Assembly: GCF_000374445.1 (NCBI RefSeq)
Contig: NZ_KB894412.1
Coordinates: 62,001 to 126,000, forward strand
Reading direction: 5' to 3'
Source: Actinokineospora enzanensis DSM 44649
GTDB taxonomy: Bacteria; Actinomycetota; Actinomycetes; Mycobacteriales; Pseudonocardiaceae
DNA length: 64,000 bases
Positions 1 to 64,000 of this stretch are shown here, one piece after another. Each line of letters begins with the position of its first letter. The first letter of the stretch is position 1. The position numbers and the translations under genes are program-made. The notes beneath the pieces were generated by a model that was not told where the DNA came from, did not search any database, and saw nothing but the letters and a program-made list of their open reading frames with translations.

Positions 1-839
1 GCCTGTCCGGGCACGTCAGGGGTACCCAGTGACCCGTCCAGGTCGATGCCTGCGTCGACCCGCCGGTCCACGTACATGGTCTCGGCCGAGGTGAAGCCGC
101 CGTAGGAATGACCGAACATGCCGACGTGGTCGAGGTCGAGCGCCGACGACAGGCCGCGCGGCAGCGGGTGGTGCTCGGCGTCCGGGTTATCGCCGCGGGA
201 GAGGCGGCGGAGCTGGTCGAGGACGAACCGCGAGTCCGCGACGCGGGCGTCGAGGGCGGTCTTGGCCGTCACCGGGTCGCTGCCGGTGGCCACGCCGGTC
301 TCGACCCGGCCGCCGGGGAACATGACGAACGCGGACTCGAACGTGTGCGACATCGAGACCACGACGTACCCGCGCGAGGCCAGGTCGTCCACCATCGAGG
401 AGTTCAACTCGCGCGGTCCGCCGAAGCCCGGCGAGAACAGCACCACCGGCCAACGGCCGTACGCGCGCGCGTCGGTGCGGGCCTGTCGGAGCGCCCCGCC
501 CCAGTCAGCGCTGCCCGCCGGGATACCGAACGCGTCCGCCGCACCCTGGTCGACGATCGGGCCGGTACCCGCGGTCATCCAGGGCGCGCGCGGACCGCGG
601 GACGACCCGTCGGACGGGTAGCTGATGGTCAGCATCACCTCGCGCTGACGGTCCTTCTTCCACGGATCTAACCGGCCGCGGTCGACCAGGTGGACGTCGG
701 TGGTGCCGACCGCGTACCGACCGCTCAGGCCGGGGACCGTGATCGGCAGCTTGCCGCCGGTACTGGCCACCGCGGGCGTGGCCGCGGCGAGCGCGGTCAC
801 CAGCGTCAGCCCGGCGACCCGTGCATACAAAGTGGACAT
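1..839 (-). CDS. Secreted alpha/beta hydrolase, PAF-acetylhydrolase-like (C-terminus beyond the window)
   Basis: Translating the minus strand from the ATG at 839 gives an N-terminal signal peptide (hydrophobic run LTLVTALAAATPAVA ending near residue 26) and then an alpha/beta-hydrolase chain. The nucleophile elbow is GHSYGG with Ser245. Oxyanion-type sequence VVLFSPGFGG and a GYVVVSMSH strand precede it, as in the family of platelet-activating-factor acetylhydrolase-like and dienelactone-like secreted lipases/esterases. The reading frame stays open to base 1, so the catalytic Asp/His part lies outside. It probably hydrolyses an ester or short acyl lipid outside the cell, but the substrate cannot be told. 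It is divergent from the aldehyde dehydrogenase with a 247-base gap that should hold both promoters. Confidence 0.8.
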   Translation of the reverse strand, partial: MSTLYARVAGLTLVTALAAATPAVASTGGKLPITVPGLSGRYAVGTTDVHLVDRGRLDPWKKDRQREVMLTISYPSDGSSRGPRAPWMTAGTGPIVDQGAADAFGIPAGSADWGGALRQARTDARAYGRWPVVLFSPGFGGPRELNSSMVDDLASRGYVVVSMSHTFESAFVMFPGGRVETGVATGSDPVTAKTALDARVADSRFVLDQLRRLSRGDNPDAEHHPLPRGLSSALDLDHVGMFGHSYGGFTSAETMYVDRRVDAGIDLDGSLGTPDVPGQ

Positions 840-1086
840 ATCCCCTCGTTCCCGTTGTGCTGGACGAGGCCATGCTGTCCTGGCCGAGGAGTGCCGCGCG
901 TCGTCCCGCCGGTTGACCGCCCCTTCCGCCCGCAGGCGGATCGAACCCTGACCCGGCCTCCGCCCCCTGGCCGCGTACCCTCTCGTCACCCGCGATGTTT
1001 CCGCTGGTCACGGCCTATCGGGTGGTCGAGGGCGGCGCGACGGGGCAGGCTCGTGGGTGCTCTTCGCCGGACGAAGGAGACGGAAG

Positions 1087-2547
1087 ATGGCACTACTCGC
1101 CGACGGCGCGTGGCACGGCAAGATCTGGACCGGGTCCTGGACCGACGGGGGTGGCGGCGGATACCAGGCCGTCGAGCCCGCCACCGGGCAGCAGCTCGGC
1201 GAGGTCGGCCGGGCCACGCCCGCGGACGTGCGGGCGGCGGCCGAGCGGGCGGGCGCGGCCCAGCGGGCCTGGGCGACGGCCCCGCACGAGCAGCGCGCGG
1301 CGGTGCTGCGGCGGGCGGGCGACCTGCTGACCGAGCACGCCGAGGAGATCAAGGACTGGCTCGCGCGCGAGTCGGGCGCGATCCGGCCGTTCGGCGACTT
1401 CCAGGTCGGCACCAGCGCCCAGGAGTGCTACGAGGCGTCCGCGCTGCCGTCGCACCCGTACGGGGAGCTGCTGCGCACCGGGGCGCCCCGGCTGTCGTTC
1501 GCGCGGCGCGTCCCGGCCGGGGTGGTCGGCGTGATCGCGCCGTTCAACGTGCCGACCATCCTGGCCATCCGGGCCGTCGCGCCCGCGCTGGCCCTGGGCA
1601 ACGCGGTGCTGCTGAAGCCGGACCCGCGCACGGCGGTGTCCGGCGGCATGATGTTCGCCCGGATCTTCGCGGAGGCGGGCCTGCCCGAGGGCCTGCTCCA
1701 GGTGCTGCCCGGCGGCGCGGACGTGGGCGAGGCGCTGGTGACCGACCCGGCGGTGCGGATCATCGCGTTCACCGGCTCCACACGCGCGGGTCGCGCGGTG
1801 GGCTCGCTGGCGGGTCAGCACCTCAAGCGCGCCCACCTGGAGCTGGGCGGCAACTCGGCGCTGATCGTCCTGCCCGATGTGGACGTCGTGGGCGCCGCCT
1901 CGGTCGGTGCGTGGGGCACGTTCACCCACTCCGGCCAGATCTGCATGGCCACCAGCAGGCACCTGGTGCACGAGTCGATCGCCGAGGAGTACACGGCGGT
2001 GCTGGCGGAGAAGGTGGCGAACCTGCCGGTCGGCGACCCGTTCCGGGACCAGGTCGCGCTCGGCCCGCTGATCGACGCGGGCCAGCGCGACCGCGTGCAC
2101 GGCCTGGTGACGGCCAGTGTGGAGGGCGGCGCGACGATCCGCACCGGCGGCACCTACGAGGACCTGTTCTACCGACCCACCGTGCTGGGCGACGTGCCGG
2201 TGACCGCCCCCGCCTACCAGGACGAGATCTTCGGCCCGGTCGCCCCGGTGACCCCGTTCTCCTCGCTGGACGAGGTCGCGGCGCTGGCCGCCGATACCGA
2301 GTACGGCCTCTCTCTGGGGATCCTCACCCGTGATGTCTACGCGGGACTCGCGCTCGCCGAGCGCATCCCCACCGGTCTCGTGCACATCAACGACCAGACC
2401 GTCAACGACGAGGCGACCGCCCCCTTCGGCGGCGTCGGTTCGTCCGGCACCGGCTCCCGGCACGGCGGCCCGCAGGCCAACATCGAGGCGTTCACCGAGA
2501 CCCAGTGGGTCACGCTGCGCGGGGATCTGCCCGCCTACCCGTTCTGA
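1087..2547 (+). CDS. NAD(P)-dependent aldehyde dehydrogenase, benzaldehyde-dehydrogenase-like
   Basis: This 486-residue protein is a full-length aldehyde dehydrogenase. It oxidises an aldehyde to the acid with NAD(P)+ through a cysteine thiohemiacetal. The general-base motif LELGGN has Glu252 and the catalytic motif SGQICMA has Cys286. The proline-rich cofactor segment APFNVPT and the C-terminal PFGGVGSSGTG motif are present. Sequence flavour (HGPQANIEAFTETQWVTLRG near the end) fits the aromatic aldehyde branch (benzaldehyde/vanillin dehydrogenases), which is inference. The ATG at 1087 is chosen because GAAGGAG lies just upstream; an in-frame ATG at 1057 would add ten Arg-rich residues with no family match. 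The gene stands alone and ends at a strong hairpin. Confidence 0.9.
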   Translation: MALLADGAWHGKIWTGSWTDGGGGGYQAVEPATGQQLGEVGRATPADVRAAAERAGAAQRAWATAPHEQRAAVLRRAGDLLTEHAEEIKDWLARESGAIRPFGDFQVGTSAQECYEASALPSHPYGELLRTGAPRLSFARRVPAGVVGVIAPFNVPTILAIRAVAPALALGNAVLLKPDPRTAVSGGMMFARIFAEAGLPEGLLQVLPGGADVGEALVTDPAVRIIAFTGSTRAGRAVGSLAGQHLKRAHLELGGNSALIVLPDVDVVGAASVGAWGTFTHSGQICMATSRHLVHESIAEEYTAVLAEKVANLPVGDPFRDQVALGPLIDAGQRDRVHGLVTASVEGGATIRTGGTYEDLFYRPTVLGDVPVTAPAYQDEIFGPVAPVTPFSSLDEVAALAADTEYGLSLGILTRDVYAGLALAERIPTGLVHINDQTVNDEATAPFGGVGSSGTGSRHGGPQANIEAFTETQWVTLRGDLPAYPF

Positions 2548-2558
2548 TCCCGTCACCC

Positions 2559-2594
2559 ACAAGGGCCGCCATCCACTCGGATGGCGGCCCTTGT
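2559..2594 (+). terminator. Rho-independent terminator after the aldehyde dehydrogenase
   Basis: A perfect 16-base-pair stem (arms 2559-2574 and 2579-2594, starting ACAAGGGCC) closes a four-base ACTC loop. A run of five T follows at 2599-2603, so it is one of the few terminators here with a U-tract. Confidence 0.9.
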
Positions 2595-2781
2595 CGCGTT
2601 TTTGTCCACTCGACATTTGGCTGCCCACAAGGGAAAACCTCTAATAGTCAGATTGACACTAAGAGAACCGCCCCGCTACCGTCGGCAACCGCACGGCGCC
2701 CGCGGGGGACCTGCCCGGGTGCCGCGCCGACACTCCTCCGACCTGAGAGGGCGGATCCATGACCCGGCACAGGGGGCGACC

Positions 2782-3654
2782 ATGATCGCGATACTGACGG
2801 CGTTGCAGAGCGAGTACCAGGCGGTCCGCGAACACCTCGTGGACGTGCGGACCGACACCCACCCGAAGGGCACGGTGTTCGAGGTGGGCACCCTGACCGG
2901 CCGACCAGGGCGCCGGGTCGCGGTGACCGTGGGCGGCATGGGCAACCTGAGCGCGGCCACGCTCACCGAGCGGATCATCACCCACCTGCGCCCCGCCGCG
3001 GTCATGTTCGTGGGCATCGCGGGCGGCCTGCGCGACTGGATGGAACTGGGCGACGTCGTCGTGGCCACGCGCGTGTACGCCGCGTACGGCGGCCGCTCCG
3101 ACACGGAGGGCTTCTCCTCGCGGCCCCGCGCGTTCGACGCCGCGCACGGTCCCGAACAGGCGGCCCGCGGCCTCGCCCGCGGCACCGAGTGGCGCGCGGG
3201 CCTCCAGGGCGAGCCCGCGGTCCACTTCGCGCCCATCGTGTCGGGCGACGTCGTGCTGGACGCCCGCGACTCCGAACACGCCCGGCACCTGCGCCAGCAC
3301 TACAACGACGCGGTGGCGGTCGAGATGGAGAGCGCCGGGTTCGCCCAGTCCGTACACCTCAACGAGGTCGCGGCCCTGGTCGTGCGCGGCATCAGCGACC
3401 ACGCGGGCGGCGACAAGCGCGCGACCGACGGCAAGGGCTGGCAGGACGTGGCCGCCCGCAACGCCGCCGCCTTCGCCGTCGCGGTGGCCGCGGCAGTGGA
3501 GGATCCGTCGGACGACGCAGACGCGGACACACAAGCCGCCACCGAGAAGCACCCGGTGGTGCACAACACCGCGAGCGGCAACAGCCGGGTCGGGCAACAG
3601 TTCGGCGTGGTCAGCGGCGGCGTCACGATCACGAACGGGGGCGGCGACCGATGA
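2782..3654 (+). CDS. MTA/SAH-nucleosidase-fold (PNP_UDP) effector with a C-terminal shared motif
   Basis: A 290-residue protein. Residues 1-240 form a purine-nucleoside-phosphorylase/MTAN-type nucleosidase: it opens IAILTALQSEYQAV, carries FVGIAGGL (77-84), the substrate-binding VEMESAG (180-186) and RGISDHAGGDK (202-212) with the expected catalytic Asp206. It should split an N-glycosidic bond of a nucleoside or nucleotide. An acidic linker (241-252) leads to a tail (262-281) NTASGNSRVGQQFGVVSGGV. Nearly the same pattern, NTA-x2-N-x2-V-x2-QFGVV-x-G, opens the next protein at residues 5-22. Its stop overlaps the next ATG by ATGA, so the two are coupled. The ATG at 2782 follows AGGGGG and starts exactly at the fold's first strand. 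Nucleosidases of this fold serve as effectors in bacterial conflict systems; that role here is inference from the tail and partner. Confidence 0.88.
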   Translation: MIAILTALQSEYQAVREHLVDVRTDTHPKGTVFEVGTLTGRPGRRVAVTVGGMGNLSAATLTERIITHLRPAAVMFVGIAGGLRDWMELGDVVVATRVYAAYGGRSDTEGFSSRPRAFDAAHGPEQAARGLARGTEWRAGLQGEPAVHFAPIVSGDVVLDARDSEHARHLRQHYNDAVAVEMESAGFAQSVHLNEVAALVVRGISDHAGGDKRATDGKGWQDVAARNAAAFAVAVAAAVEDPSDDADADTQAATEKHPVVHNTASGNSRVGQQFGVVSGGVTITNGGGDR

Positions 3655-5813
3655 ACGTGGAGAACACGGCCACCGACAACGCCCACGTCGAAGCGCAGTT
3701 CGGCGTTGTCAACGGTGATGCCACGGTCCACAGCCACGACAACACCTACTACATCAACCCGACCGACCCCCCCGAGCGGCGGTTGGAGGTGGCGGTCAAC
3801 CACCTGCGCGGCCGCAGCTCCGCCCGGTTCGCGGAACAGATCCTGGCCGATCTGGTCCGCGAGGGATACGGGAATACCAAGACCCACTACTACTACGCGC
3901 TGGCACTGCTCAGCGGACGCTCCATGAACGAACTCGACGACAAGGTGCACGACGCCTACACCACGTGCCTGCGCCAGGCCCGCGAGTCCACGCCGGACCA
4001 GTGGCGCGACGCCCTCGACGTGGTGGCGCTGCTGCTCGACGGGGCCTTCACGCAGGGTCTCGACCGCGAGCGGGACGACCGGTTCGTCGCGGCGCTGCCC
4101 GCCACCTTCGGCAGGCTCCCCGGCGAGCGCAAGACCGAGATCACCACGCACCTGGAGCTGCTGCTGGGCGGCGTGGTGCAGGACCACCTGGCGGCGGAGG
4201 AGATCCAGCGGGTCGCCGCCGAGCGGATGTCCGGCGACCGGCGCGGTCGCGCGTGGATGTTCTTCGAGGCCGTGCCCGCTCCCCCGCGCGCGGGTGAGCC
4301 CGCTCGCATCCTGGTGCCGCGAGAGACCCGGACACGGGCCGCGCTCGGCGGTGTCGCGGTGTTGGTCGGGATCGTGATCGCGTTGTCGGGTGCGCGGAAC
4401 CTCGCGCTCTCGCTGGCTTCGCTCATCCTGGTCTCGGTGGCGTTGGCGGTGATCGTGCGGACCGGATACGACCTGGCGTTGTCAGCCCGACGGCGGCGGG
4501 ACATGGACCGCGAGTACGGGTTCGCCGAGCCGCTGCGCCCGGTGTCGCCGGGGCACTGGGTGCGCACCGACTTCGTCGAGGGCGTGCACGACCTGGTCGA
4601 CAAGCGCTTCCGGGACGTGCAGCGGCGGTTCCCGGACCTGCTGCCGAACGCCGTTGGCGACTGGCCGACGGACACGGCGGGCATCCGCAACACGCTCAAG
4701 CGGCGGTTCGTCGACCGCTACGGGAACTCCCGCGTCACCCCGGCGGAGATCAACTGGTTGATCCGCTGGCACGCCCGCCAGGTCGGCGCGCAGTGGCGCG
4801 AGGGCAAGCTGTTCGCGTACCAGGTCACGCTGGCGACACCGCCTCGTACGATCACACTGTTCCGCGCGGGTATCGCGGTGGGCGCGATCAGCGTGATCGG
4901 GTTGATGGTGAGTGGCGCGCTTGCCGCACTGGGTGGGATCGTGCTCGCGGCCGGTGCGTTCTTCGCAGTGCGGGACACAACCACGATACGGGTGGCCAGA
5001 CAGCGCGACCTGGACGAGAAGCAGCGCGAAGTCCGTCTCTTCGAACAGGAGGAACGCGAGTTCCGGCGGTGGGTGGCGTTCCTGGAGCAGCGACCCACTG
5101 ACGAGGAGATGGCGCAGTGGCTCGAACTCGACCGTGCCTACCTGCGCGCGACCGCCGTGCAGCGCTACGGGCTGAGCAGTCGTGACCTGTTCAACAGCGT
5201 GGTCGTGGCCAAGGGAGCGCCGAAGGCGCGCCGGGCCCGCGTGATCTACGGCCCGGAGCGGTACACCATGTACGAGGTCATGATCTTCCTGCTGACCGAC
5301 AGCGGGGTCCGGTTCGTCCAGGTGCGACTGAACTTCCTCAACGGCGTGTGCCGCAACGAGGAGCGCAGCGTCTTCCACTACGACAAGGTGGCCTCCGCGC
5401 GGATCGCGGAACAGGGCGTGCGCGCCGACGACCCGGCGAGCGCCGAACCGCCGCAACCGGACTCCGGTCTCACCTCGGACGTGGTGGAGCTGGCGGCCGT
5501 GACCAGGGGCCTGCGCGGTCGGGAGTTCCGGCTGACCCTGGTCAGCGGTGTGGACGTGGCGGTGTTCCGGGAGGAGTTCGGCGAGCAGTCCGGATCTGTC
5601 GCCGAGAACGCGGAATACCTGCAGCGGCTGGCGCTCGACACCGCCGGGGTCACCGGGGCGCTGCACATCCTGGAGTCCGTGGCGGCCGACGGTCGCGACT
5701 GGATCGACCGGGAGAAGCAGCGGCGACGGCGACGGTCCCGGGAATGGGCGCACACCGACCCGGCGGCGCAGGCGTTCACCCCGACGGGCCGGTCCTCCGG
5801 CAACGCGAACTGA
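3651..5813 (+). CDS. Four-helix membrane protein with N-terminal motif shared with the upstream nucleosidase
   Basis: A 720-residue protein of no family I can name. Residues 5-22 repeat the nucleosidase tail motif (NTA..N..V..QFGVV.G) and are followed by HDNTYYIN. Residues 45-200 are helical and look like an alpha-helical repeat or adaptor region. Two membrane hairpins are visible, at about 230-247 plus 250-270 and 403-421 plus 423-441. Between them lies a charged helical cytosolic region, and after them a charged coiled-coil-like stretch (445-480) leads to a C-terminal soluble domain (500-680) with a beta-rich patch around VIYGPERYTMYEVMIFLLTD. The tail is very basic (689-697). It starts at the ATG inside ATGA, translationally coupled to the nucleosidase. 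I infer that it is the sensor or membrane anchor that recruits the nucleosidase through matching motifs. No NTPase motif is seen. Confidence 0.8.
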   Translation: MNVENTATDNAHVEAQFGVVNGDATVHSHDNTYYINPTDPPERRLEVAVNHLRGRSSARFAEQILADLVREGYGNTKTHYYYALALLSGRSMNELDDKVHDAYTTCLRQARESTPDQWRDALDVVALLLDGAFTQGLDRERDDRFVAALPATFGRLPGERKTEITTHLELLLGGVVQDHLAAEEIQRVAAERMSGDRRGRAWMFFEAVPAPPRAGEPARILVPRETRTRAALGGVAVLVGIVIALSGARNLALSLASLILVSVALAVIVRTGYDLALSARRRRDMDREYGFAEPLRPVSPGHWVRTDFVEGVHDLVDKRFRDVQRRFPDLLPNAVGDWPTDTAGIRNTLKRRFVDRYGNSRVTPAEINWLIRWHARQVGAQWREGKLFAYQVTLATPPRTITLFRAGIAVGAISVIGLMVSGALAALGGIVLAAGAFFAVRDTTTIRVARQRDLDEKQREVRLFEQEEREFRRWVAFLEQRPTDEEMAQWLELDRAYLRATAVQRYGLSSRDLFNSVVVAKGAPKARRARVIYGPERYTMYEVMIFLLTDSGVRFVQVRLNFLNGVCRNEERSVFHYDKVASARIAEQGVRADDPASAEPPQPDSGLTSDVVELAAVTRGLRGREFRLTLVSGVDVAVFREEFGEQSGSVAENAEYLQRLALDTAGVTGALHILESVAADGRDWIDREKQRRRRRSREWAHTDPAAQAFTPTGRSSGNAN

Positions 5814-5831
5814 CCGAGGCCAGACCGTAGG

Positions 5832-5844
5832 TGTCAGATCGACA
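5832..5844. promoter_or_regulatory. Small inverted repeat TGTC-N5-GACA upstream of the Nudix regulator
   Basis: TGTC (5832-5835) and GACA (5841-5844) are symmetric and lie 22 bases upstream of the GTG start of the NrtR-like gene. It could be an autoregulatory operator, but the arms are short and no second copy was noticed. Confidence 0.25.
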
Positions 5845-5865
5845 ATCAGGGATACTCTCGCCCAC

Positions 5866-6582
5866 GTGAGCCCAGCGCACCGGAGTCGACTGCTGACGCA
5901 TATCACCGCCGACCTGGTGGTCCTCACCATCCGGTCCGGGCAGTTGCACGTGTTGGTGGTGGAGCGGGACAACGAGCCGTTCGCCGGGCAGCTCGCGCTG
6001 CCCGGCGGGTTCCTGCGCGGGGACGAGACCCTCGACCGGACCGCCGCCCGCGAGCTGCGGGAGGAGACCGGCATGGATCCGGGCTCCCTGCACCTGGAGC
6101 AGGTCGGTGTGTACTCCGATCCGGACCGCGATCCGCGGGTGCGGCGGGTAATCACCTGTTCCTACCTGGCGATCGCGCCGAACCTGCCGGTGCCGACAGC
6201 GGGATCGGACGCGCGGGAGGCGCGGTGGGTGACGGTGGCGCGGTTGCTCGCGCCGCGGGCCCGGTTGGCGTTCGACCACAAGCGGATCCTGGCCGACGCG
6301 GTGGAGCGGGCGCGGGAGAAGCTGCAGTTCAGCACGGTCGCGACGGCGTTCTGCGACGCGGAGTTCACCATCGGCGACCTGCGCGAGGTGTACGAGGCGG
6401 TGTGGGGGGTGGAGCTGGACAGGCCCAACTTCCACCGGAAGGTCACCGATGCTGACGGGTTCGTGGTGAGTACCGGACGTAAACGGACATCGGCGGGTGG
6501 CAGGCCCGCATCGCTCTACCGGGCCGGGGACGCGGAAACCATATCCCCGCCGATGATGCGCACGCCGCGCGCGCGGAAGTGA
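5866..6582 (+). CDS. NrtR-like regulator: Nudix domain fused to a winged helix
   Basis: A 238-residue protein. Residues 12-150 are a Nudix hydrolase with a complete Nudix box: Gly48, Glu54, then RELREETGM (62-70). The last about 75 residues (FTIGDLREVYEAVWGVELDRPNFHRK onward, cut here by eye into FTIGDLREVYEAVWG and DRPNFHRK) match the C-terminal winged helix of NrtR, a family that senses ADP-ribose or related nucleotides and represses NAD-related or sugar genes. Unlike many NrtR proteins whose catalytic box has decayed, this box is intact, so it may still hydrolyse an ADP-ribose-like substrate. Start chosen at GTG 5866, the first start codon in frame after an upstream GTC. It lies 52 bases after the membrane-protein gene, same strand, so it may belong to that module. 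Confidence 0.85.
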   Translation: MSPAHRSRLLTHITADLVVLTIRSGQLHVLVVERDNEPFAGQLALPGGFLRGDETLDRTAARELREETGMDPGSLHLEQVGVYSDPDRDPRVRRVITCSYLAIAPNLPVPTAGSDAREARWVTVARLLAPRARLAFDHKRILADAVERAREKLQFSTVATAFCDAEFTIGDLREVYEAVWGVELDRPNFHRKVTDADGFVVSTGRKRTSAGGRPASLYRAGDAETISPPMMRTPRARK

Positions 6583-6627
6583 CACAAACCCCTGTGCGTA
6601 AATTCCGTTGGGTGTATAGCTTCGGGT

Positions 6628-6644
6628 ACAGGGGTCTGCCCTGT
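6628..6644. promoter_or_regulatory. Inverted repeat ACAGGG-N5-CCCTGT upstream of the NmrA-like gene
   Basis: A perfect six-base inverted repeat with a five-base spacer sits 44 bases upstream of the ATG at 6688. Its size and place suit a regulator operator; the regulator is unknown. Confidence 0.3.
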
Positions 6645-6687
6645 CTGGGGGCCACTCTGGGGCTACATCGTCTGAAGGGAATCAGTC

Positions 6688-7506
6688 ATGCGTGTTCTCG
6701 TCACCGGCGCAACCGGCACGGTGGGTCGGCATGTCGTCGAAGGTCTCGTGTCTGCGGGGGTTGATGTACGGGCGTTGACGCGGCGGCCGGAGCAGGCAGG
6801 GTTGCCTGACGGTGTCGACGTCGTCGCGGGGGATCTCACGCAGCCGGATGCCGCGTTGTTTGCCGGAATCGACCGGATGTACATGTTCCCGGCAGGGGAC
6901 ACGCGCGTGGTCTTGGACCTGGCGCGGCAGGCCGGTGTGCGGCGGGTCGTCGTCCTGTCCTCGCTTTCCGCTGCCGATCCGAGTGACTGGGGCGGTAAGC
7001 GCCACCGGGATGTGGAGGTCGCGGCCGAGGAGTCCGGGCTGGAGTGGACGCATCTGCGGCCCGGCATGTTCACGGCCAACCTGTCGGAGTGGGGCGAGTC
7101 GATCCGCACCGAGGGTGTTGCCCGCGCTCCCTACGCCGCGTTGACCCTGGCACCGGTCCACCAGCGGGACATCGCGGAGGTCGCGGTGCAGGCGTTGCTG
7201 ACCGATGAGCTTGTCGGCAGGACACTGCGGCTGACCGGGCCGGAACCGCTCAGCAGGCCCGAGCAGGCGGCGGCGATCGGGCGCGGTATCGGCCGGGAGG
7301 TACGGTTCGAGGAGCTGACGCCGGAGCAGTGGCGGGCGTCGCTGCCCGACCAGTTCCCGGCCGCGGTCTCGGACTGGCTGCTCAACCTGTGGGCAGGCGC
7401 GGTGGACACGCCGGAGGTGCCGGAGCCGACGGTGCCGGACGTGCTGGGCAAGCCCGCGCGGACGGTCGAGGAGTGGGCGCGGGAGCACGCCGACCTGTTC
7501 CGGTGA
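6688..7506 (+). CDS. NmrA-like NAD(P)-binding reductase
   Basis: A 272-residue atypical short-chain dehydrogenase. It opens with the Rossmann motif VLVTGATGTVGRHV and continues ALTRRP, the pattern for NADP recognition in NmrA/SDRa proteins. VVLSSLSAADPSDWGGKRHRDVE fits the SDR core, but the usual YxxxK is replaced by a WGGKRHRD region, as in NmrA-type sensors and quinone-oxidoreductase-like (QorB) members. It either reduces a small electrophile or quinone, or senses the NAD(P) redox state. Start ATG 6688 is preceded by GAAGGGA at proper spacing. Monocistronic; a GC hairpin follows at 7555-7589. Confidence 0.8.
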   Translation: MRVLVTGATGTVGRHVVEGLVSAGVDVRALTRRPEQAGLPDGVDVVAGDLTQPDAALFAGIDRMYMFPAGDTRVVLDLARQAGVRRVVVLSSLSAADPSDWGGKRHRDVEVAAEESGLEWTHLRPGMFTANLSEWGESIRTEGVARAPYAALTLAPVHQRDIAEVAVQALLTDELVGRTLRLTGPEPLSRPEQAAAIGRGIGREVRFEELTPEQWRASLPDQFPAAVSDWLLNLWAGAVDTPEVPEPTVPDVLGKPARTVEEWAREHADLFR

Positions 7507-7554
7507 TCGTTTCCGGCCACGAAGGGGTGACGGTGTGATTCCTACGATCGGTAC

Positions 7555-7589
7555 CGCGCGGGGCCTTCAGGCCGGGTGATTCCCGCGCG
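7555..7589 (+). terminator. Possible hairpin terminator after the NmrA-like gene
   Basis: Arms CGCGCGGG (7555-7562) and CCCGCGCG (7582-7589) can pair, and an inner GGCC/GGCC pair lies in the loop. There is no U-tract, so termination is only likely. Confidence 0.35.
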
Positions 7590-7736
7590 AGCTGATCGTC
7601 CGTGAGCACATCCTCCCGATCACCGTCGCCCCGCCGGGCTACCGATCATCCAACCTGTCACGTCCCGTACCCGTACAACCGTTGCGGCACAAGAAGGTCG
7701 TGGCACAAGATCCGGCGCGGACCTACCTTGGCTTTC

Positions 7737-10700
7737 GTGACCGACAGCGTGACCTTCCACCTCAACGGCAGGCCGGTGACCATCACCGACCCGTCGCCCG
7801 ACCTGCTGCTCATCGACTATCTGCGCGCCCCCGGCGTGGCGCTCACCGGCGCCAAACCGGCCTGCGGGCAGGGCGGCTGCGGCGCCTGCGCGGTGCTGCT
7901 GTCCAGTTGGGACGCTCAGGCCGAACGGGCCGTGCACCGGACGGTCAACGCCTGCCTGCGCCCGGTGTGCGCGCTGGACGGGATGGCGGTCACCACGATC
8001 GAGGGCACCGGCACGCCCACGCGGCCCGCCCCGGAACACCTGGTGCACCACAGCGCCTGTGCGCGCGGCGGCGCCCCGGCCGCGCACGCCACGCCGTCGG
8101 AGATCGCCGCCGCGCGGGCGTCGGCGGCGGCCCGGCAGGCGGCGGCCGAGGACGTCGCGCTCGCCGCGGGCGCGCCGGAGGACCCGCCGCCCGGGATGAA
8201 CCCGGTCGCCTACCGGCTGGCCATGAACAACGGCACCCGGTGCGGGTACTGCGCGCCCGGGTTCGTGATGACCATGTGCGGCCTGCTGGAGGACGACCCG
8301 GAGCCGAGCAAGCGCGCGATCGAGGACGCCTTCGACGGCAACCTCTGCCGCTGCACCGGCTACCGGTCGATCCTCACCGGGATGAAGACCTTCGCGGGCG
8401 ACTGGGCGGAGATCGACGAGCAGGAGCGGCAGGCCTGCGTCGGCGAGCAGGCGCTGGCGGCGGTCGTGCCCGGCCCGCTGCCCGACCTGGGGCCGCCCGC
8501 CGCGGCCCGGGTGCCGCCATCCCCGGTGGAGATCTTCACCGAGGGCAAGGTGTGGCTGCGGCCGACCGCCCTCGCCGACGTCGGCGCCATCCTGCGCGAG
8601 TACCAGGGCCGTCAGGTGCGCCTGGTGCACGGCAACACCTCCTACGGCGTGTACCCGACGGAGGTGCGCGCGGCGGAGGTGCTGGTCGACATCCAGGCCG
8701 TGCCCGAGCTGGTCGGCGTCGAGACGGGCGCGGAGTGGATCGATGTGGGCGCGGCCACCACCTACCGCGAGCTGATCTCCGTCCTGACCGGGCTCGACCA
8801 GGCGGAGGACACGGCGGTCGGCGCGCTGCTGCTGATGGCGCGGCGCACGGCGGGCGCTCTCGTCCGCAACTCCGCCACGCTGGCGGGCAACACGATGCTG
8901 GTGCTGCAGCACATCCGGCGGGACGAACCGTTCCCGTCCGACCTGATGACCGCGCTGGTGGCGATCGGCGCGGAGATCACCGTGTGGCAGCCGTTGCTGG
9001 GCGAGGAGTCCGCCCGGCTGCCGATCGGCGAGCTGGTCGACCGGGTGGTCGACGACCCGGTGCTGCTGGAGGGGCTGGTGCTGCGCACCTACCACCTGCC
9101 GGTACTGCCGCCGACGGTGAAGGTGTTCGCGCAGAAGGTGGCGCTGCGGGAGGTCAACGCGCATTCGCTGGTCAACGCGACCACGGTGGTGCAGCTGGAC
9201 GGGACCACGGTGGTGGACACGGCGGTCGTGTTCGGCGGCATCGCTCCCTATCCGTGGCACGCGCGGGCCACGGAGGCGGCGTTGCGTGGGTCGGCGCTGG
9301 ATCTGGACGGGTTCGACAAGCCCGCTGCCGTCCTGGAGGAGGAGGTCCGCGCGGAACTCGACCGGTGGCTGGAGCGGATGGCGGAGGTGCCCTGGGAGGG
9401 CGTCACCGACGACTACCGGGTCCGGCTGGCGGAATCATTCCTGTACAAGGCGATCGTGAACGCGCTGCTGACCGCCGAGCCGGAGGCGGTGCCGCCGGGG
9501 ATCCGGTCGGCCGGGGTGGGCGCGTGGGGGCGGTGGCCGGTCAGCAGCGGCAGCCAGACCTACGAGGTGCAGCCGTGGAAGGCTCCCGTGTCGCAGCCGT
9601 ACCTGAAGCTGGGCGCGTTCTACGAGGCCACCGGCGCGGTCCGGTACACACACGAGACGCCGGTGCCACCCACCACCGCGCACGCCGCGTTCGTGCGCAG
9701 CCTGCGTGCGCTGGCCGACTACCACTTCGTCGCGTCGGGTGCCGAGGAACCGGCGGACCGCTCGACGCTGTCGAGGCACCTGGCCGGGCGCTGTCCCGGG
9801 TTCGTGGAGCTGGTGACGCACGAGCACGTACCACCGCAGGGGATCAACCTGCAGGGCATGGGCGGCGATCAGCCGTTGCTCGCCGCGCGGCGGGTCAGCC
9901 ATGTCGGGCAGGCGATCGCGGTGGTGGTCGCGGAGTCGGCGGAGTCGGCGCAGCAGATCGCCGACTACGTCACCCAGTTCTGCATCGCGTATCGGCCGGT
10001 GGAGTGGGAAGCGCCGTACGACAAGCCGGTACTGACGCTGGAGCACGCGCTGGAGGTCGGCAGCGTGTTCCCGGACCATCCGGAGTCGGCCGAGTTCACC
10101 GCGCACATCTGGCAGATCACGCGTCCCGGTAGCGATCTGCGGTGGGTGCGGGATCGGGAGCCGTCGGACCGGGAGATCACGAAGTCGTCCGCGGTGGTGT
10201 CGGGCGTCAACTGCGTGGTGGTGTCCGGCGCGCAGACCACCGGCGGGCAGGCCCATTTCTCCCTGGAGACGCAGGCCTGCGTGGTGGAACCGCTGGACGG
10301 CGACCGGTGGCGGATCGTCCCGTCCACGGTGGACCCGATGGCGGCGCACCAGACGGCGGCGATGGCGCTGGGTGTGGAGTACCACCGCATCGAGGTCGAC
10401 GTGCCGCGCGTGGGCGGCGCGACCGAGCAGGCCCGGTTCGTGGTCGGCCCGGCCGTGGTCGCCGCGCACGCGGTCCGCCGCCCGCTGCGCCTGGTGCTGC
10501 CGCGCGACGGCGACACCGCGATGCTCGGCAAGCGGCACGCCTTCCACGGCCAGTACCAGATCGCCATCGACGCGACCACCGGTCTGATCCACGGCCTGGA
10601 CGCCCGCCTGTGGGGCGACGGCGGCGCGTTCTACGACTGTTCGTTCGTGGCCGCCGACCGTGTACAGCTCCACGCCGACAACGCCTACCTGGTGCCCAAC

Positions 10701-12140
10701 TCGCGGACCCAGGTCGACATCTGCCGCACCAACAAGACACCGGGCACCGCGTCCGGCGACATCCAGGGCCGGATCATCCTGGAGACCGCGATCGACGACG
10801 CCGCGTTCGCCGCGGGCATCGACCCGGCCGACGTCCGCGAACGCAACCTCTACCACCGCGGCGACGTGACCCCGTACGGCCAGGCCCTGACGCACTGCTA
10901 CCTGCGCGAGGTGTGGACCTACCTGCGGGAGAAGTGCGACTACGACCGGCAGAAGATCGCCGTCGACGCGTTCAACCGCACCAACCGGTGGCGCAAGCGC
11001 GGCATCGCGATGATGCCGGTCAAGCACGGCACCGGACTGACCCAGGCCGACCAGTCGACCGCCCACGTCATCGCCTACGCGGGCGACGGCAGCGTGGTCA
11101 TCCACCACGGCGGCGTCGAGTCGGGCCAGGGCCTGACGACGCGGGTCGAGCAGGTGGCGTCGTACGTGCTGGGCATCCCGTTCGACCTGATCCACGTCAA
11201 CGGCCCGAGCACCAGTCTCAGCACCGGCACCCACCACAGCGTCGAGGCGGTGAAACAGGCCTGCGAACGGCTCCGCGCGCGCCTGACCGAGTTCGGCAAC
11301 CGCATGCTCAAGGACAACGGTCCGGAGTGGTGCGCCCGCCAACAGATCGACTTCTGGAACCACCCCGAACACGGCTGGGCCACCAGCGTCCCCGGCCCCG
11401 GCGACACCCACCGGCTGATCTGGCAGAACCTGGTCCAGGTCGCCCACCGGCTGCGCGAGGACCTCACGGTCTCGCACACGGCCCGGATCCCGGGCGGCGA
11501 GATCCCGCTGCCCGCGCCCACCGTCAAACCCATGGCCGACCAGCACGACATCCCCGGCATCACCGTCGCCAGGGACGCCCGGGTCGACAGCCGCGTGGAC
11601 ACGTTCCACGACTTCACCTACTCGGCCGCGTGCTCCGTCGTCGAGGTCGACATCCTCACCGGCGAGACCAAGGTCCTCCGCTCCGACCTCGTCTTCGACG
11701 TCGGCTGGAGCCTCAACCCGGCCCTGGACATCGGCCAGGTGGAGGGCGGGTTCGTGCAGGGCATCGGCCACGTCCTGACCGAACAGCTGGTGCACCAACC
11801 GGACGGCCCCGAGACCGGCCGCCTCAACACCACGAACACCTGGCGCTACCAGCCACCCGCCGTCCCCACGATCCCACTCCGCCTCAACACCCACCTGTTC
11901 CCCCGCGACCTCGCCGCTCTCCCGGACGACTCCCTGTCCACAAAGGAGATCGGCGAGGCCCCCATGACCCTGGCCACCACGGTCTTCCTGGCCGTCAAGT
12001 CCGCCATCCGCTCGTCCCGGCTGGAACGCGGCCTGGACGGCCTGTTCCCGCTCGACGCCCCCGCCACCGTCCAGGAAGTCCGCCAAGCCGCCGCCGTCAC
12101 CCTCACACCGCCCCCTGCCCCTGCCGAACCCGAAGAGTGA
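7737..12140 (+). CDS. Single-chain xanthine dehydrogenase/aldehyde oxidase family molybdoenzyme
   Basis: A 1467-residue enzyme carrying all three parts that bacteria usually split over two or three genes. Residues 1-220 hold two [2Fe-2S] domains: CGQGGCGAC (Cys43, 48, 51), then CGYCAPG near 171 and CRCTGYRS near 204. Residues about 270-555 are the FAD-binding domain of the CO-dehydrogenase flavoprotein type. From about 630 is the molybdopterin part, ending with KEIGEAPM, where Glu1407 is the expected base. Electrons should pass from Mo via FeS to FAD and NAD+ or oxygen. An Ala-rich insert of about 60 residues separates the two FeS domains, which is unusual. Start is uncertain: GTG 7737 begins right at the first beta strand (VTFHLNGRPV), while an upstream start at 7602 would add a non-homologous leader. 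The substrate is unknown. Confidence 0.88.
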   Translation: MTDSVTFHLNGRPVTITDPSPDLLLIDYLRAPGVALTGAKPACGQGGCGACAVLLSSWDAQAERAVHRTVNACLRPVCALDGMAVTTIEGTGTPTRPAPEHLVHHSACARGGAPAAHATPSEIAAARASAAARQAAAEDVALAAGAPEDPPPGMNPVAYRLAMNNGTRCGYCAPGFVMTMCGLLEDDPEPSKRAIEDAFDGNLCRCTGYRSILTGMKTFAGDWAEIDEQERQACVGEQALAAVVPGPLPDLGPPAAARVPPSPVEIFTEGKVWLRPTALADVGAILREYQGRQVRLVHGNTSYGVYPTEVRAAEVLVDIQAVPELVGVETGAEWIDVGAATTYRELISVLTGLDQAEDTAVGALLLMARRTAGALVRNSATLAGNTMLVLQHIRRDEPFPSDLMTALVAIGAEITVWQPLLGEESARLPIGELVDRVVDDPVLLEGLVLRTYHLPVLPPTVKVFAQKVALREVNAHSLVNATTVVQLDGTTVVDTAVVFGGIAPYPWHARATEAALRGSALDLDGFDKPAAVLEEEVRAELDRWLERMAEVPWEGVTDDYRVRLAESFLYKAIVNALLTAEPEAVPPGIRSAGVGAWGRWPVSSGSQTYEVQPWKAPVSQPYLKLGAFYEATGAVRYTHETPVPPTTAHAAFVRSLRALADYHFVASGAEEPADRSTLSRHLAGRCPGFVELVTHEHVPPQGINLQGMGGDQPLLAARRVSHVGQAIAVVVAESAESAQQIADYVTQFCIAYRPVEWEAPYDKPVLTLEHALEVGSVFPDHPESAEFTAHIWQITRPGSDLRWVRDREPSDREITKSSAVVSGVNCVVVSGAQTTGGQAHFSLETQACVVEPLDGDRWRIVPSTVDPMAAHQTAAMALGVEYHRIEVDVPRVGGATEQARFVVGPAVVAAHAVRRPLRLVLPRDGDTAMLGKRHAFHGQYQIAIDATTGLIHGLDARLWGDGGAFYDCSFVAADRVQLHADNAYLVPNSRTQVDICRTNKTPGTASGDIQGRIILETAIDDAAFAAGIDPADVRERNLYHRGDVTPYGQALTHCYLREVWTYLREKCDYDRQKIAVDAFNRTNRWRKRGIAMMPVKHGTGLTQADQSTAHVIAYAGDGSVVIHHGGVESGQGLTTRVEQVASYVLGIPFDLIHVNGPSTSLSTGTHHSVEAVKQACERLRARLTEFGNRMLKDNGPEWCARQQIDFWNHPEHGWATSVPGPGDTHRLIWQNLVQVAHRLREDLTVSHTARIPGGEIPLPAPTVKPMADQHDIPGITVARDARVDSRVDTFHDFTYSAACSVVEVDILTGETKVLRSDLVFDVGWSLNPALDIGQVEGGFVQGIGHVLTEQLVHQPDGPETGRLNTTNTWRYQPPAVPTIPLRLNTHLFPRDLAALPDDSLSTKEIGEAPMTLATTVFLAVKSAIRSSRLERGLDGLFPLDAPATVQEVRQAAAVTLTPPPAPAEPEE

Positions 12141-12696
12141 CGAGCGGTTCACCCCATCAGGCGCTGTGGACAGGGAACTTTCCCGGGCGTGTCGTTCGTT
12201 GCGAGTAAAGAGGTGGGGGCGAGCGGGAAGCAAACGCCAGGCAGGTGGCCGGTCAAGCCAGGTAGGCAGCCAGGGCAGGTAGCCAGTCAAGTCAGGCCAG
12301 GCAGACGGCCAACCAGGCCAAACGGCCAGTCAGGCCAGGTGAGCAGCCAGGCGGCGAGTCGGCATAGCGCATCCGGCGCTTGGCGGACTGGCTCAGCGGC
12401 AGAGAGTGGCTTCGAGAAGGCCCGCTGGAGCGGGCACCGGCGGATCAGGTGTCGACGCGGGTGTGCCGCCTCGCGCCCGCCTGCGCGCGCCCATGGGGCC
12501 CCGCCGATCCGCCTGCCCGGAGGGAATCCGGGACGGGCTCAGGTGATCGAAAGCCCATCGCGTGCGGGCCCACTGCGTGTCCAGCGTGGTCCGCGACACG
12601 CGCCCGATGCGATCGTGGGCCAGGGCTCCGGGGCGAGAACCGCGTGGGATCGCAGGCCGGGGAAAGTCTGCGGCGGGTTCGCCGCTCGATTGTCCA
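12141..12696. other. 556-base spacer without a convincing gene
   Basis: No reading frame here shows a recognisable protein. It contains the degenerate GGCCAG/CAGGCAG repeat tract (12237-12353) and a tRNA-like but incomplete fragment around 12381-12415. It lies between the end of the molybdoenzyme and a small cysteine-rich gene and may be a decayed region. Confidence 0.6.
12237..12353. repeat. Degenerate short tandem repeat rich in CCAGGCAG/CCAGTCA
   Basis: About 117 bases are built from imperfect copies of GGCCAGTCAAGCCAGGCAG. CCAGG-type words recur roughly every 10-20 bases with drift in between. There are no conserved spacers, so it is not CRISPR. It is most likely slippage-derived and is not translated in any convincing frame. 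Confidence 0.7.
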
Positions 12697-12846
12697 CTAT
12701 GGAGTCGTGGCGCATTGGCCTGCGGTGTGGGTGCCGGGGAGGCGGGTGCAGCGGCACTCGCAGAGGTCGTTGTATTCGGCCTCGTCGATCGGGCGGGTGT
12801 GGCGGGTCGGGGTGGGGTGGGTGGCGGTTTGGGTGGTCATGGGCAT
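12697..12846 (-). CDS. Small cysteine-rich protein of unknown function (49 residues)
   Basis: The ATG at 12846 is preceded on its strand by GGAG with a six-base gap, a good ribosome site. The product begins MPMTTQTATHP and ends with YNDLCECRC then TRLPGTHTAGQC. Three or more cysteines and a His in 25 residues suggest a small metal-binding knuckle. The Thr/Pro-rich head looks disordered. I do not recognise the family. Next to it on the same strand, about 100 bases upstream, is the end of the imine-reductase-like gene. The alternative is a chance frame, but the ribosome site and Cys pattern favour a gene. Confidence 0.45.
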   Translation of the reverse strand: MPMTTQTATHPTPTRHTRPIDEAEYNDLCECRCTRLPGTHTAGQCATTP

Positions 12847-12943
12847 GGCGAACTCCGGTTTCGCAATGCGGTGCAGGTTGTGCGCAGGACGTACCACCGG
12901 TCATTCGATCTCAACCGTCGACGCTCCACTGGGGGGATTTTGC

Positions 12944-13813
12944 TTATGTGGCAACGTTTTCTGACACGAAGTCGACCAGGCGGGTGATGCCGTCGGTGGC
13001 GGCTCCGGCGGTGATGGCTCGGGATGTCAGTGCTGCGGCGCCCGCCAGGATCGTCGTGTCGAGGTCGTGGGATCGGGCGGCGTCGAGGACGTGGGAGATG
13101 CCGGTGGCGGCCGAGGTGATCGACGAGATGTCGCTGGGGTGGGTGCCCCGGGTGAGGTTGTGGACGAGGTTGGCCGTGGTGGGGGCCAGCAGGGAGCCGA
13201 TGCCGGTGGCGAACGGGGCCAGGTCGGCTGGGGTGATGCCTTCGGCGCGGGCCAGGGCGAAGGCGTGTACGAGGCCCGCGATCGAGGTCCAGAACAGGTC
13301 GAGGAGGGCGACGTCGTAGGCGGCGGCGCGGCCCGGGTCGGGGCCCAGGTAGGTGGGTTTGCCCAGGCAGGACAGCACCGGTTCCTGGGCGCGGTAGAGG
13401 TCTTCCTGGCCGCTGAGCAGGATGACCGCGTCGGGGCCGCCGATGGTGGGGGTCGGACTCAGGATGGTGCCGTCGAGGTAGGCGACGTCGTGGGCGGCTG
13501 CCCAGGTTGCCATGGCGCGGGCGCGGTCGGGGGTGTCCGAGGTGAGGTTGACCAGGGTTCGGCCTGCCAGCGCGGCGGTCGCGGGTTCCAGGATGGAGTG
13601 CACCGCGGCGTAGTCGAGAACGCTGGTGATTACCAGGTCGCTGGCTGATACCGCTTCCGTGACGGTCGGGGCGCGGGTGGCGCCGCGGGCGACGACGTCC
13701 TCTCCCTTGCCGGGGGTGCGGTTCCATACCGTCGTGGGCTGGTCGGCGGCCAGGAATGCCGTCGCGATCGCCTGGCCCATCGGGCCGAGGCCGAGGATCG
13801 TGGTGGTTGTCAT
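12944..13813 (-). CDS. Imine-reductase-like NADP-dependent oxidoreductase
   Basis: A 289-residue protein of the 6-phosphogluconate/3-hydroxyisobutyrate dehydrogenase superfamily. The N-terminal Rossmann motif is ILGLGPMGQAIA, followed by WNRTPGK, a pattern for NADPH. The C-terminal helical half holds YDVALLDLFWTSIAGLVHAF (21 residues, so read as YDVALLDLFW plus TSIAGLVHAF), typical of imine reductases, in which Asp or Tyr at this point donates a proton. It lacks the Lys of true hydroxyisobutyrate dehydrogenases. It likely reduces a cyclic imine or related carbonyl. The gene is divergent from a MerR regulator; its promoter has the MerR operator in an 18-base spacer, and the -10 sits about nine bases before the ATG, so the mRNA should be leaderless or nearly so. 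Confidence 0.85.
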   Translation of the reverse strand: MTTTTILGLGPMGQAIATAFLAADQPTTVWNRTPGKGEDVVARGATRAPTVTEAVSASDLVITSVLDYAAVHSILEPATAALAGRTLVNLTSDTPDRARAMATWAAAHDVAYLDGTILSPTPTIGGPDAVILLSGQEDLYRAQEPVLSCLGKPTYLGPDPGRAAAYDVALLDLFWTSIAGLVHAFALARAEGITPADLAPFATGIGSLLAPTTANLVHNLTRGTHPSDISSITSAATGISHVLDAARSHDLDTTILAGAAALTSRAITAGAATDGITRLVDFVSENVAT

Positions 13814-13821
13814 GGGGGCAC

Positions 13822-13851
13822 GGTAAACATTCACGTCGGCGTGAGGGTCAA
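13822..13851 (-). promoter_or_regulatory. MerR-type promoter/operator of the imine-reductase-like gene
   Basis: On the minus strand, TTGACC (13851-13846) and TTTACC (13827-13822) form -35 and -10 boxes with an 18-base spacer. Inside the spacer is the perfect inverted repeat TCACG-N4-CGTGA (13831-13844). Operators placed in a long spacer are the hallmark of MerR-family activation, and a MerR gene starts 32 bases away. Confidence 0.7.
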
Positions 13852-13882
13852 GGCGAAGGCGACAGGCCGTGAGGGAGGACAC

Positions 13883-14236
13883 ATGCGGATCGGGGAGTTG
13901 GCGCGGCGTACCGGGGTCAGTGAGCGGGCGTTGCGGTACTACGAGGAGCAGGGGTTGTTGCAGCCCGCGCGGACCGCGGGTGGTTATCGGGTGTTCACCG
14001 CGGCGGATGTCGAGCGTGTGCGGCATGTGCGGTTGTTGTTGGCGGCGGGGTTGTCCACGGCGTTGATCGCGGAGATGTTGCCGTGCATGGTTCCCGCGGC
14101 GGATGTGTTGGCGCCGGGGTGTCCGGAGTTGGTGCCGTACATGAACCGCGAACGCGACCGGATCACCGCGTCCATCGAGGAGCTCACCACCGCCCGCGAC
14201 CTACTCGACCGCATGATCGCAGCCACGCCGGTCTAG
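13883..14236 (+). CDS. MerR-family transcriptional regulator
   Basis: A 117-residue regulator. The winged helix is plain: MRIGELARRTGVSERALRYY with the following EEQGLLQPAR and GGYRVFTAADVERV. The dimer helix follows, and the C-terminal part has two cysteines, in LPCMVP and PGCPEL. These could bind an effector or metal, but the spacing is not that of classic mercury, copper or zinc sensors. It probably activates the divergent imine-reductase-like gene by untwisting its 18-base-spacer promoter. Start ATG 13883 follows GGGAGGAC; an in-frame earlier GTG at 13841 lies inside the operator and is rejected. Confidence 0.9.
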   Translation: MRIGELARRTGVSERALRYYEEQGLLQPARTAGGYRVFTAADVERVRHVRLLLAAGLSTALIAEMLPCMVPAADVLAPGCPELVPYMNRERDRITASIEELTTARDLLDRMIAATPV

Positions 14237-14895
14237 AGGCGCAGCGGGCTGGGGAGGCCGGAGAGGTGGTGGGTGCCATCGGCGGTGGACAAAGTCAGGT
14301 GGGTGAAGTCGGGGACGGTGTGCAGTGCGCCTTCGCGGATCAAGTCCGGATCCCCGATACCCACACATCGGGCTCCCGCCGCCACTGCCGCGCGTACGCC
14401 GCTGTGGGAGTCCTCGAAGACGACCGCGTGCTCGGGCGGCACACCCAGTAGCTCGCACGCCTTCAGGTACGGCTCGGGGTGGGGTTTGCCCTTGGTCACG
14501 TCCTCGCGCGTCACCGTACGCGTGAAAGGGTTGTCCAGTAACGACTTCACGCGCGCGACCTTCTCCGCGCCGCTCCCGGTCACGAGAGCGACAGGGATGC
14601 CCCGCTCCACCAACGCGTCCAGCATGGCGCGCGCGCCGGGGATGAACGTGAAGTCTGTGCGGGCCTCGATCTCGCCTGCTTCCACCCAGATCGCGGCGCG
14701 CTTGTCGGCGGTGTGGTCCGGGAAGAGGGCGGCGACGGTGTGGTCGCCGAGGCGGCCGTGGACGTGCTCGTGGATGTCGCGCTCGGTCAGTTCCCGCCCC
14801 GCGTACCTGGCCAGCACCTCCGCCCAGGAGGCCTCGATGGCGGCGCGCGAGTCGATGATGACGCCGTCGAGGTCGAACAGCACGGCCGTGGTCAT
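14233..14895 (-). CDS. HAD-family phosphatase, beta-phosphoglucomutase-like
   Basis: A 220-residue HAD hydrolase. Motif I is LFDLDGVIIDS (catalytic Asp pair), motif II is VALVTGSG, the motif III Lys is in TKGKPHPEPYL and motif IV is VVFEDSHSG. An alpha-helical cap lies between motifs I and II. It is closest in style to beta-phosphoglucomutases and 2-deoxyglucose-6-phosphate phosphatases, so it dephosphorylates or isomerises a sugar phosphate. Its ATG overlaps the stop of the ROK gene by four bases (ATGA), so the two are translationally coupled. This suggests that the ROK regulator, the phosphatase and the divergent MFS gene serve one sugar. Confidence 0.87.
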   Translation of the reverse strand: MTTAVLFDLDGVIIDSRAAIEASWAEVLARYAGRELTERDIHEHVHGRLGDHTVAALFPDHTADKRAAIWVEAGEIEARTDFTFIPGARAMLDALVERGIPVALVTGSGAEKVARVKSLLDNPFTRTVTREDVTKGKPHPEPYLKACELLGVPPEHAVVFEDSHSGVRAAVAAGARCVGIGDPDLIREGALHTVPDFTHLTLSTADGTHHLSGLPSPLRL

Positions 14896-16013
14896 GGGGT
14901 TCCTCCGGGGGTGCGCGGGTGGGCCAGGTAGGGGTCGAAGGCGAGCTCGGCGGCGCCGACCAGTACCGAGTCGGCGGCCGCGCCCGCGACGACCTCGGTG
15001 TCGTCGGTGCGGGCGACCACGGACCTGGCCAGGTGGGCGTGTACGCGCTGGGCCGCCAGGCGGTGCAGGTCGCCGAGGACGCCCGCGAGGACGACGCGGG
15101 CCGGGACGACGATGTTGACCAGGCTGGCCAGGCCGGAGCCGAGGTGGTCGGCGGCGGTGTCGACGGCGTACCGGGCGCGTGGGTCGCCCAGTTCGGCGCG
15201 GGCGAACACGTCGGCGAGGTCGGTCGCGGCGGCCTCGCGGAGCACGGCGCGGGCGTCGGCGTACATCTCCAGGCAGCCGCGTTGGCCGCAGGGGCAGTCG
15301 AGGCCGTGCGGGTCGATGGACAGGTGGCCGGCCTCCAGGACGTGGTGGGTGGTGCCGTCGGTGATCAGGGCGCCGCCGATGCCGGTGTGCTCGCAGGCGA
15401 GCACGAGCACCGTGCCGGGGTGTCGTCCGGCGCCCCGGCGGTACTCGGCGAGGGCGGTGAGGCCGGAGTCGTTCTCCAGGCGGACGGGCAGGTCGGGGGG
15501 CAGGTGTTCGCGGAGGATCTGTTCGGCGGGGACGCGGTCCCAGCCGAAGTGCACGGCGTTGCGGACGACGCCGCCCGGTCTGGTCATGCCCGCGAGCCCG
15601 ACCGCGACGCCCACGCACGGCCGTCCGGTGGCGTCGACGGCTGCCGCGATGTGTGTGGCCACGTCTGTGAGGGCGGCCTGTGGCGCGGCGCCCACGCGGT
15701 GGCTCGTCCGGCTCACGACGCGCGCGCCGAGTCCGACCACGGCGATGTCGACGCGCCGGGGCCGCAGGTGGGCGGCGATCACGACCGGGCCGCGCGGGGC
15801 GAGCGCGAGTAGCGGTGACGGTCTGCCCCGGCCTGCGGGCGGGCCCTGCTCGGTGCTGAGCACGCCACGTTCGGTGAGCCAGGCGGCGGCCTCGCCGACC
15901 GCCGTGCGGGTGAGCCCGAGCCGGGTGGTCGCGGTGGCGCGGTTCATCGGTCCGGACTCGTGCATGAGGCGCAGGAGGCGGGCGACCGCAGTCGGCCGTA
16001 CGGGTCTATCCAC
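14892..16013 (-). CDS. ROK-family transcriptional regulator
   Basis: A 373-residue ROK protein: an N-terminal winged helix (RLLRLMHESGPMNRATATTR then LGLTRTAVGEAAAWL) followed by the sugar-kinase-like actin fold. The ROK zinc motif is CPCGQRGCLE and an ATP-fold motif precedes it (LENDSGLTALAEY). The head marks it as an NagC/XylR-type repressor and not a sugar kinase. Start choice: GTG 16013 has AAGGAG six bases upstream; the GTG at 16028 has no such site. The gene is divergent from an MFS exporter across a 75-base region with a palindrome and coupled to a HAD phosphatase. Confidence 0.85.
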   Translation of the reverse strand: MDRPVRPTAVARLLRLMHESGPMNRATATTRLGLTRTAVGEAAAWLTERGVLSTEQGPPAGRGRPSPLLALAPRGPVVIAAHLRPRRVDIAVVGLGARVVSRTSHRVGAAPQAALTDVATHIAAAVDATGRPCVGVAVGLAGMTRPGGVVRNAVHFGWDRVPAEQILREHLPPDLPVRLENDSGLTALAEYRRGAGRHPGTVLVLACEHTGIGGALITDGTTHHVLEAGHLSIDPHGLDCPCGQRGCLEMYADARAVLREAAATDLADVFARAELGDPRARYAVDTAADHLGSGLASLVNIVVPARVVLAGVLGDLHRLAAQRVHAHLARSVVARTDDTEVVAGAAADSVLVGAAELAFDPYLAHPRTPGGTP

Positions 16014-16049
16014 GGGCCGCTCCTTCACTTACCGTGGGGGCGGACCCGA

Positions 16050-16072
16050 TTTTATCCACTTGTGAGACAAAA
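16050..16072. promoter_or_regulatory. Imperfect AT-rich palindrome between the ROK and MFS genes
   Basis: TTTT and AAAA flank a CAC-TT-GTG centre, the only AT-rich patch in the divergent region. AT-flanked palindromes are usual for ROK operators. It lies between the two start codons and could control both genes. Confidence 0.45.
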
Positions 16073-16088
16073 CCGCCAGGAGGCCCGG

Positions 16089-17225
16089 GTGCGAAGACCG
16101 CTGCTGCCCGTCATCGCGGCATTCGGGCTGTTCGTCGCGTTCGGCTTGGTCGCGGGCGGCTGGGGTGCGGCGCTGCCGTTCCTGCGCGCGCGGTTCGACC
16201 TCGGCGAGACCGGCGGCGGGTCGGTGATCAGCGCGTACAACCTGGGGGCGCTGGTGGCGATCCTGGGGTGCGGGCTGGCGGAGAGGGTACTGCCGCCGCG
16301 TCTGACGGTGGCCGCGTTGGTCAGTGTGTACGCCGGTGGTCTCGTGTGCGCGGGGTTGGCGCCGAGTTGGCCGGTGGTGTTGATCGGCGCGGTTGTCGCG
16401 GGTGCCGGGTACGGCGGTCTCGGTCTGCACTTGAACACGTCGTTCGCGCGCGGGCCTCGGGGCGTGTTGATGGTGAACCTGCTCAACGCGGCGTACGGGG
16501 TGGGCGCGATCCTCGGGCCGATGCTGGTAGCCGTCACTGCGCCGGTGGACGTGCGGTGGACCCTGTTGTCGATCGCCGCCCTGATCGCGTTGTGCCTACC
16601 GGTCATGGGCAGTGCCACCAGTCTCCCCGAGCACGACGGCGGCGGCACGGTGTCGGCGCTCCAGCTGGCGCTGCCGTTCGCGGTGGTCACGTTCCTCTAC
16701 GCGGGACTGGAGACCTCGGCGGGCGCGTGGATCAGCACGCACCTGACCTGGATCGGAACGGACCCGGACGCCGCCGCGCGCTGGGCGTCGTTGTTCTGGG
16801 CGGGGCTGGCGGTCGGCCGGATCGTGCTGCCGCTGGTGGTGACCCATCCGACCCGGCTCATCCTCACCGGTTTCGCGACGGCGGTGCTCGGTCTCCTGCT
16901 CGCCACGCAGCCCTCGCTCGCGGTCGCCGGTTACATCGTGACCGGGCTGGGGCTGGCGCCGATCATCCCGACGATCCTGGCGTGGGTGGCGGGTTCGACC
17001 ACCCGTGGCGGGTTCGCGAACTCGATCGTGCTGATGAGCTGCATGGCGGGCAACGTGGTGTACCCGGGCATCATGGGGGCGGCGGTGGACCCGGACTCCC
17101 CAGTCCGGATTCCCTTGCTGTTGGCCGGTTTCGCGGCGTTGGGGCTGATCGCGGCAGTGTGGGTTGCCCGGGTCAGGCCCGCACGATCCGAATCTCCAGC
17201 GCATCCCCGAACCCGGACAGCGTGA
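16089..17225 (+). CDS. MFS transporter (FucP/YbjJ-like)
   Basis: A 378-residue membrane protein with about twelve hydrophobic segments, beginning LLPVIAAFGLFVAFGLVAGG. Loop motifs such as ISAYNLGALVAILGCGLAE resemble the MFS branch of YbjJ- and FucP-like proteins that carry sugars or export small metabolites. The start GTG 16089 follows AGGAGG with a five-base gap. It is divergent from a ROK regulator, which usually controls a neighbouring sugar gene; a sugar or sugar-phosphate-derived substrate is the best inference. Its 3' end overlaps the convergent signalling gene by 53 bases. Confidence 0.85.
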   Translation: MRRPLLPVIAAFGLFVAFGLVAGGWGAALPFLRARFDLGETGGGSVISAYNLGALVAILGCGLAERVLPPRLTVAALVSVYAGGLVCAGLAPSWPVVLIGAVVAGAGYGGLGLHLNTSFARGPRGVLMVNLLNAAYGVGAILGPMLVAVTAPVDVRWTLLSIAALIALCLPVMGSATSLPEHDGGGTVSALQLALPFAVVTFLYAGLETSAGAWISTHLTWIGTDPDAAARWASLFWAGLAVGRIVLPLVVTHPTRLILTGFATAVLGLLLATQPSLAVAGYIVTGLGLAPIIPTILAWVAGSTTRGGFANSIVLMSCMAGNVVYPGIMGAAVDPDSPVRIPLLLAGFAALGLIAAVWVARVRPARSESPAHPRTRTA

Positions 17226-19830
17226 GGATCCGCGCGGGCGCGCTGCCCTCGGCGGCGGTGACCGTCAGCGGCAGGTCCGGGCGGGCGGCGGCCACGTCGA
17301 GCAGCATGGCCACCCCGGAGCTGCTCAGGTAGTCCGCGGCGGTCAGGTCGATCGCGATCCGTTCCCGCGCCACCTGCGCCAGCAGCGTCTCCCGCAGGGT
17401 CGCCGCGCCCGCCATGTCGATGGTGCCGGTGAGCCGGATGATCCGGACGGGGCCGCGCAGCGCCCGTGCGATCGGGGCGGGTGGCAGCGGCACCGGCGCG
17501 GGGATGCGGAAGTCGACCGTGGTACCCGTGGCGGACCGGTGGTAGGCGACCGCCTCGGCCAGCGCGCGGATCATGTTCACGCCCCGGCCGCGGTGGCTGT
17601 TGTCCGCCGGTTCCGGGCGCCACCGCCCACGGTCGCGGACCTGCACCTCCAGTCCGCCGTTGCCGGTGTGCGCGACCAGGACGTCGAAGTCGCCGCCGCC
17701 GTGCGGGTAGGCATGCTCGACGGCGTTGGCCGCGGCCTCGCCGAGCGCGAGGTGCAGGTCGTTGCGCAGCTCGCGGGACAGGCCGGCCTCGGTGGCCCAG
17801 GCGTCCACGGACACCCGCAGCAGGCCCAGCTCGGCCGGGGTGGCGGGCAGGCGGCGGTAGGACAGCGGCGGCGGGATGAACCGGGCGACGACCAGGGCCA
17901 CGTCGTCGCCGTAGCCGTCGGCGTCGCGCAGGGCGGTGATGACGCGGCCCGCGAGCGCGTCCGGGGCGAGGTCGCCCGCGCCGCGGGTGGTCTCGGCCAA
18001 GCGGTCGAGCCCCTCGTCGATCACGACGCCGGGGCGTTCCACGAGCCCGTCGGTGTAGAGGACGACGGAGTCGCCGGGGTGCAGGATCGCGGTGCAGTCC
18101 TCGTAGCGGGCGCGGCCGGGCACGCCCAGCACGGCCCCGGCGCCGCCGGTGACGTAACGCGGTCCGTCGGCGGTCAACAACAGCGGCGGCGGGTGGCCTG
18201 CCAGTGACCACGTCAGCGCGCCGGTGGTCCAGTCGAAGGTGAGGCACGCGCAGGTACTGCCCACTGCGCCGTTGGTGCGGAACGTGAACGCGTCCAACCG
18301 TTCCAACGCACCCGCGGGGGTGTGGCCGTCGAGCAGGTAGCCCGCGAGCGCGCTGCGCAACTGCCCCATGACCGCGGCCGCGTTGGGCCCTTTGCCGACG
18401 ACATCGCCCACCGACAGCGCGACGACCGTGTCCGTCAGCGGCAACACCTCATACCAGTCCCCGCCCGCGCGCGTGTGCTTCGAGGCCGGGAGGTAGCGGG
18501 CGGCGGTGGACAGGCGCGGCAGTTGCGGTAGCTCGCGCGGGAGCAGGCTGCGCTGTAGGGCGGTGGCGATCTCGTGCTCACGCCGCAGCAGCAGCTCACG
18601 TTCCTCGTCGGCGCGCACGCGGGCGGTCACGTCCCGCCCGATCGCCTGGACGCCGGTGGGGGTCGCCTGCAGGCTCAGCTCAAGGTCGACCACCCCGCCG
18701 TCGCCGCGCCGGATGTTCCACACCTCGGTGACCACGTCTCCGGCGGCCAGTCGTTTGTTCAGTGCGGCGAACCGCGGCAGTTCCTCCGGTGCGACGAACT
18801 CGTCCGCGGTGCGCCCGAGCAACTCCTCCCGGGTATATCCGAACAGTGCGCAGGCCGCCGGATTCACCTCGACATAGCGCAGCCGGTCGTCGGTTATCCA
18901 GATTCCGTCGGTCGCGCGTTGCACCAATGTCCGATATCGTTGTTCGCTTTCCCGCAATGCCCGCGCGGCGTGCGCGCGTTGCAGCGATTCCCAACAACGG
19001 TTGCCCACCACGCCGACGATCTCGACCTCCGCCGGTGTCCAGTGCCGCACGGTCGCCTGGTGCACCGCCATGGCCGCGACGAACCGGCCGGACTTCGACA
19101 ACGGGACGCAGATCACCGCGCGGATGCCGGTGACCCGGTAGGCGGCCAGGTCGTCCAGCCGTGGGTCGTCGAACGCGTCCACCACCACCCACGGCTCGCC
19201 CGCGCGCATCGCGGCGCGCGCGCCCGCGCCGAACGCGGACATGGCGAACCGGCCCGGCAGCGGCGGCAGGCCGGTGGCGTGGTCGCCGCTCATCACGAAA
19301 TGGTCCTCGTCCGGCTCGGCGCGGGCGTAGGCGCAGCGGTCGGCGTCGAGGTGCTCGCCGAGCCTGCGCGCGGCCAGCGCCATGATCTCCTCGGCGTCGG
19401 CCAGCGGTTGCAGCTCGCGTTCGAGCGCGCCCAGGAACCGTTCGCGCTCCTCGGCGGCGCGGCGGGCGGTGACGTCGACCAGCACGCCGCGCAGCGAGCG
19501 GGGGCTGCCGTCGTCGGCGCGGACCACGTGCACCGCGTCGTGCAGCCACAGCACCCGGCCGTCCGCGGCGACCACGCGGATGTCCAGCTCGTGATCGTCG
19601 TCGCCGGACCGCGCGCGCAGGCTCGCGGCGAGGTCGTCGGGATGCACCACGGACGCCCAGAAGCCCGGTTCCAGCCAGCGCGCGGCCGGGTAGCCCAGCA
19701 GCGCCTCGGCCTGGTCGGACACGCCGGTGACCCGCCCGGTCCCGGCGTCGGCCGCCCACAGCACCAACGGGAGCCCGGCCAGCAGCCGCGCGGCCCGCTC
19801 GTGCTCGCGCGCGTCCGGGGAGGTGCCCAT
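17173..19830 (-). CDS. PAS-GAF-PAS-PP2C(SpoIIE)-HATPase-STAS regulator
   Basis: An 885-residue soluble protein that packs a whole partner-switching module. PAS 1 spans about 15-125, GAF about 140-285 (ICVPLSKSGRF), PAS 2 about 297-405, then the PP2C phosphatase about 430-652 with GGDWYE (456-461), SVGDVVGKG (473-481), LYTDGLVE (591-598) and the metal Asp pair 642-643. An anti-sigma-type HATPase (RsbW-like) follows at about 660-777 (NDLHLALGEAAANAVEHA, then HRGRGVNMI). A STAS domain at about 793-885 has YLSSSGV with the likely phosphorylated Ser838/839. Signals on PAS/GAF should set the phosphorylation state of STAS and free or hold a sigma factor. ATG 19830 follows GGGAAGG. Fusing kinase, phosphatase and STAS in one chain is known in actinomycetes but uncommon. 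Confidence 0.88.
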   Translation of the reverse strand: MGTSPDAREHERAARLLAGLPLVLWAADAGTGRVTGVSDQAEALLGYPAARWLEPGFWASVVHPDDLAASLRARSGDDDHELDIRVVAADGRVLWLHDAVHVVRADDGSPRSLRGVLVDVTARRAAEERERFLGALERELQPLADAEEIMALAARRLGEHLDADRCAYARAEPDEDHFVMSGDHATGLPPLPGRFAMSAFGAGARAAMRAGEPWVVVDAFDDPRLDDLAAYRVTGIRAVICVPLSKSGRFVAAMAVHQATVRHWTPAEVEIVGVVGNRCWESLQRAHAARALRESEQRYRTLVQRATDGIWITDDRLRYVEVNPAACALFGYTREELLGRTADEFVAPEELPRFAALNKRLAAGDVVTEVWNIRRGDGGVVDLELSLQATPTGVQAIGRDVTARVRADEERELLLRREHEIATALQRSLLPRELPQLPRLSTAARYLPASKHTRAGGDWYEVLPLTDTVVALSVGDVVGKGPNAAAVMGQLRSALAGYLLDGHTPAGALERLDAFTFRTNGAVGSTCACLTFDWTTGALTWSLAGHPPPLLLTADGPRYVTGGAGAVLGVPGRARYEDCTAILHPGDSVVLYTDGLVERPGVVIDEGLDRLAETTRGAGDLAPDALAGRVITALRDADGYGDDVALVVARFIPPPLSYRRLPATPAELGLLRVSVDAWATEAGLSRELRNDLHLALGEAAANAVEHAYPHGGGDFDVLVAHTGNGGLEVQVRDRGRWRPEPADNSHRGRGVNMIRALAEAVAYHRSATGTTVDFRIPAPVPLPPAPIARALRGPVRIIRLTGTIDMAGAATLRETLLAQVARERIAIDLTAADYLSSSGVAMLLDVAAARPDLPLTVTAAEGSAPARILTLSGFGDALEIRIVRA

Positions 19831-20244
19831 GGCGCGAGCCTTCCCGCTCGGGGGCCCGCGCACAACCGGTGACCGGCCGTGCGGCCATCCGGTGGAGCCA
19901 TTCATGATGCCCATAACAGGGCGTTGCCTGGCACCCCCCGGAGTCGGGCGGTTCGGAGCAATCGGACAGTCCACTTGCCCTTTTCCGCGACCGGTGCCCG
20001 AATTGGTGGATTAACACTTGCGCGGTGTGAATATCTCGATGTTCCCCGGCACCTGGCCCGGAGTTAACGTCTGAACGTCCGATCCGATGGCAACGCGAAG
20101 ACGGGAGAGCCGCGAGGGAGCAAGAGGCTCGGCCGTGTACGCCATTCGGATTCGATTCACCTTCTGCGTTTCCCACCCTGCATTTTCCGCTCGTTTCGCC
20201 GCGCCCGGTCGGGCGCGGCGCGCGCGGGAAAGGAGCCAGCAATC
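19831..20244. other. 414-base divergent intergenic region
   Basis: No coding frame is supported. It should contain the promoters of the signalling protein (minus) and the M4 protease (plus). The only visible structure is an imperfect inverted repeat TTAACAC-N7-GTGTGAA at 20011-20031 with one mismatch, and an AAAGGAG ribosome site before 20245. Confidence 0.6.
20011..20031. promoter_or_regulatory. Inverted repeat TTAACAC-N7-GTGTGAA upstream of the M4 protease
   Basis: Six of seven arm positions pair. It is AT-rich against a GC-rich background, as operators and promoters often are. The binder is unknown. Confidence 0.3.
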
Positions 20245-22332
20245 ATGAAGTCCACTCATCGCCTGCTCGCCGTGAGCGGCGCGGTGGTGTCCAGCCTGGT
20301 GGTGATCGGCACCGCGATCGCCGCCCCCGGCGCGCACCAGTCGCCCGCCGTCGCCACCCAGGCCCAGGCGCAGACCACCGCCCTGCAGGCGGCCTCCGCC
20401 CTGGTCGCCACCCGGCCCGCGGCCCTGCACGCCTCGGCCGACGACGCGTTCGTGCAGCGCGGCGTCTACGGGTCGGCGGGCACGCAGTACGTGTCCTACG
20501 ACCGCACCTACAAGGGCCTGCCGGTGGTCGGCGGCGACTTCGTCGTCGTCACCGACAACGCGGGCGCGGTGAAGTACACCTCGGTCGCCCAGGAGCAGAC
20601 CATCCAGGGCGTGGCCACCACCGCGAAGCTCACCCAGGCGCAGGCGGAGGCGACCGCGCGCAAGCAGCTCAAGGCGGTCAACGCCGTCGAGGGCAGCAGG
20701 CTCGTCGTGGTGTCGCTCGGCACGCCGCGGCTGGCGTGGGAGACGACCGTCAACGGCACCTCCACCGCGGGCGAGTACAGCAGGCTGTCGGTCTACACCG
20801 ACGCGCTGGACGGCAAGGTGCTGCACAGCCAGGAGCACGTCACCAAGGGCAGCGGCAACTCCGCCTACAGCGGCACGGTGTCCATCGACACCACGCACTC
20901 GGGCAGCACCTACACGATGCGCGACCCGAACATCACCAACCTGTACTGCGCGGACGTCAACAGCCCGAGCTCGCCGCTGAGCAAGAGCACCGACTCGTGG
21001 GGCAACGGCCAGGCCAGCTCCAAGGAGACCGGCTGCGTTGACTCGATGTTCACCGCGCAGACCGAGAAGAAGATGCTCAGCCAGTGGCTGGGCCGCAACG
21101 GCATGGACGGCAACGGCGGCGCGTGGCCGATCCGGGTCGGCCTGAGCCAGGTCAACGCCTACTACGACGGCTCGCAGGTGCAGGTCGGCCACAACAACGC
21201 GGGCGGCTGGATCGGCTCGCTGGACGTGCTGGGCCACGAGATGGGCCACGGCATCGACGACCACACCCCGGGCGCGATCTCGCAGGGCAACACCCAGGAG
21301 TTCGTCGCGGACACCTTCGGCGCGGCCACCGAGGCCTTCGCCAACGAGTCGGCCCCCTACGACACCCCCGACTACACCGTGGGCGAGGAGGTCAACCTGG
21401 TCGGCAGCGGCCCGATCCGCAACATGTACAACCCGTCGCTGGTCAACGGCGACCCGAACTGCTACTCCAGCAGCGTCCCGAGCGCCGAGGTGCACGCGGC
21501 GGCCGGTCCCGGCAACCACTGGTTCTACCTGGTCGCCGAGGGCAGCAACCCGGGCGGCGGCAAGCCGAGCAGCCCGACCTGCAACAACTCCTCGGTGTCC
21601 GGGCTGGGCATCCAGACCGCCATCAAGATCATGTACAACGCGATGCTGATGAAGACCTCGGCCAGCTCGTACCTGAAGTACCGGGTCTGGACGCTGCAGG
21701 CGGCCAAGAACCTGTACCCCAACGACTGCACCGCGTTCAACACGGTGAAGGCCGCGTGGACCGCGGTCAGCGTCCCGGCGCAGTCGGGTGAGCCGACCTG
21801 CACCGGCGGTGGCACCACCACGCCGCCGACCAGCCCGACGACCACCAGCACCACCCCGACCACCACTCCCCCGGGCGGCTGCAGCGGCCAGAAGGTCGCC
21901 AACGGCGGCTTCGAGTCCGGTGCCACCTCGTGGACCCAGACCTCGGGCGTCATCGGCCAGTACGCGGGCCAGGGCGAGCCCGCCCACGCAGGCTCGTACG
22001 ACGCGTGGCTGAACGGCTGGGGCTCGACGCACACCGACAGCGTCGCGCAGTCGGTGACGATCCCGGCGGGCTGCCGGGCCACGCTGAGCTACTACCTGCA
22101 CATCGACACCGCCGAGGTGGGCGGCACGGTCTACGACAAGCTGTCGGTGACCGGCGGCGGCCAGTCCCTGGCCTCGTACTCCAACGTCGACGCGGGCAAC
22201 GGCTACCAGCTGCGCACCGTCGACCTGTCCGGGCTGGCGGGCCAGACCTTCCAGCTGAAGTTCACCGGTGTGGAGGACGCCGGGGCGCAGACGTCCTTCG
22301 TCGTGGACGACGTGGCGGTGACCCTCAGCTGA
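20245..22332 (+). CDS. Secreted M4 (thermolysin-like) zinc metalloprotease with C-terminal jelly-roll domain
   Basis: A 695-residue preproprotein. A Sec signal (to about residue 27, ...TAIAAPGA) is followed by a FTP/PepSY-type propeptide (TYKGLPVVGGDFVVVTD). The catalytic part has HEMGH at 331-335 (zinc ligands His331 and His335, Glu332 base) and the third ligand Glu352 in NTQEFVADTFG. The stretch between them is three residues shorter than in thermolysin. A Thr/Pro linker (TTTPPTSPTTT) leads to a C-terminal beta-sandwich (about 545-695, NGGFESG ... VVDDVAVTLS) of the carbohydrate-binding or P-domain-like kind. It would digest extracellular protein and perhaps stick to a polymer. A strong hairpin follows. 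Confidence 0.92.
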   Translation: MKSTHRLLAVSGAVVSSLVVIGTAIAAPGAHQSPAVATQAQAQTTALQAASALVATRPAALHASADDAFVQRGVYGSAGTQYVSYDRTYKGLPVVGGDFVVVTDNAGAVKYTSVAQEQTIQGVATTAKLTQAQAEATARKQLKAVNAVEGSRLVVVSLGTPRLAWETTVNGTSTAGEYSRLSVYTDALDGKVLHSQEHVTKGSGNSAYSGTVSIDTTHSGSTYTMRDPNITNLYCADVNSPSSPLSKSTDSWGNGQASSKETGCVDSMFTAQTEKKMLSQWLGRNGMDGNGGAWPIRVGLSQVNAYYDGSQVQVGHNNAGGWIGSLDVLGHEMGHGIDDHTPGAISQGNTQEFVADTFGAATEAFANESAPYDTPDYTVGEEVNLVGSGPIRNMYNPSLVNGDPNCYSSSVPSAEVHAAAGPGNHWFYLVAEGSNPGGGKPSSPTCNNSSVSGLGIQTAIKIMYNAMLMKTSASSYLKYRVWTLQAAKNLYPNDCTAFNTVKAAWTAVSVPAQSGEPTCTGGGTTTPPTSPTTTSTTPTTTPPGGCSGQKVANGGFESGATSWTQTSGVIGQYAGQGEPAHAGSYDAWLNGWGSTHTDSVAQSVTIPAGCRATLSYYLHIDTAEVGGTVYDKLSVTGGGQSLASYSNVDAGNGYQLRTVDLSGLAGQTFQLKFTGVEDAGAQTSFVVDDVAVTLS

Positions 22333-22361
22333 GCTGAGTCCCGCGCCACACAGGACGGGAG

Positions 22362-22392
22362 CGGGCGGGCATCCGACAGGGATGCCCGCCCG
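22362..22392 (+). terminator. Hairpin terminator after the M4 protease
   Basis: A perfect 13-base-pair GC stem (22362-22374 with 22380-22392) and a five-base GACAG loop, 30 bases after the stop. There is no U-tract. Confidence 0.8.
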
Positions 22393-22453
22393 TTCCGCGT
22401 CCATGGGACCAGGATCCGACAAGGGACTCCCGGATTCGCTCGCCGGGACAAGG

Positions 22454-22494
22454 GAACGGGCCGGTGGCGCCCCCGCGACGCCACCGGCCCGTTC
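22454..22494 (-). terminator. Hairpin terminator after livF
   Basis: A perfect 16-base-pair stem (22454-22469 with 22479-22494) with a nine-base loop, 14 bases past the livF stop on the minus strand. With the previous hairpin it separates two convergent units. Confidence 0.8.
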
Positions 22495-22507
22495 GGTCGG
22501 TCCCTCG

Positions 22508-23200
22508 TTACTCGCCCAGGTACGCGGAGTGCAGCGTCTCCGGCGAGTCCAGCAGCTCCTTGGCGTCGCCCTGGAAGGTGACCCGGCCGGAGGAGACGAC
22601 CAGTGCGTTCTGCGCGACCCCGAGTGCCAGGTGGGTGAACTGCTCCACCAGCAGGATCGCCGCGCCCTCCTCGGCGAAGCGGGTCACCATCGGCAGCAGG
22701 CGGGTGAACACGACCGGCGCGAGTCCCAGCGACATCTCGTCGATGAGCAGGAACTTCGGCCGCGCCGCGAACGCGCGCGCCAGCACCACCATCTGCTGTT
22801 CGCCGCCGCTGAGCAGCGCGGTCGGGGAGTTGCGGCGCTTCTCCAGCTCGGGGAACAGCGCCAGCACCTCCTCCACGCGCGGCCAGGTGCGGGCGGTCAG
22901 CTTCAGGTTCTCCAGCACGGTCAGGCCGGGGAACACCGCGCGTCCCTGTTCGATGTGCGCCAGCCCCTGCTTGGCGCGCGCGACCCGGGACTGCTTGGTG
23001 ATCTCCCGGTCGCCGATGTGCACCGAGCCGGACGCCGTCGGGACGATGCCGGAGATGGCCTCAAGCAGGCTGGTCTTCCCGGCGCCGTTGGGGCCGACCA
23101 GCGCGGTGATCCGGCCCGGTTCGAGGGTGAACGCGACGTCCCGGATGACCGGGCCCGCGCCCCGGGTGACGGCGACGTCCTGGACTCGCAAGGCGCTCAC
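22508..23200 (-). CDS. livF: Branched-chain-amino-acid-type ABC transporter ATP-binding protein (LivF)
   Basis: A 230-residue ATPase with Walker A GPNGAGKT, signature LSGGEQQMVVLARAF and Walker B FLLIDEMSLGL. The DEMSLGLAP form is the mark of LivF-type ATPases of the hydrophobic amino acid (HAAT) importers. It pairs with the LivG half of the fused upstream protein to drive uptake. GTG 23200 overlaps the upstream stop by GTGA, so it is the last gene of the livK-livH-livMG-livF operon. Confidence 0.9.
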   Translation of the reverse strand: MSALRVQDVAVTRGAGPVIRDVAFTLEPGRITALVGPNGAGKTSLLEAISGIVPTASGSVHIGDREITKQSRVARAKQGLAHIEQGRAVFPGLTVLENLKLTARTWPRVEEVLALFPELEKRRNSPTALLSGGEQQMVVLARAFAARPKFLLIDEMSLGLAPVVFTRLLPMVTRFAEEGAAILLVEQFTHLALGVAQNALVVSSGRVTFQGDAKELLDSPETLHSAYLGE

Positions 23201-24930
23201 AGCATCTCCGTTTCGCCCATGTAGGCCTTGAGGACCTCCGGGTTGGCCAGCACCTCGGCCTGCGGGCCGCTGGCCAGCACCTGGCCGAAGTCCAGCACCG
23301 TGATCCGGTCGCAGACCGAGCGGACCAGGTCCAGGTCGTGCTCGATGAGCAGCACCGACACGCCGAAGCGGGCCGGGACCTGGCGCAGCCGCAGGCCGAG
23401 CGCGACGTGCTCCTCGTGCGGGAGACCGGCGGCAGGCTCGTCGAGCAGCAGCACCTTGGGCCGGGCCAGCAGGTGGCCGACGATCTCGACCAAGCGGCGG
23501 GCGCCGACGTCGACCCGGCGCAGCGGGGTGCGGGCGGGCGGGCAGCCGAAGAACGACAGCGCGTCGTCGATCTCGGCCGCGCCGAGCCGTCGCCGGGCGA
23601 CGAAGCGGACGTACGCGCCGACGGACAGACCGGCGGGGACGCGGTCCTGCTGGAAGGTGCGGCGCAGGCCCGCGCGGGCGCGCCTGGTCGGCGACAGGCC
23701 GTTGAGCGTGCCGCCGTCCAGCTCCACCGTGCCGGTGGCCTGCGGGAGGAACCCGGAGATGATGTCGACCAGGGTCGACTTGCCCGCGCCGTTGGGGCCG
23801 ATCACGCCGAGCACGCCGTTCGCGGGCACCTCCAGGTCCACTCCGGACAGTGCCTTCACCTCGCCGAAGCTCACGCTCAGGTCGCGCACCACCAGCACCG
23901 GCTCGCCGAGTGGCGGCAGCTCGATCGACTCGTCCGGCGGCGCGGTCAGTTCGATACCGGCTGTACCTCTGGCGGACTTCGCCCGCCTGCGCCACAGCTC
24001 CCGAACAGCCGTACCGAGGTTGCCACCGGTGGTGAGCGCGTGCGTGCCGAGCAGGCCGAAGATGACGAAGCCCCAGTCCTGCGGCACGCCCCAGCGCTTG
24101 AGCAGCTCCGGCACCGCGACCCAGAGGATGGCGCCGAAGATGGCCATGTCGATCAGGTGCGCGCCGGACATGATCGCCAGCACGTACAGCGCGAGCGACT
24201 GCATGGCCGAGAAGCTCGGCGGGTAGACCTGGCTGACCTGGCCCGCGAGCAGACCGCCCGCGACACCGCCGAGCGCGGCGCTCACCGCGAACGCGGTCAG
24301 CTTGGAGGTGCGCACGCTCGCGCCCGCCGCCGCCGTGCCGCGCTCGGAGAACGCCACCGCCTGCCACCCGCTGCCCCAGCGGCTGCGCCGCACGAAGTAG
24401 ACGGCCAGGCAGCACACGGTCAGCACGATGGAGGCGAGCCAGAAGTACTCGCGGTCGGTGGAGAACATCTCCGGGCGCTCGATGGAGATGCCGTCGACCG
24501 TGCCGGGGAACTGGATCTGGATCAGCGTCAGGTCGGCGGCGGCGGCCAGGCCGAGGGTGACCACGGCCAGGTTGATGCCGCGCAGCCGCAGCGCGGGCAG
24601 CCCGACCAGGATGCCCGCCACGCCCGCGGCCAAACCGCCGCACAGCAGCCACAGCAGCAGGCCACCGGGGGCCTCGATCTTGTTCAGGTACGACACGACC
24701 CAGGCGCCGACCGCGGCGAAGGTCAGCTGGCACAGCGAGATCATGCCCGCGCTGCCGGAGACCACGCCCAGCCCGAGCAGGGCGATCCCGGCCACGATCG
24801 CGGTGATCCCGAGGAACACGAAGTACCCGTCGAGACCGACACTGAGCTGGTAGCCGACCGCGACCGCGGCCACGGCGAGGACCAGCGGGACACCGAAGCG
24901 GGTCAGCGGGCTGTTCTCAGCGCGCGGCAT
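23197..24930 (-). CDS. Fused LivM permease-LivG ATPase of a HAAT-type ABC importer
   Basis: A 577-residue fusion. Residues 1-310 are the LivM permease with about nine membrane helices and the family loop PALRLRGINLAVVTLGLA. Residues about 345-577 are the LivG ATPase: GPNGAGKST, a LivG-type weak signature (VDVGARRLVEIVGHL) and Walker B KVLLLDEPAAGL, with the switch His in IEHDLDLV. A linker with ELTAPPDESIELPP joins them. Usually these are two genes; here one chain gives permease and motor. ATG 24930 lies inside the end of livH (14-base overlap). Confidence 0.9.
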   Translation of the reverse strand: MPRAENSPLTRFGVPLVLAVAAVAVGYQLSVGLDGYFVFLGITAIVAGIALLGLGVVSGSAGMISLCQLTFAAVGAWVVSYLNKIEAPGGLLLWLLCGGLAAGVAGILVGLPALRLRGINLAVVTLGLAAAADLTLIQIQFPGTVDGISIERPEMFSTDREYFWLASIVLTVCCLAVYFVRRSRWGSGWQAVAFSERGTAAAGASVRTSKLTAFAVSAALGGVAGGLLAGQVSQVYPPSFSAMQSLALYVLAIMSGAHLIDMAIFGAILWVAVPELLKRWGVPQDWGFVIFGLLGTHALTTGGNLGTAVRELWRRRAKSARGTAGIELTAPPDESIELPPLGEPVLVVRDLSVSFGEVKALSGVDLEVPANGVLGVIGPNGAGKSTLVDIISGFLPQATGTVELDGGTLNGLSPTRRARAGLRRTFQQDRVPAGLSVGAYVRFVARRRLGAAEIDDALSFFGCPPARTPLRRVDVGARRLVEIVGHLLARPKVLLLDEPAAGLPHEEHVALGLRLRQVPARFGVSVLLIEHDLDLVRSVCDRITVLDFGQVLASGPQAEVLANPEVLKAYMGETEML

Positions 24931-25777
24931 CCCATACCTCCTTGCGCTGCGACCACAGCAGCAGCCCGACGATGACGAGGAACGGCAGGAAGTAGCGGAC
25001 CACGGAGAGGCTGTCGACCTGGGCCACGGCACCCTGCGCCATGCCGAGCACCAGACCGCCGATGACGGCGAGGTCGAGCCTGCGGAAGCCGCCAAGCAGG
25101 GCGGCCGCCGAGGCGGGCACGACCAGCATGGCCAGCGAGGTGGCGTCGTTGGACTGCGACGGCGCCACGATCGAGATCACCAGCGTGCTGAGCAGGCCGG
25201 TCGCCGCCCAGACCGCCACGCTGAGCCGCTTGGCCGGGATGCCCATCAGCTCGGCGGTGGTGGGCCGCTCGGACAGCGCGCGCAGCTCCAGACCGAACGA
25301 GGTCTTGCTGAGCACCGCGCGACAGCCGATCGCGATGACGATGGACAGCACCACCGTCACCACGGTCACCTGGCTGACCGTCACGCCGCTCACCGTGAAC
25401 GCCGGACCGTCCAGCAGCGCGTGGAACGGCTGCGGCTTGTTGCCGAACAGGATGAACGACAGGGAGATCAGCAGCAGGAGCACGGCGACGGTGACGGCCG
25501 AGCGGGTGCCGATGTCGGCCTCCGCCAGCCAGGTGGAGATGATCCACCCGAGCAGCGCGCTCAGCGCGGAGCCGAGCACGATGCCCACCACCGTCGCCGC
25601 CCACGTGGGGAGTCCCATGTGGATCGACAGGTAGACCGCGACGTAGCAGCCGAACATCCCGGTCGCCGACTGTGCGAAGTTGACCACCCGCACCAGCCGC
25701 GACATGAGAGTCAGGCAGACGGCCAGCACCGCGAACAAACCGCCCGCGGCCAGACCTGCCAACGCTCCTTGCAGCAT
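24917..25777 (-). CDS. livH: HAAT-type ABC transporter permease (LivH)
   Basis: A 286-residue permease with about eight hydrophobic helices. It starts LQGALAGLAAGGLFAVLAV and carries the LivH loop LRALSERPTTAELMGIP (normal form RAxxxNxxxAxLMGI). It forms the membrane channel with LivM. It lies 30 bases after the binding-protein gene and overlaps the next. Confidence 0.9.
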   Translation of the reverse strand: MLQGALAGLAAGGLFAVLAVCLTLMSRLVRVVNFAQSATGMFGCYVAVYLSIHMGLPTWAATVVGIVLGSALSALLGWIISTWLAEADIGTRSAVTVAVLLLLISLSFILFGNKPQPFHALLDGPAFTVSGVTVSQVTVVTVVLSIVIAIGCRAVLSKTSFGLELRALSERPTTAELMGIPAKRLSVAVWAATGLLSTLVISIVAPSQSNDATSLAMLVVPASAAALLGGFRRLDLAVIGGLVLGMAQGAVAQVDSLSVVRYFLPFLVIVGLLLWSQRKEVWDAAR

Positions 25778-25807
25778 CGAGAGTTCCCCTTGCCTTGCCT
25801 GGTGGGA

Positions 25808-27001
25808 CTAGTTCTTCGGGATGCGCAGCCAGTCCTGCGCGGACAGCTCCCACTTGTTCGTGCCGGACATCAGCTTGATCGGCCAGCCCGCGGTGTTGTC
25901 GTGGTGCTTGTCGGCCTTGCCGAACACGTACGGGGTACCCACCATCGGGTCGGAGATGGGCTGCATCTCCTGCAGCGCCTTGGTCACCGACTCGCGCGTG
26001 ATGTCACCCTTGATGCCCTTGATGACCTGCAGGAAGTACTTGGCGGCCAGGTAGCCGCCCTGGCTGAACGAGGTCAGCGGGATGTTGTTCTTGGTCATCA
26101 GCTCCCGCCACTCCTTGTTCTGCGCGGCGTCGGCGTCGGTGAACGGGTAGAACTCGGCCGGGACGTAGATGCCCGCGCCCGCGTTGCTCACGGCCTTGGC
26201 GTAGTTCTCGCTGTAGACCGAGGTCAGCAGCAGCCAGGTGACGTCGTTCCAGCCCTGCGCGGCGGCGGCCTTCAACTGGCCGATGGAGTCCGGCTCGACC
26301 GGGTTGACCGTGATGGCCTTGCAGCCCGCGGCACGCGCCTTGACGATGTAGGACGTGTAGTCCGAGCCGCCGTAGGGGACGGTCGCGTCCATGTAGGTGA
26401 GCTTCTTGCCGGTGATCTTGGTCCACTCGTCGATCGCGGCCTGGTAGGAGGGCAGCGTGTTGCCCGCGATCTCCAGCAGCGCGCAGATGTTGTCCTGGTG
26501 CAGGACCTCGGAGCCGTAGAGCAGGGTCAGCGTCATGTCGTGGTACGGACCGACGTTGGCCGGGGAGATGTTCGGGCTGTTGAAGCAGGCCGGGTCGACG
26601 CCGATGCCGGACATCGACAGGATCTTCTCCTGCGCGTAGTACTTGTTGTTGATCTCGCACTCGATCAGGCTCGACGAGCCGACCAGCGCGACGGCGTTGT
26701 CCGAGCCGACGATCTCGCGGGCCGCGGCGGACGCGGCCGCCGGGTCGCCCTTGTCGTCGAGCGCCTTGTAGGAGATCTGGCGCCCGTTGACGCCGCCCGC
26801 GGCGTTGGCGGCGTCGAAGACCGCCTTGGCCGCGGCGGACGACTCGGGGAAGGTCGCCGCGCCGCTGAGCGCGTTGACCGAGCCGACGACGATCGGGCCG
26901 GTGGAGCCACCGCCGCTGCCGCCGTCGCCGTCCTTCGCACACCCGGCGGCGGCGAGTGTGACCGCGGCGGCCACGGCCACGCCACGCATGATCTTTCTCA
27001 T
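25808..27001 (-). CDS. Substrate-binding lipoprotein of the HAAT-type ABC importer (LivK-like)
   Basis: A 397-residue type I periplasmic-binding-fold protein. The signal ends in a lipobox (LAAAGC, Cys21), then a Gly/Ser linker (GDGGSGGGST) and the start of the mature fold PIVVGSVNALSGAATFPE. Proteins of this cluster bind branched-chain amino acids, but actinomycete members also bind other amino acids, amides, or aromatic or steroid-derived acids. No specific substrate can be read. ATG 27001 is the first gene of the operon; a palindrome lies about 155 bases upstream. Confidence 0.88.
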   Translation of the reverse strand: MRKIMRGVAVAAAVTLAAAGCAKDGDGGSGGGSTGPIVVGSVNALSGAATFPESSAAAKAVFDAANAAGGVNGRQISYKALDDKGDPAAASAAAREIVGSDNAVALVGSSSLIECEINNKYYAQEKILSMSGIGVDPACFNSPNISPANVGPYHDMTLTLLYGSEVLHQDNICALLEIAGNTLPSYQAAIDEWTKITGKKLTYMDATVPYGGSDYTSYIVKARAAGCKAITVNPVEPDSIGQLKAAAAQGWNDVTWLLLTSVYSENYAKAVSNAGAGIYVPAEFYPFTDADAAQNKEWRELMTKNNIPLTSFSQGGYLAAKYFLQVIKGIKGDITRESVTKALQEMQPISDPMVGTPYVFGKADKHHDNTAGWPIKLMSGTNKWELSAQDWLRIPKN

Positions 27002-27155
27002 AGCGGTCCCTGTCCTGGTTTCTCGGCTGCGGTCGCTTTCGCGCGCAGTGCACGGGATCTGTGAGGTGGAACGGAACCCTACGAGCGGGTATGGCGAGCG
27101 GCCTTGACTTTGCGGGCACGCGTGTTGTCTCGCCCCGCACAGGGTGCGACCTGCG

Positions 27156-27181
27156 TCACCTGTGCAGCCTCCCACAGGTGA
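27156..27181. promoter_or_regulatory. Inverted repeat TCACCTGTG-N8-CACAGGTGA upstream of livK
   Basis: Perfect nine-base arms (27156-27164 and 27173-27181). Size and symmetry fit a dimeric repressor operator (TetR- or GntR-like), 155 bases before livK. A short terminator-like hairpin is the alternative. Confidence 0.4.
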
Positions 27182-27204
27182 GGGCGACTCACCCGGCAAA
27201 CACG

Positions 27205-27246
27205 CGCGGCCGCTCCCGGACAGGGGCATGCCCGGGAGCGGCCGCG
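27205..27246 (-). terminator. Strong GC hairpin downstream of the SnoaL-like gene
   Basis: A 15-base-pair perfect stem (27205-27219 with 27232-27246) with a 12-base loop. It is 175 bases past the SnoaL-like stop and could also insulate livK. Confidence 0.55.
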
Positions 27247-27421
27247 TGCCGCGTTCGTCGGAAACCCTCACGTGATCAGCTATATCGCGTCACGTGGTGC
27301 TCCGACTCGCTTTTTTCGGACTTCGGCCCCGACGGGCCGGTACTTTCCCGAAACCACAGCAGTTTCGGAAGAGCGAAACGATGCCGATTCGATAACTACT
27401 TCGACGGCACCGGTGGATCGA

Positions 27422-27808
27422 CTAGTCGATCGCGGCGACGACCGGTGCGGAGTCGACGATCTGCTCGAAGCTCACGCAGGTGTCGCCGTCGAACTTCCAC
27501 ACGTGCGCGACGCGCGCGGTGAACGCACGGCCGGACTTCTTGTTGGTGGCCGCGTACTCGCCGAGGCCGACGACGGTCTGGCCGCCGTCGACCAGCTCGG
27601 CGAGGGTGAAGGTGTAGCCGTCCCAGTCCCGGCCGATCGCCTCGAACACGTTGGCGCGCACCTCGTCCGGACCGGTGTAGGTACCGGCGTAGGGGAAGCC
27701 CGCGGCCTCGGTCCAGGTCGTGTTCGCGGTGATCGGGGCGAGCATGCCTGCAAGGTCGCCGCGGTCGCTGGCCGCGTAGTGCGCGGCCACGATGTCCACA
27801 CTGGACAA
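27422..27808 (-). CDS. SnoaL/NTF2-like protein
   Basis: A 128-residue single-domain cone-shaped fold of the NTF2/SnoaL superfamily (AHYAASDRGDLAGMLAPITA, then WTEAAGFPYAGTYTGPDEV and a final HVWKFDGDTCVSFEQIVD). Members are small cyclases, isomerases, hydrolases or binding proteins; polar residues Asp and Trp line the pocket. The TTG at 27808 is taken as start because AGGAG lies six bases before it on this strand. It follows the MoaF-like gene by 36 bases on the same strand and likely shares its mRNA. Confidence 0.8.
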   Translation of the reverse strand: MSSVDIVAAHYAASDRGDLAGMLAPITANTTWTEAAGFPYAGTYTGPDEVRANVFEAIGRDWDGYTFTLAELVDGGQTVVGLGEYAATNKKSGRAFTARVAHVWKFDGDTCVSFEQIVDSAPVVAAID

Positions 27809-27844
27809 AGTTGTCTCCTGGTTTGGTTGTGCCGGACCGGTCGG

Positions 27845-28612
27845 CTAGACCGGCTGGACGTCGGGGTAGGTGACCGAGCCGAGCGGGTACACGTGGCCGC
27901 CCGCGGTGGAGTGCTCGGACTGTCCCTCGCCGTTGAGGCCGAGGAAGATACCGGTGGTGCGCAGCGCGATCCCGAGGTCGTGCAGCCAGACGCTGGCCAC
28001 GGCGATGCGGAACTCGCGGAAGCAGAACAGGTAGAGACCGTCGGCGAACTTCCACACCGTCGACAGGTCCATGTCGCCGTGCCCGCGCTGCACGCCCTCC
28101 AGGCACTGCCACGCGTACCGCTGCGAGGACACGTACACGTGCTCGTAGAGGTGGTCGGGGCTGTAGCGGTAGAGGTTGCGGCGGCCGATGAGGTCGCGGG
28201 ACGGGCCGGGGGCCTCGCCGGTGGGCTCGCCGCCGTTGGTGGTGCCGGTCCAGAAGGTCTGCTGCACCTGCGGGGTGCCCTCCACCGCCTCCTTGCCGAT
28301 CACCGACAGCACACCGAGCGCGCGGTGCGTGGTGGTGGAGAAGACCAGGGTGAGCGCCTCGCCCTCGACGCTGGTCAGCGGCAGGTTGACGAAGAAGACG
28401 TCGTCCCGCACGGCGATGGCGTCGTAGGGGTCCCGGACGCCGTTGCAGGTGACATGGGTGGCGTCCACGAACCGCAGATCGAGCACCGGCCCGTCGTCGA
28501 GGGCGACGACGAGCTCACGGCCGGTCAGGTCGGCTTGGGGCAGGCGGTAGGTGGCGATACCCGCGGCGAACTCGTCGTAGGTGCGCCACTCGTCCTCGGG
28601 AGGAGTCGACAT
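27845..28612 (-). CDS. MoaF-family protein, copy 1
   Basis: A 255-residue protein of the MoaF family (a calycin-like double beta-barrel, named after a gene next to molybdenum-cofactor genes in Klebsiella; true function unknown). Recognised by the N-terminal TGRELVVALDDGPVLDLRF, the linker SRDLIGRRNLYRYS and the C-terminal HVYVSSQRYAWQCLEG and FREFRIAVASVWLHD. The paralogue at 29999-30787 shares these motifs (IGRR, YEHVY, WQCL, WRE). It is likely to bind a small acidic ligand. Operon with the SnoaL-like gene. Confidence 0.8.
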   Translation of the reverse strand: MSTPPEDEWRTYDEFAAGIATYRLPQADLTGRELVVALDDGPVLDLRFVDATHVTCNGVRDPYDAIAVRDDVFFVNLPLTSVEGEALTLVFSTTTHRALGVLSVIGKEAVEGTPQVQQTFWTGTTNGGEPTGEAPGPSRDLIGRRNLYRYSPDHLYEHVYVSSQRYAWQCLEGVQRGHGDMDLSTVWKFADGLYLFCFREFRIAVASVWLHDLGIALRTTGIFLGLNGEGQSEHSTAGGHVYPLGSVTYPDVQPV

Positions 28613-28757
28613 GGGCCCATCGTGCGAGCCTGCCGCCGGGTCGGCCAGCCGGGCCGTTCGGGCCGGGCGCTGGCAGGCAACAGGTGGTCGCTCGGGGTCA
28701 ACTCGCCCGTTCGGTCACGATGTGGTAACTGTGCCAACGGGACGGAGGTGGGTCCGG

Positions 28758-29114
28758 ATGGAGCCGGAACGGCGCAGGTGGCGCAGGGTGGTGCTGATCA
28801 ACGCCATTCTCGGCTACCTGGCGATCCTGCCGCTGGGCATCGTCGTGCTGACCTTGCGCGGAACGGTGTTCGCGGACCCGGGCCGGGTCCGGCCGGACGC
28901 CGGGGCGGACAGTTCGGCGGGCGGCAACGTGACCGTGGGACTGGTCATGGCGTGCGCGGTGATCGCGGCGTTCACCCTGGTGAACCGGTATGTGCGCTAC
29001 TCGTCCGGGCTGCGCGGGCCGCGGTTCTGGCTGGTGAGCGCGGCAGTGGCGGTGTTGCCGTTCACCGCCGCGCTGCTGTGGCCGGGCAGGTGGGCCGACC
29101 CCCTGACATGGTGA
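28758..29114 (+). CDS. Small three-helix membrane protein of unknown function
   Basis: A 118-residue protein beginning MEPERRRWRRVVLIN with three hydrophobic segments (about 12-32, 57-75 and 88-106) and positive charges at the N-terminus, so the head is probably cytosolic. ATG 28758 follows GGAGG. I recognise no family. It is convergent with the SDR gene, whose stop is two bases away, and divergent from the first MoaF gene. Confidence 0.65.
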   Translation: MEPERRRWRRVVLINAILGYLAILPLGIVVLTLRGTVFADPGRVRPDAGADSSAGGNVTVGLVMACAVIAAFTLVNRYVRYSSGLRGPRFWLVSAAVAVLPFTAALLWPGRWADPLTW

Positions 29115-29116
29115 CC

Positions 29117-29854
29117 TCAGGCGGGGAAACCCGATCGCGCCGAGTAGCCGAAGTCGGTGAGCAGGGCCTGGCCGTTGACCGCGCGGGCCGGCGGCGAGGC
29201 CAGGTAGAGCACGTGCCCGGCCACCTCGTCGGCCGTCTGCACCGGGAAGTCCGCCTGGTCGAGCGCGGCGTCGCCGAGATCGCCGCGGGCCATCGGGGTG
29301 TCCACAATGGAAGGACAGACGCAGTTCACCCGAACGCGGTCGAACTCCACCGCCAGCGCCCGGGTCAGCGCCACGACCGCCCCCTTGGACGCGCAGTACG
29401 GGACCATGCCGGGCGCGGACACGAACGCGGAGTCGCTGGCCAGCAGGACGATCGCGCCGCCGTCGGACAGGTGCGGGTAGGTGAGCTTGGCCAGCAGCAG
29501 CTGCCCGGTCACGTTCACCGCGAGCACCGCCGCGATGTCCGCCGCCGACGTCTCCACCAGCGGCGTGCCGACCGGGCCGGAGATGCCCGCGCAGCCCACG
29601 ACCACGTCGAGACCGCCGAGGTGCGACACCGCCTCGGCCACGGCGGCACCAAGGTCGGCCTCGTCGGTCACGTCCGCGCGCACGGTGTGGATGGCGGGGA
29701 TGGCGGGGAGGGCGTGGATGTCTGTCGAGCCGACCGAACGGTCCAGTGCCACCACCCGGGCACCCTCCGCCGCGAACGCCCGCGCGCACGCCAGCCCGAT
29801 ACCCGAGGCACCACCGGTGACCAGCACGTTCTTGCCTGTGAGCGACAGCTGCAT
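29117..29854 (-). CDS. Short-chain dehydrogenase/reductase
   Basis: A 245-residue classical SDR. TGGASGIG (cofactor), NVLVTGG start, CAGI (NNAG position, first Asn replaced by Cys), the catalytic Ser in LLASDSAF and YCASK are all present. ALDRS after the second strand points to NAD. It oxidises or reduces an alcohol/ketone. It is divergent from the second MoaF gene across 144 bases, which suggests a shared role. Confidence 0.88.
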   Translation of the reverse strand: MQLSLTGKNVLVTGGASGIGLACARAFAAEGARVVALDRSVGSTDIHALPAIPAIHTVRADVTDEADLGAAVAEAVSHLGGLDVVVGCAGISGPVGTPLVETSAADIAAVLAVNVTGQLLLAKLTYPHLSDGGAIVLLASDSAFVSAPGMVPYCASKGAVVALTRALAVEFDRVRVNCVCPSIVDTPMARGDLGDAALDQADFPVQTADEVAGHVLYLASPPARAVNGQALLTDFGYSARSGFPA

Positions 29855-29998
29855 GAGGTCATCCTGCGCTGGCGCGCGCGCCGCCGTGTTGGCAGCCAAC
29901 GCACCGTCCTTGTCCGGAACCGCACGGCGCCGGGCCGCCCGTTCCACCGCGCACCGTCGTCCCGCGAGACTGCCGGCACGCCCAGAAAGGAATGCCTC

Positions 29999-30787
29999 AT
30001 GACCGAGACCGCGTTGACCCTGTCGGACACCTCGACCTGGCTGCCGCTGGACGGCCTGGCCCCCGGTTTCGACGCGAACAAGGCCCCCACGGTCGGCGAC
30101 CTGCACGGGCGCGAGGTGGTGCTGGAGGGCCCGGACGGCCCGCTGCTCACCGCCCGCTTCGCGGGCAACCGGGTCGAGTGGGACGGCGGCTCCGACGCCT
30201 GCGAGACCTTCCTGGTGGACGACGACCTCTACTACACCCAGTTCCACCCGGAGTCGCGTCCGAACCAGGCGCTGTCGCTGTTCCTCGACCTGCGCAACGG
30301 CCGCGCCCTCCTGGTCACCACCATCATCGGCGAGGACGGCACCCCGCGTGTCACCCAGCGCTTCGAGCCCGCCACCCTCCGCGACGCGGACGTGTTCGGC
30401 GACGCCCCGGCCCCGTCCCGCGCCCTCATCGGCCGCCGGGCGATGTGGGTGTACAGCGAGCAGCACGCCTACGAGCACGTGTACCTGAGCCCGCACTGGT
30501 ACACCTGGCAGTGCCTGGCGGGCCCGGAGAAGGGCCTGGCCGACACCGACGAGAACTCGGTGTGGCAGCTGCGCCCCGGCATCTACGTGTTCACCTGGCG
30601 CGAGAAGGTCATCCACTGCGCCTCGGTGACCGTCGCCGACCACCGCGACATCCACCGCCTCCGCTCGCACGGCGTCCTCTTCGGCCTGAACGAGTCCGGC
30701 GACGGCTCCACCCACTTCACCTTCGGCGCGCACGGCCGTCTCCTCAGCAACACCGTCCACCCCGAGGAGTACGACCCGGCGCTCTGA
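29999..30787 (+). CDS. MoaF-family protein, copy 2
   Basis: A 262-residue MoaF-like protein with the same double-barrel marks as copy 1: HGREVVLEGPDGPLLTARF, SRALIGRRAMWVYS, YEHVYLSPHWYTWQCLAG and WREKVIHCASVTVADH. Copies on both sides of a reductase and a membrane protein suggest an old duplication that later took separate strands. ATG 29999 follows AGAAAGGA. It ends in a terminator with a U-tract. In some actinomycetes MoaF-like genes sit in catabolic or natural-product clusters; the ligand is not known. Confidence 0.82.
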   Translation: MTETALTLSDTSTWLPLDGLAPGFDANKAPTVGDLHGREVVLEGPDGPLLTARFAGNRVEWDGGSDACETFLVDDDLYYTQFHPESRPNQALSLFLDLRNGRALLVTTIIGEDGTPRVTQRFEPATLRDADVFGDAPAPSRALIGRRAMWVYSEQHAYEHVYLSPHWYTWQCLAGPEKGLADTDENSVWQLRPGIYVFTWREKVIHCASVTVADHRDIHRLRSHGVLFGLNESGDGSTHFTFGAHGRLLSNTVHPEEYDPAL

Positions 30788-30801
30788 CCGAGCCCCGCAC
30801 C

Positions 30802-30836
30802 CCGGCCCTCTCGCCCACCACGGGCGAGGGGGCCGG
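30802..30836 (+). terminator. Terminator after the second MoaF gene
   Basis: A 15-base-pair stem with one mismatch (30802-30816 with 30822-30836), ACCAC loop, followed by TCTCGTTTT. Confidence 0.8.
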
Positions 30837-30949
30837 TCTCGTTTTCGCCACCCGGGCGCCCCGGTGCGGACCGATCAGGATTGGAGAAGCGCGGTTCCGT
30901 ACCCGGCTCCTACTGTCATGGGCACAGGAACGACAACCCGGGAGCGACA

Positions 30950-31291
30950 ATGACCAACCAGGGCATCCAGACCGTGCTGCACCCCGTCACCGACATCGAG
31001 AAGGCCAAGCCCGTCTACACCGCGCTGCTCGGCGTGGAGCCCACGGCCGACAGCCCCTACTACGTCGGCTACGAGGTCGCGGGCCAGCAGATCGGCCTCG
31101 TCCCCAACAGCGGCATGACCTCCCCCGTCGCGCACTGGCACGTCACGGACATCAAGGCCAGGCTCGCCGAGGTCACCGCGGCGGGCGGCACCGTCAAGGA
31201 CGAGCCCCGCGACGTCGGCAACGGCCGCCTGGTCGCCACCGTGACCGACCCCGACGGCAACGTGCTGGGCCTCATCCAAGACCAGGCTTGA
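30950..31291 (+). CDS. VOC-family (glyoxalase/bleomycin-resistance-like) protein
   Basis: A 113-residue single VOC protein (two beta-alpha-beta-beta-beta modules): TVLHPVTDIEKAKPVYTALL then GVEPTADSP, HWHVTDIKARLAE and VTDPDGNVLGLIQ. The metal-ligand places His/Glu are only partly conserved, so it may be a binding protein and not an enzyme. The start ATG 30950 has GGAG five bases upstream. Stand-alone transcript, ended by its own hairpin. Confidence 0.85.
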   Translation: MTNQGIQTVLHPVTDIEKAKPVYTALLGVEPTADSPYYVGYEVAGQQIGLVPNSGMTSPVAHWHVTDIKARLAEVTAAGGTVKDEPRDVGNGRLVATVTDPDGNVLGLIQDQA

Positions 31292-31302
31292 TCCGGCCGC
31301 GC

Positions 31303-31330
31303 CCCCGCTCCCGCGGGCACGGGAGCGGGG
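31303..31330 (+). terminator. Hairpin terminator after the VOC gene
   Basis: A perfect 11-base-pair stem (31303-31313 with 31320-31330) with a six-base loop, 12 bases after the stop. Confidence 0.75.
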
Positions 31331-31387
31331 CGGTCGCTCGATCGGGTGGACAACCGGATCGGGTGGCGAGTGGATCGTCGGACCGCC

Positions 31388-31396
31388 TGTGGACAA
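31388..31396 (-). promoter_or_regulatory. Single DnaA box (TTGTCCACA on the minus strand) before the UvrA-like gene
   Basis: TGTGGACAA is a perfect reverse copy of the high-GC actinomycete DnaA box. It lies 75 bases before the UvrA-like start and could link that gene to replication stress, or be a chance hit. Confidence 0.35.
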
Positions 31397-31470
31397 GTCC
31401 GGGCGGGGCGGAGCGGACCGGAAGTACCCTCGAAGCCGGTCGGGTGATCGGCGGGCAAATGGAGATCAGG

Positions 31471-33888
<2,418 letters not shown>

Positions 33889-33943
33889 CGGCTTCCGGAA
33901 AGACTTTGTGCGATCCCCTCGGGCGGACTGACGGGAAAGCAAA

Positions 33944-33970
33944 GAGGGGCCCGGCACAGCCGGGCCCCTC
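33944..33970. terminator. Bidirectional terminator between the UvrA-like and GMC genes
   Basis: A perfect 12-base-pair stem (33944-33955 with 33959-33970) and ACA loop between two convergent stops (33888 and 33977). Confidence 0.8.
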
Positions 33971-33976
33971 AAGCCA

Positions 33977-35425
33977 TCAAGACGTCATGAACGAAGCAGC
34001 CTGCTCCCCGATCAACGCAGCAGGCGCATTGGTATTCCCCGAAATAACCACCGGCATCACCGAAGCATCAGCAACCCGCAACCCACTCAACCCATGCGCC
34101 ACCAGGTCAGCCCCCACCACCGACAGGGAATCATCCCCCATCTTACAAGTCCCCACCTGGTGGTGATAGGTAATAGCCGTCCGCCGGACATAATCCTCAA
34201 CCGATGCACCAGGCTCCGGGTACAACTCCCGAGCCCCCCACTCCTCAGCCAACGCAGGCGCCGCCCCCAACCGCCGACACTGCTCCACCGAGGCCACCAG
34301 GCTCTCGAAGTCGGCGGGGTCAGCCAAAGCGGCCAGATCAATCAACGGCTCATCGCGCGGATCCCCGCTGACGACCCGAAGCGACCCACGACTACGCGGC
34401 GAGATCATCCCCGCCATCAACGTGAACCCAGTGGCAGGCCCGGTCATCCACGGTTCGTACATCGGCACACTGAAGTGGATCGGCTGAGTGTCCGGCACCG
34501 GCAACCCCGGCTTACTCCGCCAGAACAGATGCGTCTGCGTCACCGACCGCCCGGACCGAGGCGGCTCCACCTCCCGCCGGTCCGTCGCGAAGATCACCGG
34601 GGACAGCAGGTGGTCGTGCAGGTTCTGCCCGACCCCGGGCATGTCCAGCACAACGTCAATCCCCGCGGCGGCCAGATCGGCAGCGGGCCCGACCCCGCTC
34701 CGCAGCAGGATCGCGGGCGAGGCCAGCGCACCCGCGGCAAGGACCACCTGATCGGCGTACAGGTTCTCCACCACGCCATCACGTTCCACCGCCACACCGA
34801 CCACGCGAGTGCCCTCGAACAGCAGTCGGTGGACCAGCGCGCCCGTGTGCACGGTCAGGTTGGGCGAGCCCAGCACCGGCTTCACGTACGCGATCCACGT
34901 GTTCACCCGACGCCCATCACGGGCAGTGATCTGCTCGATCGACACGCCGTCGAGCGTGTCGCCGTTGTAGTTCGGGTTGAGCTCGATGCCGATCTGCTGG
35001 GCCGCGTCCAGGATGGACTGCTGGATCGGGTGCAGCGGCTCGTTGGCCTCGACCGGCAGCAGGTCCTTCTCGATGCGCTCGTACACCGGCAGCACGTCCG
35101 CCCAGGACCAGCCGGGCACGCCCCAGCCGTCGTAGTCGTAGGCGGCGCCGCGGACCCAGATCATCGCGTTGAGCGAGTGCGAGCCGCCGAGGACCTTGCC
35201 GCGGGGCAGGTGCAGGCGGCGGTCGGCGGCGTGCGGCTGGGGGACGGTGTAGTGGTCCCAGTCCTCCGGGCCGTGCCACAGCTCGCCCGCCCGGGACGGG
35301 TCGTGGATGGCCGGGTTGGTGTCCTCGCCACCGGCCTCCAGGAGCGTGACCCGGGCCCCGGCGTCCACCAGCCGCCTGGTCAGGACCGATCCCGCCGTGC
35401 CTGCTCCGACCACGATGACGTCCAT
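33977..35425 (-). CDS. GMC-family FAD oxidoreductase (choline-dehydrogenase-like)
   Basis: A 482-residue flavoprotein. The FAD Rossmann motif is VIVVGAGTAGSVLTRRL, the GMC signatures are PRGKVLGGSHSLNAMIWVRG (PROSITE-like motif 1) and GALASPAILLRSGVGP (motif 2), and the active-site region has HHQVGTCKMG and NTNAPAAL near the C-terminus. It oxidises an alcohol, choline-like, with FAD. The first 380 or so codons are in the usual GC-rich style, while the 3' end (33990-34600) uses more A/T-ending codons than its neighbours. ATG 35425 follows AGGCGCA weakly. Monocistronic. Confidence 0.9.
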   Translation of the reverse strand: MDVIVVGAGTAGSVLTRRLVDAGARVTLLEAGGEDTNPAIHDPSRAGELWHGPEDWDHYTVPQPHAADRRLHLPRGKVLGGSHSLNAMIWVRGAAYDYDGWGVPGWSWADVLPVYERIEKDLLPVEANEPLHPIQQSILDAAQQIGIELNPNYNGDTLDGVSIEQITARDGRRVNTWIAYVKPVLGSPNLTVHTGALVHRLLFEGTRVVGVAVERDGVVENLYADQVVLAAGALASPAILLRSGVGPAADLAAAGIDVVLDMPGVGQNLHDHLLSPVIFATDRREVEPPRSGRSVTQTHLFWRSKPGLPVPDTQPIHFSVPMYEPWMTGPATGFTLMAGMISPRSRGSLRVVSGDPRDEPLIDLAALADPADFESLVASVEQCRRLGAAPALAEEWGARELYPEPGASVEDYVRRTAITYHHQVGTCKMGDDSLSVVGADLVAHGLSGLRVADASVMPVVISGNTNAPAALIGEQAASFMTS

Positions 35426-35568
35426 TGCGCCTGCCTTCCCGTGTGCTTGGCCACAGCTTGACCCGACTCCGGGCGGTCGGCCTCCCCTGGCGGGCGATTC
35501 CTTCACCAAGGGACAACATTCGTGCCGCGCGGGTCAAGGGCGAAACGGTCACACAGCGTGACGAGTTC

Positions 35569-35964
35569 CTAGTCGACCTGGCCGTCCAGGTACACCCACC
35601 GACCGCCATCGCGGGTGAACCGGCTGCGTTCGTGCAGTACGCCGGGGTGCCCGCGGTGGCCGTCGTGGGCACTGTGGCGGTAGTGGGCGTTGAACTCCAC
35701 CGTGCCGTTCGCGTGCAGGAGGCCGCCGCCGGTGGTCTCGACGATCTCCAGCCGGACCCAGCGCTGGTCGGGGTCGAGCACGAGTTCCCCCGGTCGGGTG
35801 TCCGGGTGCCAGCTGCGCAGCAGGTAGTCGACGTCGCCGAGGGCGAACGCGCTGTAACGGGAGCGCATCAGGGCCTCGGCGGTGGGCGCCGGGGTGCCCG
35901 CGTGCGCGCGGCCGCAGCAGTCGTCGTAGGGCAGGCCGGTTCCACAGGGGCAGCGCTCGGGCAC
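35569..35964 (-). CDS. YchJ-like SEC-C motif protein (UPF0225)
   Basis: A 131-residue protein with the YchJ pattern: CPCGTGLPYDDCCG, then HAGTPAPTAEALMRSRYSAF, then the NTF2-like barrel with WHPDTRP and a final DGGRWVYLDGQ. The Cys/His knuckle binds zinc as in SEC-C; biochemical role unknown. Start GTG 35964 puts the cysteine motif four residues from the N-terminus, as in the family; a GTG at 35988 would add eight residues. Confidence 0.87.
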   Translation of the reverse strand: MPERCPCGTGLPYDDCCGRAHAGTPAPTAEALMRSRYSAFALGDVDYLLRSWHPDTRPGELVLDPDQRWVRLEIVETTGGGLLHANGTVEFNAHYRHSAHDGHRGHPGVLHERSRFTRDGGRWVYLDGQVD

Positions 35965-36111
35965 CCGACCAGTATCCCCATCGGCCACTGTGGACCCCCG
36001 GGTGGGCGCGCATGCGACCACGGGATGACAAATGGTCCAGACCTTGGTGGGAGTCCCGGCGAGGTCCCGACCCCTTAGAAACGGAGGCGCACCCGAGGAA
36101 GAGGGGAAGAC

Positions 36112-37617
36112 ATGTGGAAGAGGACCGTGGCCGCGCTCGCCGTGGCCACGTTCGCGGCGGGGGCGCTGCCCGGCGTCGCCGCGGCGCAGGCCCAGGCGCG
36201 CGGGCTCGACTGGAGACCGTGCCCGGCCGACGGCGGACAGCAGTGCGCCCAGGTCCAGGTGCCGTTGAACCACCGCGACCCGCGCGGCCGCGAGATCACC
36301 CTGGCGGTGGCGCGGATACCCGCGAGCGACCAGCGGCACCGGATCGGGTCGCTGTTCATCAACCCGGGCGGGCCCGGCTTGTCGGCGACCGAGAACCTCG
36401 GGAGCTTCGCCACCGCGCTGGGCGAGCGCATCCGGGCCAGGTACGACATCGTCGCGATGGACCCGCGTGGCATCGGCGGCAGCACGCCGCTCGACTGCGA
36501 TCCGAAACCGGGGCAGCCCGCGGCGGCCCCGCGGCCTGAGCAGCCGTTCCCGATCTCCGCCGAGGAGACGCGGGTGTGGCAGGAGTTCAACCAGTCCCTG
36601 CGCGACCGGTGCGCGCGCAATGGCGGCGACCTGCTCAGGTACATGTCCACCGCGGACGTCGCGCAGGACATGGACCTGGTGCGGCAGGCCGTCGGGGACG
36701 CCCGGCTGAACTACTACGGCGCGTCGTACGGGTCCGTGCTCGGTGCCACCTACGCGGCCATGTTCCCGAACCGGGTGCGCGCGATGATCGTGGACGGGGT
36801 GGCCGACCCGGTGGCGTGGACGACCGGCGGCCGCGAGCGGCAGTACCTGTACAGCGCGCGGGTCGGCAGCGCCGAGTCGACCCGCGAGGCCATCACCAGC
36901 GCGCTGGCCGAGTGCGACCGGGTCGGTCCCGCGCGGTGTGCGGCGGCCGGGTCGGCCCGGCAGAAGTACGACGCGGTGCTGGCGCGGCTGCGGCAGGGGC
37001 CGATCGAGGTCGAGGGCAGGCAGCTCACCTACCAGCTCGCGGTCTCGCTGCTCCAGCAGCTGTCGACCACCGCGGCCAAGTACCCGGAGATGATGGCCAG
37101 CATCGAGCAGCTCTACCAGGCCATCTCCGCAGGTGACGTGGATGTGGCCCCGAACACCCCGGCCCCGGGGGCGCCCGAACCGGACACGTTCGGCGCGACC
37201 CCGGCCAACGCGGCCATCGCCTGCGCGGACAGCGTCAACCCGGGCGACCGGGACGCGGTCACCCGCTCGGTGGACTGGGCCAGCCGCACCGGGCGCGAGT
37301 TCGGGCCACTGTGGAGCTGGGACGGCTCGGCTTGCGTGCGTTGGCCGGTCACCGCGCCCAATGCCTTCCGCGGGCTGTGGTGGACCTGGACCGCGTCCCC
37401 GATGCTGATCGTCGGCAACACGCACGACCCGAACACGCCCATCAGCGGCGCCAAGGCCCTGCACCGTCTGATGCCCAACTCGCGTCTGCTGACCGTGGAC
37501 ACCTACGGCCACACCGCGTTGGACCAGAAGTGCGCCGTCTCGGCGTACGAGGGCTACCTGCTCGACCGCAAGTTGCCCCGCGCGACCTGCGCCGCGAACG
37601 GTCCGCTCTTCCCCTAG
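36112..37617 (+). CDS. Secreted TAP-like alpha/beta-hydrolase peptidase
   Basis: A 501-residue exported enzyme of the tripeptidyl-aminopeptidase (SlpD/Tap) family. A signal peptide (to about residue 25, VAAAQA) precedes the fold. LFINPGGPGLS supplies the oxyanion hole, GASYGS the nucleophile Ser205, NTHDPNTPISGA the Asp, and DTYGHTALDQKC the His. The last 100 residues form the TAP-like C-terminal domain with an AFRGLW...SPMLIVGNTHD pattern. It removes N-terminal peptides or amino acids from extracellular peptides. ATG 36112 has GAGGGGAAG upstream. A 17-base-pair terminator follows. Confidence 0.9.
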   Translation: MWKRTVAALAVATFAAGALPGVAAAQAQARGLDWRPCPADGGQQCAQVQVPLNHRDPRGREITLAVARIPASDQRHRIGSLFINPGGPGLSATENLGSFATALGERIRARYDIVAMDPRGIGGSTPLDCDPKPGQPAAAPRPEQPFPISAEETRVWQEFNQSLRDRCARNGGDLLRYMSTADVAQDMDLVRQAVGDARLNYYGASYGSVLGATYAAMFPNRVRAMIVDGVADPVAWTTGGRERQYLYSARVGSAESTREAITSALAECDRVGPARCAAAGSARQKYDAVLARLRQGPIEVEGRQLTYQLAVSLLQQLSTTAAKYPEMMASIEQLYQAISAGDVDVAPNTPAPGAPEPDTFGATPANAAIACADSVNPGDRDAVTRSVDWASRTGREFGPLWSWDGSACVRWPVTAPNAFRGLWWTWTASPMLIVGNTHDPNTPISGAKALHRLMPNSRLLTVDTYGHTALDQKCAVSAYEGYLLDRKLPRATCAANGPLFP

Positions 37618-37633
37618 GACAGTGCCCGTGTGC

Positions 37634-37673
37634 AGGACCGGCTTGCCTTGTCTCGACAAGGCAAGCCGGTCCT
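37634..37673. terminator. Strong hairpin terminator after the TAP-like peptidase
   Basis: A perfect 17-base-pair stem (37634-37650 with 37657-37673) with a TCTCGA loop, the longest in the window. It may also end the convergent ATP-grasp transcript. Confidence 0.9.
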
Positions 37674-37691
37674 TCGCGTTCGGGTCGGCGG

Positions 37692-37734
37692 TTGTCCACA
37701 GCCGAGTTGTCCACAATCGCCGAAGTTGTCCACA
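37692..37734 (+). promoter_or_regulatory. Cluster of three DnaA boxes (TTGTCCACA)
   Basis: Three perfect copies of TTGTCCACA, the DnaA box of Streptomyces and relatives, at 37692-37700, 37707-37715 and 37726-37734, all in the same direction and spaced 15 and 19 bases start to start. They lie between two convergent genes, so promoter control of those genes is unlikely. There is no dnaA or dnaN gene near, so it is not oriC. Titration of DnaA, as known for DnaA-box clusters outside oriC in Streptomyces, is the best guess. Confidence 0.75.
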
Positions 37735-37859
37735 GGCTCGTCGAAGCGGCTCGACGTGGATCGACGGATCCCTCCAGACTGACAACGGAAGCAGTCGAGC
37801 CTCAGGAGGCAGTCATGTCGATCATGTTGGTACGCCGGGAAAGCCGGATCTCGATCAGG

Positions 37860-39356
37860 TCAGCGCAGGGCGCGGACGCGGTTGTCCAGGGCCGCCACGA
37901 AGGTGCGGTACCTGGCCTCGGCGACCGCGGTGCCTGCGTCGATCATCACCACGCCGAAGCGGCCGATCTCCAGGGCGCCCAGCATGTAGGCGACCGCGCC
38001 CGCGCGTGGGCCGGGGCGGTAGTGCAGGCCGCAGTCCATCAGGATGTCGATGACGTCCGAGGGGGACAGCGCGCGGTATTCGGGGCGGTACAGGCGATCC
38101 GTGGCGACGTAGCCGCGCGGAGCCCCGGTCGGGTCGAGGTACCGGCCGGTCGTGGGGTCGTAGCCGCCTTCCACCAGGCCGTGCAGCAGGTAGAACGGGG
38201 CCGTGCCGCCGCCCATCCGGAGGTTGATCTCCAGGGCGTAGTGGCGCCAGTCGTCGCCGGTGCGGGCCGAGACGAAGTCGACACTGCAGATGCCGACGAT
38301 GCCGCGGGCGGCGAGGGCCTGTCCGGCCTGGGCTGCCAGGTCCTGGATCTCCAGGCGGTAGGCGGCGCTGGCCGGGAAGGCGCAGCCCGCGAAGATCTGC
38401 CTTGGCTCGCCCTCCAGGAGCTGGTCGTGGGTGGAGAAGACGGTGGCGGTGCCGTCCGGGGACATCAGGATCTGCGCCGACGGCGAGGTGATCTCGTCGG
38501 CCTCGACATGCCGTTCCACCACGCCGCCCATGGTGTCGAGCTGGCCTCGGTAGTTGTCCCAGGTGTCCGGTGGCGACGCGAACACCGCGCGGCCGGGCAG
38601 CTCCCGGCGCACCCAGTCGACCAGGCCGGTGGCGGGGGCGCCCGCGTACTCGAACAGCACGTTGCCGCCCGCGCCGAAACTCTCGTTGAGCTTGACGATC
38701 GCGCCGCGCAGCGCGGGATCGCGGCCGCGCAGCTCGGCCAGCGCGGCGACGACGTCGTCGGTGTCGCGCAGGCCGTCCAGGCCCTCCACCACCGGCACCC
38801 CGGCGGCGGCGAACAGCCGTCGGGAGCCGGTCTTGGAACCGAGCACGGACTGGTCCGGGTCGGGGGCGTAGAGCGGGATGCCGAGCTCGACGGCGAGGGT
38901 GCGCTCCAGTGGCGAACCGTTGAACGCCACCAGCACCGCGTCGTCGCGGTCGTGCACGGCCGCGCGCAGCCGGTCGAGCAGGTCCGGCCTGCGCAGGATC
39001 TTGGCGCTGAGCGGGACCGGCTCGCGGCTGGCGCAGTCGAGCATGGTCAGCCGCCTGCGTGCGTGCGCGCGCGGCAGGGTGGGCACCAGGTCCAGCGCGT
39101 AGTCGACCACCTCGGGGGCGATGGCCTCGCTGGTGACGTAGACGATCTCGGTACCGGGGTGGCGCAGCCACTGCAGGGTGAACAGCAGCCGCTCCTCGTA
39201 GTGGCTCACCCCGGGGATCTTCACCAGGCCCGCGTCGTCGAGGGTGATGCTGGGGATCACCACGACCGTGCGCGGGGTCCCGGTACGGCGGAACGGGTCC
39301 GGCAGCCTGCGCTGGGTGGAACGGAAACTCTCGAATTCCTGCACCTGGTTAAGCAT
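37860..39356 (-). CDS. ATP-grasp peptide ligase, PGM1-like
   Basis: A 498-residue protein with a pre-ATP-grasp N-terminal half (SITLDDAGLVKIPGVSHYEE) and an ATP-grasp C-terminal part (IVKLNESFGAGGN for the ATP-binding Lys and Gly loop, ALEINLRMGGGTAPF for the Mg-binding Glu/Asn). This is the layout of PGM1, the ligase that joins peptides in pheganomycin biosynthesis, and of its many relatives in actinomycetes. It would activate a carboxylate as acyl phosphate and join it to an amine. It is divergent from an amino-acid adenylation gene, which supports a role in peptide assembly. ATG 39356 is the start; a weak AGGAG is present (GAAAGGAGCC). Confidence 0.85.
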   Translation of the reverse strand: MLNQVQEFESFRSTQRRLPDPFRRTGTPRTVVVIPSITLDDAGLVKIPGVSHYEERLLFTLQWLRHPGTEIVYVTSEAIAPEVVDYALDLVPTLPRAHARRRLTMLDCASREPVPLSAKILRRPDLLDRLRAAVHDRDDAVLVAFNGSPLERTLAVELGIPLYAPDPDQSVLGSKTGSRRLFAAAGVPVVEGLDGLRDTDDVVAALAELRGRDPALRGAIVKLNESFGAGGNVLFEYAGAPATGLVDWVRRELPGRAVFASPPDTWDNYRGQLDTMGGVVERHVEADEITSPSAQILMSPDGTATVFSTHDQLLEGEPRQIFAGCAFPASAAYRLEIQDLAAQAGQALAARGIVGICSVDFVSARTGDDWRHYALEINLRMGGGTAPFYLLHGLVEGGYDPTTGRYLDPTGAPRGYVATDRLYRPEYRALSPSDVIDILMDCGLHYRPGPRAGAVAYMLGALEIGRFGVVMIDAGTAVAEARYRTFVAALDNRVRALR

Positions 39357-39665
39357 GGGTCCACGGCTCCTTTCGCACGGCGGCCCGCGAGCGCGCCCGA
39401 AAGCGTAGTGCGATCAGCGGTTGACGGAGAGCGACACCCATTGCACCATGGCAGAACGCCGCTCGACGTCGTTCCGGCACCGGGGAAACCGGTCGGACGG
39501 CTCGGCATCCCGCACACCCGAGGCCCAGGAGGCCTATCGAGGACTGCCTTCCCGAGGACTGAGTTCCTGACGACTGCCTTCCTGTCGATCCATGGCCGGG
39601 TCCCGCGCCGCGCGGACCCGGTCCGCCAGCCCCACCCCGCGTCCCGATCACCGCTGGAGGTGCCG
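39357..39665. other. 309-base divergent region between the ligase and the adenylation gene
   Basis: It contains no gene. Its notable content is three tandem 15-base repeats (39538-39582) and a GGAGGT ribosome site just before the GTG at 39666. It should contain both promoters. Confidence 0.6.
39538..39582. repeat. Three tandem 15-base direct repeats in the divergent promoter region
   Basis: Units are CGAGGACTGCCTTCC, CGAGGACTGAGTTCC and TGACGACTGCCTTCC, back to back. Common core: GACTG-x2-TTCC. One and a half turns of DNA per unit means that alternate units face the same side. They are a plausible regulator-binding array for the peptide genes. Confidence 0.8.
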
Positions 39666-41219
39666 GTGCCCCCGCCGAGAACCGTTGCGGGACAGGCGAG
39701 TTCACCCGGAGGGACGCTGACCGCCCGGTTCGCCGCCGCGGTCGCGGCCCACCCGGACCGGATCGCGGTCACCGACCCCGGCGGCGAGGTGACCTACCGG
39801 GAGCTCGACGCGCGCGCGGACGCGGTCGCCGCCGCGTTGCGCCGCACCGGGGTCGGCCGGGACACCGCCGTGCCGCTGCTCGCCGAGGCCGGGATCGACC
39901 TGGTCGTGGGCATCATCGGGGTGCTCAAGTCCGGCGCCGCCTACCTGCCGGTCGAGCCGACCACCCCGATCGAGCGAATGCGTTGGCTCATCAAGGATTC
40001 CGGCGCGCCGGTGGTCCTGGCCACCTGCGCGACGGCGGGCCGGTTGGACGCCGACCAGGTGCGGGTGCTCATCGACGATCCGGGGCAAGGGCCGGAAGTC
40101 CCGGCCAGGCAGGCGCGCGGCGGTGACCTCGCCTATGTCATCCACACGTCCGGGTCAACGGGTCAGCCGAACGGAGTCCGGGTCGAACACCGCAGTGTGA
40201 CCGGCCTGTTCGACCGGACCGCCGGGCCGTTCCGGTTCAGCGAGCGCGATGTGTGGACGCTCTTCCATTCGGCGACGTTCGATTTCTCGGTGTGGGAGAT
40301 ATTCGGCGCGTTGCTGCACGGCGGCCGCTTGGTCGTGGTTCCCGAGGAGGTTTCCCGCGCCCCGGCCCTGTTCGCGGCGCTGGTCGCCGAGGAGCGGGTG
40401 ACCGTGCTGAACCAGACCCCGTCCGCGTTCCGGCGGTTCGCCACCGCGGCCGCGGTCCCGCTGCCCGCCCTGCGGCTCGTGGTGCTGGGCGGCGAGCGCC
40501 TGGACGTCGGCATGCTGGCGCCGTGGTTCGAGCGCTTCGGCGACGCCGATCCCTTCGTGGTCAACATGTTCGGCATCACCGAGGTCACCGTGCACGCCTC
40601 GGCCCGCCGCATCACCCGGGCCGACCTGGCCACCCCGACTCTGAGCCCGATCGGCGTCCCGCTGCCGGTCGCCCGGTTCCACGTCCTGGACGACAACGGC
40701 GACCCCGCCGACGAGGGCGAGCTGTACATCAGCGGGCCGTGCCTCGCCCGCGACTACCACAACCGGCAGGCCCTTACCGCGCAACGCTTCATCCGCCTGC
40801 CCACCGGCGAACGCGCCTACCGCACCGGCGACCGCGTCCGCCGCCTGCCCGACCGCGAGTACGCCTACCTTGGCCGCCTCGACGACCAGCTGACCGTGCG
40901 CGGCTTCCGCGTCGAGCCCGCCGAGGTCGAGTCGATCCTGGCCGCCCATCCCGGCGTCATGGCAGGCCTGGTGACCACCCGCGACCACGGCGACGGCGAC
41001 ATCCGCCTGATCGCCTACCTGGTCCCGTTCCCGGAGACCCCGACCGACGCGGTGCGGTGGCACCGATTACGCCGGGAGATCGCCGAGCGGGTCGAGGCCG
41101 CGCTCCCCCGCCACCTGCACCCGGCCGAGTACGTCCCGATCGAGGCACTCCCGCTGACCCGCAACGGAAAGCTCGACCGGCACGACCCGACCACCCCGGT
41201 CCCCGCCCGCCGCCCCTGA
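39666..41219 (+). CDS. Stand-alone NRPS-type amino-acid adenylation domain, threonine-type code
   Basis: A 517-residue adenylation protein with no carrier (PCP) or condensation domain. Core motifs: TSGSTGQPNG (A3, from residue 161), FDFSVWE (A4), NMFGITE (A5), YRTGD (A7), RGFRVEPAEVES (A8) and NGK with Lys502 (A10). The ten specificity residues read by alignment to GrsA PheA are D206, F207, W210, N249, V273, G275, M301, V309, H310, K502: DFWNVGMVHK, the code class of L-threonine. It makes Thr-AMP and would load a separate carrier protein or feed a ligase. The GTG 39666 follows GGAGGT five bases earlier. Divergent from the ATP-grasp ligase; a hairpin follows at once. Confidence 0.9.
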   Translation: MPPPRTVAGQASSPGGTLTARFAAAVAAHPDRIAVTDPGGEVTYRELDARADAVAAALRRTGVGRDTAVPLLAEAGIDLVVGIIGVLKSGAAYLPVEPTTPIERMRWLIKDSGAPVVLATCATAGRLDADQVRVLIDDPGQGPEVPARQARGGDLAYVIHTSGSTGQPNGVRVEHRSVTGLFDRTAGPFRFSERDVWTLFHSATFDFSVWEIFGALLHGGRLVVVPEEVSRAPALFAALVAEERVTVLNQTPSAFRRFATAAAVPLPALRLVVLGGERLDVGMLAPWFERFGDADPFVVNMFGITEVTVHASARRITRADLATPTLSPIGVPLPVARFHVLDDNGDPADEGELYISGPCLARDYHNRQALTAQRFIRLPTGERAYRTGDRVRRLPDREYAYLGRLDDQLTVRGFRVEPAEVESILAAHPGVMAGLVTTRDHGDGDIRLIAYLVPFPETPTDAVRWHRLRREIAERVEAALPRHLHPAEYVPIEALPLTRNGKLDRHDPTTPVPARRP

Positions 41220-41249
41220 CCGTGGCCACCCACGCCCGGGTGGCCACGG
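41220..41249 (+). terminator. Hairpin terminator abutting the adenylation gene
   Basis: An 11-base-pair perfect stem (41220-41230 with 41239-41249) with an eight-base loop starting at the base after TGA. Confidence 0.75.
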
Positions 41250-41405
41250 TGCGGCGGGTCGGCCGGTGGCTCGTCCCGGGGTATCGACGCGTCTGCTGCG
41301 CGGCCGATGCCCCGGGCGGGCCACCGGAGGTGCGCCAGGACGTGGATGTGCCGGTTCGGCGGGTTCGAGGAGTGCCGCGGGGTCGGTAGTTTCGCTGTCG
41401 TGGTG

Positions 41406-42554
41406 ATGGCCGAGGTGAGTGAGGTGGCCGCGCGGATCGCGACGGCGGTGGCCGATGTGGCGCCGTTGTTGGGAGCGTTGGGCGACTCGGTGCGGGTGGT
41501 GCTGGACGAGCGGGCACAGCCGGTGCTGGACGAGATGACCGCGCTGCTGGGGGTGCCGAGCGTGCATGTCGTGCCCGCGGCGGAGCTGGGGGTCGCCGAG
41601 ACGGTGATCACCCGGCGGCTGGCTCGGGCACCCTTGACCGCGCCGCTGCCGTTGGGGGCGTTCGACGCCGTGCTGACGCTGCTGCCGAGACCGATAACCG
41701 TGCAGGCCGTGGACGGAGCACCGTTGCGTTGCTACGTCGAAGGTCCCGTGGGCGCGCCCGCGGTGGCGTTGGTGAACGCGTGCGGGATGCCGGTGGGGCT
41801 GGTATCGCGCTGGGTGCGGCAGTTGGCGCGGCGGTACCGGGTGGTCACCTGGGAGAGCCGGGGGATGTTCGGGTCCGGGCTGCGCCTGGATTTCGAGCAC
41901 GACCTGGGCGCGCAGGCGGCCGACCTGGTGGCGGTGCTGGACTGGTTCGACCTGCGGGACGCGCATGTCCTCGGGCTGTGCGGCGGGGCGGCGATCGCGT
42001 TGGCCGGGGCGGCGGCGTCGACGCGGGTCGGTTCGTTGAGCCTGTGGCACGGCGATTACCACCTGGGCTATGCGACACCGCGGACCGAGCGTCAGCGGGA
42101 GCTGGTGGCGTTGTTGTCGATGGCGGGGCAGAACCGCGAACGGGCGGTGGCGGTTCAACGGGACTTCGTCACGACCGTGGACACTCTCCGCCCGGACATC
42201 GCACACCACCTCTACTACCCGTACGCCACGCCCGAACTGCTCCACCGCTACGGCAGGCTCCACGGCGCGGTCATGACCACCGACTGCGCGCCGCTCCTGT
42301 CCTCGGTAAGGCAACCCACCCTCGTGGTCACCAGCCACGACGACACCACCGCCCACCCGCACGCCTCCCAGGAGATAGCCACCCGACTACGACGCGCCCA
42401 CCTGCACCGCCTCCCGCACGGCGACCAACTCACCGCCTACGACGCCGCCCCGCCCCTGCTCGACCTGGCCACCGGCTTCATCGCCGCGACCGTCGCCTGG
42501 TGGTTCAGGTCACCGCGGTCACCACCACGGACGCGGCCGCCGACACCGCGGTGA
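41406..42554 (+). CDS. Alpha/beta hydrolase with a cysteine nucleophile
   Basis: A 382-residue hydrolase-fold protein. An N-terminal 100 residues of unknown function (VAARIATAVADVAPLLGALG) precede the fold. The nucleophile elbow reads LGLCGGA, so Cys192 stands where Ser normally is. Asp312 or 313 in VVTSHDD and His338 in LPHGDQL complete a Cys-Asp-His triad. Cys elbows occur in acyl transferases and dienelactone-type hydrolases, so it might transfer or release a peptidyl or acyl group. Start ATG 41406 is the first in-frame start next to the fold, without a clear ribosome site; the neighbouring adenylation gene ends 187 bases before. Its last 50 bases overlap the antisense WD40-like gene. Confidence 0.7.
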   Translation: MAEVSEVAARIATAVADVAPLLGALGDSVRVVLDERAQPVLDEMTALLGVPSVHVVPAAELGVAETVITRRLARAPLTAPLPLGAFDAVLTLLPRPITVQAVDGAPLRCYVEGPVGAPAVALVNACGMPVGLVSRWVRQLARRYRVVTWESRGMFGSGLRLDFEHDLGAQAADLVAVLDWFDLRDAHVLGLCGGAAIALAGAAASTRVGSLSLWHGDYHLGYATPRTERQRELVALLSMAGQNRERAVAVQRDFVTTVDTLRPDIAHHLYYPYATPELLHRYGRLHGAVMTTDCAPLLSSVRQPTLVVTSHDDTTAHPHASQEIATRLRRAHLHRLPHGDQLTAYDAAPPLLDLATGFIAATVAWWFRSPRSPPRTRPPTPR

Positions 42555-43166
42555 CCACCCACGGCAGCACGTCGCCCAGCTGGGCCCGGAGGAACCGGAA
42601 CCCGAGCACCCCGACCCCGGCCGTGACCAGGCCGACCAGGGCGCGCCGCCACCAGCGCCACCGCAGTCCCCTGTGGACCGACCGGACCGACCGGAGCGCG
42701 GCGGTCGCCGCGTCGCCGAGCACGCCCGCGCCAGCGAACGCCCGTCCACCGCGACCACCGCGTGCAGCTCGGCGTCGATGTCGGCCACCCGCTGCCACTC
42801 CTGGCTCATCACGCGCAGCCGCCCGTCGTCGCCGATGCTCGCGACCCACCCCTGGGTCAACGCGATACCGCGGACGGCGCGGCCGGAGGGCAGGAACGAC
42901 AGCTGCGTGACGGGGCTGAGCAGGCCCGCGCGGACGGTCCACGATCGGACCCGACCATCCGCGCCCGCGCTGACGACCGTCTCACCCGAACCGGCCAGTG
43001 CGAGCGTCCCGCCCTGGTGCGCGTCCGTGGAGTCCTTGGGCTGTCCGGAATTTGTCTCGTACAGCCGCAGCGTCCCGTCGGCGCCACCGACCACGAATTG
43101 GTCACCTGCCGCGGTCGCGAGAATGGCTCGGATATCTGTCGGCAGCCGCGACGAAAAGGTTGCCAT
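42505..43166 (-). pseudogene. WD40-like gene with C-terminal membrane helices, broken by a frameshift
   Basis: From ATG 43166 one frame gives beta-propeller blades: GGADGTLRLYETNSG, VSAGADGRVRSWTVRAG and ASIGDDGRLRVMS (residues 1-140), then nonsense of Arg/Gly/Trp. Another frame continues from GVLGDAATAALRSVRSVHRG to two hydrophobic helices (VLPWVVTAVSAAASVVVTAV) and a TGA at 42505. Joining them by a minus-one shift near 42730 gives one sensible protein of about 220 residues. Either the gene has decayed, the base call is wrong, or a frameshift is programmed. It is divergent from the vWA operon and may be a partner of it. Confidence 0.6.
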
Positions 43167-43228
43167 GGGGTTCCTATCGACGCTTATATATATGGTGTTG
43201 CATCGGCCAGGCGGTACACAGTGTCACG

Positions 43229-43248
43229 ATCCGGCATCGGCGCCGGAT
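43229..43248. promoter_or_regulatory. Inverted repeat ATCCGGC-N6-GCCGGAT before the vWA operon
   Basis: Perfect seven-base arms (43229-43235, 43242-43248) in the 217-base divergent region, 135 bases before the vWA start. It may be an operator for the operon and the WD40-like gene. Confidence 0.35.
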
Positions 43249-43383
43249 ACCGCTCGCGGTAATCCGACCACCCATGCGGGTGGTTGCCGAGTCGGTGCGA
43301 AAACGAGTAACGACTGTCGGGGAGCGTCCGACTAGGCGTTTAGACCGGTCGAGCCGGATGCGCGTGCGTGGGTGGAGGACGCC

Positions 43384-45774
43384 TTGGAACACAAGGCCAA
43401 ACGAGTGATCGGTACACGGATGGTAGCCGCGGCGCTGGCCGCGTCCACAATGGTCGGGGCGTTACTGGTCCATTCGGGCGAACCCGCGCGCGCGGATTTC
43501 TCGACAGCTTCCGCCGCCGCTGGACAAAATCAGGACATAGAAGTGAAGCCTGCTCAGATCGTCATTCTGGTCGACGAGTCCGGCAGTATCGGCGCGGACG
43601 ACATGGTCCGGGAGCAGAACGCCGCGCGGCTCATCGCCCAAGGCGAGTTCTCCACCAGGTCGACCGTCTCGGTGGTCGGCTTCGCCAGCGACAACGGCAC
43701 CCGGTCGCCGGTGGACGCGGTGTGCCCGCAGGTGGTGGTGACCGGTCCGGCCGAGCGCGAGCACCTCGCCGAGTGCGTCGGCGGGCTGCGCAAGCGGAGC
43801 GACGGCGAGGGCAACGGCACCGACCACGCGCAGGCGCTCGCCGCCGCGCTCGGCTACCTCGGGCAGGGCTCGCCGGACGACGGGCCGAAGCTGGTGTTCC
43901 TGCTGACCGACGGCGTGCTGGACGTCACCGGCAGCCAGCAGTACGGCACCGGCAAGACCACCGCGCAGATCACCGCCGCCGCGCAGGAGGTGATCCGGAC
44001 CTCGCTGGCCACCGCCCGGCAGCGCGGGGTGCAGGTGTGGCCGCTCGGGTTCGGCAAGGTCGACGAGGCGGCGTTGCGCGCCTTCGCCGAGGGCGGCTAC
44101 CAGGGCTCGTGCGGGCCGACCGTGCCCAAGCCGAGCGCGAAGATCGTGGCCGGTTCGGCGGACGTGGGCCGGGCGATGCTGGAGTCCTACGCCAACGCCC
44201 GGTGCGCGGGCCAGGGGCCGATCGTGGTGCAGCCGCTGTCGCCTGGGTCGACGGTGGAGACCCAGGTCAGCATCCCGGCCATAGCGACCGATGGCGCGAT
44301 CACCGTCGTGAAGCAGGATGGCCGTGTCCGCGTGGACTACCTGGACCCGACCGGTGCCCCGGTGCCGAAGACGGGTTCGCTGCCCAGCGGCAGGTTCGAG
44401 GTGAGCGGCGAGAACGGCGGCGTCGAGGTGCTGCGCATCACCGATCCGACGCCGGGCACCTGGACGGTGCGCGCGACCTCGCCGCCGGAGGTGCCGCAGC
44501 AGGAGGTGCTGACCACGGTGACCTGGCTGGGCGCCGCGCAGGCGACCATCCTGGTGGACCCGCGCGCGCCCGCGAAGGGGCAGCCGGTGACGGTGTCGGT
44601 GCAGGCGCTGCTGCGCGGCGGCAAGCCGATCGCCCAGCCGGACCTGTTGCGCGGCCTGAGCTTCACCGCGGAGGCGAGCGGGAAGTCCCTGCCCGCGCAG
44701 GAGATCCCGCTGCGTGACGACGGCCAGGACCCGGACGCGGCCCCGGACGGCACCTACACCGGCCGGATGACGCTGCCCGACGACGTGACCGGCGTGATGA
44801 CCTTCCGCGGCCGGGTGACCGGCCTGGGGATCAGCGCGGCGGACGCGGTGGCGACCGTCGAGGTCTCCCCGGAGCTGCCGAAGCTGCTGGCCACGGCCAC
44901 GCTGCCGCGGCTGGGCGAGGCAGTCGCGCCGGGACGGTCGCAGGACGCCACGGTGTCGGTGTCGAACAACACCGGGCAGCGGAAGCGTCTGCGGGTGGAG
45001 GTGAACGCGGCAGGCGGCGCCCAGGTGACCATCCCGGCGGCGGACGCGGTGCACGACGTCGACCCGGGGCAGAGCACCTTCACCGTCCCGCTGGTCATCG
45101 GCGCGAACACCCCTGAGGGCTACCTCACCGGCGTGGTGCGGATCGTGAACGACGCGAACCCGAGCACGGTGGTGCACGAGAAGCCGTTCACCATCCAGGT
45201 GGCCTACCCGCCGCCGCCGTTCCCGTGGCTGACCACGATCCTGGTGACCCTGCTCGGCATCGCGGGCATCACCGCGGCGCTGTGGCTGGTGCTGCGCAGG
45301 CGTTCGCAGGAGGTGCGCGGGCTGCGGGTGCACGTGGTGCGCGGCGAGCACCGGGTGTACCTGCCCACCGAGGAGCGCCAGGCCAAGGAGTTCCGGTTCA
45401 CGGTGGACGGTCACGGCCCGGTGCCGCGGCTGGACCTGGCCACCGCGGGCGACCCGGCCGCGTACGTGCTCACCCGCTCGCGGGCCGGGCTGCGGCTGCG
45501 CACGCCCTTCGGCGAGACGGTGAGCACCCAGCTCGACGAGCCGGTGGAGGTGGGCGAGGGGCTGTCCGTGGTGGTCACCATGGACCCGGACTACGCCCCG
45601 GCCGAGCCGCCGCCGGACGACCCGTACGCCGGTTACGACCGGCCGGACCAGTTCGACACCCCGCCCGCCGGGGAGCCCACCGCGCACTTCCCCAACCAGC
45701 GCGACCACGGGTCGTGGGACGAGGCGGCCGGTCCGCCGCCGCCGAGACCGCGCCGGTCCGACCCGTACCTGTAA
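43384..45774 (+). CDS. Membrane-anchored vWA-domain protein
   Basis: A 796-residue exported protein. A leader with basic head and hydrophobic core (ALAASTMVGALLVHS) is followed by a vWA domain with the metal-site motif DESGS (Asp64-x-Ser66-x-Ser68) at about 55-230, then Ig-like beta domains (245-600), one membrane helix at about 612-638 (WLTTILVTLLGIAGITAALW) and a cytosolic tail of about 160 residues ending in Pro-rich and Asp-rich sequence. The vWA should sit outside and bind a ligand through a metal. The TTG at 43384 is taken as start because GGAGG lies five to six bases before it; GTG 43372 is the alternative. First gene of a six-gene operon. Confidence 0.83.
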   Translation: MEHKAKRVIGTRMVAAALAASTMVGALLVHSGEPARADFSTASAAAGQNQDIEVKPAQIVILVDESGSIGADDMVREQNAARLIAQGEFSTRSTVSVVGFASDNGTRSPVDAVCPQVVVTGPAEREHLAECVGGLRKRSDGEGNGTDHAQALAAALGYLGQGSPDDGPKLVFLLTDGVLDVTGSQQYGTGKTTAQITAAAQEVIRTSLATARQRGVQVWPLGFGKVDEAALRAFAEGGYQGSCGPTVPKPSAKIVAGSADVGRAMLESYANARCAGQGPIVVQPLSPGSTVETQVSIPAIATDGAITVVKQDGRVRVDYLDPTGAPVPKTGSLPSGRFEVSGENGGVEVLRITDPTPGTWTVRATSPPEVPQQEVLTTVTWLGAAQATILVDPRAPAKGQPVTVSVQALLRGGKPIAQPDLLRGLSFTAEASGKSLPAQEIPLRDDGQDPDAAPDGTYTGRMTLPDDVTGVMTFRGRVTGLGISAADAVATVEVSPELPKLLATATLPRLGEAVAPGRSQDATVSVSNNTGQRKRLRVEVNAAGGAQVTIPAADAVHDVDPGQSTFTVPLVIGANTPEGYLTGVVRIVNDANPSTVVHEKPFTIQVAYPPPPFPWLTTILVTLLGIAGITAALWLVLRRRSQEVRGLRVHVVRGEHRVYLPTEERQAKEFRFTVDGHGPVPRLDLATAGDPAAYVLTRSRAGLRLRTPFGETVSTQLDEPVEVGEGLSVVVTMDPDYAPAEPPPDDPYAGYDRPDQFDTPPAGEPTAHFPNQRDHGSWDEAAGPPPPRPRRSDPYL

Positions 45775-45819
45775 ACCCCGGACACCGCCGGTGGGGCGTT
45801 CGCCGGCAGGAGGATGACC

Positions 45820-48800
45820 ATGCAGATCTATCAGCCGATGCTCTTCGTCGGTCTCGGCGGCACCGGGTGCCGCATCGGCGCCGAGCTGGAGCGCAGGCTC
45901 CGCGAGGAGCTGTGCGGGCCGGACGGTGCCGCGCTGCGCGACCGCATGCCGGGCGAGTCGATGCTGCCCTACCAGCTGCCTGGCTGCCTGCAGTTCGTGT
46001 ACGCCGACCTCGCCGAGGACGAGTTCGGCCACGTGGAGAGCCGGGTCGTGCCGGACCGGGCGTACCTCCCCGCGGCCGAGCGCACCTACACGATGGTGCG
46101 CGAGCTGGTCCCGCCCTACGACACCTACCCGGAGGTGGCGCGCAGCCTGCGGCTGAGCGCGGCGCCGGTGGTGGAGGAGTGGATCCCGCCCGCGCAGGAC
46201 GAGCCGCGGGTGGGCCCGCTGGCCAAGGGCGCGGGGCAGCTGCCCACGGTGGGCCGGGCGGCGCTGTTCGAGACCTTCCGCGGCGGGCTGGCCCCGGCGC
46301 GGGACTCGCTGTTCAAGGCGGTCGGCAGCATCAGCAACTCGGGCGGCCAGCTGGCCCAGCTCGGCGGGCGGCTGCGCGACTCGGTGGACGTGTTCGTGGC
46401 GTTCTCGGTGGCGGGCGGCACCGGCGCGGGCCTGTTCTTCGACTACCTGCACCTGGTCGGCGACGTGCTCAACGACCAGGGCTACAAGGCGCGGATCTTC
46501 CCGCTGGTGCTGATGCCCTCGGCGTTCCAGGACGGGCTCGGCGGCGGACGGGCCGCGGAGCTGAACGCGGCGCGCGCGCTGCTGGACCTGTTCCGGCTGG
46601 TGGACGACCAGAACTCGCAGGTGGCCGGTACGGCGCTGGACCGGCGCGGCATCGACGGCGCGCTGTCGGTGCGCTACCCGAGCGGCGCGGAGATCCGGCT
46701 GCGCGCGTCCACCGTGCAGACGGCGTTCCTGTTCAGCCTGTCCGCGGGCATGCACCGCGACGACCTGCACCGCTCGGTGGTGTCGCTGCTGCTGTCGCTG
46801 ATCGGCACGGACATGCCCGCGGAGACCGAGTCCGGGGTCTACCTGGACCGCAACTTCCAGTCGTTCGCCGACAGTTTCATCAACAGCGCCAGCACCCGCG
46901 GCGTGCCCGCGGCGACCGGCATCGGCAAGCGCGGCGTGTCCACCAGCGCGGTCGCGTCCATGACCGTGCCGGTGGAGGACCTGGCCGACATCGTCAGCTC
47001 CCGGCTGCTCGCGGACGCGGTCACCGAGATGGCCAACCCGACCGGCATGGCCGGGGAGAACAACCGCGAGCTGGTGTTCCGCGCGTTCCAGGACGCCAAC
47101 ATCGACCCGCTGCTGCAGCGCGCGCCGCTGCCGATCAACTCGCCGAACGCGGTGGACGGCGGCGACGCGATCCTGGCGATGCTCAACACCCGCAAGCGCA
47201 CCATGGAGGCCAGCCTGGCCACCCAGGAGCAGGAGCTGGCCCGGTCGGTGCCGGACCTGGCCGGTCAGTTCAACCCGATGCGCGCGATCGCCATGATGAT
47301 CGGCGAGCTCGGCGTGTTCCGGCTGGGCCGGGTGTTCATGGGCGAGTCGGGCCTGAGCGACCCGGTCAGCAACACCGGGTTCGTGAAGCTGGTGGAGAGC
47401 AGGCGCGGCGAGCCCGCCGCGCCGCCCGGCGTGACCGTGGGCGGTCCGGCGCCGGACGTGCGGAAGACCAAGTGGTACAAGAAGATCCGCTTCTCCGACC
47501 CGGTGGTGCGCGCGTCGGTACGCCGCCAGGACGAGTGGTACGCGTGGCGCGCGCAGCGGGCCTGGCACGCGGCGTGGAACGAACAGGCGCCGCGCTGGGA
47601 CCGCAAGCTGCGCACGGTGGAGAAGGAGATCGTGGCGCTGCTGGAGGGGTTCCGGGAGCACGCGCGCACCGAGGACGCCCGGTTCACCCGCCGTTCCAAG
47701 GCGCTCTACGAGCCCCGCGTCGGTGTGTCCTACCTGCTGCCGCGGCAGGGTCAGCTGCCCTCCTTCTACAGCGCGGTGTTCCGCAGGCTGGTGTCGGTCT
47801 ACGCCGACCAGAACCGGTTGCACGCCACCGCGACCCCCGCCCAGGTGGTCGACGCGATCATCGGCGTGAACGGCTGGAACGCCGCGTTCGCCGAGTTCCA
47901 GGAGCACGGCGTGGTGGAGGGCCCCGGCCGCGCGGTGGCCGTGGTGCGCGGGCTGGTCAAGACCGAGGTCATGCGGCTGTTCCGGTACACCGACGACATG
48001 AACCAGCCGCTGCTGGCGAGCCTGCACGATCTGCTGGCCGCGGCCGCGGGCCGCACCGGCACCCGGGGCTCGGTCAACGACGACGACCTGGCCCAGTTCC
48101 GGGAGAAGCTGGCTGGCCTGGTGCCCGGCGGGTTCGCGCCCGCGGGCCGGGGCCGGTTGAAGATCCTGCTGTCCTACCCGTCGCCCGCGGGCAAGCGGGA
48201 CGCGGAACTGGAGAAGTTCCTGCGGCAGGAGGTGAACCTGCCGCGCGACGTGGACACCATCCCGGAGTTCCGGCCGATCGACGCCGAGTCGATCGCGGTG
48301 GTGCTGTTCCGGTCCTCGATGGGCATCACCGAGGTGCCGGAGGTGCGGCGGATCCTGGCGCACTGGGCGGACGCGGTGGCCGACAACCGCAAGAACGACT
48401 TCCTACAGTGGCGGCAGCGCACCGGCTACCGGTTCGGCTACCTGGCCACCAGCCAGGAGGACCGGACCCGGATCCTGCACCACATCCTGTGCGCGGCCTG
48501 GAACGGCTACCTGGAGTGCTCCGGCGACCTGGTCGCGCCCAAGGCGGTCAACGTCTATCTCGGCGACTCCGAGATCAGCATGCGGCTGGACCTGGTCGCC
48601 TACGGCAGGCTGTCCAGCTGGGCCAGCCTGATCTCCGAGTACGAGCGGTGGGTGCTGGCCGACAGCGAGCAGATCCGGCAGGACTTCGGCGACCGGCTGA
48701 TGGACACCCGGCCCAACGGGCTCAGCGGCGACCTGACGCCGCCCGCGCCGGTGTTCCGCGCGCTGATGGATCTCGCCGCGCACCAGGTGGAGGAGACCTC

Positions 48801-48963
48801 GAAGCTGCTGGCCGAGAACAAGGCGTCCGGCCGCCGCAAGCTGGAGGCGGTGCACGAGTTCTGGACGGTGACCTTCCGGGACGCGCTGCAGCTGCGCTTC
48901 CGCGGCGCCGAGGACGCCCACCAGGAGAACCTGGAGGAGCTCTACGAGTGGGCGCTGCGATGA
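45820..48963 (+). CDS. Tubulin/FtsZ-superfamily GTPase (FtsZ-like, Tubulin_2 type)
   Basis: A 1047-residue protein. It opens IYQPMLFVGLGGTGCRIG, the nucleotide-binding first loop of the tubulin fold, and carries the tubulin G-box as AGGTGAG (198-204, in FVAFSVAGGTGAGLFFDYL read in two parts FVAFSV and AGGTGAG). The remaining 750 residues are a long extension of mostly helical character with no membrane segment. This is the pattern of the large FtsZ-like families (FtsZl-1) that comparative genomics tied to vWA genes and membrane remodelling. It may form GTP-driven filaments on the membrane. The start ATG 45820 lies six bases after AGGAGG; the ATG at 45814 abuts it and is rejected. Overlaps the next gene by ATGA. 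Confidence 0.85.
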   Translation: MQIYQPMLFVGLGGTGCRIGAELERRLREELCGPDGAALRDRMPGESMLPYQLPGCLQFVYADLAEDEFGHVESRVVPDRAYLPAAERTYTMVRELVPPYDTYPEVARSLRLSAAPVVEEWIPPAQDEPRVGPLAKGAGQLPTVGRAALFETFRGGLAPARDSLFKAVGSISNSGGQLAQLGGRLRDSVDVFVAFSVAGGTGAGLFFDYLHLVGDVLNDQGYKARIFPLVLMPSAFQDGLGGGRAAELNAARALLDLFRLVDDQNSQVAGTALDRRGIDGALSVRYPSGAEIRLRASTVQTAFLFSLSAGMHRDDLHRSVVSLLLSLIGTDMPAETESGVYLDRNFQSFADSFINSASTRGVPAATGIGKRGVSTSAVASMTVPVEDLADIVSSRLLADAVTEMANPTGMAGENNRELVFRAFQDANIDPLLQRAPLPINSPNAVDGGDAILAMLNTRKRTMEASLATQEQELARSVPDLAGQFNPMRAIAMMIGELGVFRLGRVFMGESGLSDPVSNTGFVKLVESRRGEPAAPPGVTVGGPAPDVRKTKWYKKIRFSDPVVRASVRRQDEWYAWRAQRAWHAAWNEQAPRWDRKLRTVEKEIVALLEGFREHARTEDARFTRRSKALYEPRVGVSYLLPRQGQLPSFYSAVFRRLVSVYADQNRLHATATPAQVVDAIIGVNGWNAAFAEFQEHGVVEGPGRAVAVVRGLVKTEVMRLFRYTDDMNQPLLASLHDLLAAAAGRTGTRGSVNDDDLAQFREKLAGLVPGGFAPAGRGRLKILLSYPSPAGKRDAELEKFLRQEVNLPRDVDTIPEFRPIDAESIAVVLFRSSMGITEVPEVRRILAHWADAVADNRKNDFLQWRQRTGYRFGYLATSQEDRTRILHHILCAAWNGYLECSGDLVAPKAVNVYLGDSEISMRLDLVAYGRLSSWASLISEYERWVLADSEQIRQDFGDRLMDTRPNGLSGDLTPPAPVFRALMDLAAHQVEETSKLLAENKASGRRKLEAVHEFWTVTFRDALQLRFRGAEDAHQENLEELYEWALR

Positions 48964-51158
48964 ACCGGTACGGCGGATCGGGCGGGGCGGGCACGGTGCG
49001 GGTGCTGGACATCCGCGAGCCGGGCCAGGACCTGTCCTTCCTGGACCGGTTGAACCGGGACACCGCGCACCGGGCGGGCCTGGCGGGCCGAGTCGTGGTG
49101 GTGGACAACACCGCCACGCTGCTGGCCAACCACGAGCGCTACCAGCGGCTGGTGTCGCTCGGCCACGTCGGCGCGGTGGTGTGCGTGGCGGTCGGCCCGC
49201 TGGCCGCGGACGGCGGCACCCGGCTGGAGCAGTCCGCGGCGCTGGGCCAGGACGCGGTGACGGTGTGGGTGGGCGACGAGTGGGGCAGCCGCTGGGCGGG
49301 CGGGTCGGACCGGCCGCGTCCGGTCACCGACGGGCCGCCCGGCCTGGACGACCTGCTGGCCGCGTTGCGCGCGGCGGAGGTGTTCGACGCGGTCTGCGCG
49401 GCGGTGCGGGAAGTGCCGCACCAGACGGTGAGCCCGGGGGTGGAGGTGGTGCATCCGTCGGTGGGTTCCGAGGAGTTACGGGCGTTGCGCGCGACGGCGT
49501 TGTCCGAGCTGGTCGACCACAGCCTGACCGACCGCGCGTGGCCCGCGCCGCCCGCGTCCGCGCGCGGGAACACCGCCCCGGAGACGGGCAGGGACACGGT
49601 CGTGTCGGGTTCCCCGCTGGCGATGAGCGCTCAACGGGCCCGGTACGCGGCCGAGTCGTTGATGACCGCGGCGATGATGGCCCCCGGTCTGCTCGGGCTG
49701 CTGCGCGGCCCCCGCGTCGACCCGGGACCGGCGCTGCGGGCGTTCGAGGAGCACGCCGCGCAGGCCGACGACGCGCTCGCGTTGATCGACCGGCAGGCCG
49801 GGGGCGGGGACGTGTCGGCGCAGCTGGTCGCGTTGGGCGTGCCACCCGCCGACCCGCCCGCGCACCACGCGATCGCCACCGGCCTGGACAACCTGCTGGG
49901 CGACGAGCTGCGCGCGGGGCGGTCGCTGCGTGACCTGTCGGTGCGGCTGCGCCAGATGTCCAACGAGAGCGTGCCCGAGAGCGGTGAGACGGCCCGCGCC
50001 GAGCTTTCCGGGCTCCGCCAGGGGTTGCGGTCGCTGCGCTCGCCCACGCCGCCCCGGCTGTGGGACCTGCCCGCCATACCGTTGATCGTGGCGGCGGCGC
50101 TGACCACGACGGCGGTGGGCTGGCTGACCGGCAGCGTGATCGCGAGCAGCGTGCTGACCGGCGTGTGGCTGGCGATGCTGGCGTTGATGGCCGTGCGCCT
50201 GCCGGACAAGGCCGGACGCAGACCGGAGGCGGCGTCGGCGTTGGGCGCCGCGGCGGCGACAGCGGCGGCCGGGACGATCGTGGCGACGCTGCTGCCCGCG
50301 TCCCCGCTGCCGCCCGCGGCCGCCGCCGTGCTCGCGGCCGTGTGCCTGGTGCTCGCGCTCGGCGCGGTGCCGCTGGCCTGGCGGACGGTGCTGGCCCGCT
50401 GGGTGAGCGAGCTGCGCCCGGCGGCGGTCCGGCAGGCGGTGACCCGCGCCGAGTCCATAGTGGACGTCCGGGTGCTCGGCCACGTGCGCGGCCTGCACCA
50501 CACCCGGCGGCTGTCCGCCGCCTGCCTGCTGCTCGCCTCCGGCACCGCCGACCTGGCCGACCTCTACCACGACCGGGCGGGCGACGCCCCGCGCAGGCAC
50601 GGCTCGGCCACCGAACTGTCCGCGGTGCTGCGCGCGGACCTGGTGTCGCTGGTCCGGCACGCGTTGCGGGACTACCTGACCGACATCGGCGGCGACACGC
50701 TGCTCGACACCGACACCGACAACCTGGTCGCCAACGCCAGCCGGGACCTGACCGCGTACCACGGCTTCCTGGACACGCACGGCGTGCACGCGCGGCCACC
50801 GATGGTCGACGACGAAGGCGGCCGGGAGCGGCTCAGCCGCTCGCTGTGGCAGCGCTCCGAGGCGGGCCGCCGGGTGCTGCGCGGCGACGGCCGCGAGGAG
50901 CTGGTGCAGCTGTGCCGCACCGGCGACACCCGCTCGATCAACCTCGACTGGTCCCGAACCCGGGTGCTGCGGTTCGCGCCGCGCCTGGTGCAGGACATCG
51001 TGCTGGGTCCGGGCAGCGGCGTCGACGTGATCACCACCGGGGCCGACCTGACCGGCGTGCTCCGGCTGATGCCGCTGGTCCCCGGGCGCGTCACGCACCG
51101 GCACCCCACGCACACCGAGGCAGGCGCCGAGGGCGCCACAGGAGGGAGCGCCCCGTGA
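48960..51158 (+). CDS. Large protein with a central membrane domain, unknown function
   Basis: A 732-residue protein of no known family. Residues 1-150 look like a Rossmann-like or receiver-type fold (VRVLDIREPGQDLSFLDRLN, VVVVDNTATLL). Residues 150-370 are helical. About four membrane helices span 373-473 (IPLIVAAALTTTAVGWLTG, then VLTGVWLAMLALMAV and two Ala-rich helices). The C-terminal 260 residues are soluble and helical. It starts inside the ATGA at the end of the tubulin-like gene and ends with GTGA into the next. It is likely the membrane scaffold of the system. Confidence 0.75.
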   Translation: MNRYGGSGGAGTVRVLDIREPGQDLSFLDRLNRDTAHRAGLAGRVVVVDNTATLLANHERYQRLVSLGHVGAVVCVAVGPLAADGGTRLEQSAALGQDAVTVWVGDEWGSRWAGGSDRPRPVTDGPPGLDDLLAALRAAEVFDAVCAAVREVPHQTVSPGVEVVHPSVGSEELRALRATALSELVDHSLTDRAWPAPPASARGNTAPETGRDTVVSGSPLAMSAQRARYAAESLMTAAMMAPGLLGLLRGPRVDPGPALRAFEEHAAQADDALALIDRQAGGGDVSAQLVALGVPPADPPAHHAIATGLDNLLGDELRAGRSLRDLSVRLRQMSNESVPESGETARAELSGLRQGLRSLRSPTPPRLWDLPAIPLIVAAALTTTAVGWLTGSVIASSVLTGVWLAMLALMAVRLPDKAGRRPEAASALGAAAATAAAGTIVATLLPASPLPPAAAAVLAAVCLVLALGAVPLAWRTVLARWVSELRPAAVRQAVTRAESIVDVRVLGHVRGLHHTRRLSAACLLLASGTADLADLYHDRAGDAPRRHGSATELSAVLRADLVSLVRHALRDYLTDIGGDTLLDTDTDNLVANASRDLTAYHGFLDTHGVHARPPMVDDEGGRERLSRSLWQRSEAGRRVLRGDGREELVQLCRTGDTRSINLDWSRTRVLRFAPRLVQDIVLGPGSGVDVITTGADLTGVLRLMPLVPGRVTHRHPTHTEAGAEGATGGSAP

Positions 51159-52093
51159 CCGGCATGTCGGGACTGATCAAGCTGGTCGGCCGGGCCCCGA
51201 CCGGCCACACCCTCACCTGGGAGGTGAAGGTCGACACCGCGCTGGAGCACCCCGGCTCCGGCCTGCGCAGCCACCGGGTGCGCACCGCGGACGGGCTCGT
51301 CTACGTGCAGCGCACCCCGCGCGGCGCGACCACCGACCGGGCCCGCGCCCTGCTGGACAACGAGATCCGCGCGCTGGCCCGGCTCACCCACGCCTTCCCG
51401 GACGACCCGGTCCCGTTCCCGCGCCTGGTCGGCTACGACATGGACAGCGCCGATCCGTGGGCGCTGGTGGCCGAGTACCGGGGCAAGCCCGCCCGCGCCG
51501 TGGTCGGCGGCCTGCTCGACCGCACCGCCTTCACCGCGGGCCTGTTCGACGCGGTCGCGCACGCCACCGCGGTGGGTGTGAGCCTGGAACGGCTGGACCT
51601 GGACGCCCTGTACGTGGAGGGCACCGCGGTCCAGGTGGTGGTGTTCGAGCACTCGGCGTTGTTCGACGAGCCGCGGCCGGACCGGCGCGGGTTCGTCAGC
51701 GGCCAGCAGGACGTGCTCGACGCGGGCAAGGTGCTCTACGAGGTGTACACCGGCACCCGCGCCCAGTCCGACCGGCCCGACCTCGCGGGCCTGTCCGCGC
51801 TGCGCCCGTTGGCCGACGTGTTCCACCGGGAGGGCGAGCGGCCGGACCCGCGCGACGTGGTGGAGCGGTTGGGCCAGTCGGCGCGGCGTCCGGCGGTGCC
51901 GCAGTCCATTCTGGACGGTCGGGCCGCGTTCGACCTGGCCCACGCGCGCAAGCAGCCGGTCGAGCAGCCGCCGCCCCCGCCGGAGCCGCCCGCACCGCCC
52001 GACAACCGGACCGCCCGGGTCGTCATCGCCGTCTCCCTGGCGGTGTTCGCGATCGCGGTGGCGGTCCTGCTGATCCTCATCGGAGGCAAGTGA
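51155..52093 (+). CDS. Membrane-tethered protein-kinase-fold pseudokinase
   Basis: A 312-residue protein. Residues 12-245 follow a protein kinase fold: a glycine-poor beta1-2, VYVQRTPRG (50-56) where the VAIK Lys should be, and an alphaC Glu at NEIRAL (Glu70). The catalytic loop region (141-155, LERLDLDALYV) has no HRD, and the DFG place reads VFEHS (163-167). So the ATP-binding Lys and both catalytic Asp are missing: a pseudokinase. A Pro-rich linker (272-283) and one C-terminal membrane helix (287-309) follow. GTG 51155 overlaps the upstream stop (GTGA) and has GGAGGG nearby. It may bind a partner or nucleotide as a regulator. Confidence 0.8.
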   Translation: MTGMSGLIKLVGRAPTGHTLTWEVKVDTALEHPGSGLRSHRVRTADGLVYVQRTPRGATTDRARALLDNEIRALARLTHAFPDDPVPFPRLVGYDMDSADPWALVAEYRGKPARAVVGGLLDRTAFTAGLFDAVAHATAVGVSLERLDLDALYVEGTAVQVVVFEHSALFDEPRPDRRGFVSGQQDVLDAGKVLYEVYTGTRAQSDRPDLAGLSALRPLADVFHREGERPDPRDVVERLGQSARRPAVPQSILDGRAAFDLAHARKQPVEQPPPPPEPPAPPDNRTARVVIAVSLAVFAIAVAVLLILIGGK

Positions 52094-53193
52094 TGGCCGC
52101 GCCCCCCGAGACCGCCGCCCGCGTGGTCACCTGTCCGATCTGCCTCGACCGGTTCCCGTGGGACGAGACCGAGCCGCTGGAGTACGACTCCCGCGAGGGC
52201 CGGTACAAGCCGGTGGAGCAGACCGAGTTCAGCAACCCGGACGTGCTCGCGGACGTGCGCAGGCTCTGGTACATCCGCTGCCCCAACACCTCCGACCCGG
52301 ACTCGCCCAACCACTACCTGCCGGTGGGCTACGCCGACTACCCCGACCCGCTGGTGATCGCGCTGATCGGCAGACCGCGCTCGGGCAAGACCCACCTCGT
52401 GGTGGCGATGATCCGGGAGCTGCTCAACGGCTCCGCCGGGAGCGGACTGCGCGCGAAGGCCCTGGACGTCCACCAGAACAACACCTTCCGGCGCGACTTC
52501 CTCGACCCGTTCGAGCACGGCACCCGGCTCGCCGGTACCCGCAACGACCTCGGCACGTACCTGCAGTGGCTGGTGCTGGAGTGCGGTGGGGTGAAACGGC
52601 CGCTGGTGTTCTTCGACATCGCGGGCGAGGACTACCGCAACCAGGTGTACAACAGCCGCAGCACCCGGTTCCTGGTCAACGCGGGCGCGGTGCTGTTCGT
52701 CGAGGACGCCGCGCACGTGCTGCACTCGGCGGCCGAGCAGCAGGACCTGGCGTTCGACGGCTCGCTGGCCAACCCGTTGGGCGCCAACGCCACCAACGAG
52801 TACGTGCAGGAGGCCAAGAACCGGCTGCGCGGCGGCGGCGTCGACCTGCCGTGCGCGGTGGCGGTGACCAAGTCGGACCGCCTGCGCTACGTCAGCCCGG
52901 CCGACCGCTGGCTGCGCCACGACCCCGGCGGCGGCCTGTCGGCCACCGACCTGCTCAGCGAGACCAGGGACGTGTACGCGTTGTTCCACGGCAACCGGGC
53001 GGCGGACATGATGGAGCTCTACCACCACTTCCGCCGCTGCACCATGCACTTCGTGTCCGCCACCGGCGGCGCCGTCTCGGAGAACACGTTCCCGGCAGGC
53101 ATGCGGCCGATGCGCGTGCTGGCGCCGCTGCTCGCCCTGTTCGCCATGGCCGGGCTGCCGGTCGGGCCCGACGCCGGACTGGTGGGCAGATGA
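52093..53193 (+). CDS. P-loop GTPase with N-terminal zinc knuckle
   Basis: A 366-residue soluble NTPase. CPIC at 14-17 with Cys63 suggests a small zinc-binding head. The P-loop is GRPRSGKT (93-100), Walker B or G3 is FFDIAGED (Asp175, Gly178), and G4 is TKSD (259-262). This is a TRAFAC-type GTPase of the sort found next to tubulin-like and GAP1-type proteins in actinomycete conflict systems. It follows the pseudokinase by a TGATG overlap and precedes the last gene by ATGA, so it is within one coupled unit. Confidence 0.82.
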   Translation: MAAPPETAARVVTCPICLDRFPWDETEPLEYDSREGRYKPVEQTEFSNPDVLADVRRLWYIRCPNTSDPDSPNHYLPVGYADYPDPLVIALIGRPRSGKTHLVVAMIRELLNGSAGSGLRAKALDVHQNNTFRRDFLDPFEHGTRLAGTRNDLGTYLQWLVLECGGVKRPLVFFDIAGEDYRNQVYNSRSTRFLVNAGAVLFVEDAAHVLHSAAEQQDLAFDGSLANPLGANATNEYVQEAKNRLRGGGVDLPCAVAVTKSDRLRYVSPADRWLRHDPGGGLSATDLLSETRDVYALFHGNRAADMMELYHHFRRCTMHFVSATGGAVSENTFPAGMRPMRVLAPLLALFAMAGLPVGPDAGLVGR

Positions 53194-54578
53194 CCACGCA
53201 GATGCACGACGTGCTGCCGTTCGGGCAGATCCTGTTCGGCCTGAAGAACGGCGTCCAGCCGATCGCCACCACCCTGGAGCTGTCCGACCACGAGGCCCAG
53301 CGGTGGGACGCGCGGCTGCGCCCGTTCAACCGGCTCACGCCCACCTACCAGGGCAACCAGTACCGCACCCCGCGCGAGGCCTTCTCCTACTTCGAGTTCC
53401 CCGGCGGCCGGGCCGCGCTGCTGGCCCGGTTCAACGCGGGCGACCTCGGCCGCAACTTCTCGCACGCCATCGTCGGCGCCGCGCCGGACCTGGCCGAGTG
53501 GGCGATGTACGTGCCCAAGTGGCACGGCTGGCTGCGGGCCGAGAACCAGACGTTCCAGGAGGTGCAGACCCCGGACTGGAAGGAGCTGCGGTCCGCGTGG
53601 CAGCGCGAGGTGCTCGGCACGGCCGAGGAGGACAACCCCCGGCTCATCCACAGCCTGGTGGCCGGCATGCTCGCCGAGCCCGACCGCTGCTTCACCGTCG
53701 TCGGCGAGCAGGACACGCTCCGGCTGTTGACGCTGGTCCGGGAGATCCTGCGCCCGATCTTCGCCACTCCCTACGAGCGGTTCGCGTGGACGTTCTCCAC
53801 CTACGAGCACACCGACACGTCCCCGGAGGCCTACCCCAACCACTCGGGATCGCCCCGGTTGTGGTGCATACCGGATTTCCCCTCATCCGGTGAGACCGAG
53901 CGCGTGCGGATCAGGTGGGACGGCGACACCCCGGACAGCCGGTACTCGCGCGCGGCCGACCAGCTGATTGAGACGTACTTCGCCGCAGCGCCGGAGCGCT
54001 ACCGAAACGCGCTCCTGCAACGGTTCCAGCAGGAGGACGACCGCACCACTCGAATCGCGAAGCTGCTCGACGTGTCCCCTGTGGTCACTCAGCCTGTGGC
54101 GCCCGCTCCCCCGGTTCAGGTGCCTGTGCCCCAGCCGGTTCAGTCCGGCTACGGTCTCGGGTATTCCGATCCGATGCCCGCATATCAGCCGACACAGCAG
54201 ATCCCGCAGCCACCGCCGACCCCCGAGCCCGCGCCCGTGGCCGCGCCGAATGCCGTGGGTTCGCAGGGATCTTCCTTGCCGGCGCGCGAAGTCGCGGACC
54301 TGCACAAGACGGTGCACGAGGTGCGTCACCTGGTCACCCGGCTGAACCACCGGGCGGAATACACGTTCTACGCGGTCATCGCCCTGACCGTGGTCACCTT
54401 CCTGCTCGCGGTCTTCACCGTCGCGTTCCGACCCGACACGCCCGTGACCCCGGACCCGATCGTCACCACCTCCATAGTCACGGTGCCCGCGGCGCCCACC
54501 ACGACCACGAACCCGCCGCAGAACCACGAACCCTCGATCCAACGAAACCCGGCCCAGCCCACCACTGTGCCCAGGTGA
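53190..54578 (+). CDS. GTPase-associated membrane protein, GAP1-like
   Basis: A 462-residue protein. Residues 1-290 form a soluble alpha/beta domain (LPFGQILFGLKNGVQPIATT, FSYFEFPGG, MYVPKWHGWLRAEN) that I do not recognise for certain. It resembles the N-terminal part of GTPase-associated (GAP1) proteins, by memory only. Residues 295-375 are Pro/Gln-rich and likely disordered. A helical stretch (VADLHKTVHEVRHLVTRL) leads into a single membrane helix (YAVIALTVVTFLLAVFTVAF, near 393-412) and a Thr/Pro-rich tail. ATG 53190 overlaps the GTPase stop by four bases, so this ends the six-gene operon. No terminator hairpin was found after it. Confidence 0.7.
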   Translation: MTTQMHDVLPFGQILFGLKNGVQPIATTLELSDHEAQRWDARLRPFNRLTPTYQGNQYRTPREAFSYFEFPGGRAALLARFNAGDLGRNFSHAIVGAAPDLAEWAMYVPKWHGWLRAENQTFQEVQTPDWKELRSAWQREVLGTAEEDNPRLIHSLVAGMLAEPDRCFTVVGEQDTLRLLTLVREILRPIFATPYERFAWTFSTYEHTDTSPEAYPNHSGSPRLWCIPDFPSSGETERVRIRWDGDTPDSRYSRAADQLIETYFAAAPERYRNALLQRFQQEDDRTTRIAKLLDVSPVVTQPVAPAPPVQVPVPQPVQSGYGLGYSDPMPAYQPTQQIPQPPPTPEPAPVAAPNAVGSQGSSLPAREVADLHKTVHEVRHLVTRLNHRAEYTFYAVIALTVVTFLLAVFTVAFRPDTPVTPDPIVTTSIVTVPAAPTTTTNPPQNHEPSIQRNPAQPTTVPR

Positions 54579-54619
54579 CGAATTGCCCCCCACTCGCCGG
54601 GATCCGCACCGACCGGTTT

Positions 54620-54633
54620 TGGGAACGCTCCCG
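54620..54633. promoter_or_regulatory. CebR-box-like operator of the cellobiose operon
   Basis: TGGGAACGCTCCCG matches 12 of 14 positions of the CebR site TGGGAGCGCTCCCA known from Streptomyces. It lies 125 bases before cebE. A LacI-family repressor that responds to cellobiose should bind here; its gene is not in the window. Confidence 0.8.
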
Positions 54634-54757
54634 ATTCGATCAGAGGATTTGGCTCTGTACAGGGGAAATCCGACAGCCTTGACAGTGCTGTGTAAGCCAC
54701 GCCACACTCTCGCGGCAGCCTCACCCCGGGACGCCCGCCGAGAACGAGAGGTCGTTA

Positions 54758-56026
54758 GTGCACCGTCGAGTGTGGAAGTGCCTGGTCATCGTCGTCGTGG
54801 CCGCCCTGTTCTCCGCTTCGTGCGGGACCGGGGCGGCACAGGGGAGGATCACCCTCACCGTCGCGACGTTCTCCGAGTTCGGCTACGACGAGCTGATACC
54901 GGAGTACGAGGCGGCGCACCCGGGGATCCGGGTCGTGCAGGAGCGCACCGGCCAGGGCGGCCCGTACCACGACCAGCTGTTCACCCGCCTGGGCGCGGGT
55001 TCCGGGCTGGGCGACGTGGTGGCCGTCGAGGAGGGGCACCTGTCCGATGTGCTCGCCCAGGCTCGGTTGTTCAACGACCTGACCGAGATCGGGCCCGCCG
55101 ACGTCAAGGCGGACCGGTGGCTGGACTGGAAGTACCAGGCGGGCCGGGCCAGGAACGGCGCGTTGATCGGCTATGGCACGGACATCGGGCCACTGGCCAT
55201 GTGCTACCGCCGCGACCTGCTCGACGCCGCCGGGCTGCCCAGCGACCCGGAGTCGGTGAAGTCCCTGTTCGCCACCTGGGACAGCTACTTCGCGGCGGGC
55301 GACACGTTCCACGCGCGCACCGGCAAGGCCTGGTTCGACTCGGACTCGCAGATCTTCAACGCGATGCAGAACCAGTTGCCCACCGGCTACTTCGACACCG
55401 ACGACCGGCTCGTCATCGACACCGAACCGGCCATCCGACACAACTGGGACGCGGTGACGGCGGCGGGCGCGCGTGGACAGTCGGCCGGGTTGACCGCGTT
55501 CTCCACCGACTGGGATGCCGGGTTCGCGGCCGGGGCGTTCGCCACCAAGACGTGTCCATCGTGGATGCTCGGCGTGATCAAGGCCAAGGCGGGCGCGGAC
55601 AACGCAGGCAAGTGGGCGGTCACCGACGCGTTCCCCGGCGGCGGGGGCAACTGGGGCGGCTCGTACCTCGCCGTGCCGAAGCAGTCCAAGCACCCGCGCG
55701 AGGCCGCCGAGCTGGCCGCCTGGCTGACCGCGCCGCAACAGCAGATCCGCGCGTTCGCCAAGACCGGCAACTTCCCGAGCCAGACGGCGGCACTCGACTC
55801 GCCGGAGCTGCTGGGCACGGTCGACGCGTACTTCGGCGGCACGCGAACCGGCGAGCTGTTCGCCGCGCGGGCTCGGCAGGTCGGCAAGGCGCAGTACAAG
55901 GGGCCCGGGGACGGGCGCATCCAGGAGAACGTGATGGCGCCCGCGCTGCACGCGGTCGAGCAGGGCGAGCCGCCGGAGCAGGGCTGGCAGCAGGCGGTGG
56001 AGGGCGCGCGGAGAATCGCCCGGTGA
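54758..56026 (+). CDS. cebE: Cellobiose/cello-oligosaccharide-binding lipoprotein (CebE-like)
   Basis: A 422-residue sugar ABC binding protein. The signal ends in FSASC (lipobox Cys22). The fold follows as ITLTVATFSEFGYDELIPEY, with GGNWGGSYLAVPKQSKHP near the sugar-site end as in cluster-B sugar binders. The order binding protein, two permeases and a GH1 beta-glucosidase and the CebR box make cellobiose the likely ligand. GTG 54758 follows GAGAGG. No ATPase gene lies in the operon, as in Streptomyces, where a shared MsiK serves. Confidence 0.9.
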   Translation: MHRRVWKCLVIVVVAALFSASCGTGAAQGRITLTVATFSEFGYDELIPEYEAAHPGIRVVQERTGQGGPYHDQLFTRLGAGSGLGDVVAVEEGHLSDVLAQARLFNDLTEIGPADVKADRWLDWKYQAGRARNGALIGYGTDIGPLAMCYRRDLLDAAGLPSDPESVKSLFATWDSYFAAGDTFHARTGKAWFDSDSQIFNAMQNQLPTGYFDTDDRLVIDTEPAIRHNWDAVTAAGARGQSAGLTAFSTDWDAGFAAGAFATKTCPSWMLGVIKAKAGADNAGKWAVTDAFPGGGGNWGGSYLAVPKQSKHPREAAELAAWLTAPQQQIRAFAKTGNFPSQTAALDSPELLGTVDAYFGGTRTGELFAARARQVGKAQYKGPGDGRIQENVMAPALHAVEQGEPPEQGWQQAVEGARRIAR

Positions 56027-56910
56027 CCATGTCGGTGAGCATGAGGTCGCGCGCACCGTACCTGTTCATCCTCCCGTTCTTCGCGGTGTTCGGGTTCGTC
56101 GTCGTGTATCCGCTGATATACAACGGCTACCTCGCGCTGTTCGACTGGGACCTGCTCGACGACTCGCCCGCGTTCGTCGGCTTCGGCAACTACGCGGCAC
56201 TGCTCACCGACGAGCGGTTCGGCCGGGCGGTGGTGAACACGCTCAGCCTGGTCGCGTTGACGACGGTGCCGCAGCTGGTGATCGCGATCGGGCTGGCCGC
56301 GCTGCTGGACACGCGCCGGATCGCGTCCCGGTGGGAGATCGGCATCCTGCTGCCCTGCGCGATGAGCCTGGTGGCCGTGGCGATCGTCTTCGCGAACCTG
56401 TTCGGGCCGAGGTTCGGGCTGGTCAACGACGCGCTGACAGCGGTGGGGCTGGACCCGGTGGACTGGCAGGCGGACCGGTTCGCCGCGCACCTGGCCATCG
56501 CGTCCATGGTCGACTGGCGGTGGACCGGCTACAACGCGCTGATCGTGCTCGCCGCGCTCCGGGCGGTACCACGCGAACCGCACGAGGCGGCACTGCTCGA
56601 CGGGGCGGGTCCGATGCGGCGGTTCACGAGTGTCACCCTGCCGTTACTGCGGCCGACGCTGGTGTTCGTGGCCGTGACCTCGACCGTCGGCGGGCTGCAG
56701 ATCTTCACCGAACCGAAACTGTTCGACATGTTGCCCGGGGCGAACGGGGGCGCGCGCGGGCAGTTCCAGACCGTGACCCTGTACCTGTACCAGGCGGCTT
56801 TCGAGGACCGGCACCTCGGCTACGCGGCCGCCATCGCCTGCGTGCTGTTCGTCGTCATCGGCCTGCTGGCCTGGGTGAACTACCGGGTCACCCGGGCGCT
56901 GGCCCGGTGA
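56023..56910 (+). CDS. cebF: Cellobiose ABC transporter permease (CebF-like)
   Basis: A 295-residue six-helix permease (APYLFILPFFAVFGFVVVYP at the start) with the EAA loop PREPHEAALLDGAGPMRRFT that contacts the ATPase. It starts within GTGA at the end of cebE and ends in GTGA with cebG, so the three are coupled. Alternative start ATG 56029. Confidence 0.9.
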   Translation: MTMSVSMRSRAPYLFILPFFAVFGFVVVYPLIYNGYLALFDWDLLDDSPAFVGFGNYAALLTDERFGRAVVNTLSLVALTTVPQLVIAIGLAALLDTRRIASRWEIGILLPCAMSLVAVAIVFANLFGPRFGLVNDALTAVGLDPVDWQADRFAAHLAIASMVDWRWTGYNALIVLAALRAVPREPHEAALLDGAGPMRRFTSVTLPLLRPTLVFVAVTSTVGGLQIFTEPKLFDMLPGANGGARGQFQTVTLYLYQAAFEDRHLGYAAAIACVLFVVIGLLAWVNYRVTRALAR

Positions 56911-57704
56911 GCGGCCGAAGACGCTGGGCGGGCTGGGTGCTCGCCGGGTTCGTGGCCGGTTCGCTGTTCCCGTTCTACTGGGCGTTCACGGTCGGCAGCC
57001 GGGAACCGGGCGCACGGGTGTCGACACCGCTCCCAGGCGGTCACTTCCTGGCCAACGCCCGGCGGGTATTCGACACCGTGCCGTTCTGGCAGGCCCTCGG
57101 CAACAGCGTCCTGGTGTCCGCGGCCGTAGCCGCGTCCACGGTCGTGTTCGCCACTCTCGCCGGGTTCGCGTTCGCCCGATTGCGCTTCCCCGGCCGGGAC
57201 CGACTGTTCGGCATCGTGGTCGCGGGCCTGGCGGTGCCGACCCAACTGGGAATCATCCCCCTCTATCGGGCGATGGCGGATCTCGGCTGGGCAGGCGGGT
57301 TGCAGGCGGTGATCGTCCCGAACCTGGTGACCGCCCTCGGCGTCTTCCTGATGCGCCAGTACACCGTCTCGGCGGTACCGGCCGAACTGGTCGAGGCGGC
57401 CCGGGTGGACGGTTGCTCACCCTGGGGCGCCTTCCGCCACGTCTGCGTGCCCGCCGTCGGCCCGGCGGCGGCGTTCCTCGGCGTGTTCACGTTCATGACC
57501 AGCTGGAACGACTTCCTGTGGCCGCTGGTCGCGCTCGACGCGGACCACCCGACCATCCCACTCGTGCTGGAACGCTTGCAATCCGGGCACTATGTGGACT
57601 ATTCATTGGTACTCGCCGGGACCACCCTGGCGACGATCCCGGTACTGATCGTGTTCGTCGCGTTCGGTCGCCGGATCACGACCGGGATCGGGCAGCTACC
57701 GTGA
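56907..57704 (+). CDS. cebG: Cellobiose ABC transporter permease (CebG-like)
   Basis: A 265-residue permease, with EAA loop VPAELVEAARVDGCSPWGAF, and helices from AGWVLAGFVAGSLFPFYWAF on. It is the second channel subunit. GTG 56907 overlaps the cebF stop. Ten bases separate it from the glucosidase gene. Confidence 0.9.
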   Translation: MSGRRRWAGWVLAGFVAGSLFPFYWAFTVGSREPGARVSTPLPGGHFLANARRVFDTVPFWQALGNSVLVSAAVAASTVVFATLAGFAFARLRFPGRDRLFGIVVAGLAVPTQLGIIPLYRAMADLGWAGGLQAVIVPNLVTALGVFLMRQYTVSAVPAELVEAARVDGCSPWGAFRHVCVPAVGPAAAFLGVFTFMTSWNDFLWPLVALDADHPTIPLVLERLQSGHYVDYSLVLAGTTLATIPVLIVFVAFGRRITTGIGQLP

Positions 57705-57714
57705 GGGGGTAGCC

Positions 57715-59040
57715 GTGTCCACGTTCCCATCCGGCTTCCTGTGGGGCACGGCCACCTCGGCCTACCAGATCGAGGGCGCCACCACGGCCGATGGTCGCGG
57801 TATGTCCATCTGGGACACTTTCGCGGACGAACCCGGCCGGGTCGCCGACGGCCACACCGGCGATCCGGCGGCCGACCACTACCACCGGATGCCCGCCGAT
57901 GTGGCCCTGATGTCCGAGCTCGGGCTGAACGCCTACCGCTTCTCCCTGGCCTGGCCGCGCGTCTGCCCGGACGGCGTGACGGTGAACCCGGCCGGGCTGG
58001 ACTTCTACGACCGGTTGGTGGACGAACTGTTGACGCACGGCATCACGCCGTCCGCGACGCTCTACCACTGGGATCTTCCACAGCCGTTGGAGGATCGCGG
58101 CGGCTGGCCGGAACGTGAGACCGCCTATCGTTTCGCCGACTACGCCGGGGTGGTCGCGGACCGATTAGCCGACCGCGTTCCGCTGTGGACGACCGTGAAC
58201 GAGCCGTGGTGCGCGGCGTTTCTTGGCTATGCTTCCGGGGTTCACGCACCCGGCCGCCGTGATCCGGGGGCGGCTGTGGCTGCGGCGCATCATCTGTTGC
58301 TGGGGCATGGGCTTGCCGTGCAGGCCATCCGATCCCGTGCTGCCACCCGGGTCGGCATCACACTGAACCTGTTCGGGGTCTTCGGTGACGCGGACGCGGT
58401 TCGACGGATAGACGGGTTGCAGAATCGACTCTTCCTGGATCCGCTGTTTCGTGGTTTTTACCCTGCGGATGTGCTGGATGACCTACTGCCGTACGCGATT
58501 CCGGTGCGCGATGGGGATGTGGAGATCATCGGGGCGCCGATGGACCTGCTGGGGGTGAACTTCTATCGTGACCACGCGGTGTCGTCCGCGTGGGATGGTT
58601 CGCCGAACCTGGACTGGCCGGGGAGCGAGCATATCGGGCATGTTCGGCGAGGGTTGCCGGTCACGGATCTCGGGTGGGAGATCCGGGCGGCCGGGTTGAC
58701 GGAGTTGTTGGTGCGGTTGGCTTCGGAGTACCCGACCGTTCCGTTGTATGTGCATGAGAATGGGGCTTGCTTCGCCGATGTCGTGATGGACGGCGCGGTG
58801 CATGATCATGCTCGGTTGGCGTATCTGTCGGATCATGTCCGGGCGGCTCATACGGCGTTGGCCGCGGGGGTGGATCTTCGGGGGTACTTCGCGTGGTCCT
58901 TGTTGGACAACTTCGAGTGGTCCGAGGGGTATGGGCGGCGGTTCGGGTTGGTGCATGTGGACTTCGAGACCCAACGCCGGATCGTGAAGGCGAGTGGGGA
59001 GTGGTATTCGGAGGTGGCTCGGGGGAACCGGGTGCCGTAG
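57715..59040 (+). CDS. bglC: GH1 beta-glucosidase (BglC-like)
   Basis: A 441-residue cytosolic glycoside hydrolase family 1 enzyme. FLWGTATSAYQIEGA opens it, TVNEPW gives the acid/base Glu163 and YVHENG the nucleophile Glu348, with WSLLDNFEWSEGY at the end for the aglycone site. It splits imported cellobiose into glucose. GTG 57715 has GAGGGGGTA before it. It is the last gene of the ceb operon. The IS remnant begins right after its stop. Codons near its 3' end drift to more T/A than in the rest of the operon. Confidence 0.92.
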   Translation: MSTFPSGFLWGTATSAYQIEGATTADGRGMSIWDTFADEPGRVADGHTGDPAADHYHRMPADVALMSELGLNAYRFSLAWPRVCPDGVTVNPAGLDFYDRLVDELLTHGITPSATLYHWDLPQPLEDRGGWPERETAYRFADYAGVVADRLADRVPLWTTVNEPWCAAFLGYASGVHAPGRRDPGAAVAAAHHLLLGHGLAVQAIRSRAATRVGITLNLFGVFGDADAVRRIDGLQNRLFLDPLFRGFYPADVLDDLLPYAIPVRDGDVEIIGAPMDLLGVNFYRDHAVSSAWDGSPNLDWPGSEHIGHVRRGLPVTDLGWEIRAAGLTELLVRLASEYPTVPLYVHENGACFADVVMDGAVHDHARLAYLSDHVRAAHTALAAGVDLRGYFAWSLLDNFEWSEGYGRRFGLVHVDFETQRRIVKASGEWYSEVARGNRVP

Positions 59041-59062
59041 GAGAGGCAACTACAACACCGTT

Positions 59063-60062
59063 GTGGCGGGCTGAAGGCCGGTTGAAGAAAGAGGTCGCCG
59101 AGTTGGCGGGGGTGTCGCGGCCGACGGTGGATCTGTGGCTGTCGCGCTACCAGGCTGAGGGTCTTGCCGGGTTGCTCGATCAGTCTCGTGCCGCGCCGCG
59201 CGAACAGGTTCCGGCGGTGATCCGTGGTCGGATTCTGGCGGCCACTCGTCAATCTCCTCCGGTGGAGACGGGTCTGTCACGTTGGTCGAGCCGGGAGATG
59301 GCCGCGTTCATCACGCGGACCGAGGGCGTGTCGGTGTCGCATCAGTTTGTGGCGCGACTGTGGCGGCAATATGGATTGGCGCCGCATCGGCAGGGCACGT
59401 TCAAGCTCGGCAAGGACCCGGAGTTCGCGGAGAAGATCACGGATATCGTCGGGTTGTATCTGGATCCTCCGGGTGGCGCTGTGGTGCTCAGCGTGGATGA
59501 GAAGACGCAGATCCAGGCCCTGGATCGGACCCAGCCGCTGCTGCCGATCACGTTTGACGCGACGGAGAAACGCACACACGACTATGTCCGACATGGCGTC
59601 ACCAACCTGTTCGCCGCGTTGAACGTGGGCACTGGCGAGGTCCTGGGCGAGTGTGCGCCGGTGCGTGATGGCGCGGCCTTCCTGGCGTTCCTGAAGAAGG
59701 CGGTGAAACCGTACGCGGGCAGCGAGGTCCACGTCGTGCTGGACAATCTGTCGATCCACACCACGCCCGAGGTGATGGCGTGGCTGGCTGACAACCCTCG
59801 CGTGCGATTTCACTTCACCCCCAAGGGTTCCTCGTGGGTCAACCAGATCGAGATCTGGTTTGGGATCATCACCCGTCAGTCCATCCGCCGGGGCACGTTC
59901 AGGTCGGTGAAGGTCCTCATCGGACAGATCCGCGACTACATCACCCACTGGAACGCCAACCCCACGCCGTTCACGTGGACCGCGACCGCCGACGAGATCC
60001 TGGCCAAGGTCCGCCTCGTCCAGGCCAACATCAAGAAGCTGGTCGACAACAACGCCAAGTAA
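59063..60062 (+). pseudogene. IS630-family transposase, 5' end missing
   Basis: The reading frame holds an IS630 transposase from the HTH (AGVSRPTVDLWLSRYQ) through the DDE catalytic core (LSVDEKTQIQA, VLDNLSIHTT, QIEIWFGIIT) to the end (VDNNAK). Family members begin some 40-50 residues earlier; that part is absent, and the frame merges into bglC at its left side with no proper start except TTG at 59063 or 59081. The left inverted repeat is also missing. After the stop, CGCGACACTAGTA (60077-60089) may be the right end, with TA as in the family's target. So a truncated and probably dead element abuts bglC. Confidence 0.8.
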
Positions 60063-60076
60063 AGAAACCAGATTTA

Positions 60077-60089
60077 CGCGACACTAGTA
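60077..60089. mobile_element. Possible right end of the truncated IS630 element
   Basis: CGCGACACTAGTA lies 15 bases after the transposase stop, where IS630 elements end near a TA. No left partner is present, so this cannot be confirmed by symmetry. Confidence 0.3.
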
Positions 60090-60096
60090 CCCGTAG

Positions 60097-60948
60097 TCAG
60101 GCCGACCGGAGGTCGACCAGCAGATCGTCCGCCGCCGCCTGCGCGGCCTCCGACAACGGAGTCGACTTCCCGCGCTTGGCGGCGGCGCGGACTGCATTGG
60201 CGCACTGGAGCAGTTGCGCGAGCTTCCCGGCCCTGGTGTTCATGTCGTCGGCGAACGCACGCCGCACCTGCTCCGCGACGGCATGGTCCGTGAGGGACGC
60301 CTGCCACAGACAGGCCGCATCGTGCCCTCTCGGGGCCGCCCCCCAGTCCTCCCAGTCGAGCATGTGACCGTCGGTTGTGAGGTTTCCCCAGTGGACATCC
60401 GTATGTGCCGTCGCCCATTCGTCGATGCATGTGTCCACGTCGCCGAAAACCTCTGTGATTCGACGCGTGAGATGCTTCTGGCTCATCCCCACTCGCTCGG
60501 TGGCGTGTCTGCCGAGCGCCGTCAACGACTCCCGTAGCCCTTCCCACCACGAGTCCGGCAGCGCACGCGCTTCTTCAACGGTGCCGACCACGGGTGCCGT
60601 GACCAGCTCCACCTCATCGGCGCGCCACACCACGTCGCGATCCTGATCAACCCACGTGGCGCTTTGGAACCACGCGGGCTTCTTCACATCGTTAATGGTC
60701 GCGGCGGCTTCGAGGCCGATCCACACGGCGCTGTTGATCTGCAAGCGCTTACGCCGTTCCACGCGGACCCAGGTGTTCTCAGCCGTGCGGAATCCCTCGG
60801 TTGCACCATAAATCCCGTAGACGACCGTAGACCGGTCAAGGTCGACGTCAAGGGCTCGCTCGACTCGATCCAAGACGTCCAGATGAGGGTTGACTCGCAC
60901 GTCAAATACGGGGTTGGGTTCAAAGCCGATCGGCTGAGCGATGCTCAT
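60097..60948 (-). CDS. Aminoglycoside-phosphotransferase-like small-molecule kinase
   Basis: A 283-residue protein with the APH/choline-kinase catalytic loop HTDVHWGNLT (catalytic Asp, Mg-binding Asn) and the second metal Asp in LDWEDWG. The N-lobe is present (TVVYGIYGATEG, then a Lys-poor beta3), so it may phosphorylate a small alcohol, sugar or antibiotic, or act on a nucleotide. ATG 60948 is the start; AAGGG lies seven bases before. It stands between the IS remnant and the NRPS-associated genes, on the same strand, with 268 bases to MbtH. An immunity or tailoring role is only a guess. Confidence 0.8.
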   Translation of the reverse strand: MSIAQPIGFEPNPVFDVRVNPHLDVLDRVERALDVDLDRSTVVYGIYGATEGFRTAENTWVRVERRKRLQINSAVWIGLEAAATINDVKKPAWFQSATWVDQDRDVVWRADEVELVTAPVVGTVEEARALPDSWWEGLRESLTALGRHATERVGMSQKHLTRRITEVFGDVDTCIDEWATAHTDVHWGNLTTDGHMLDWEDWGAAPRGHDAACLWQASLTDHAVAEQVRRAFADDMNTRAGKLAQLLQCANAVRAAAKRGKSTPLSEAAQAAADDLLVDLRSA

Positions 60949-61216
60949 GGAGGTACCCTTCGATATCGACTGGCGCCGCCCTGCATGATGCACCAGGGGC
61001 ATCCATGTCGTTACAGCGGGTGCGTCCACTCGACTGGGCCACGCCGTCGTTAGGTGTCGTTTGGGGCGTGGGATCACGTTCCGTTTGTCGGTGGCGCCGG
61101 TTCCCGGGGCCTGGTGTCCTGCCCCCAGAGTGCTCGCCTCCGGCCCCCCGGAATCCGGCATACCGGGGGGCACCGACAAGGCCAGGCGCCAAGGCGATCG
61201 CGCCTGTGGACAACCC

Positions 61217-61414
61217 TCAGACAGCGTCCATCTGCTCGCGCAGCGACCGAGGCCGCATGTCCGTCCACACCCGATCCACGTGCGCGGTGCAGTGGTCCTT
61301 GCTCCCCCGGGTCCCCTCGGCCCGCCACCCGGCCGGGATCTCCCGATGCGCGGGCCACAGCGAGTACTGGTCCTCGGAGTTCACCAGCACACAGTAGGTA
61401 GCGTCGTCGTTCAC
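61217..61414 (-). CDS. MbtH-like NRPS activator
   Basis: A 65-residue MbtH-like protein: YCVLVNSEDQYSLWPAHREI, then PAGWRAEG, CTAHVDRVWTDMRP. It includes the conserved Trp-Pro and WTDMRPxSL marks; such proteins bind NRPS adenylation domains and make them soluble and active. GTG 61414 overlaps the MFS stop by GTGA, so NRPS, MFS and MbtH form one minus-strand operon. Confidence 0.92.
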   Translation of the reverse strand: MNDDATYCVLVNSEDQYSLWPAHREIPAGWRAEGTRGSKDHCTAHVDRVWTDMRPRSLREQMDAV

Positions 61415-62691
61415 AGTCGGCCTTCCTCTCCTTGTCGCAAACCGGGATAACGCCGAAGCGTCGGATTCACAGTCACCGCGAGGGTCACCACTGCCATACC
61501 CCCCGCAGCAACCAACACCGCAGTCGTAGGTGACACCGCCTCGACCAAAAGTCCGCCCAACGCAGGCCCAAGAGCGGCAGCACCCCCCACGACGACACTC
61601 ATCACCCCACTGAGCCGTCCGCGAAGCTCGTCCGGGGTAAGCAGGAGCTGGTGCGTCGTGATCGTCGTATTGGCAGTGGGCGCCAGCAATGCCATGCCAG
61701 TGAACAACAACCCCAGCACCAACCCACGATCGATAAACACAGCCAACGGCGCCAGCCCGGTCAACACCCAGAACACACCCGCGATGGAGACATATGGGCT
61801 GAGCAGCCGGTGCAGATAGGGCGCGAGCAGAGACCCTACGATCCCGCCCACCCCCAACATCGCCGCCATGACACCGATCTCGGCGGAGGACACCCCGCGG
61901 CGATCGGCCAGGACGATGACCACGAGGTAGTACGCACTGAAGAACAGGTTCAGCGTCAACGCACACCAAGCGGTCACCCGGACCTCTCGATGCCGCCACA
62001 CCCACCGCATCCCCTCGGCGATCTCCCGCCCGAGGTTCCCCAACGGCTCCGGCTTCGTCTCCCGGCGTGGAACTCGCAGGAATGACAGCGCGATGAACGA
62101 CACCAGGTGCGTGACGAGATCCATCAGGAACGGAACCCACCGCCCGACCGCGAACAGCAAGCCGCCCAGAGCATTCCCAGCCATCTGCCCCACCGACGAC
62201 CGCGCCGCGTTCATCGCGATCGCCGTGGGCAGCTGCTCCTCCGGCACCAACGCGGGCAATGCCGCGTCCTCCGCCGGTTCGAACAGTGCCCGACAGACAC
62301 CCAGGACTGCTGCCACCGCCACCATGTGCGGGACCGTCGCGACCCCGGCGATGATCGCCGCCACCAACGTCCCGAGCGCGACCACCTGTGCCAGCTCGCA
62401 GGCGACCATGATCCGCTTGCGGTTCCACCGGTCCACCAGCGCACCCGCGGGCAACCCCACCACCAGCTGGGCCACCGCGTCCGCCGCCAACACGAGACCG
62501 GACGCGGCCGCAGAGCCGGTGAGCGCGAGCACGAGCAACGGGAACGCGATCATCGTCGCGCTGAACCCGATCTCCGCGCACGCCTGGCCGACCCACAGCA
62601 GCGTGTAGTTCCGGTTCCGCGCCAGCGGCGCCGCAGGCATCACCGTCTCCGGAGTCGCCGGAGCCACTACGTCACGAGCCGTGTCACTCAC
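61411..62691 (-). CDS. MFS exporter (enterobactin-exporter/EntS-like)
   Basis: A 426-residue permease with about twelve helices. NYTLLWVGQACAEIGFSATM opens it and GALVDRWNRKRIMV is the cytosolic A-loop motif, typical of the DHA3/EntS-type exporters found beside NRPS genes. It likely pumps the NRPS product out. GTG 62691 follows GGGGGTG on its strand. It lies 40 bases after the NRPS stop and overlaps mbtH. Confidence 0.87.
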   Translation of the reverse strand: MSDTARDVVAPATPETVMPAAPLARNRNYTLLWVGQACAEIGFSATMIAFPLLVLALTGSAAASGLVLAADAVAQLVVGLPAGALVDRWNRKRIMVACELAQVVALGTLVAAIIAGVATVPHMVAVAAVLGVCRALFEPAEDAALPALVPEEQLPTAIAMNAARSSVGQMAGNALGGLLFAVGRWVPFLMDLVTHLVSFIALSFLRVPRRETKPEPLGNLGREIAEGMRWVWRHREVRVTAWCALTLNLFFSAYYLVVIVLADRRGVSSAEIGVMAAMLGVGGIVGSLLAPYLHRLLSPYVSIAGVFWVLTGLAPLAVFIDRGLVLGLLFTGMALLAPTANTTITTHQLLLTPDELRGRLSGVMSVVVGGAAALGPALGGLLVEAVSPTTAVLVAAGGMAVVTLAVTVNPTLRRYPGLRQGEEGRL

Positions 62692-62731
62692 CGCGCACCC
62701 CCATGTTCGGACAGCCGATCGGCACCGGTGT

Positions 62732-64000
62732 TCATCGGCGGCCGCCGCAGTCGGCGGCGATGGACTGGAGGGCGGTGGCGAAGGAGTCGGCCAGGGTTTG
62801 GATGGTGGTGGCGTTGTGGCGGTCGGGGTGGTAGTAGAAGGCGAAGGCGAGTTTGCCGTCGGTCGCCTCCCCCACGATGTCCACCAGGTGGCCGGTGCGG
62901 TCGTCGGTGTGGTGGTCCTGGCCCACCGCGCCGAGGGTGGTGCCGAACAGGCCGGTGGACTCGTCGGTGGCGCGGGAGTCGAACTGGCCCAGGTAGTTGA
63001 ACGAGATCTCGGGGGCCGGGCCCGCCTCCGCCAGCGTGCCCAGGTAGCGAAGGGCGCTGTAGCCGAAGCCGTTGGCGGGTAGGGAACGCAACTGCTTGCG
63101 CACGTCGCGCACCACGGTTCGCCATTCGCCGTCGGGGACGGTGAGGGCTATCGGGAACATGGTGGTGAACCAGCCGATCGTGCGGGACAGGTCGACGTCG
63201 TCCAGGATGTCCTCTCGACCGTGGCCTTCCAGGTGTACGGCGACACTCGGTCGGCCGGTCCAGGTGGACAGGGAGCGGGCGAGGGCCGCGAGCAGCACGT
63301 CGTTGATCCGGGTCCGGTAGGCCGTGGGGGCGCCGCGCAGGAGGGCATCGGTGTCCGAGGTGGACAGCTCGATCGAGACGGCGGCCACGGGGGTGCCGGG
63401 GATGTCCGTGGCGGAGTCGACCGGGATGGTGCCGTCGGCCGGGGTGGACCAGTAGTCCAGTTCGTGGTCCAGGCCGCCGGTGGACACATGCTCGGCCAGG
63501 CGGCGGGACCAGTCCTGGAAGGACGTGGTCTTGGCGCCCAGGTCGACCGGTTCGCCCCGGGATGCCTGGTGGTAGGCGGTGTCCAGGTCGTCAAGCAGGA
63601 TGCGCCAGGAGACGCCGTCGATCACCAGGTGGTGGGCGACCAGCAGCAGGCGGGGGGTCGAGCCGTCGGTGAAGCGGAAGAGGACGGCGCGCAGGAGCGG
63701 GCCGGTGGACAGGTCGAAGCCCGCGTGGGTGGTGTCGGCGATCTGCTCGATCACCGCCTCATCCACAGTGGACAGGTCGCACACCTGGAGCACGGGCTCG
63801 TCGGTCACCGGCGCGTTCCACTGGCGCCAACCGTCGTCCTCGCGGGCGAACCGCAGCCGCAGGCCGTCGTGGTGGGCGAGGAGGGCGGCGAGGGCCGTGC
63901 GGAGCGCGGACTCGTCCGGGACCATCGTCAACTCGGCGTAGTGGGCCTGGTTGAAGTGGTGGTAGCCGACCCGGGAACCGTCCAGGAACCAGCGTTGGAT
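62732..64000 (-). CDS. NRPS, C-terminal epimerization domain (N-terminal part beyond the window)
   Basis: The frame is open to base 64000 and gives about 422 residues, all one epimerization domain at the C-terminus of the enzyme. The edge begins IQRWFLDGSRVGYHHFNQA, the E-domain start. HHLVIDGVSW carries the catalytic His, followed by EGHGRE, the RTIGWFTTMFPI segment and NYLGQFD, all E-type and not C-type. It flips the last residue to the D form. The enzyme has no thioesterase after it, so the peptide must pass to a condensation domain on another protein. Operon with MFS and MbtH. Confidence 0.92.
   Translation of the reverse strand: MQRWFLDGSRVGYHHFNQAHYAELTMVPDESALRTALAALLAHHDGLRLRFAREDDGWRQWNAPVTDEPVLQVCDLSTVDEAVIEQIADTTHAGFDLSTGPLLRAVLFRFTDGSTPRLLLVAHHLVIDGVSWRILLDDLDTAYHQASRGEPVDLGAKTTSFQDWSRRLAEHVSTGGLDHELDYWSTPADGTIPVDSATDIPGTPVAAVSIELSTSDTDALLRGAPTAYRTRINDVLLAALARSLSTWTGRPSVAVHLEGHGREDILDDVDLSRTIGWFTTMFPIALTVPDGEWRTVVRDVRKQLRSLPANGFGYSALRYLGTLAEAGPAPEISFNYLGQFDSRATDESTGLFGTTLGAVGQDHHTDDRTGHLVDIVGEATDGKLAFAFYYHPDRHNATTIQTLADSFATALQSIAADCGGRR

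What the first reader, a model, noticed from the sequence alone, without database searches (positions are those of the whole stretch)
43384..54578. Six-gene vWA / tubulin-like / pseudokinase / GTPase membrane machine
All internal junctions after the first are overlaps (ATGA, GTGA, TGATG, ATGA), so the six products should be made together. Four are membrane-bound, one is tubulin-like with AGGTGAG, one is a GTPase and one a dead kinase. Large FtsZ-like proteins next to vWA genes have been predicted to remodel membranes, and GTPase/GAP1-type sets have been predicted as NTP-dependent conflict systems. This set combines both, and at least one member (48960-51158) has no known family.
Basis: partly seen in the sequence, partly recalled or inferred. 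Interest (0 to 1): 0.88.

Follow-up and report, generated by a model that had tools for sequence, protein, structure and literature searches.

The report
Membrane tubulin-GTPase operon with DENN-like regulator
Six overlapping bacterial genes appear to build a membrane-bound GTPase switch of a kind already predicted to act in conflicts such as phage defence, and its last protein is predicted to fold like the DENN proteins that control GTPases in our own cells.

The parts
43372..45774 (+). Gene 1: signal/anchor segment, vWA domain (residues 63-241 counted from 43372), Ig-like region, transmembrane helix near 619-637 (counted from 43384), then a C-terminal tail
   Evidence: Pfam VWA E 2e-8; hydropathy; start by homology to L014; DxSxS in the first 200 residues of 73 of 75 family members
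45814..48963 (+). Gene 2: large tubulin/FtsZ-like protein (Tubulin_2 at 10-403, long C-terminal region of unknown fold); AGGAGG just before it
   Evidence: PF13809 E 1.7e-62; GLGG[TS]G in 80 of 81 and [AG]GGTG[ASCT]G in 78 of 81 family members; junction sequence
48960..51158 (+). Gene 3: membrane protein, alpha/beta N-terminal part (about 10-186), helical bundle and four hydrophobic helices (372-472), small beta-rich C-terminal part (about 586-714); possible degenerate tubulin fold split by the membrane insert
51155..52093 (+). Gene 4: kinase-fold protein without HRD or DFG, C-terminal transmembrane anchor (289-307)
   Evidence: Pkinase in 11 of 24 aligned sequences; solved kinases E 4.5e-15; motif counts and hydropathy; profile in 73 of 80 loci
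52093..53193 (+). Gene 5: DO-GTPase with Cys-bearing N-terminus, P-loop GRPRSGKT, Walker B D-x-x-G-E, TKSD
   Evidence: PF19993/PF19975; P-loop in 74 of 74, Walker B Glu in 73 of 74, KxD in 74 of 74
53190..54578 (+). Gene 6: diverged GAP1-like protein; residues about 6-290 predicted longin-DENN-like; Pro-rich linker, transmembrane helix 395-413, tail
42798..43166 (-). First ~125 codons of a divergently placed WD40-KAP NTPase gene that is full length next to the operon in L014 and L017; truncated here
   Evidence: tblastn 41% to L017 residues 1-125, E 1.6e-18; full-length WD40 + KAP_NTPase in L014 and L017

Best explanation
The operon encodes one membrane-anchored GTPase-switch machine, a variant of the tubulin-bearing GTPase-centric (DO-GTPase/GAP1) conflict systems. 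Shown by sequence: tubulin-like protein, DO-GTPase, kinase-fold protein without catalytic motifs, vWA protein, conserved order. Supported by profile and predicted fold: gene 6 is a GAP1 relative whose N-terminal half is longin-DENN-like. Inferred mechanism: the vWA protein senses an envelope or extracellular change; the tubulin-like protein, held at the membrane by gene 3, forms or loses an assembly; this is read by the DO-GTPase docked on the membrane pseudokinase; the DENN-like part of gene 6 exchanges or hydrolyses its nucleotide; the switch then releases the changeable C-terminal module of gene 6 (pore-type SLATT in some relatives, membrane tail in the window) or partner effectors (PycTM, TIR) to damage or arrest the infected or stressed cell.
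For: Conserved order and overlaps; genes 4 and 5 in one protein in 36 of 80 loci; DO-GTPase motifs and similarity to GTPases at 7 of 9 true GAP1-N2 loci (E 1e-29 to 1.3e-13); gene 6 against nine GAP1-N2 proteins pooled prob 90-92, score 58-62, versus at most 0.3 and 19.6 for reversed, 30 shuffled and unrelated profiles; DENN, longin or TagF entries fill the top 12 VIA rows; SLATT_1 in 7 of 69 gene-6 proteins, one carries a second GTPase; 15 C-terminal classes among 66 tails at BLAST E 1e-4; PycTM and cyclase relatives together in 25 of 80 loci, TIR relatives in 6; gene 6 is the least conserved (34% when gene 2 is 82%); patchy presence, 4 of 15 other same-genus genomes.
Against: No Pfam GAP1-N2 match in any of 69 gene-6 proteins. 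The GAP1 signal falls to prob 70 (22 Pseudonocardiales-like rows), 25 (34 Streptomycetaceae) and 0.7 (5 rows of the window clade) when groups are tested apart. Foldseek support for DENN is weak (1 of 524 matches at E <= 0.001). At 2 of 9 GAP1-N2 loci the gene 5 profile found no GTPase (L104, L105). In 24 loci the same gene follows the operon, unlike a mobile island. Most tails (53 of 66) show one hydrophobic segment and no named effector was found in them. PADLOC gives the six window proteins only weak P-loop hits to the GTPase. No experimental evidence of defence.
Confidence: 0.6

Rival explanations
1. Membrane-remodelling or envelope-maintenance machine: the tubulin-like protein forms filaments at the membrane and the GTPase, pseudokinase and vWA protein steer vesiculation, cell-wall or developmental events; no conflict role.
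For: Prediction of Makarova & Koonin 2010 for FtsZl1 operons; four membrane proteins; the same following gene in 24 loci; longin-DENN proteins serve membrane traffic in eukaryotes.
Against: Varying C-terminal modules, SLATT, PycTM, TIR and weakly STAND-like neighbours and patchy presence fit conflict systems better; FtsZl1 lacks elements of known filaments according to its authors, who still think filaments likely.
Confidence: 0.25
2. Stress or nutrient signalling relay in which the vWA protein reports an extracellular ligand through the pseudokinase-GTPase pair to expression or transport, with gene 6 as a membrane adaptor; neighbouring effector genes are incidental.
For: In the window and L014 the operon is followed by the same stretch, which reads as a sugar-binding protein, two permeases and a glycosidase (by eye); 53 of 66 gene-6 tails have a single hydrophobic segment.
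Against: That following gene was not grouped with the gene after the operon of any other of the 80 loci; effector-type neighbours differ by lineage but recur.
Confidence: 0.12
3. Chance neighbours: six unrelated genes in one transcription unit.
For: None beyond the lack of experiments.
Against: Order kept between relatives at 25-82% protein identity and in 73 of 73 adequate loci for the GTPase; fusion of genes 4 and 5.
Confidence: 0.02

Closest known systems
Actinobacterial tubulin theme of the GAP1-N2 GTPase-centric systems (Kaur et al. 2020, PMC7159879; section 27 and passages read)
   Same: DO-GTPase, GAP1-like protein downstream of it, single tubulin with long C-terminal region, membrane-bound vWA protein, SLATT at the C-terminus of some GAP1-like relatives
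   Different: GAP1-like protein not matched by the GAP1-N2 model; no HRDC in the seven window proteins scanned; a catalytically dead kinase joined to the GTPase in 36 of 80 loci and a family-less membrane protein, neither named for the tubulin theme in the passages read (dead kinases are named there for the MoxR-vWA systems, an active kinase for another GAP1-N2 theme)
FtsZl1-vWA-kinase-GTPase operons (Makarova & Koonin 2010, PMC2875224; abstract, section 6 and passages read)
   Same: Large FtsZ-like protein, vWA protein, kinase-family gene, diverged GTPase (sometimes with a Cys-rich domain), membrane proteins
   Different: Kinase is dead here; a DENN-like/GAP1-like sixth gene and varying effector tails are not described in what was read
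Longin-DENN GTPase regulators of eukaryotes (DENND1A/B, DENND10, FLCN, C9orf72; Zhang et al. 2012, PMC3521125, abstract and passages read)
   Same: Predicted fold of gene 6 residues 6-289; sits beside a TRAFAC GTPase
   Different: About 10% identity, bacterial, joined to a membrane tail or effector, partner is a DO-GTPase not a Rab; activity untested
Pycsar (nucleotide cyclase + PycTM; system recalled)
   Same: 25 of 80 loci carry both a cyclase relative and a PycTM relative near the operon
   Different: Not present in the window; joined to a tubulin/DO-GTPase operon and a weakly STAND-like gene; PADLOC recognised only the PycTM part in L045

Membership tests
GTPase-centric GAP1-N2 system (Kaur et al. 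2020) | DO-GTPase with conserved Walker B glutamate | tested here: met
   PF19993/PF19975 above cut-off; Glu in 73 of 74
GTPase-centric GAP1-N2 system (Kaur et al. 2020) | Zinc ribbon(s) at the GTPase N-terminus (present in 60% of DO-GTPases by that paper) | tested here: inconclusive
   CxxC plus a further Cys within 100 residues before the P-loop in 71 of 74; metal binding and full ligand set not tested
GTPase-centric GAP1-N2 system (Kaur et al. 2020) | GAP1 protein downstream of the GTPase, GAP1-N2 and M parts | tested here: inconclusive
   Pfam GAP1-N2 misses all 69; pooled profile-profile prob 90-92 with clean controls; group tests 70, 25 and 0.7
GTPase-centric GAP1-N2 system (Kaur et al. 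2020) | GAP1-C domain | not tested
   no separate GAP1-C comparison was run
GTPase-centric GAP1-N2 system (Kaur et al. 2020) | FNIII-repeat protein | tested here: inconclusive
   gene 1 has only weak hits (FlgD_ig 0.013, choice_anch_X 1.3e-4)
GTPase-centric GAP1-N2 system (Kaur et al. 2020) | Second FNIII protein fused to HRDC (actinobacterial tubulin theme) | tested here: not met
   no HRDC in the seven window proteins scanned; genes farther out in the window were not scanned
GTPase-centric GAP1-N2 system (Kaur et al. 2020) | Tubulin-domain gene with helical C-terminal region | tested here: inconclusive
   tubulin domain met: Tubulin_2 at 10-403 of 1049; the fold of the C-terminal part was not predicted
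FtsZl1 operon (Makarova & Koonin 2010) | FtsZ-like + vWA + kinase-family + diverged GTPase genes together | tested here: met
   that Tubulin_2 equals FtsZl1 is recalled, not tested
Longin-DENN module | longin domain followed by DENN domain fold | tested here: inconclusive
   [not shown]
Longin-DENN module | GEF or GAP activity on a GTPase | not testable with these tools
   needs biochemistry
Tubulin/FtsZ superfamily (gene 3) | tubulin fold | tested here: inconclusive
   [not shown]
Tubulin/FtsZ superfamily (gene 3) | glycine-rich nucleotide loops | tested here: not met
   none seen after the first or fourth strand in the 15 of 74 rows printed, one of them (L038) blank at the first strand
Protein kinase (gene 4) | HRD and DFG catalytic motifs | tested here: not met
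   0 of 73 DFG, 4 of 73 HRD, window copy has neither

The most novel reading that the evidence does not exclude
The GAP1 family of bacterial DO-GTPase systems is a prokaryotic longin-DENN module, so the DENN type of GTPase control predates or lies outside eukaryotes and here arms changeable effector tails; and gene 3 is a membrane-embedded, nucleotide-free tubulin relative, split by a transmembrane insert, that pairs with the tubulin-like gene 2 to hold or cap its assemblies at the membrane.
Probability: 0.35. Interest if true: 0.86.

Novelty: new variant of a known kind. Interest (0 to 1): 0.64.

Why it matters
DO-GTPase/GAP1 systems were predicted from sequence in 2020; my paper searches turned up no test of GAP1 activity (open-licence PMC papers only). 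A DENN-like fold turns 'GTPase-associated protein' into a directly testable claim: gene 6 should change nucleotide exchange or hydrolysis on gene 5. Zhang et al. 2012 present the DENN module as assembled by accretion early in eukaryotic evolution (passages), so a bacterial version would bear on the origin of Rab/Rag/Arf control. The operon also offers a compact set for asking whether tubulin-like proteins gate bacterial immunity.

Tried and rejected
Gene 3 as sugar transporter (Sugar_tr): rejected, hit in 1 of 35 sequences, hydrophobic stretch only. Gene 3 homology to tubulin by profile: no signal; uninformative because gene 2 versus FtsZ, a relation that Tubulin_2 implies, gave only prob 3.6. 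Sequence search of PDB with genes 2, 3 and 6: nothing credible (gene 2 best E 0.0085, aminotransferases; gene 3 best 0.24; gene 6 best 0.014). Viral fold library for gene 3: no match at E <= 0.001. PADLOC on the window proteins: weak P-loop hits to the GTPase, and a WD40-type hit for the truncated neighbour. The locus L099 has Tubulin_2, a GTPase and GAP1-N2, but the profiles of genes 3, 4 and 6 found nothing there beyond noise. The cyclase family of the Streptomyces upstream gene was not named by Pfam but its profile hits solved cyclases (E 4.9e-6). Gene 4/5 fusions: 37 flagged, 36 upheld by the gene 4 profile, L032 dropped. Gene 6: 73 candidates (window included), 69 pass, L037, L043, L072 and L086 fail, L093 has no + gene there; this check is partly circular, since the profile was built from 66 of the same set. 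The profiles of genes 3 and 4 used were likewise built from part of the loci searched. Of the 37 tail pairs without BLAST match, 16 are trivial (3 without a tail, 13 with the cut L056) and were set aside. Phylum search scored only two first-look candidates per listed genome. Large antisense frames such as 43462-48363 (-) look like G+C-rich artefacts and were not followed.
Full report
What is there. The six frames and their junctions are as described, with the first start better placed at GTG 43372 by comparison with L014. Pfam places protein 1 in vWA (E 2e-8), protein 2 in Tubulin_2 (E 1.7e-62) and protein 5 in DO-GTPase2/1 (E 6.2e-8, 1.9e-6); proteins 4 and 6 hit nothing, and protein 3 gets a hydrophobic-stretch match to Sugar_tr seen in 1 of 35 aligned sequences. 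Hydropathy gives clear membrane segments in proteins 1, 3, 4 and 6, and borderline ones in 2 and 5.

Recurrence. A profile of protein 2 brought 80 loci from named genomes, the best 80 of 90 relatives. Of these, 74 show a vWA gene within five genes upstream; the other 6 contigs start within 240 bases of the tubulin gene. In 73 loci a GTPase follows within four genes; in the other 7 the held sequence ends within 3.5 kb of the tubulin gene. A gene longer than 650 codons directly follows the tubulin gene in 73 of 80; the gene 3 profile is found in 78 of 80 (missing in two contigs of 3.4 kb) and the gene 4 profile in 73 of 80. With the window's own proteins as tblastn queries at E <= 1e-4 the counts are 74, 80, 50, 39, 73 and 22 of 80 for genes 1 to 6, so proteins 3, 4 and 6 diverge fast while position is kept. 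Against the nearest relative, protein identities are 62, 82, 55, 49, 69 and 34% for genes 1 to 6. Genes 4 and 5 are one protein in 36 of 80 loci. In six loci two extra genes lie between vWA and tubulin.

Distribution. 4 of 15 other same-genus genomes and 1 of 21 same-family genomes have protein 2 at E <= 1e-10; none of 24 others of the order do. 3 of 396 genomes sampled over the phylum, the window's own included, have it at 1e-20. In the tree Actinokineospora falls in three places (window with NBRC 105648; A. auranticolor with A. inagensis; A. pegani with Saccharopolyspora), which suggests transfer or several ancient copies (quick method, some long branches). In 24 loci, on the other hand, the same gene follows the operon, so the Streptomyces copies look settled.

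Protein 4. The window copy alone hits nothing, but 11 of 24 aligned sequences hit Pkinase and the joint profile reaches solved kinases (E 4.5e-15). DFG is absent from 73 of 73 and HRD present in 4 of 73, all Nocardiopsis. The alpha-C glutamate (69 of 73) and the alpha-F aspartate (72 of 73) remain (motif names recalled). It is best read as a pseudokinase with a C-terminal membrane anchor.

Protein 5. All 74 sequences keep the P-loop and the K-x-D motif, 73 of 74 the Walker B glutamate that Kaur et al. name as typical of DO-GTPases. Its profile finds GTPase frames at 7 of the 9 loci taken as true GAP1-N2 (E 1e-29 to 1.3e-13), not at L104 and L105.

The tail of protein 6. Of 69 proteins, 66 have 40 residues or more beyond residue 330; BLAST at E 1e-4 sorts these tails into 15 classes, 7 of them single. 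The tails of the window clade are short (85 to 143 residues) and say little. Seven of 69 proteins carry SLATT_1; in L018, L020 and L023 a DUF4231/SLATT_3 region and a SLATT_1 lie in tandem at the C-terminus. In L041 the tail is a second DO-GTPase. In the window it is a proline-rich linker, one membrane helix and a tail. Of 316 pairs whose tubulins are at least 70% identical, 37 show no tail match at BLAST E <= 1; 16 of these are trivial, which leaves 21 (counted from the printed list).

Neighbours. In Streptomyces a PycTM relative (28 loci by phmmer; Pfam E 1.1e-12 tested on L045) and a cyclase relative (29 loci by phmmer, one of them an Amycolatopsis; joint profile against solved cyclases E 4.9e-6) occur, both in 25 loci, all 25 also with a gene of weak nSTAND3 similarity. 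TIR relatives lie one or two genes after gene 6 in 6 Lentzea, Amycolatopsis and Actinocrispum loci, with a MoxR-type AAA gene; Pfam was run on those of L018 only. Two Acrocarpospora loci have HSP70 and dynamin-family genes; in L024 one of the two dynamins is near LeoA. L014 and L017 have a divergent WD40-KAP NTPase; in the window only its first ~125 codons remain. Several of these (TIR, SLATT, HSP70) are components that Kaur et al. list for such systems.

Known or new. Kaur et al. 2020 and Makarova & Koonin 2010 cover the kind. In the main text of Kaur et al. neither longin nor DENN occurs (0 and 0). Among the papers listed by my searches none holds DO-GTPase together with DENN or longin (10 listed of 51; 40 listed of 3,853; alike). 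The lists are capped, the library holds only open-licence PMC papers, and supplements were not open to me, so the absence is limited to that.

Verdict. A real, conserved, already-predicted kind of system in a diverged form. The DENN-like reading of protein 6 is the most useful result because one enzyme assay can test it.

Noticed in passing
window 42798-43166 (-): Truncated start of a WD40-KAP NTPase gene; the full gene lies divergent to the operon in L014 and L017, and the flanking hydrolase-like gene is shared with L014, so several kb differ at this spot.
   Followed up: partly
L045:2331-7451; both genes in 25 of 80 loci: Nucleotide cyclase relative, weakly STAND-like gene, a 464-aa gene without Pfam hit and a PycTM relative directly upstream of the tubulin operon: a Pycsar-like module joined to it.
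   Followed up: partly
L018:15300-18399 and five more loci: TIR gene, MoxR-type AAA gene and an unknown 326-aa gene just after gene 6.
   Followed up: partly
L024:2318-7606, L075: HSP70 with beta-propeller and two dynamin-family genes (one LeoA-like) upstream of the operon.
   Followed up: no
L041:15071-16984: Gene 6 fused to a second DO-GTPase.
   Followed up: partly
L033, L034, L035, L037, L038, L039: Two extra genes (the first DUF4407 in L035) inserted between the vWA and tubulin genes.
   Followed up: no
G000:C1:660143-660544 (L013, L100): The same genome holds a true GAP1-N2 gene with DO-GTPase-like frames and an HSP70 gene nearby, like the HSP70 theme of Kaur et al..
   Followed up: partly
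[not shown]
   Followed up: no
window 54758-59040: Genes that read as a sugar-binding protein, two ABC permeases and a glycosidase follow the operon and are shared with L014 (functions by eye, not searched).
   Followed up: no
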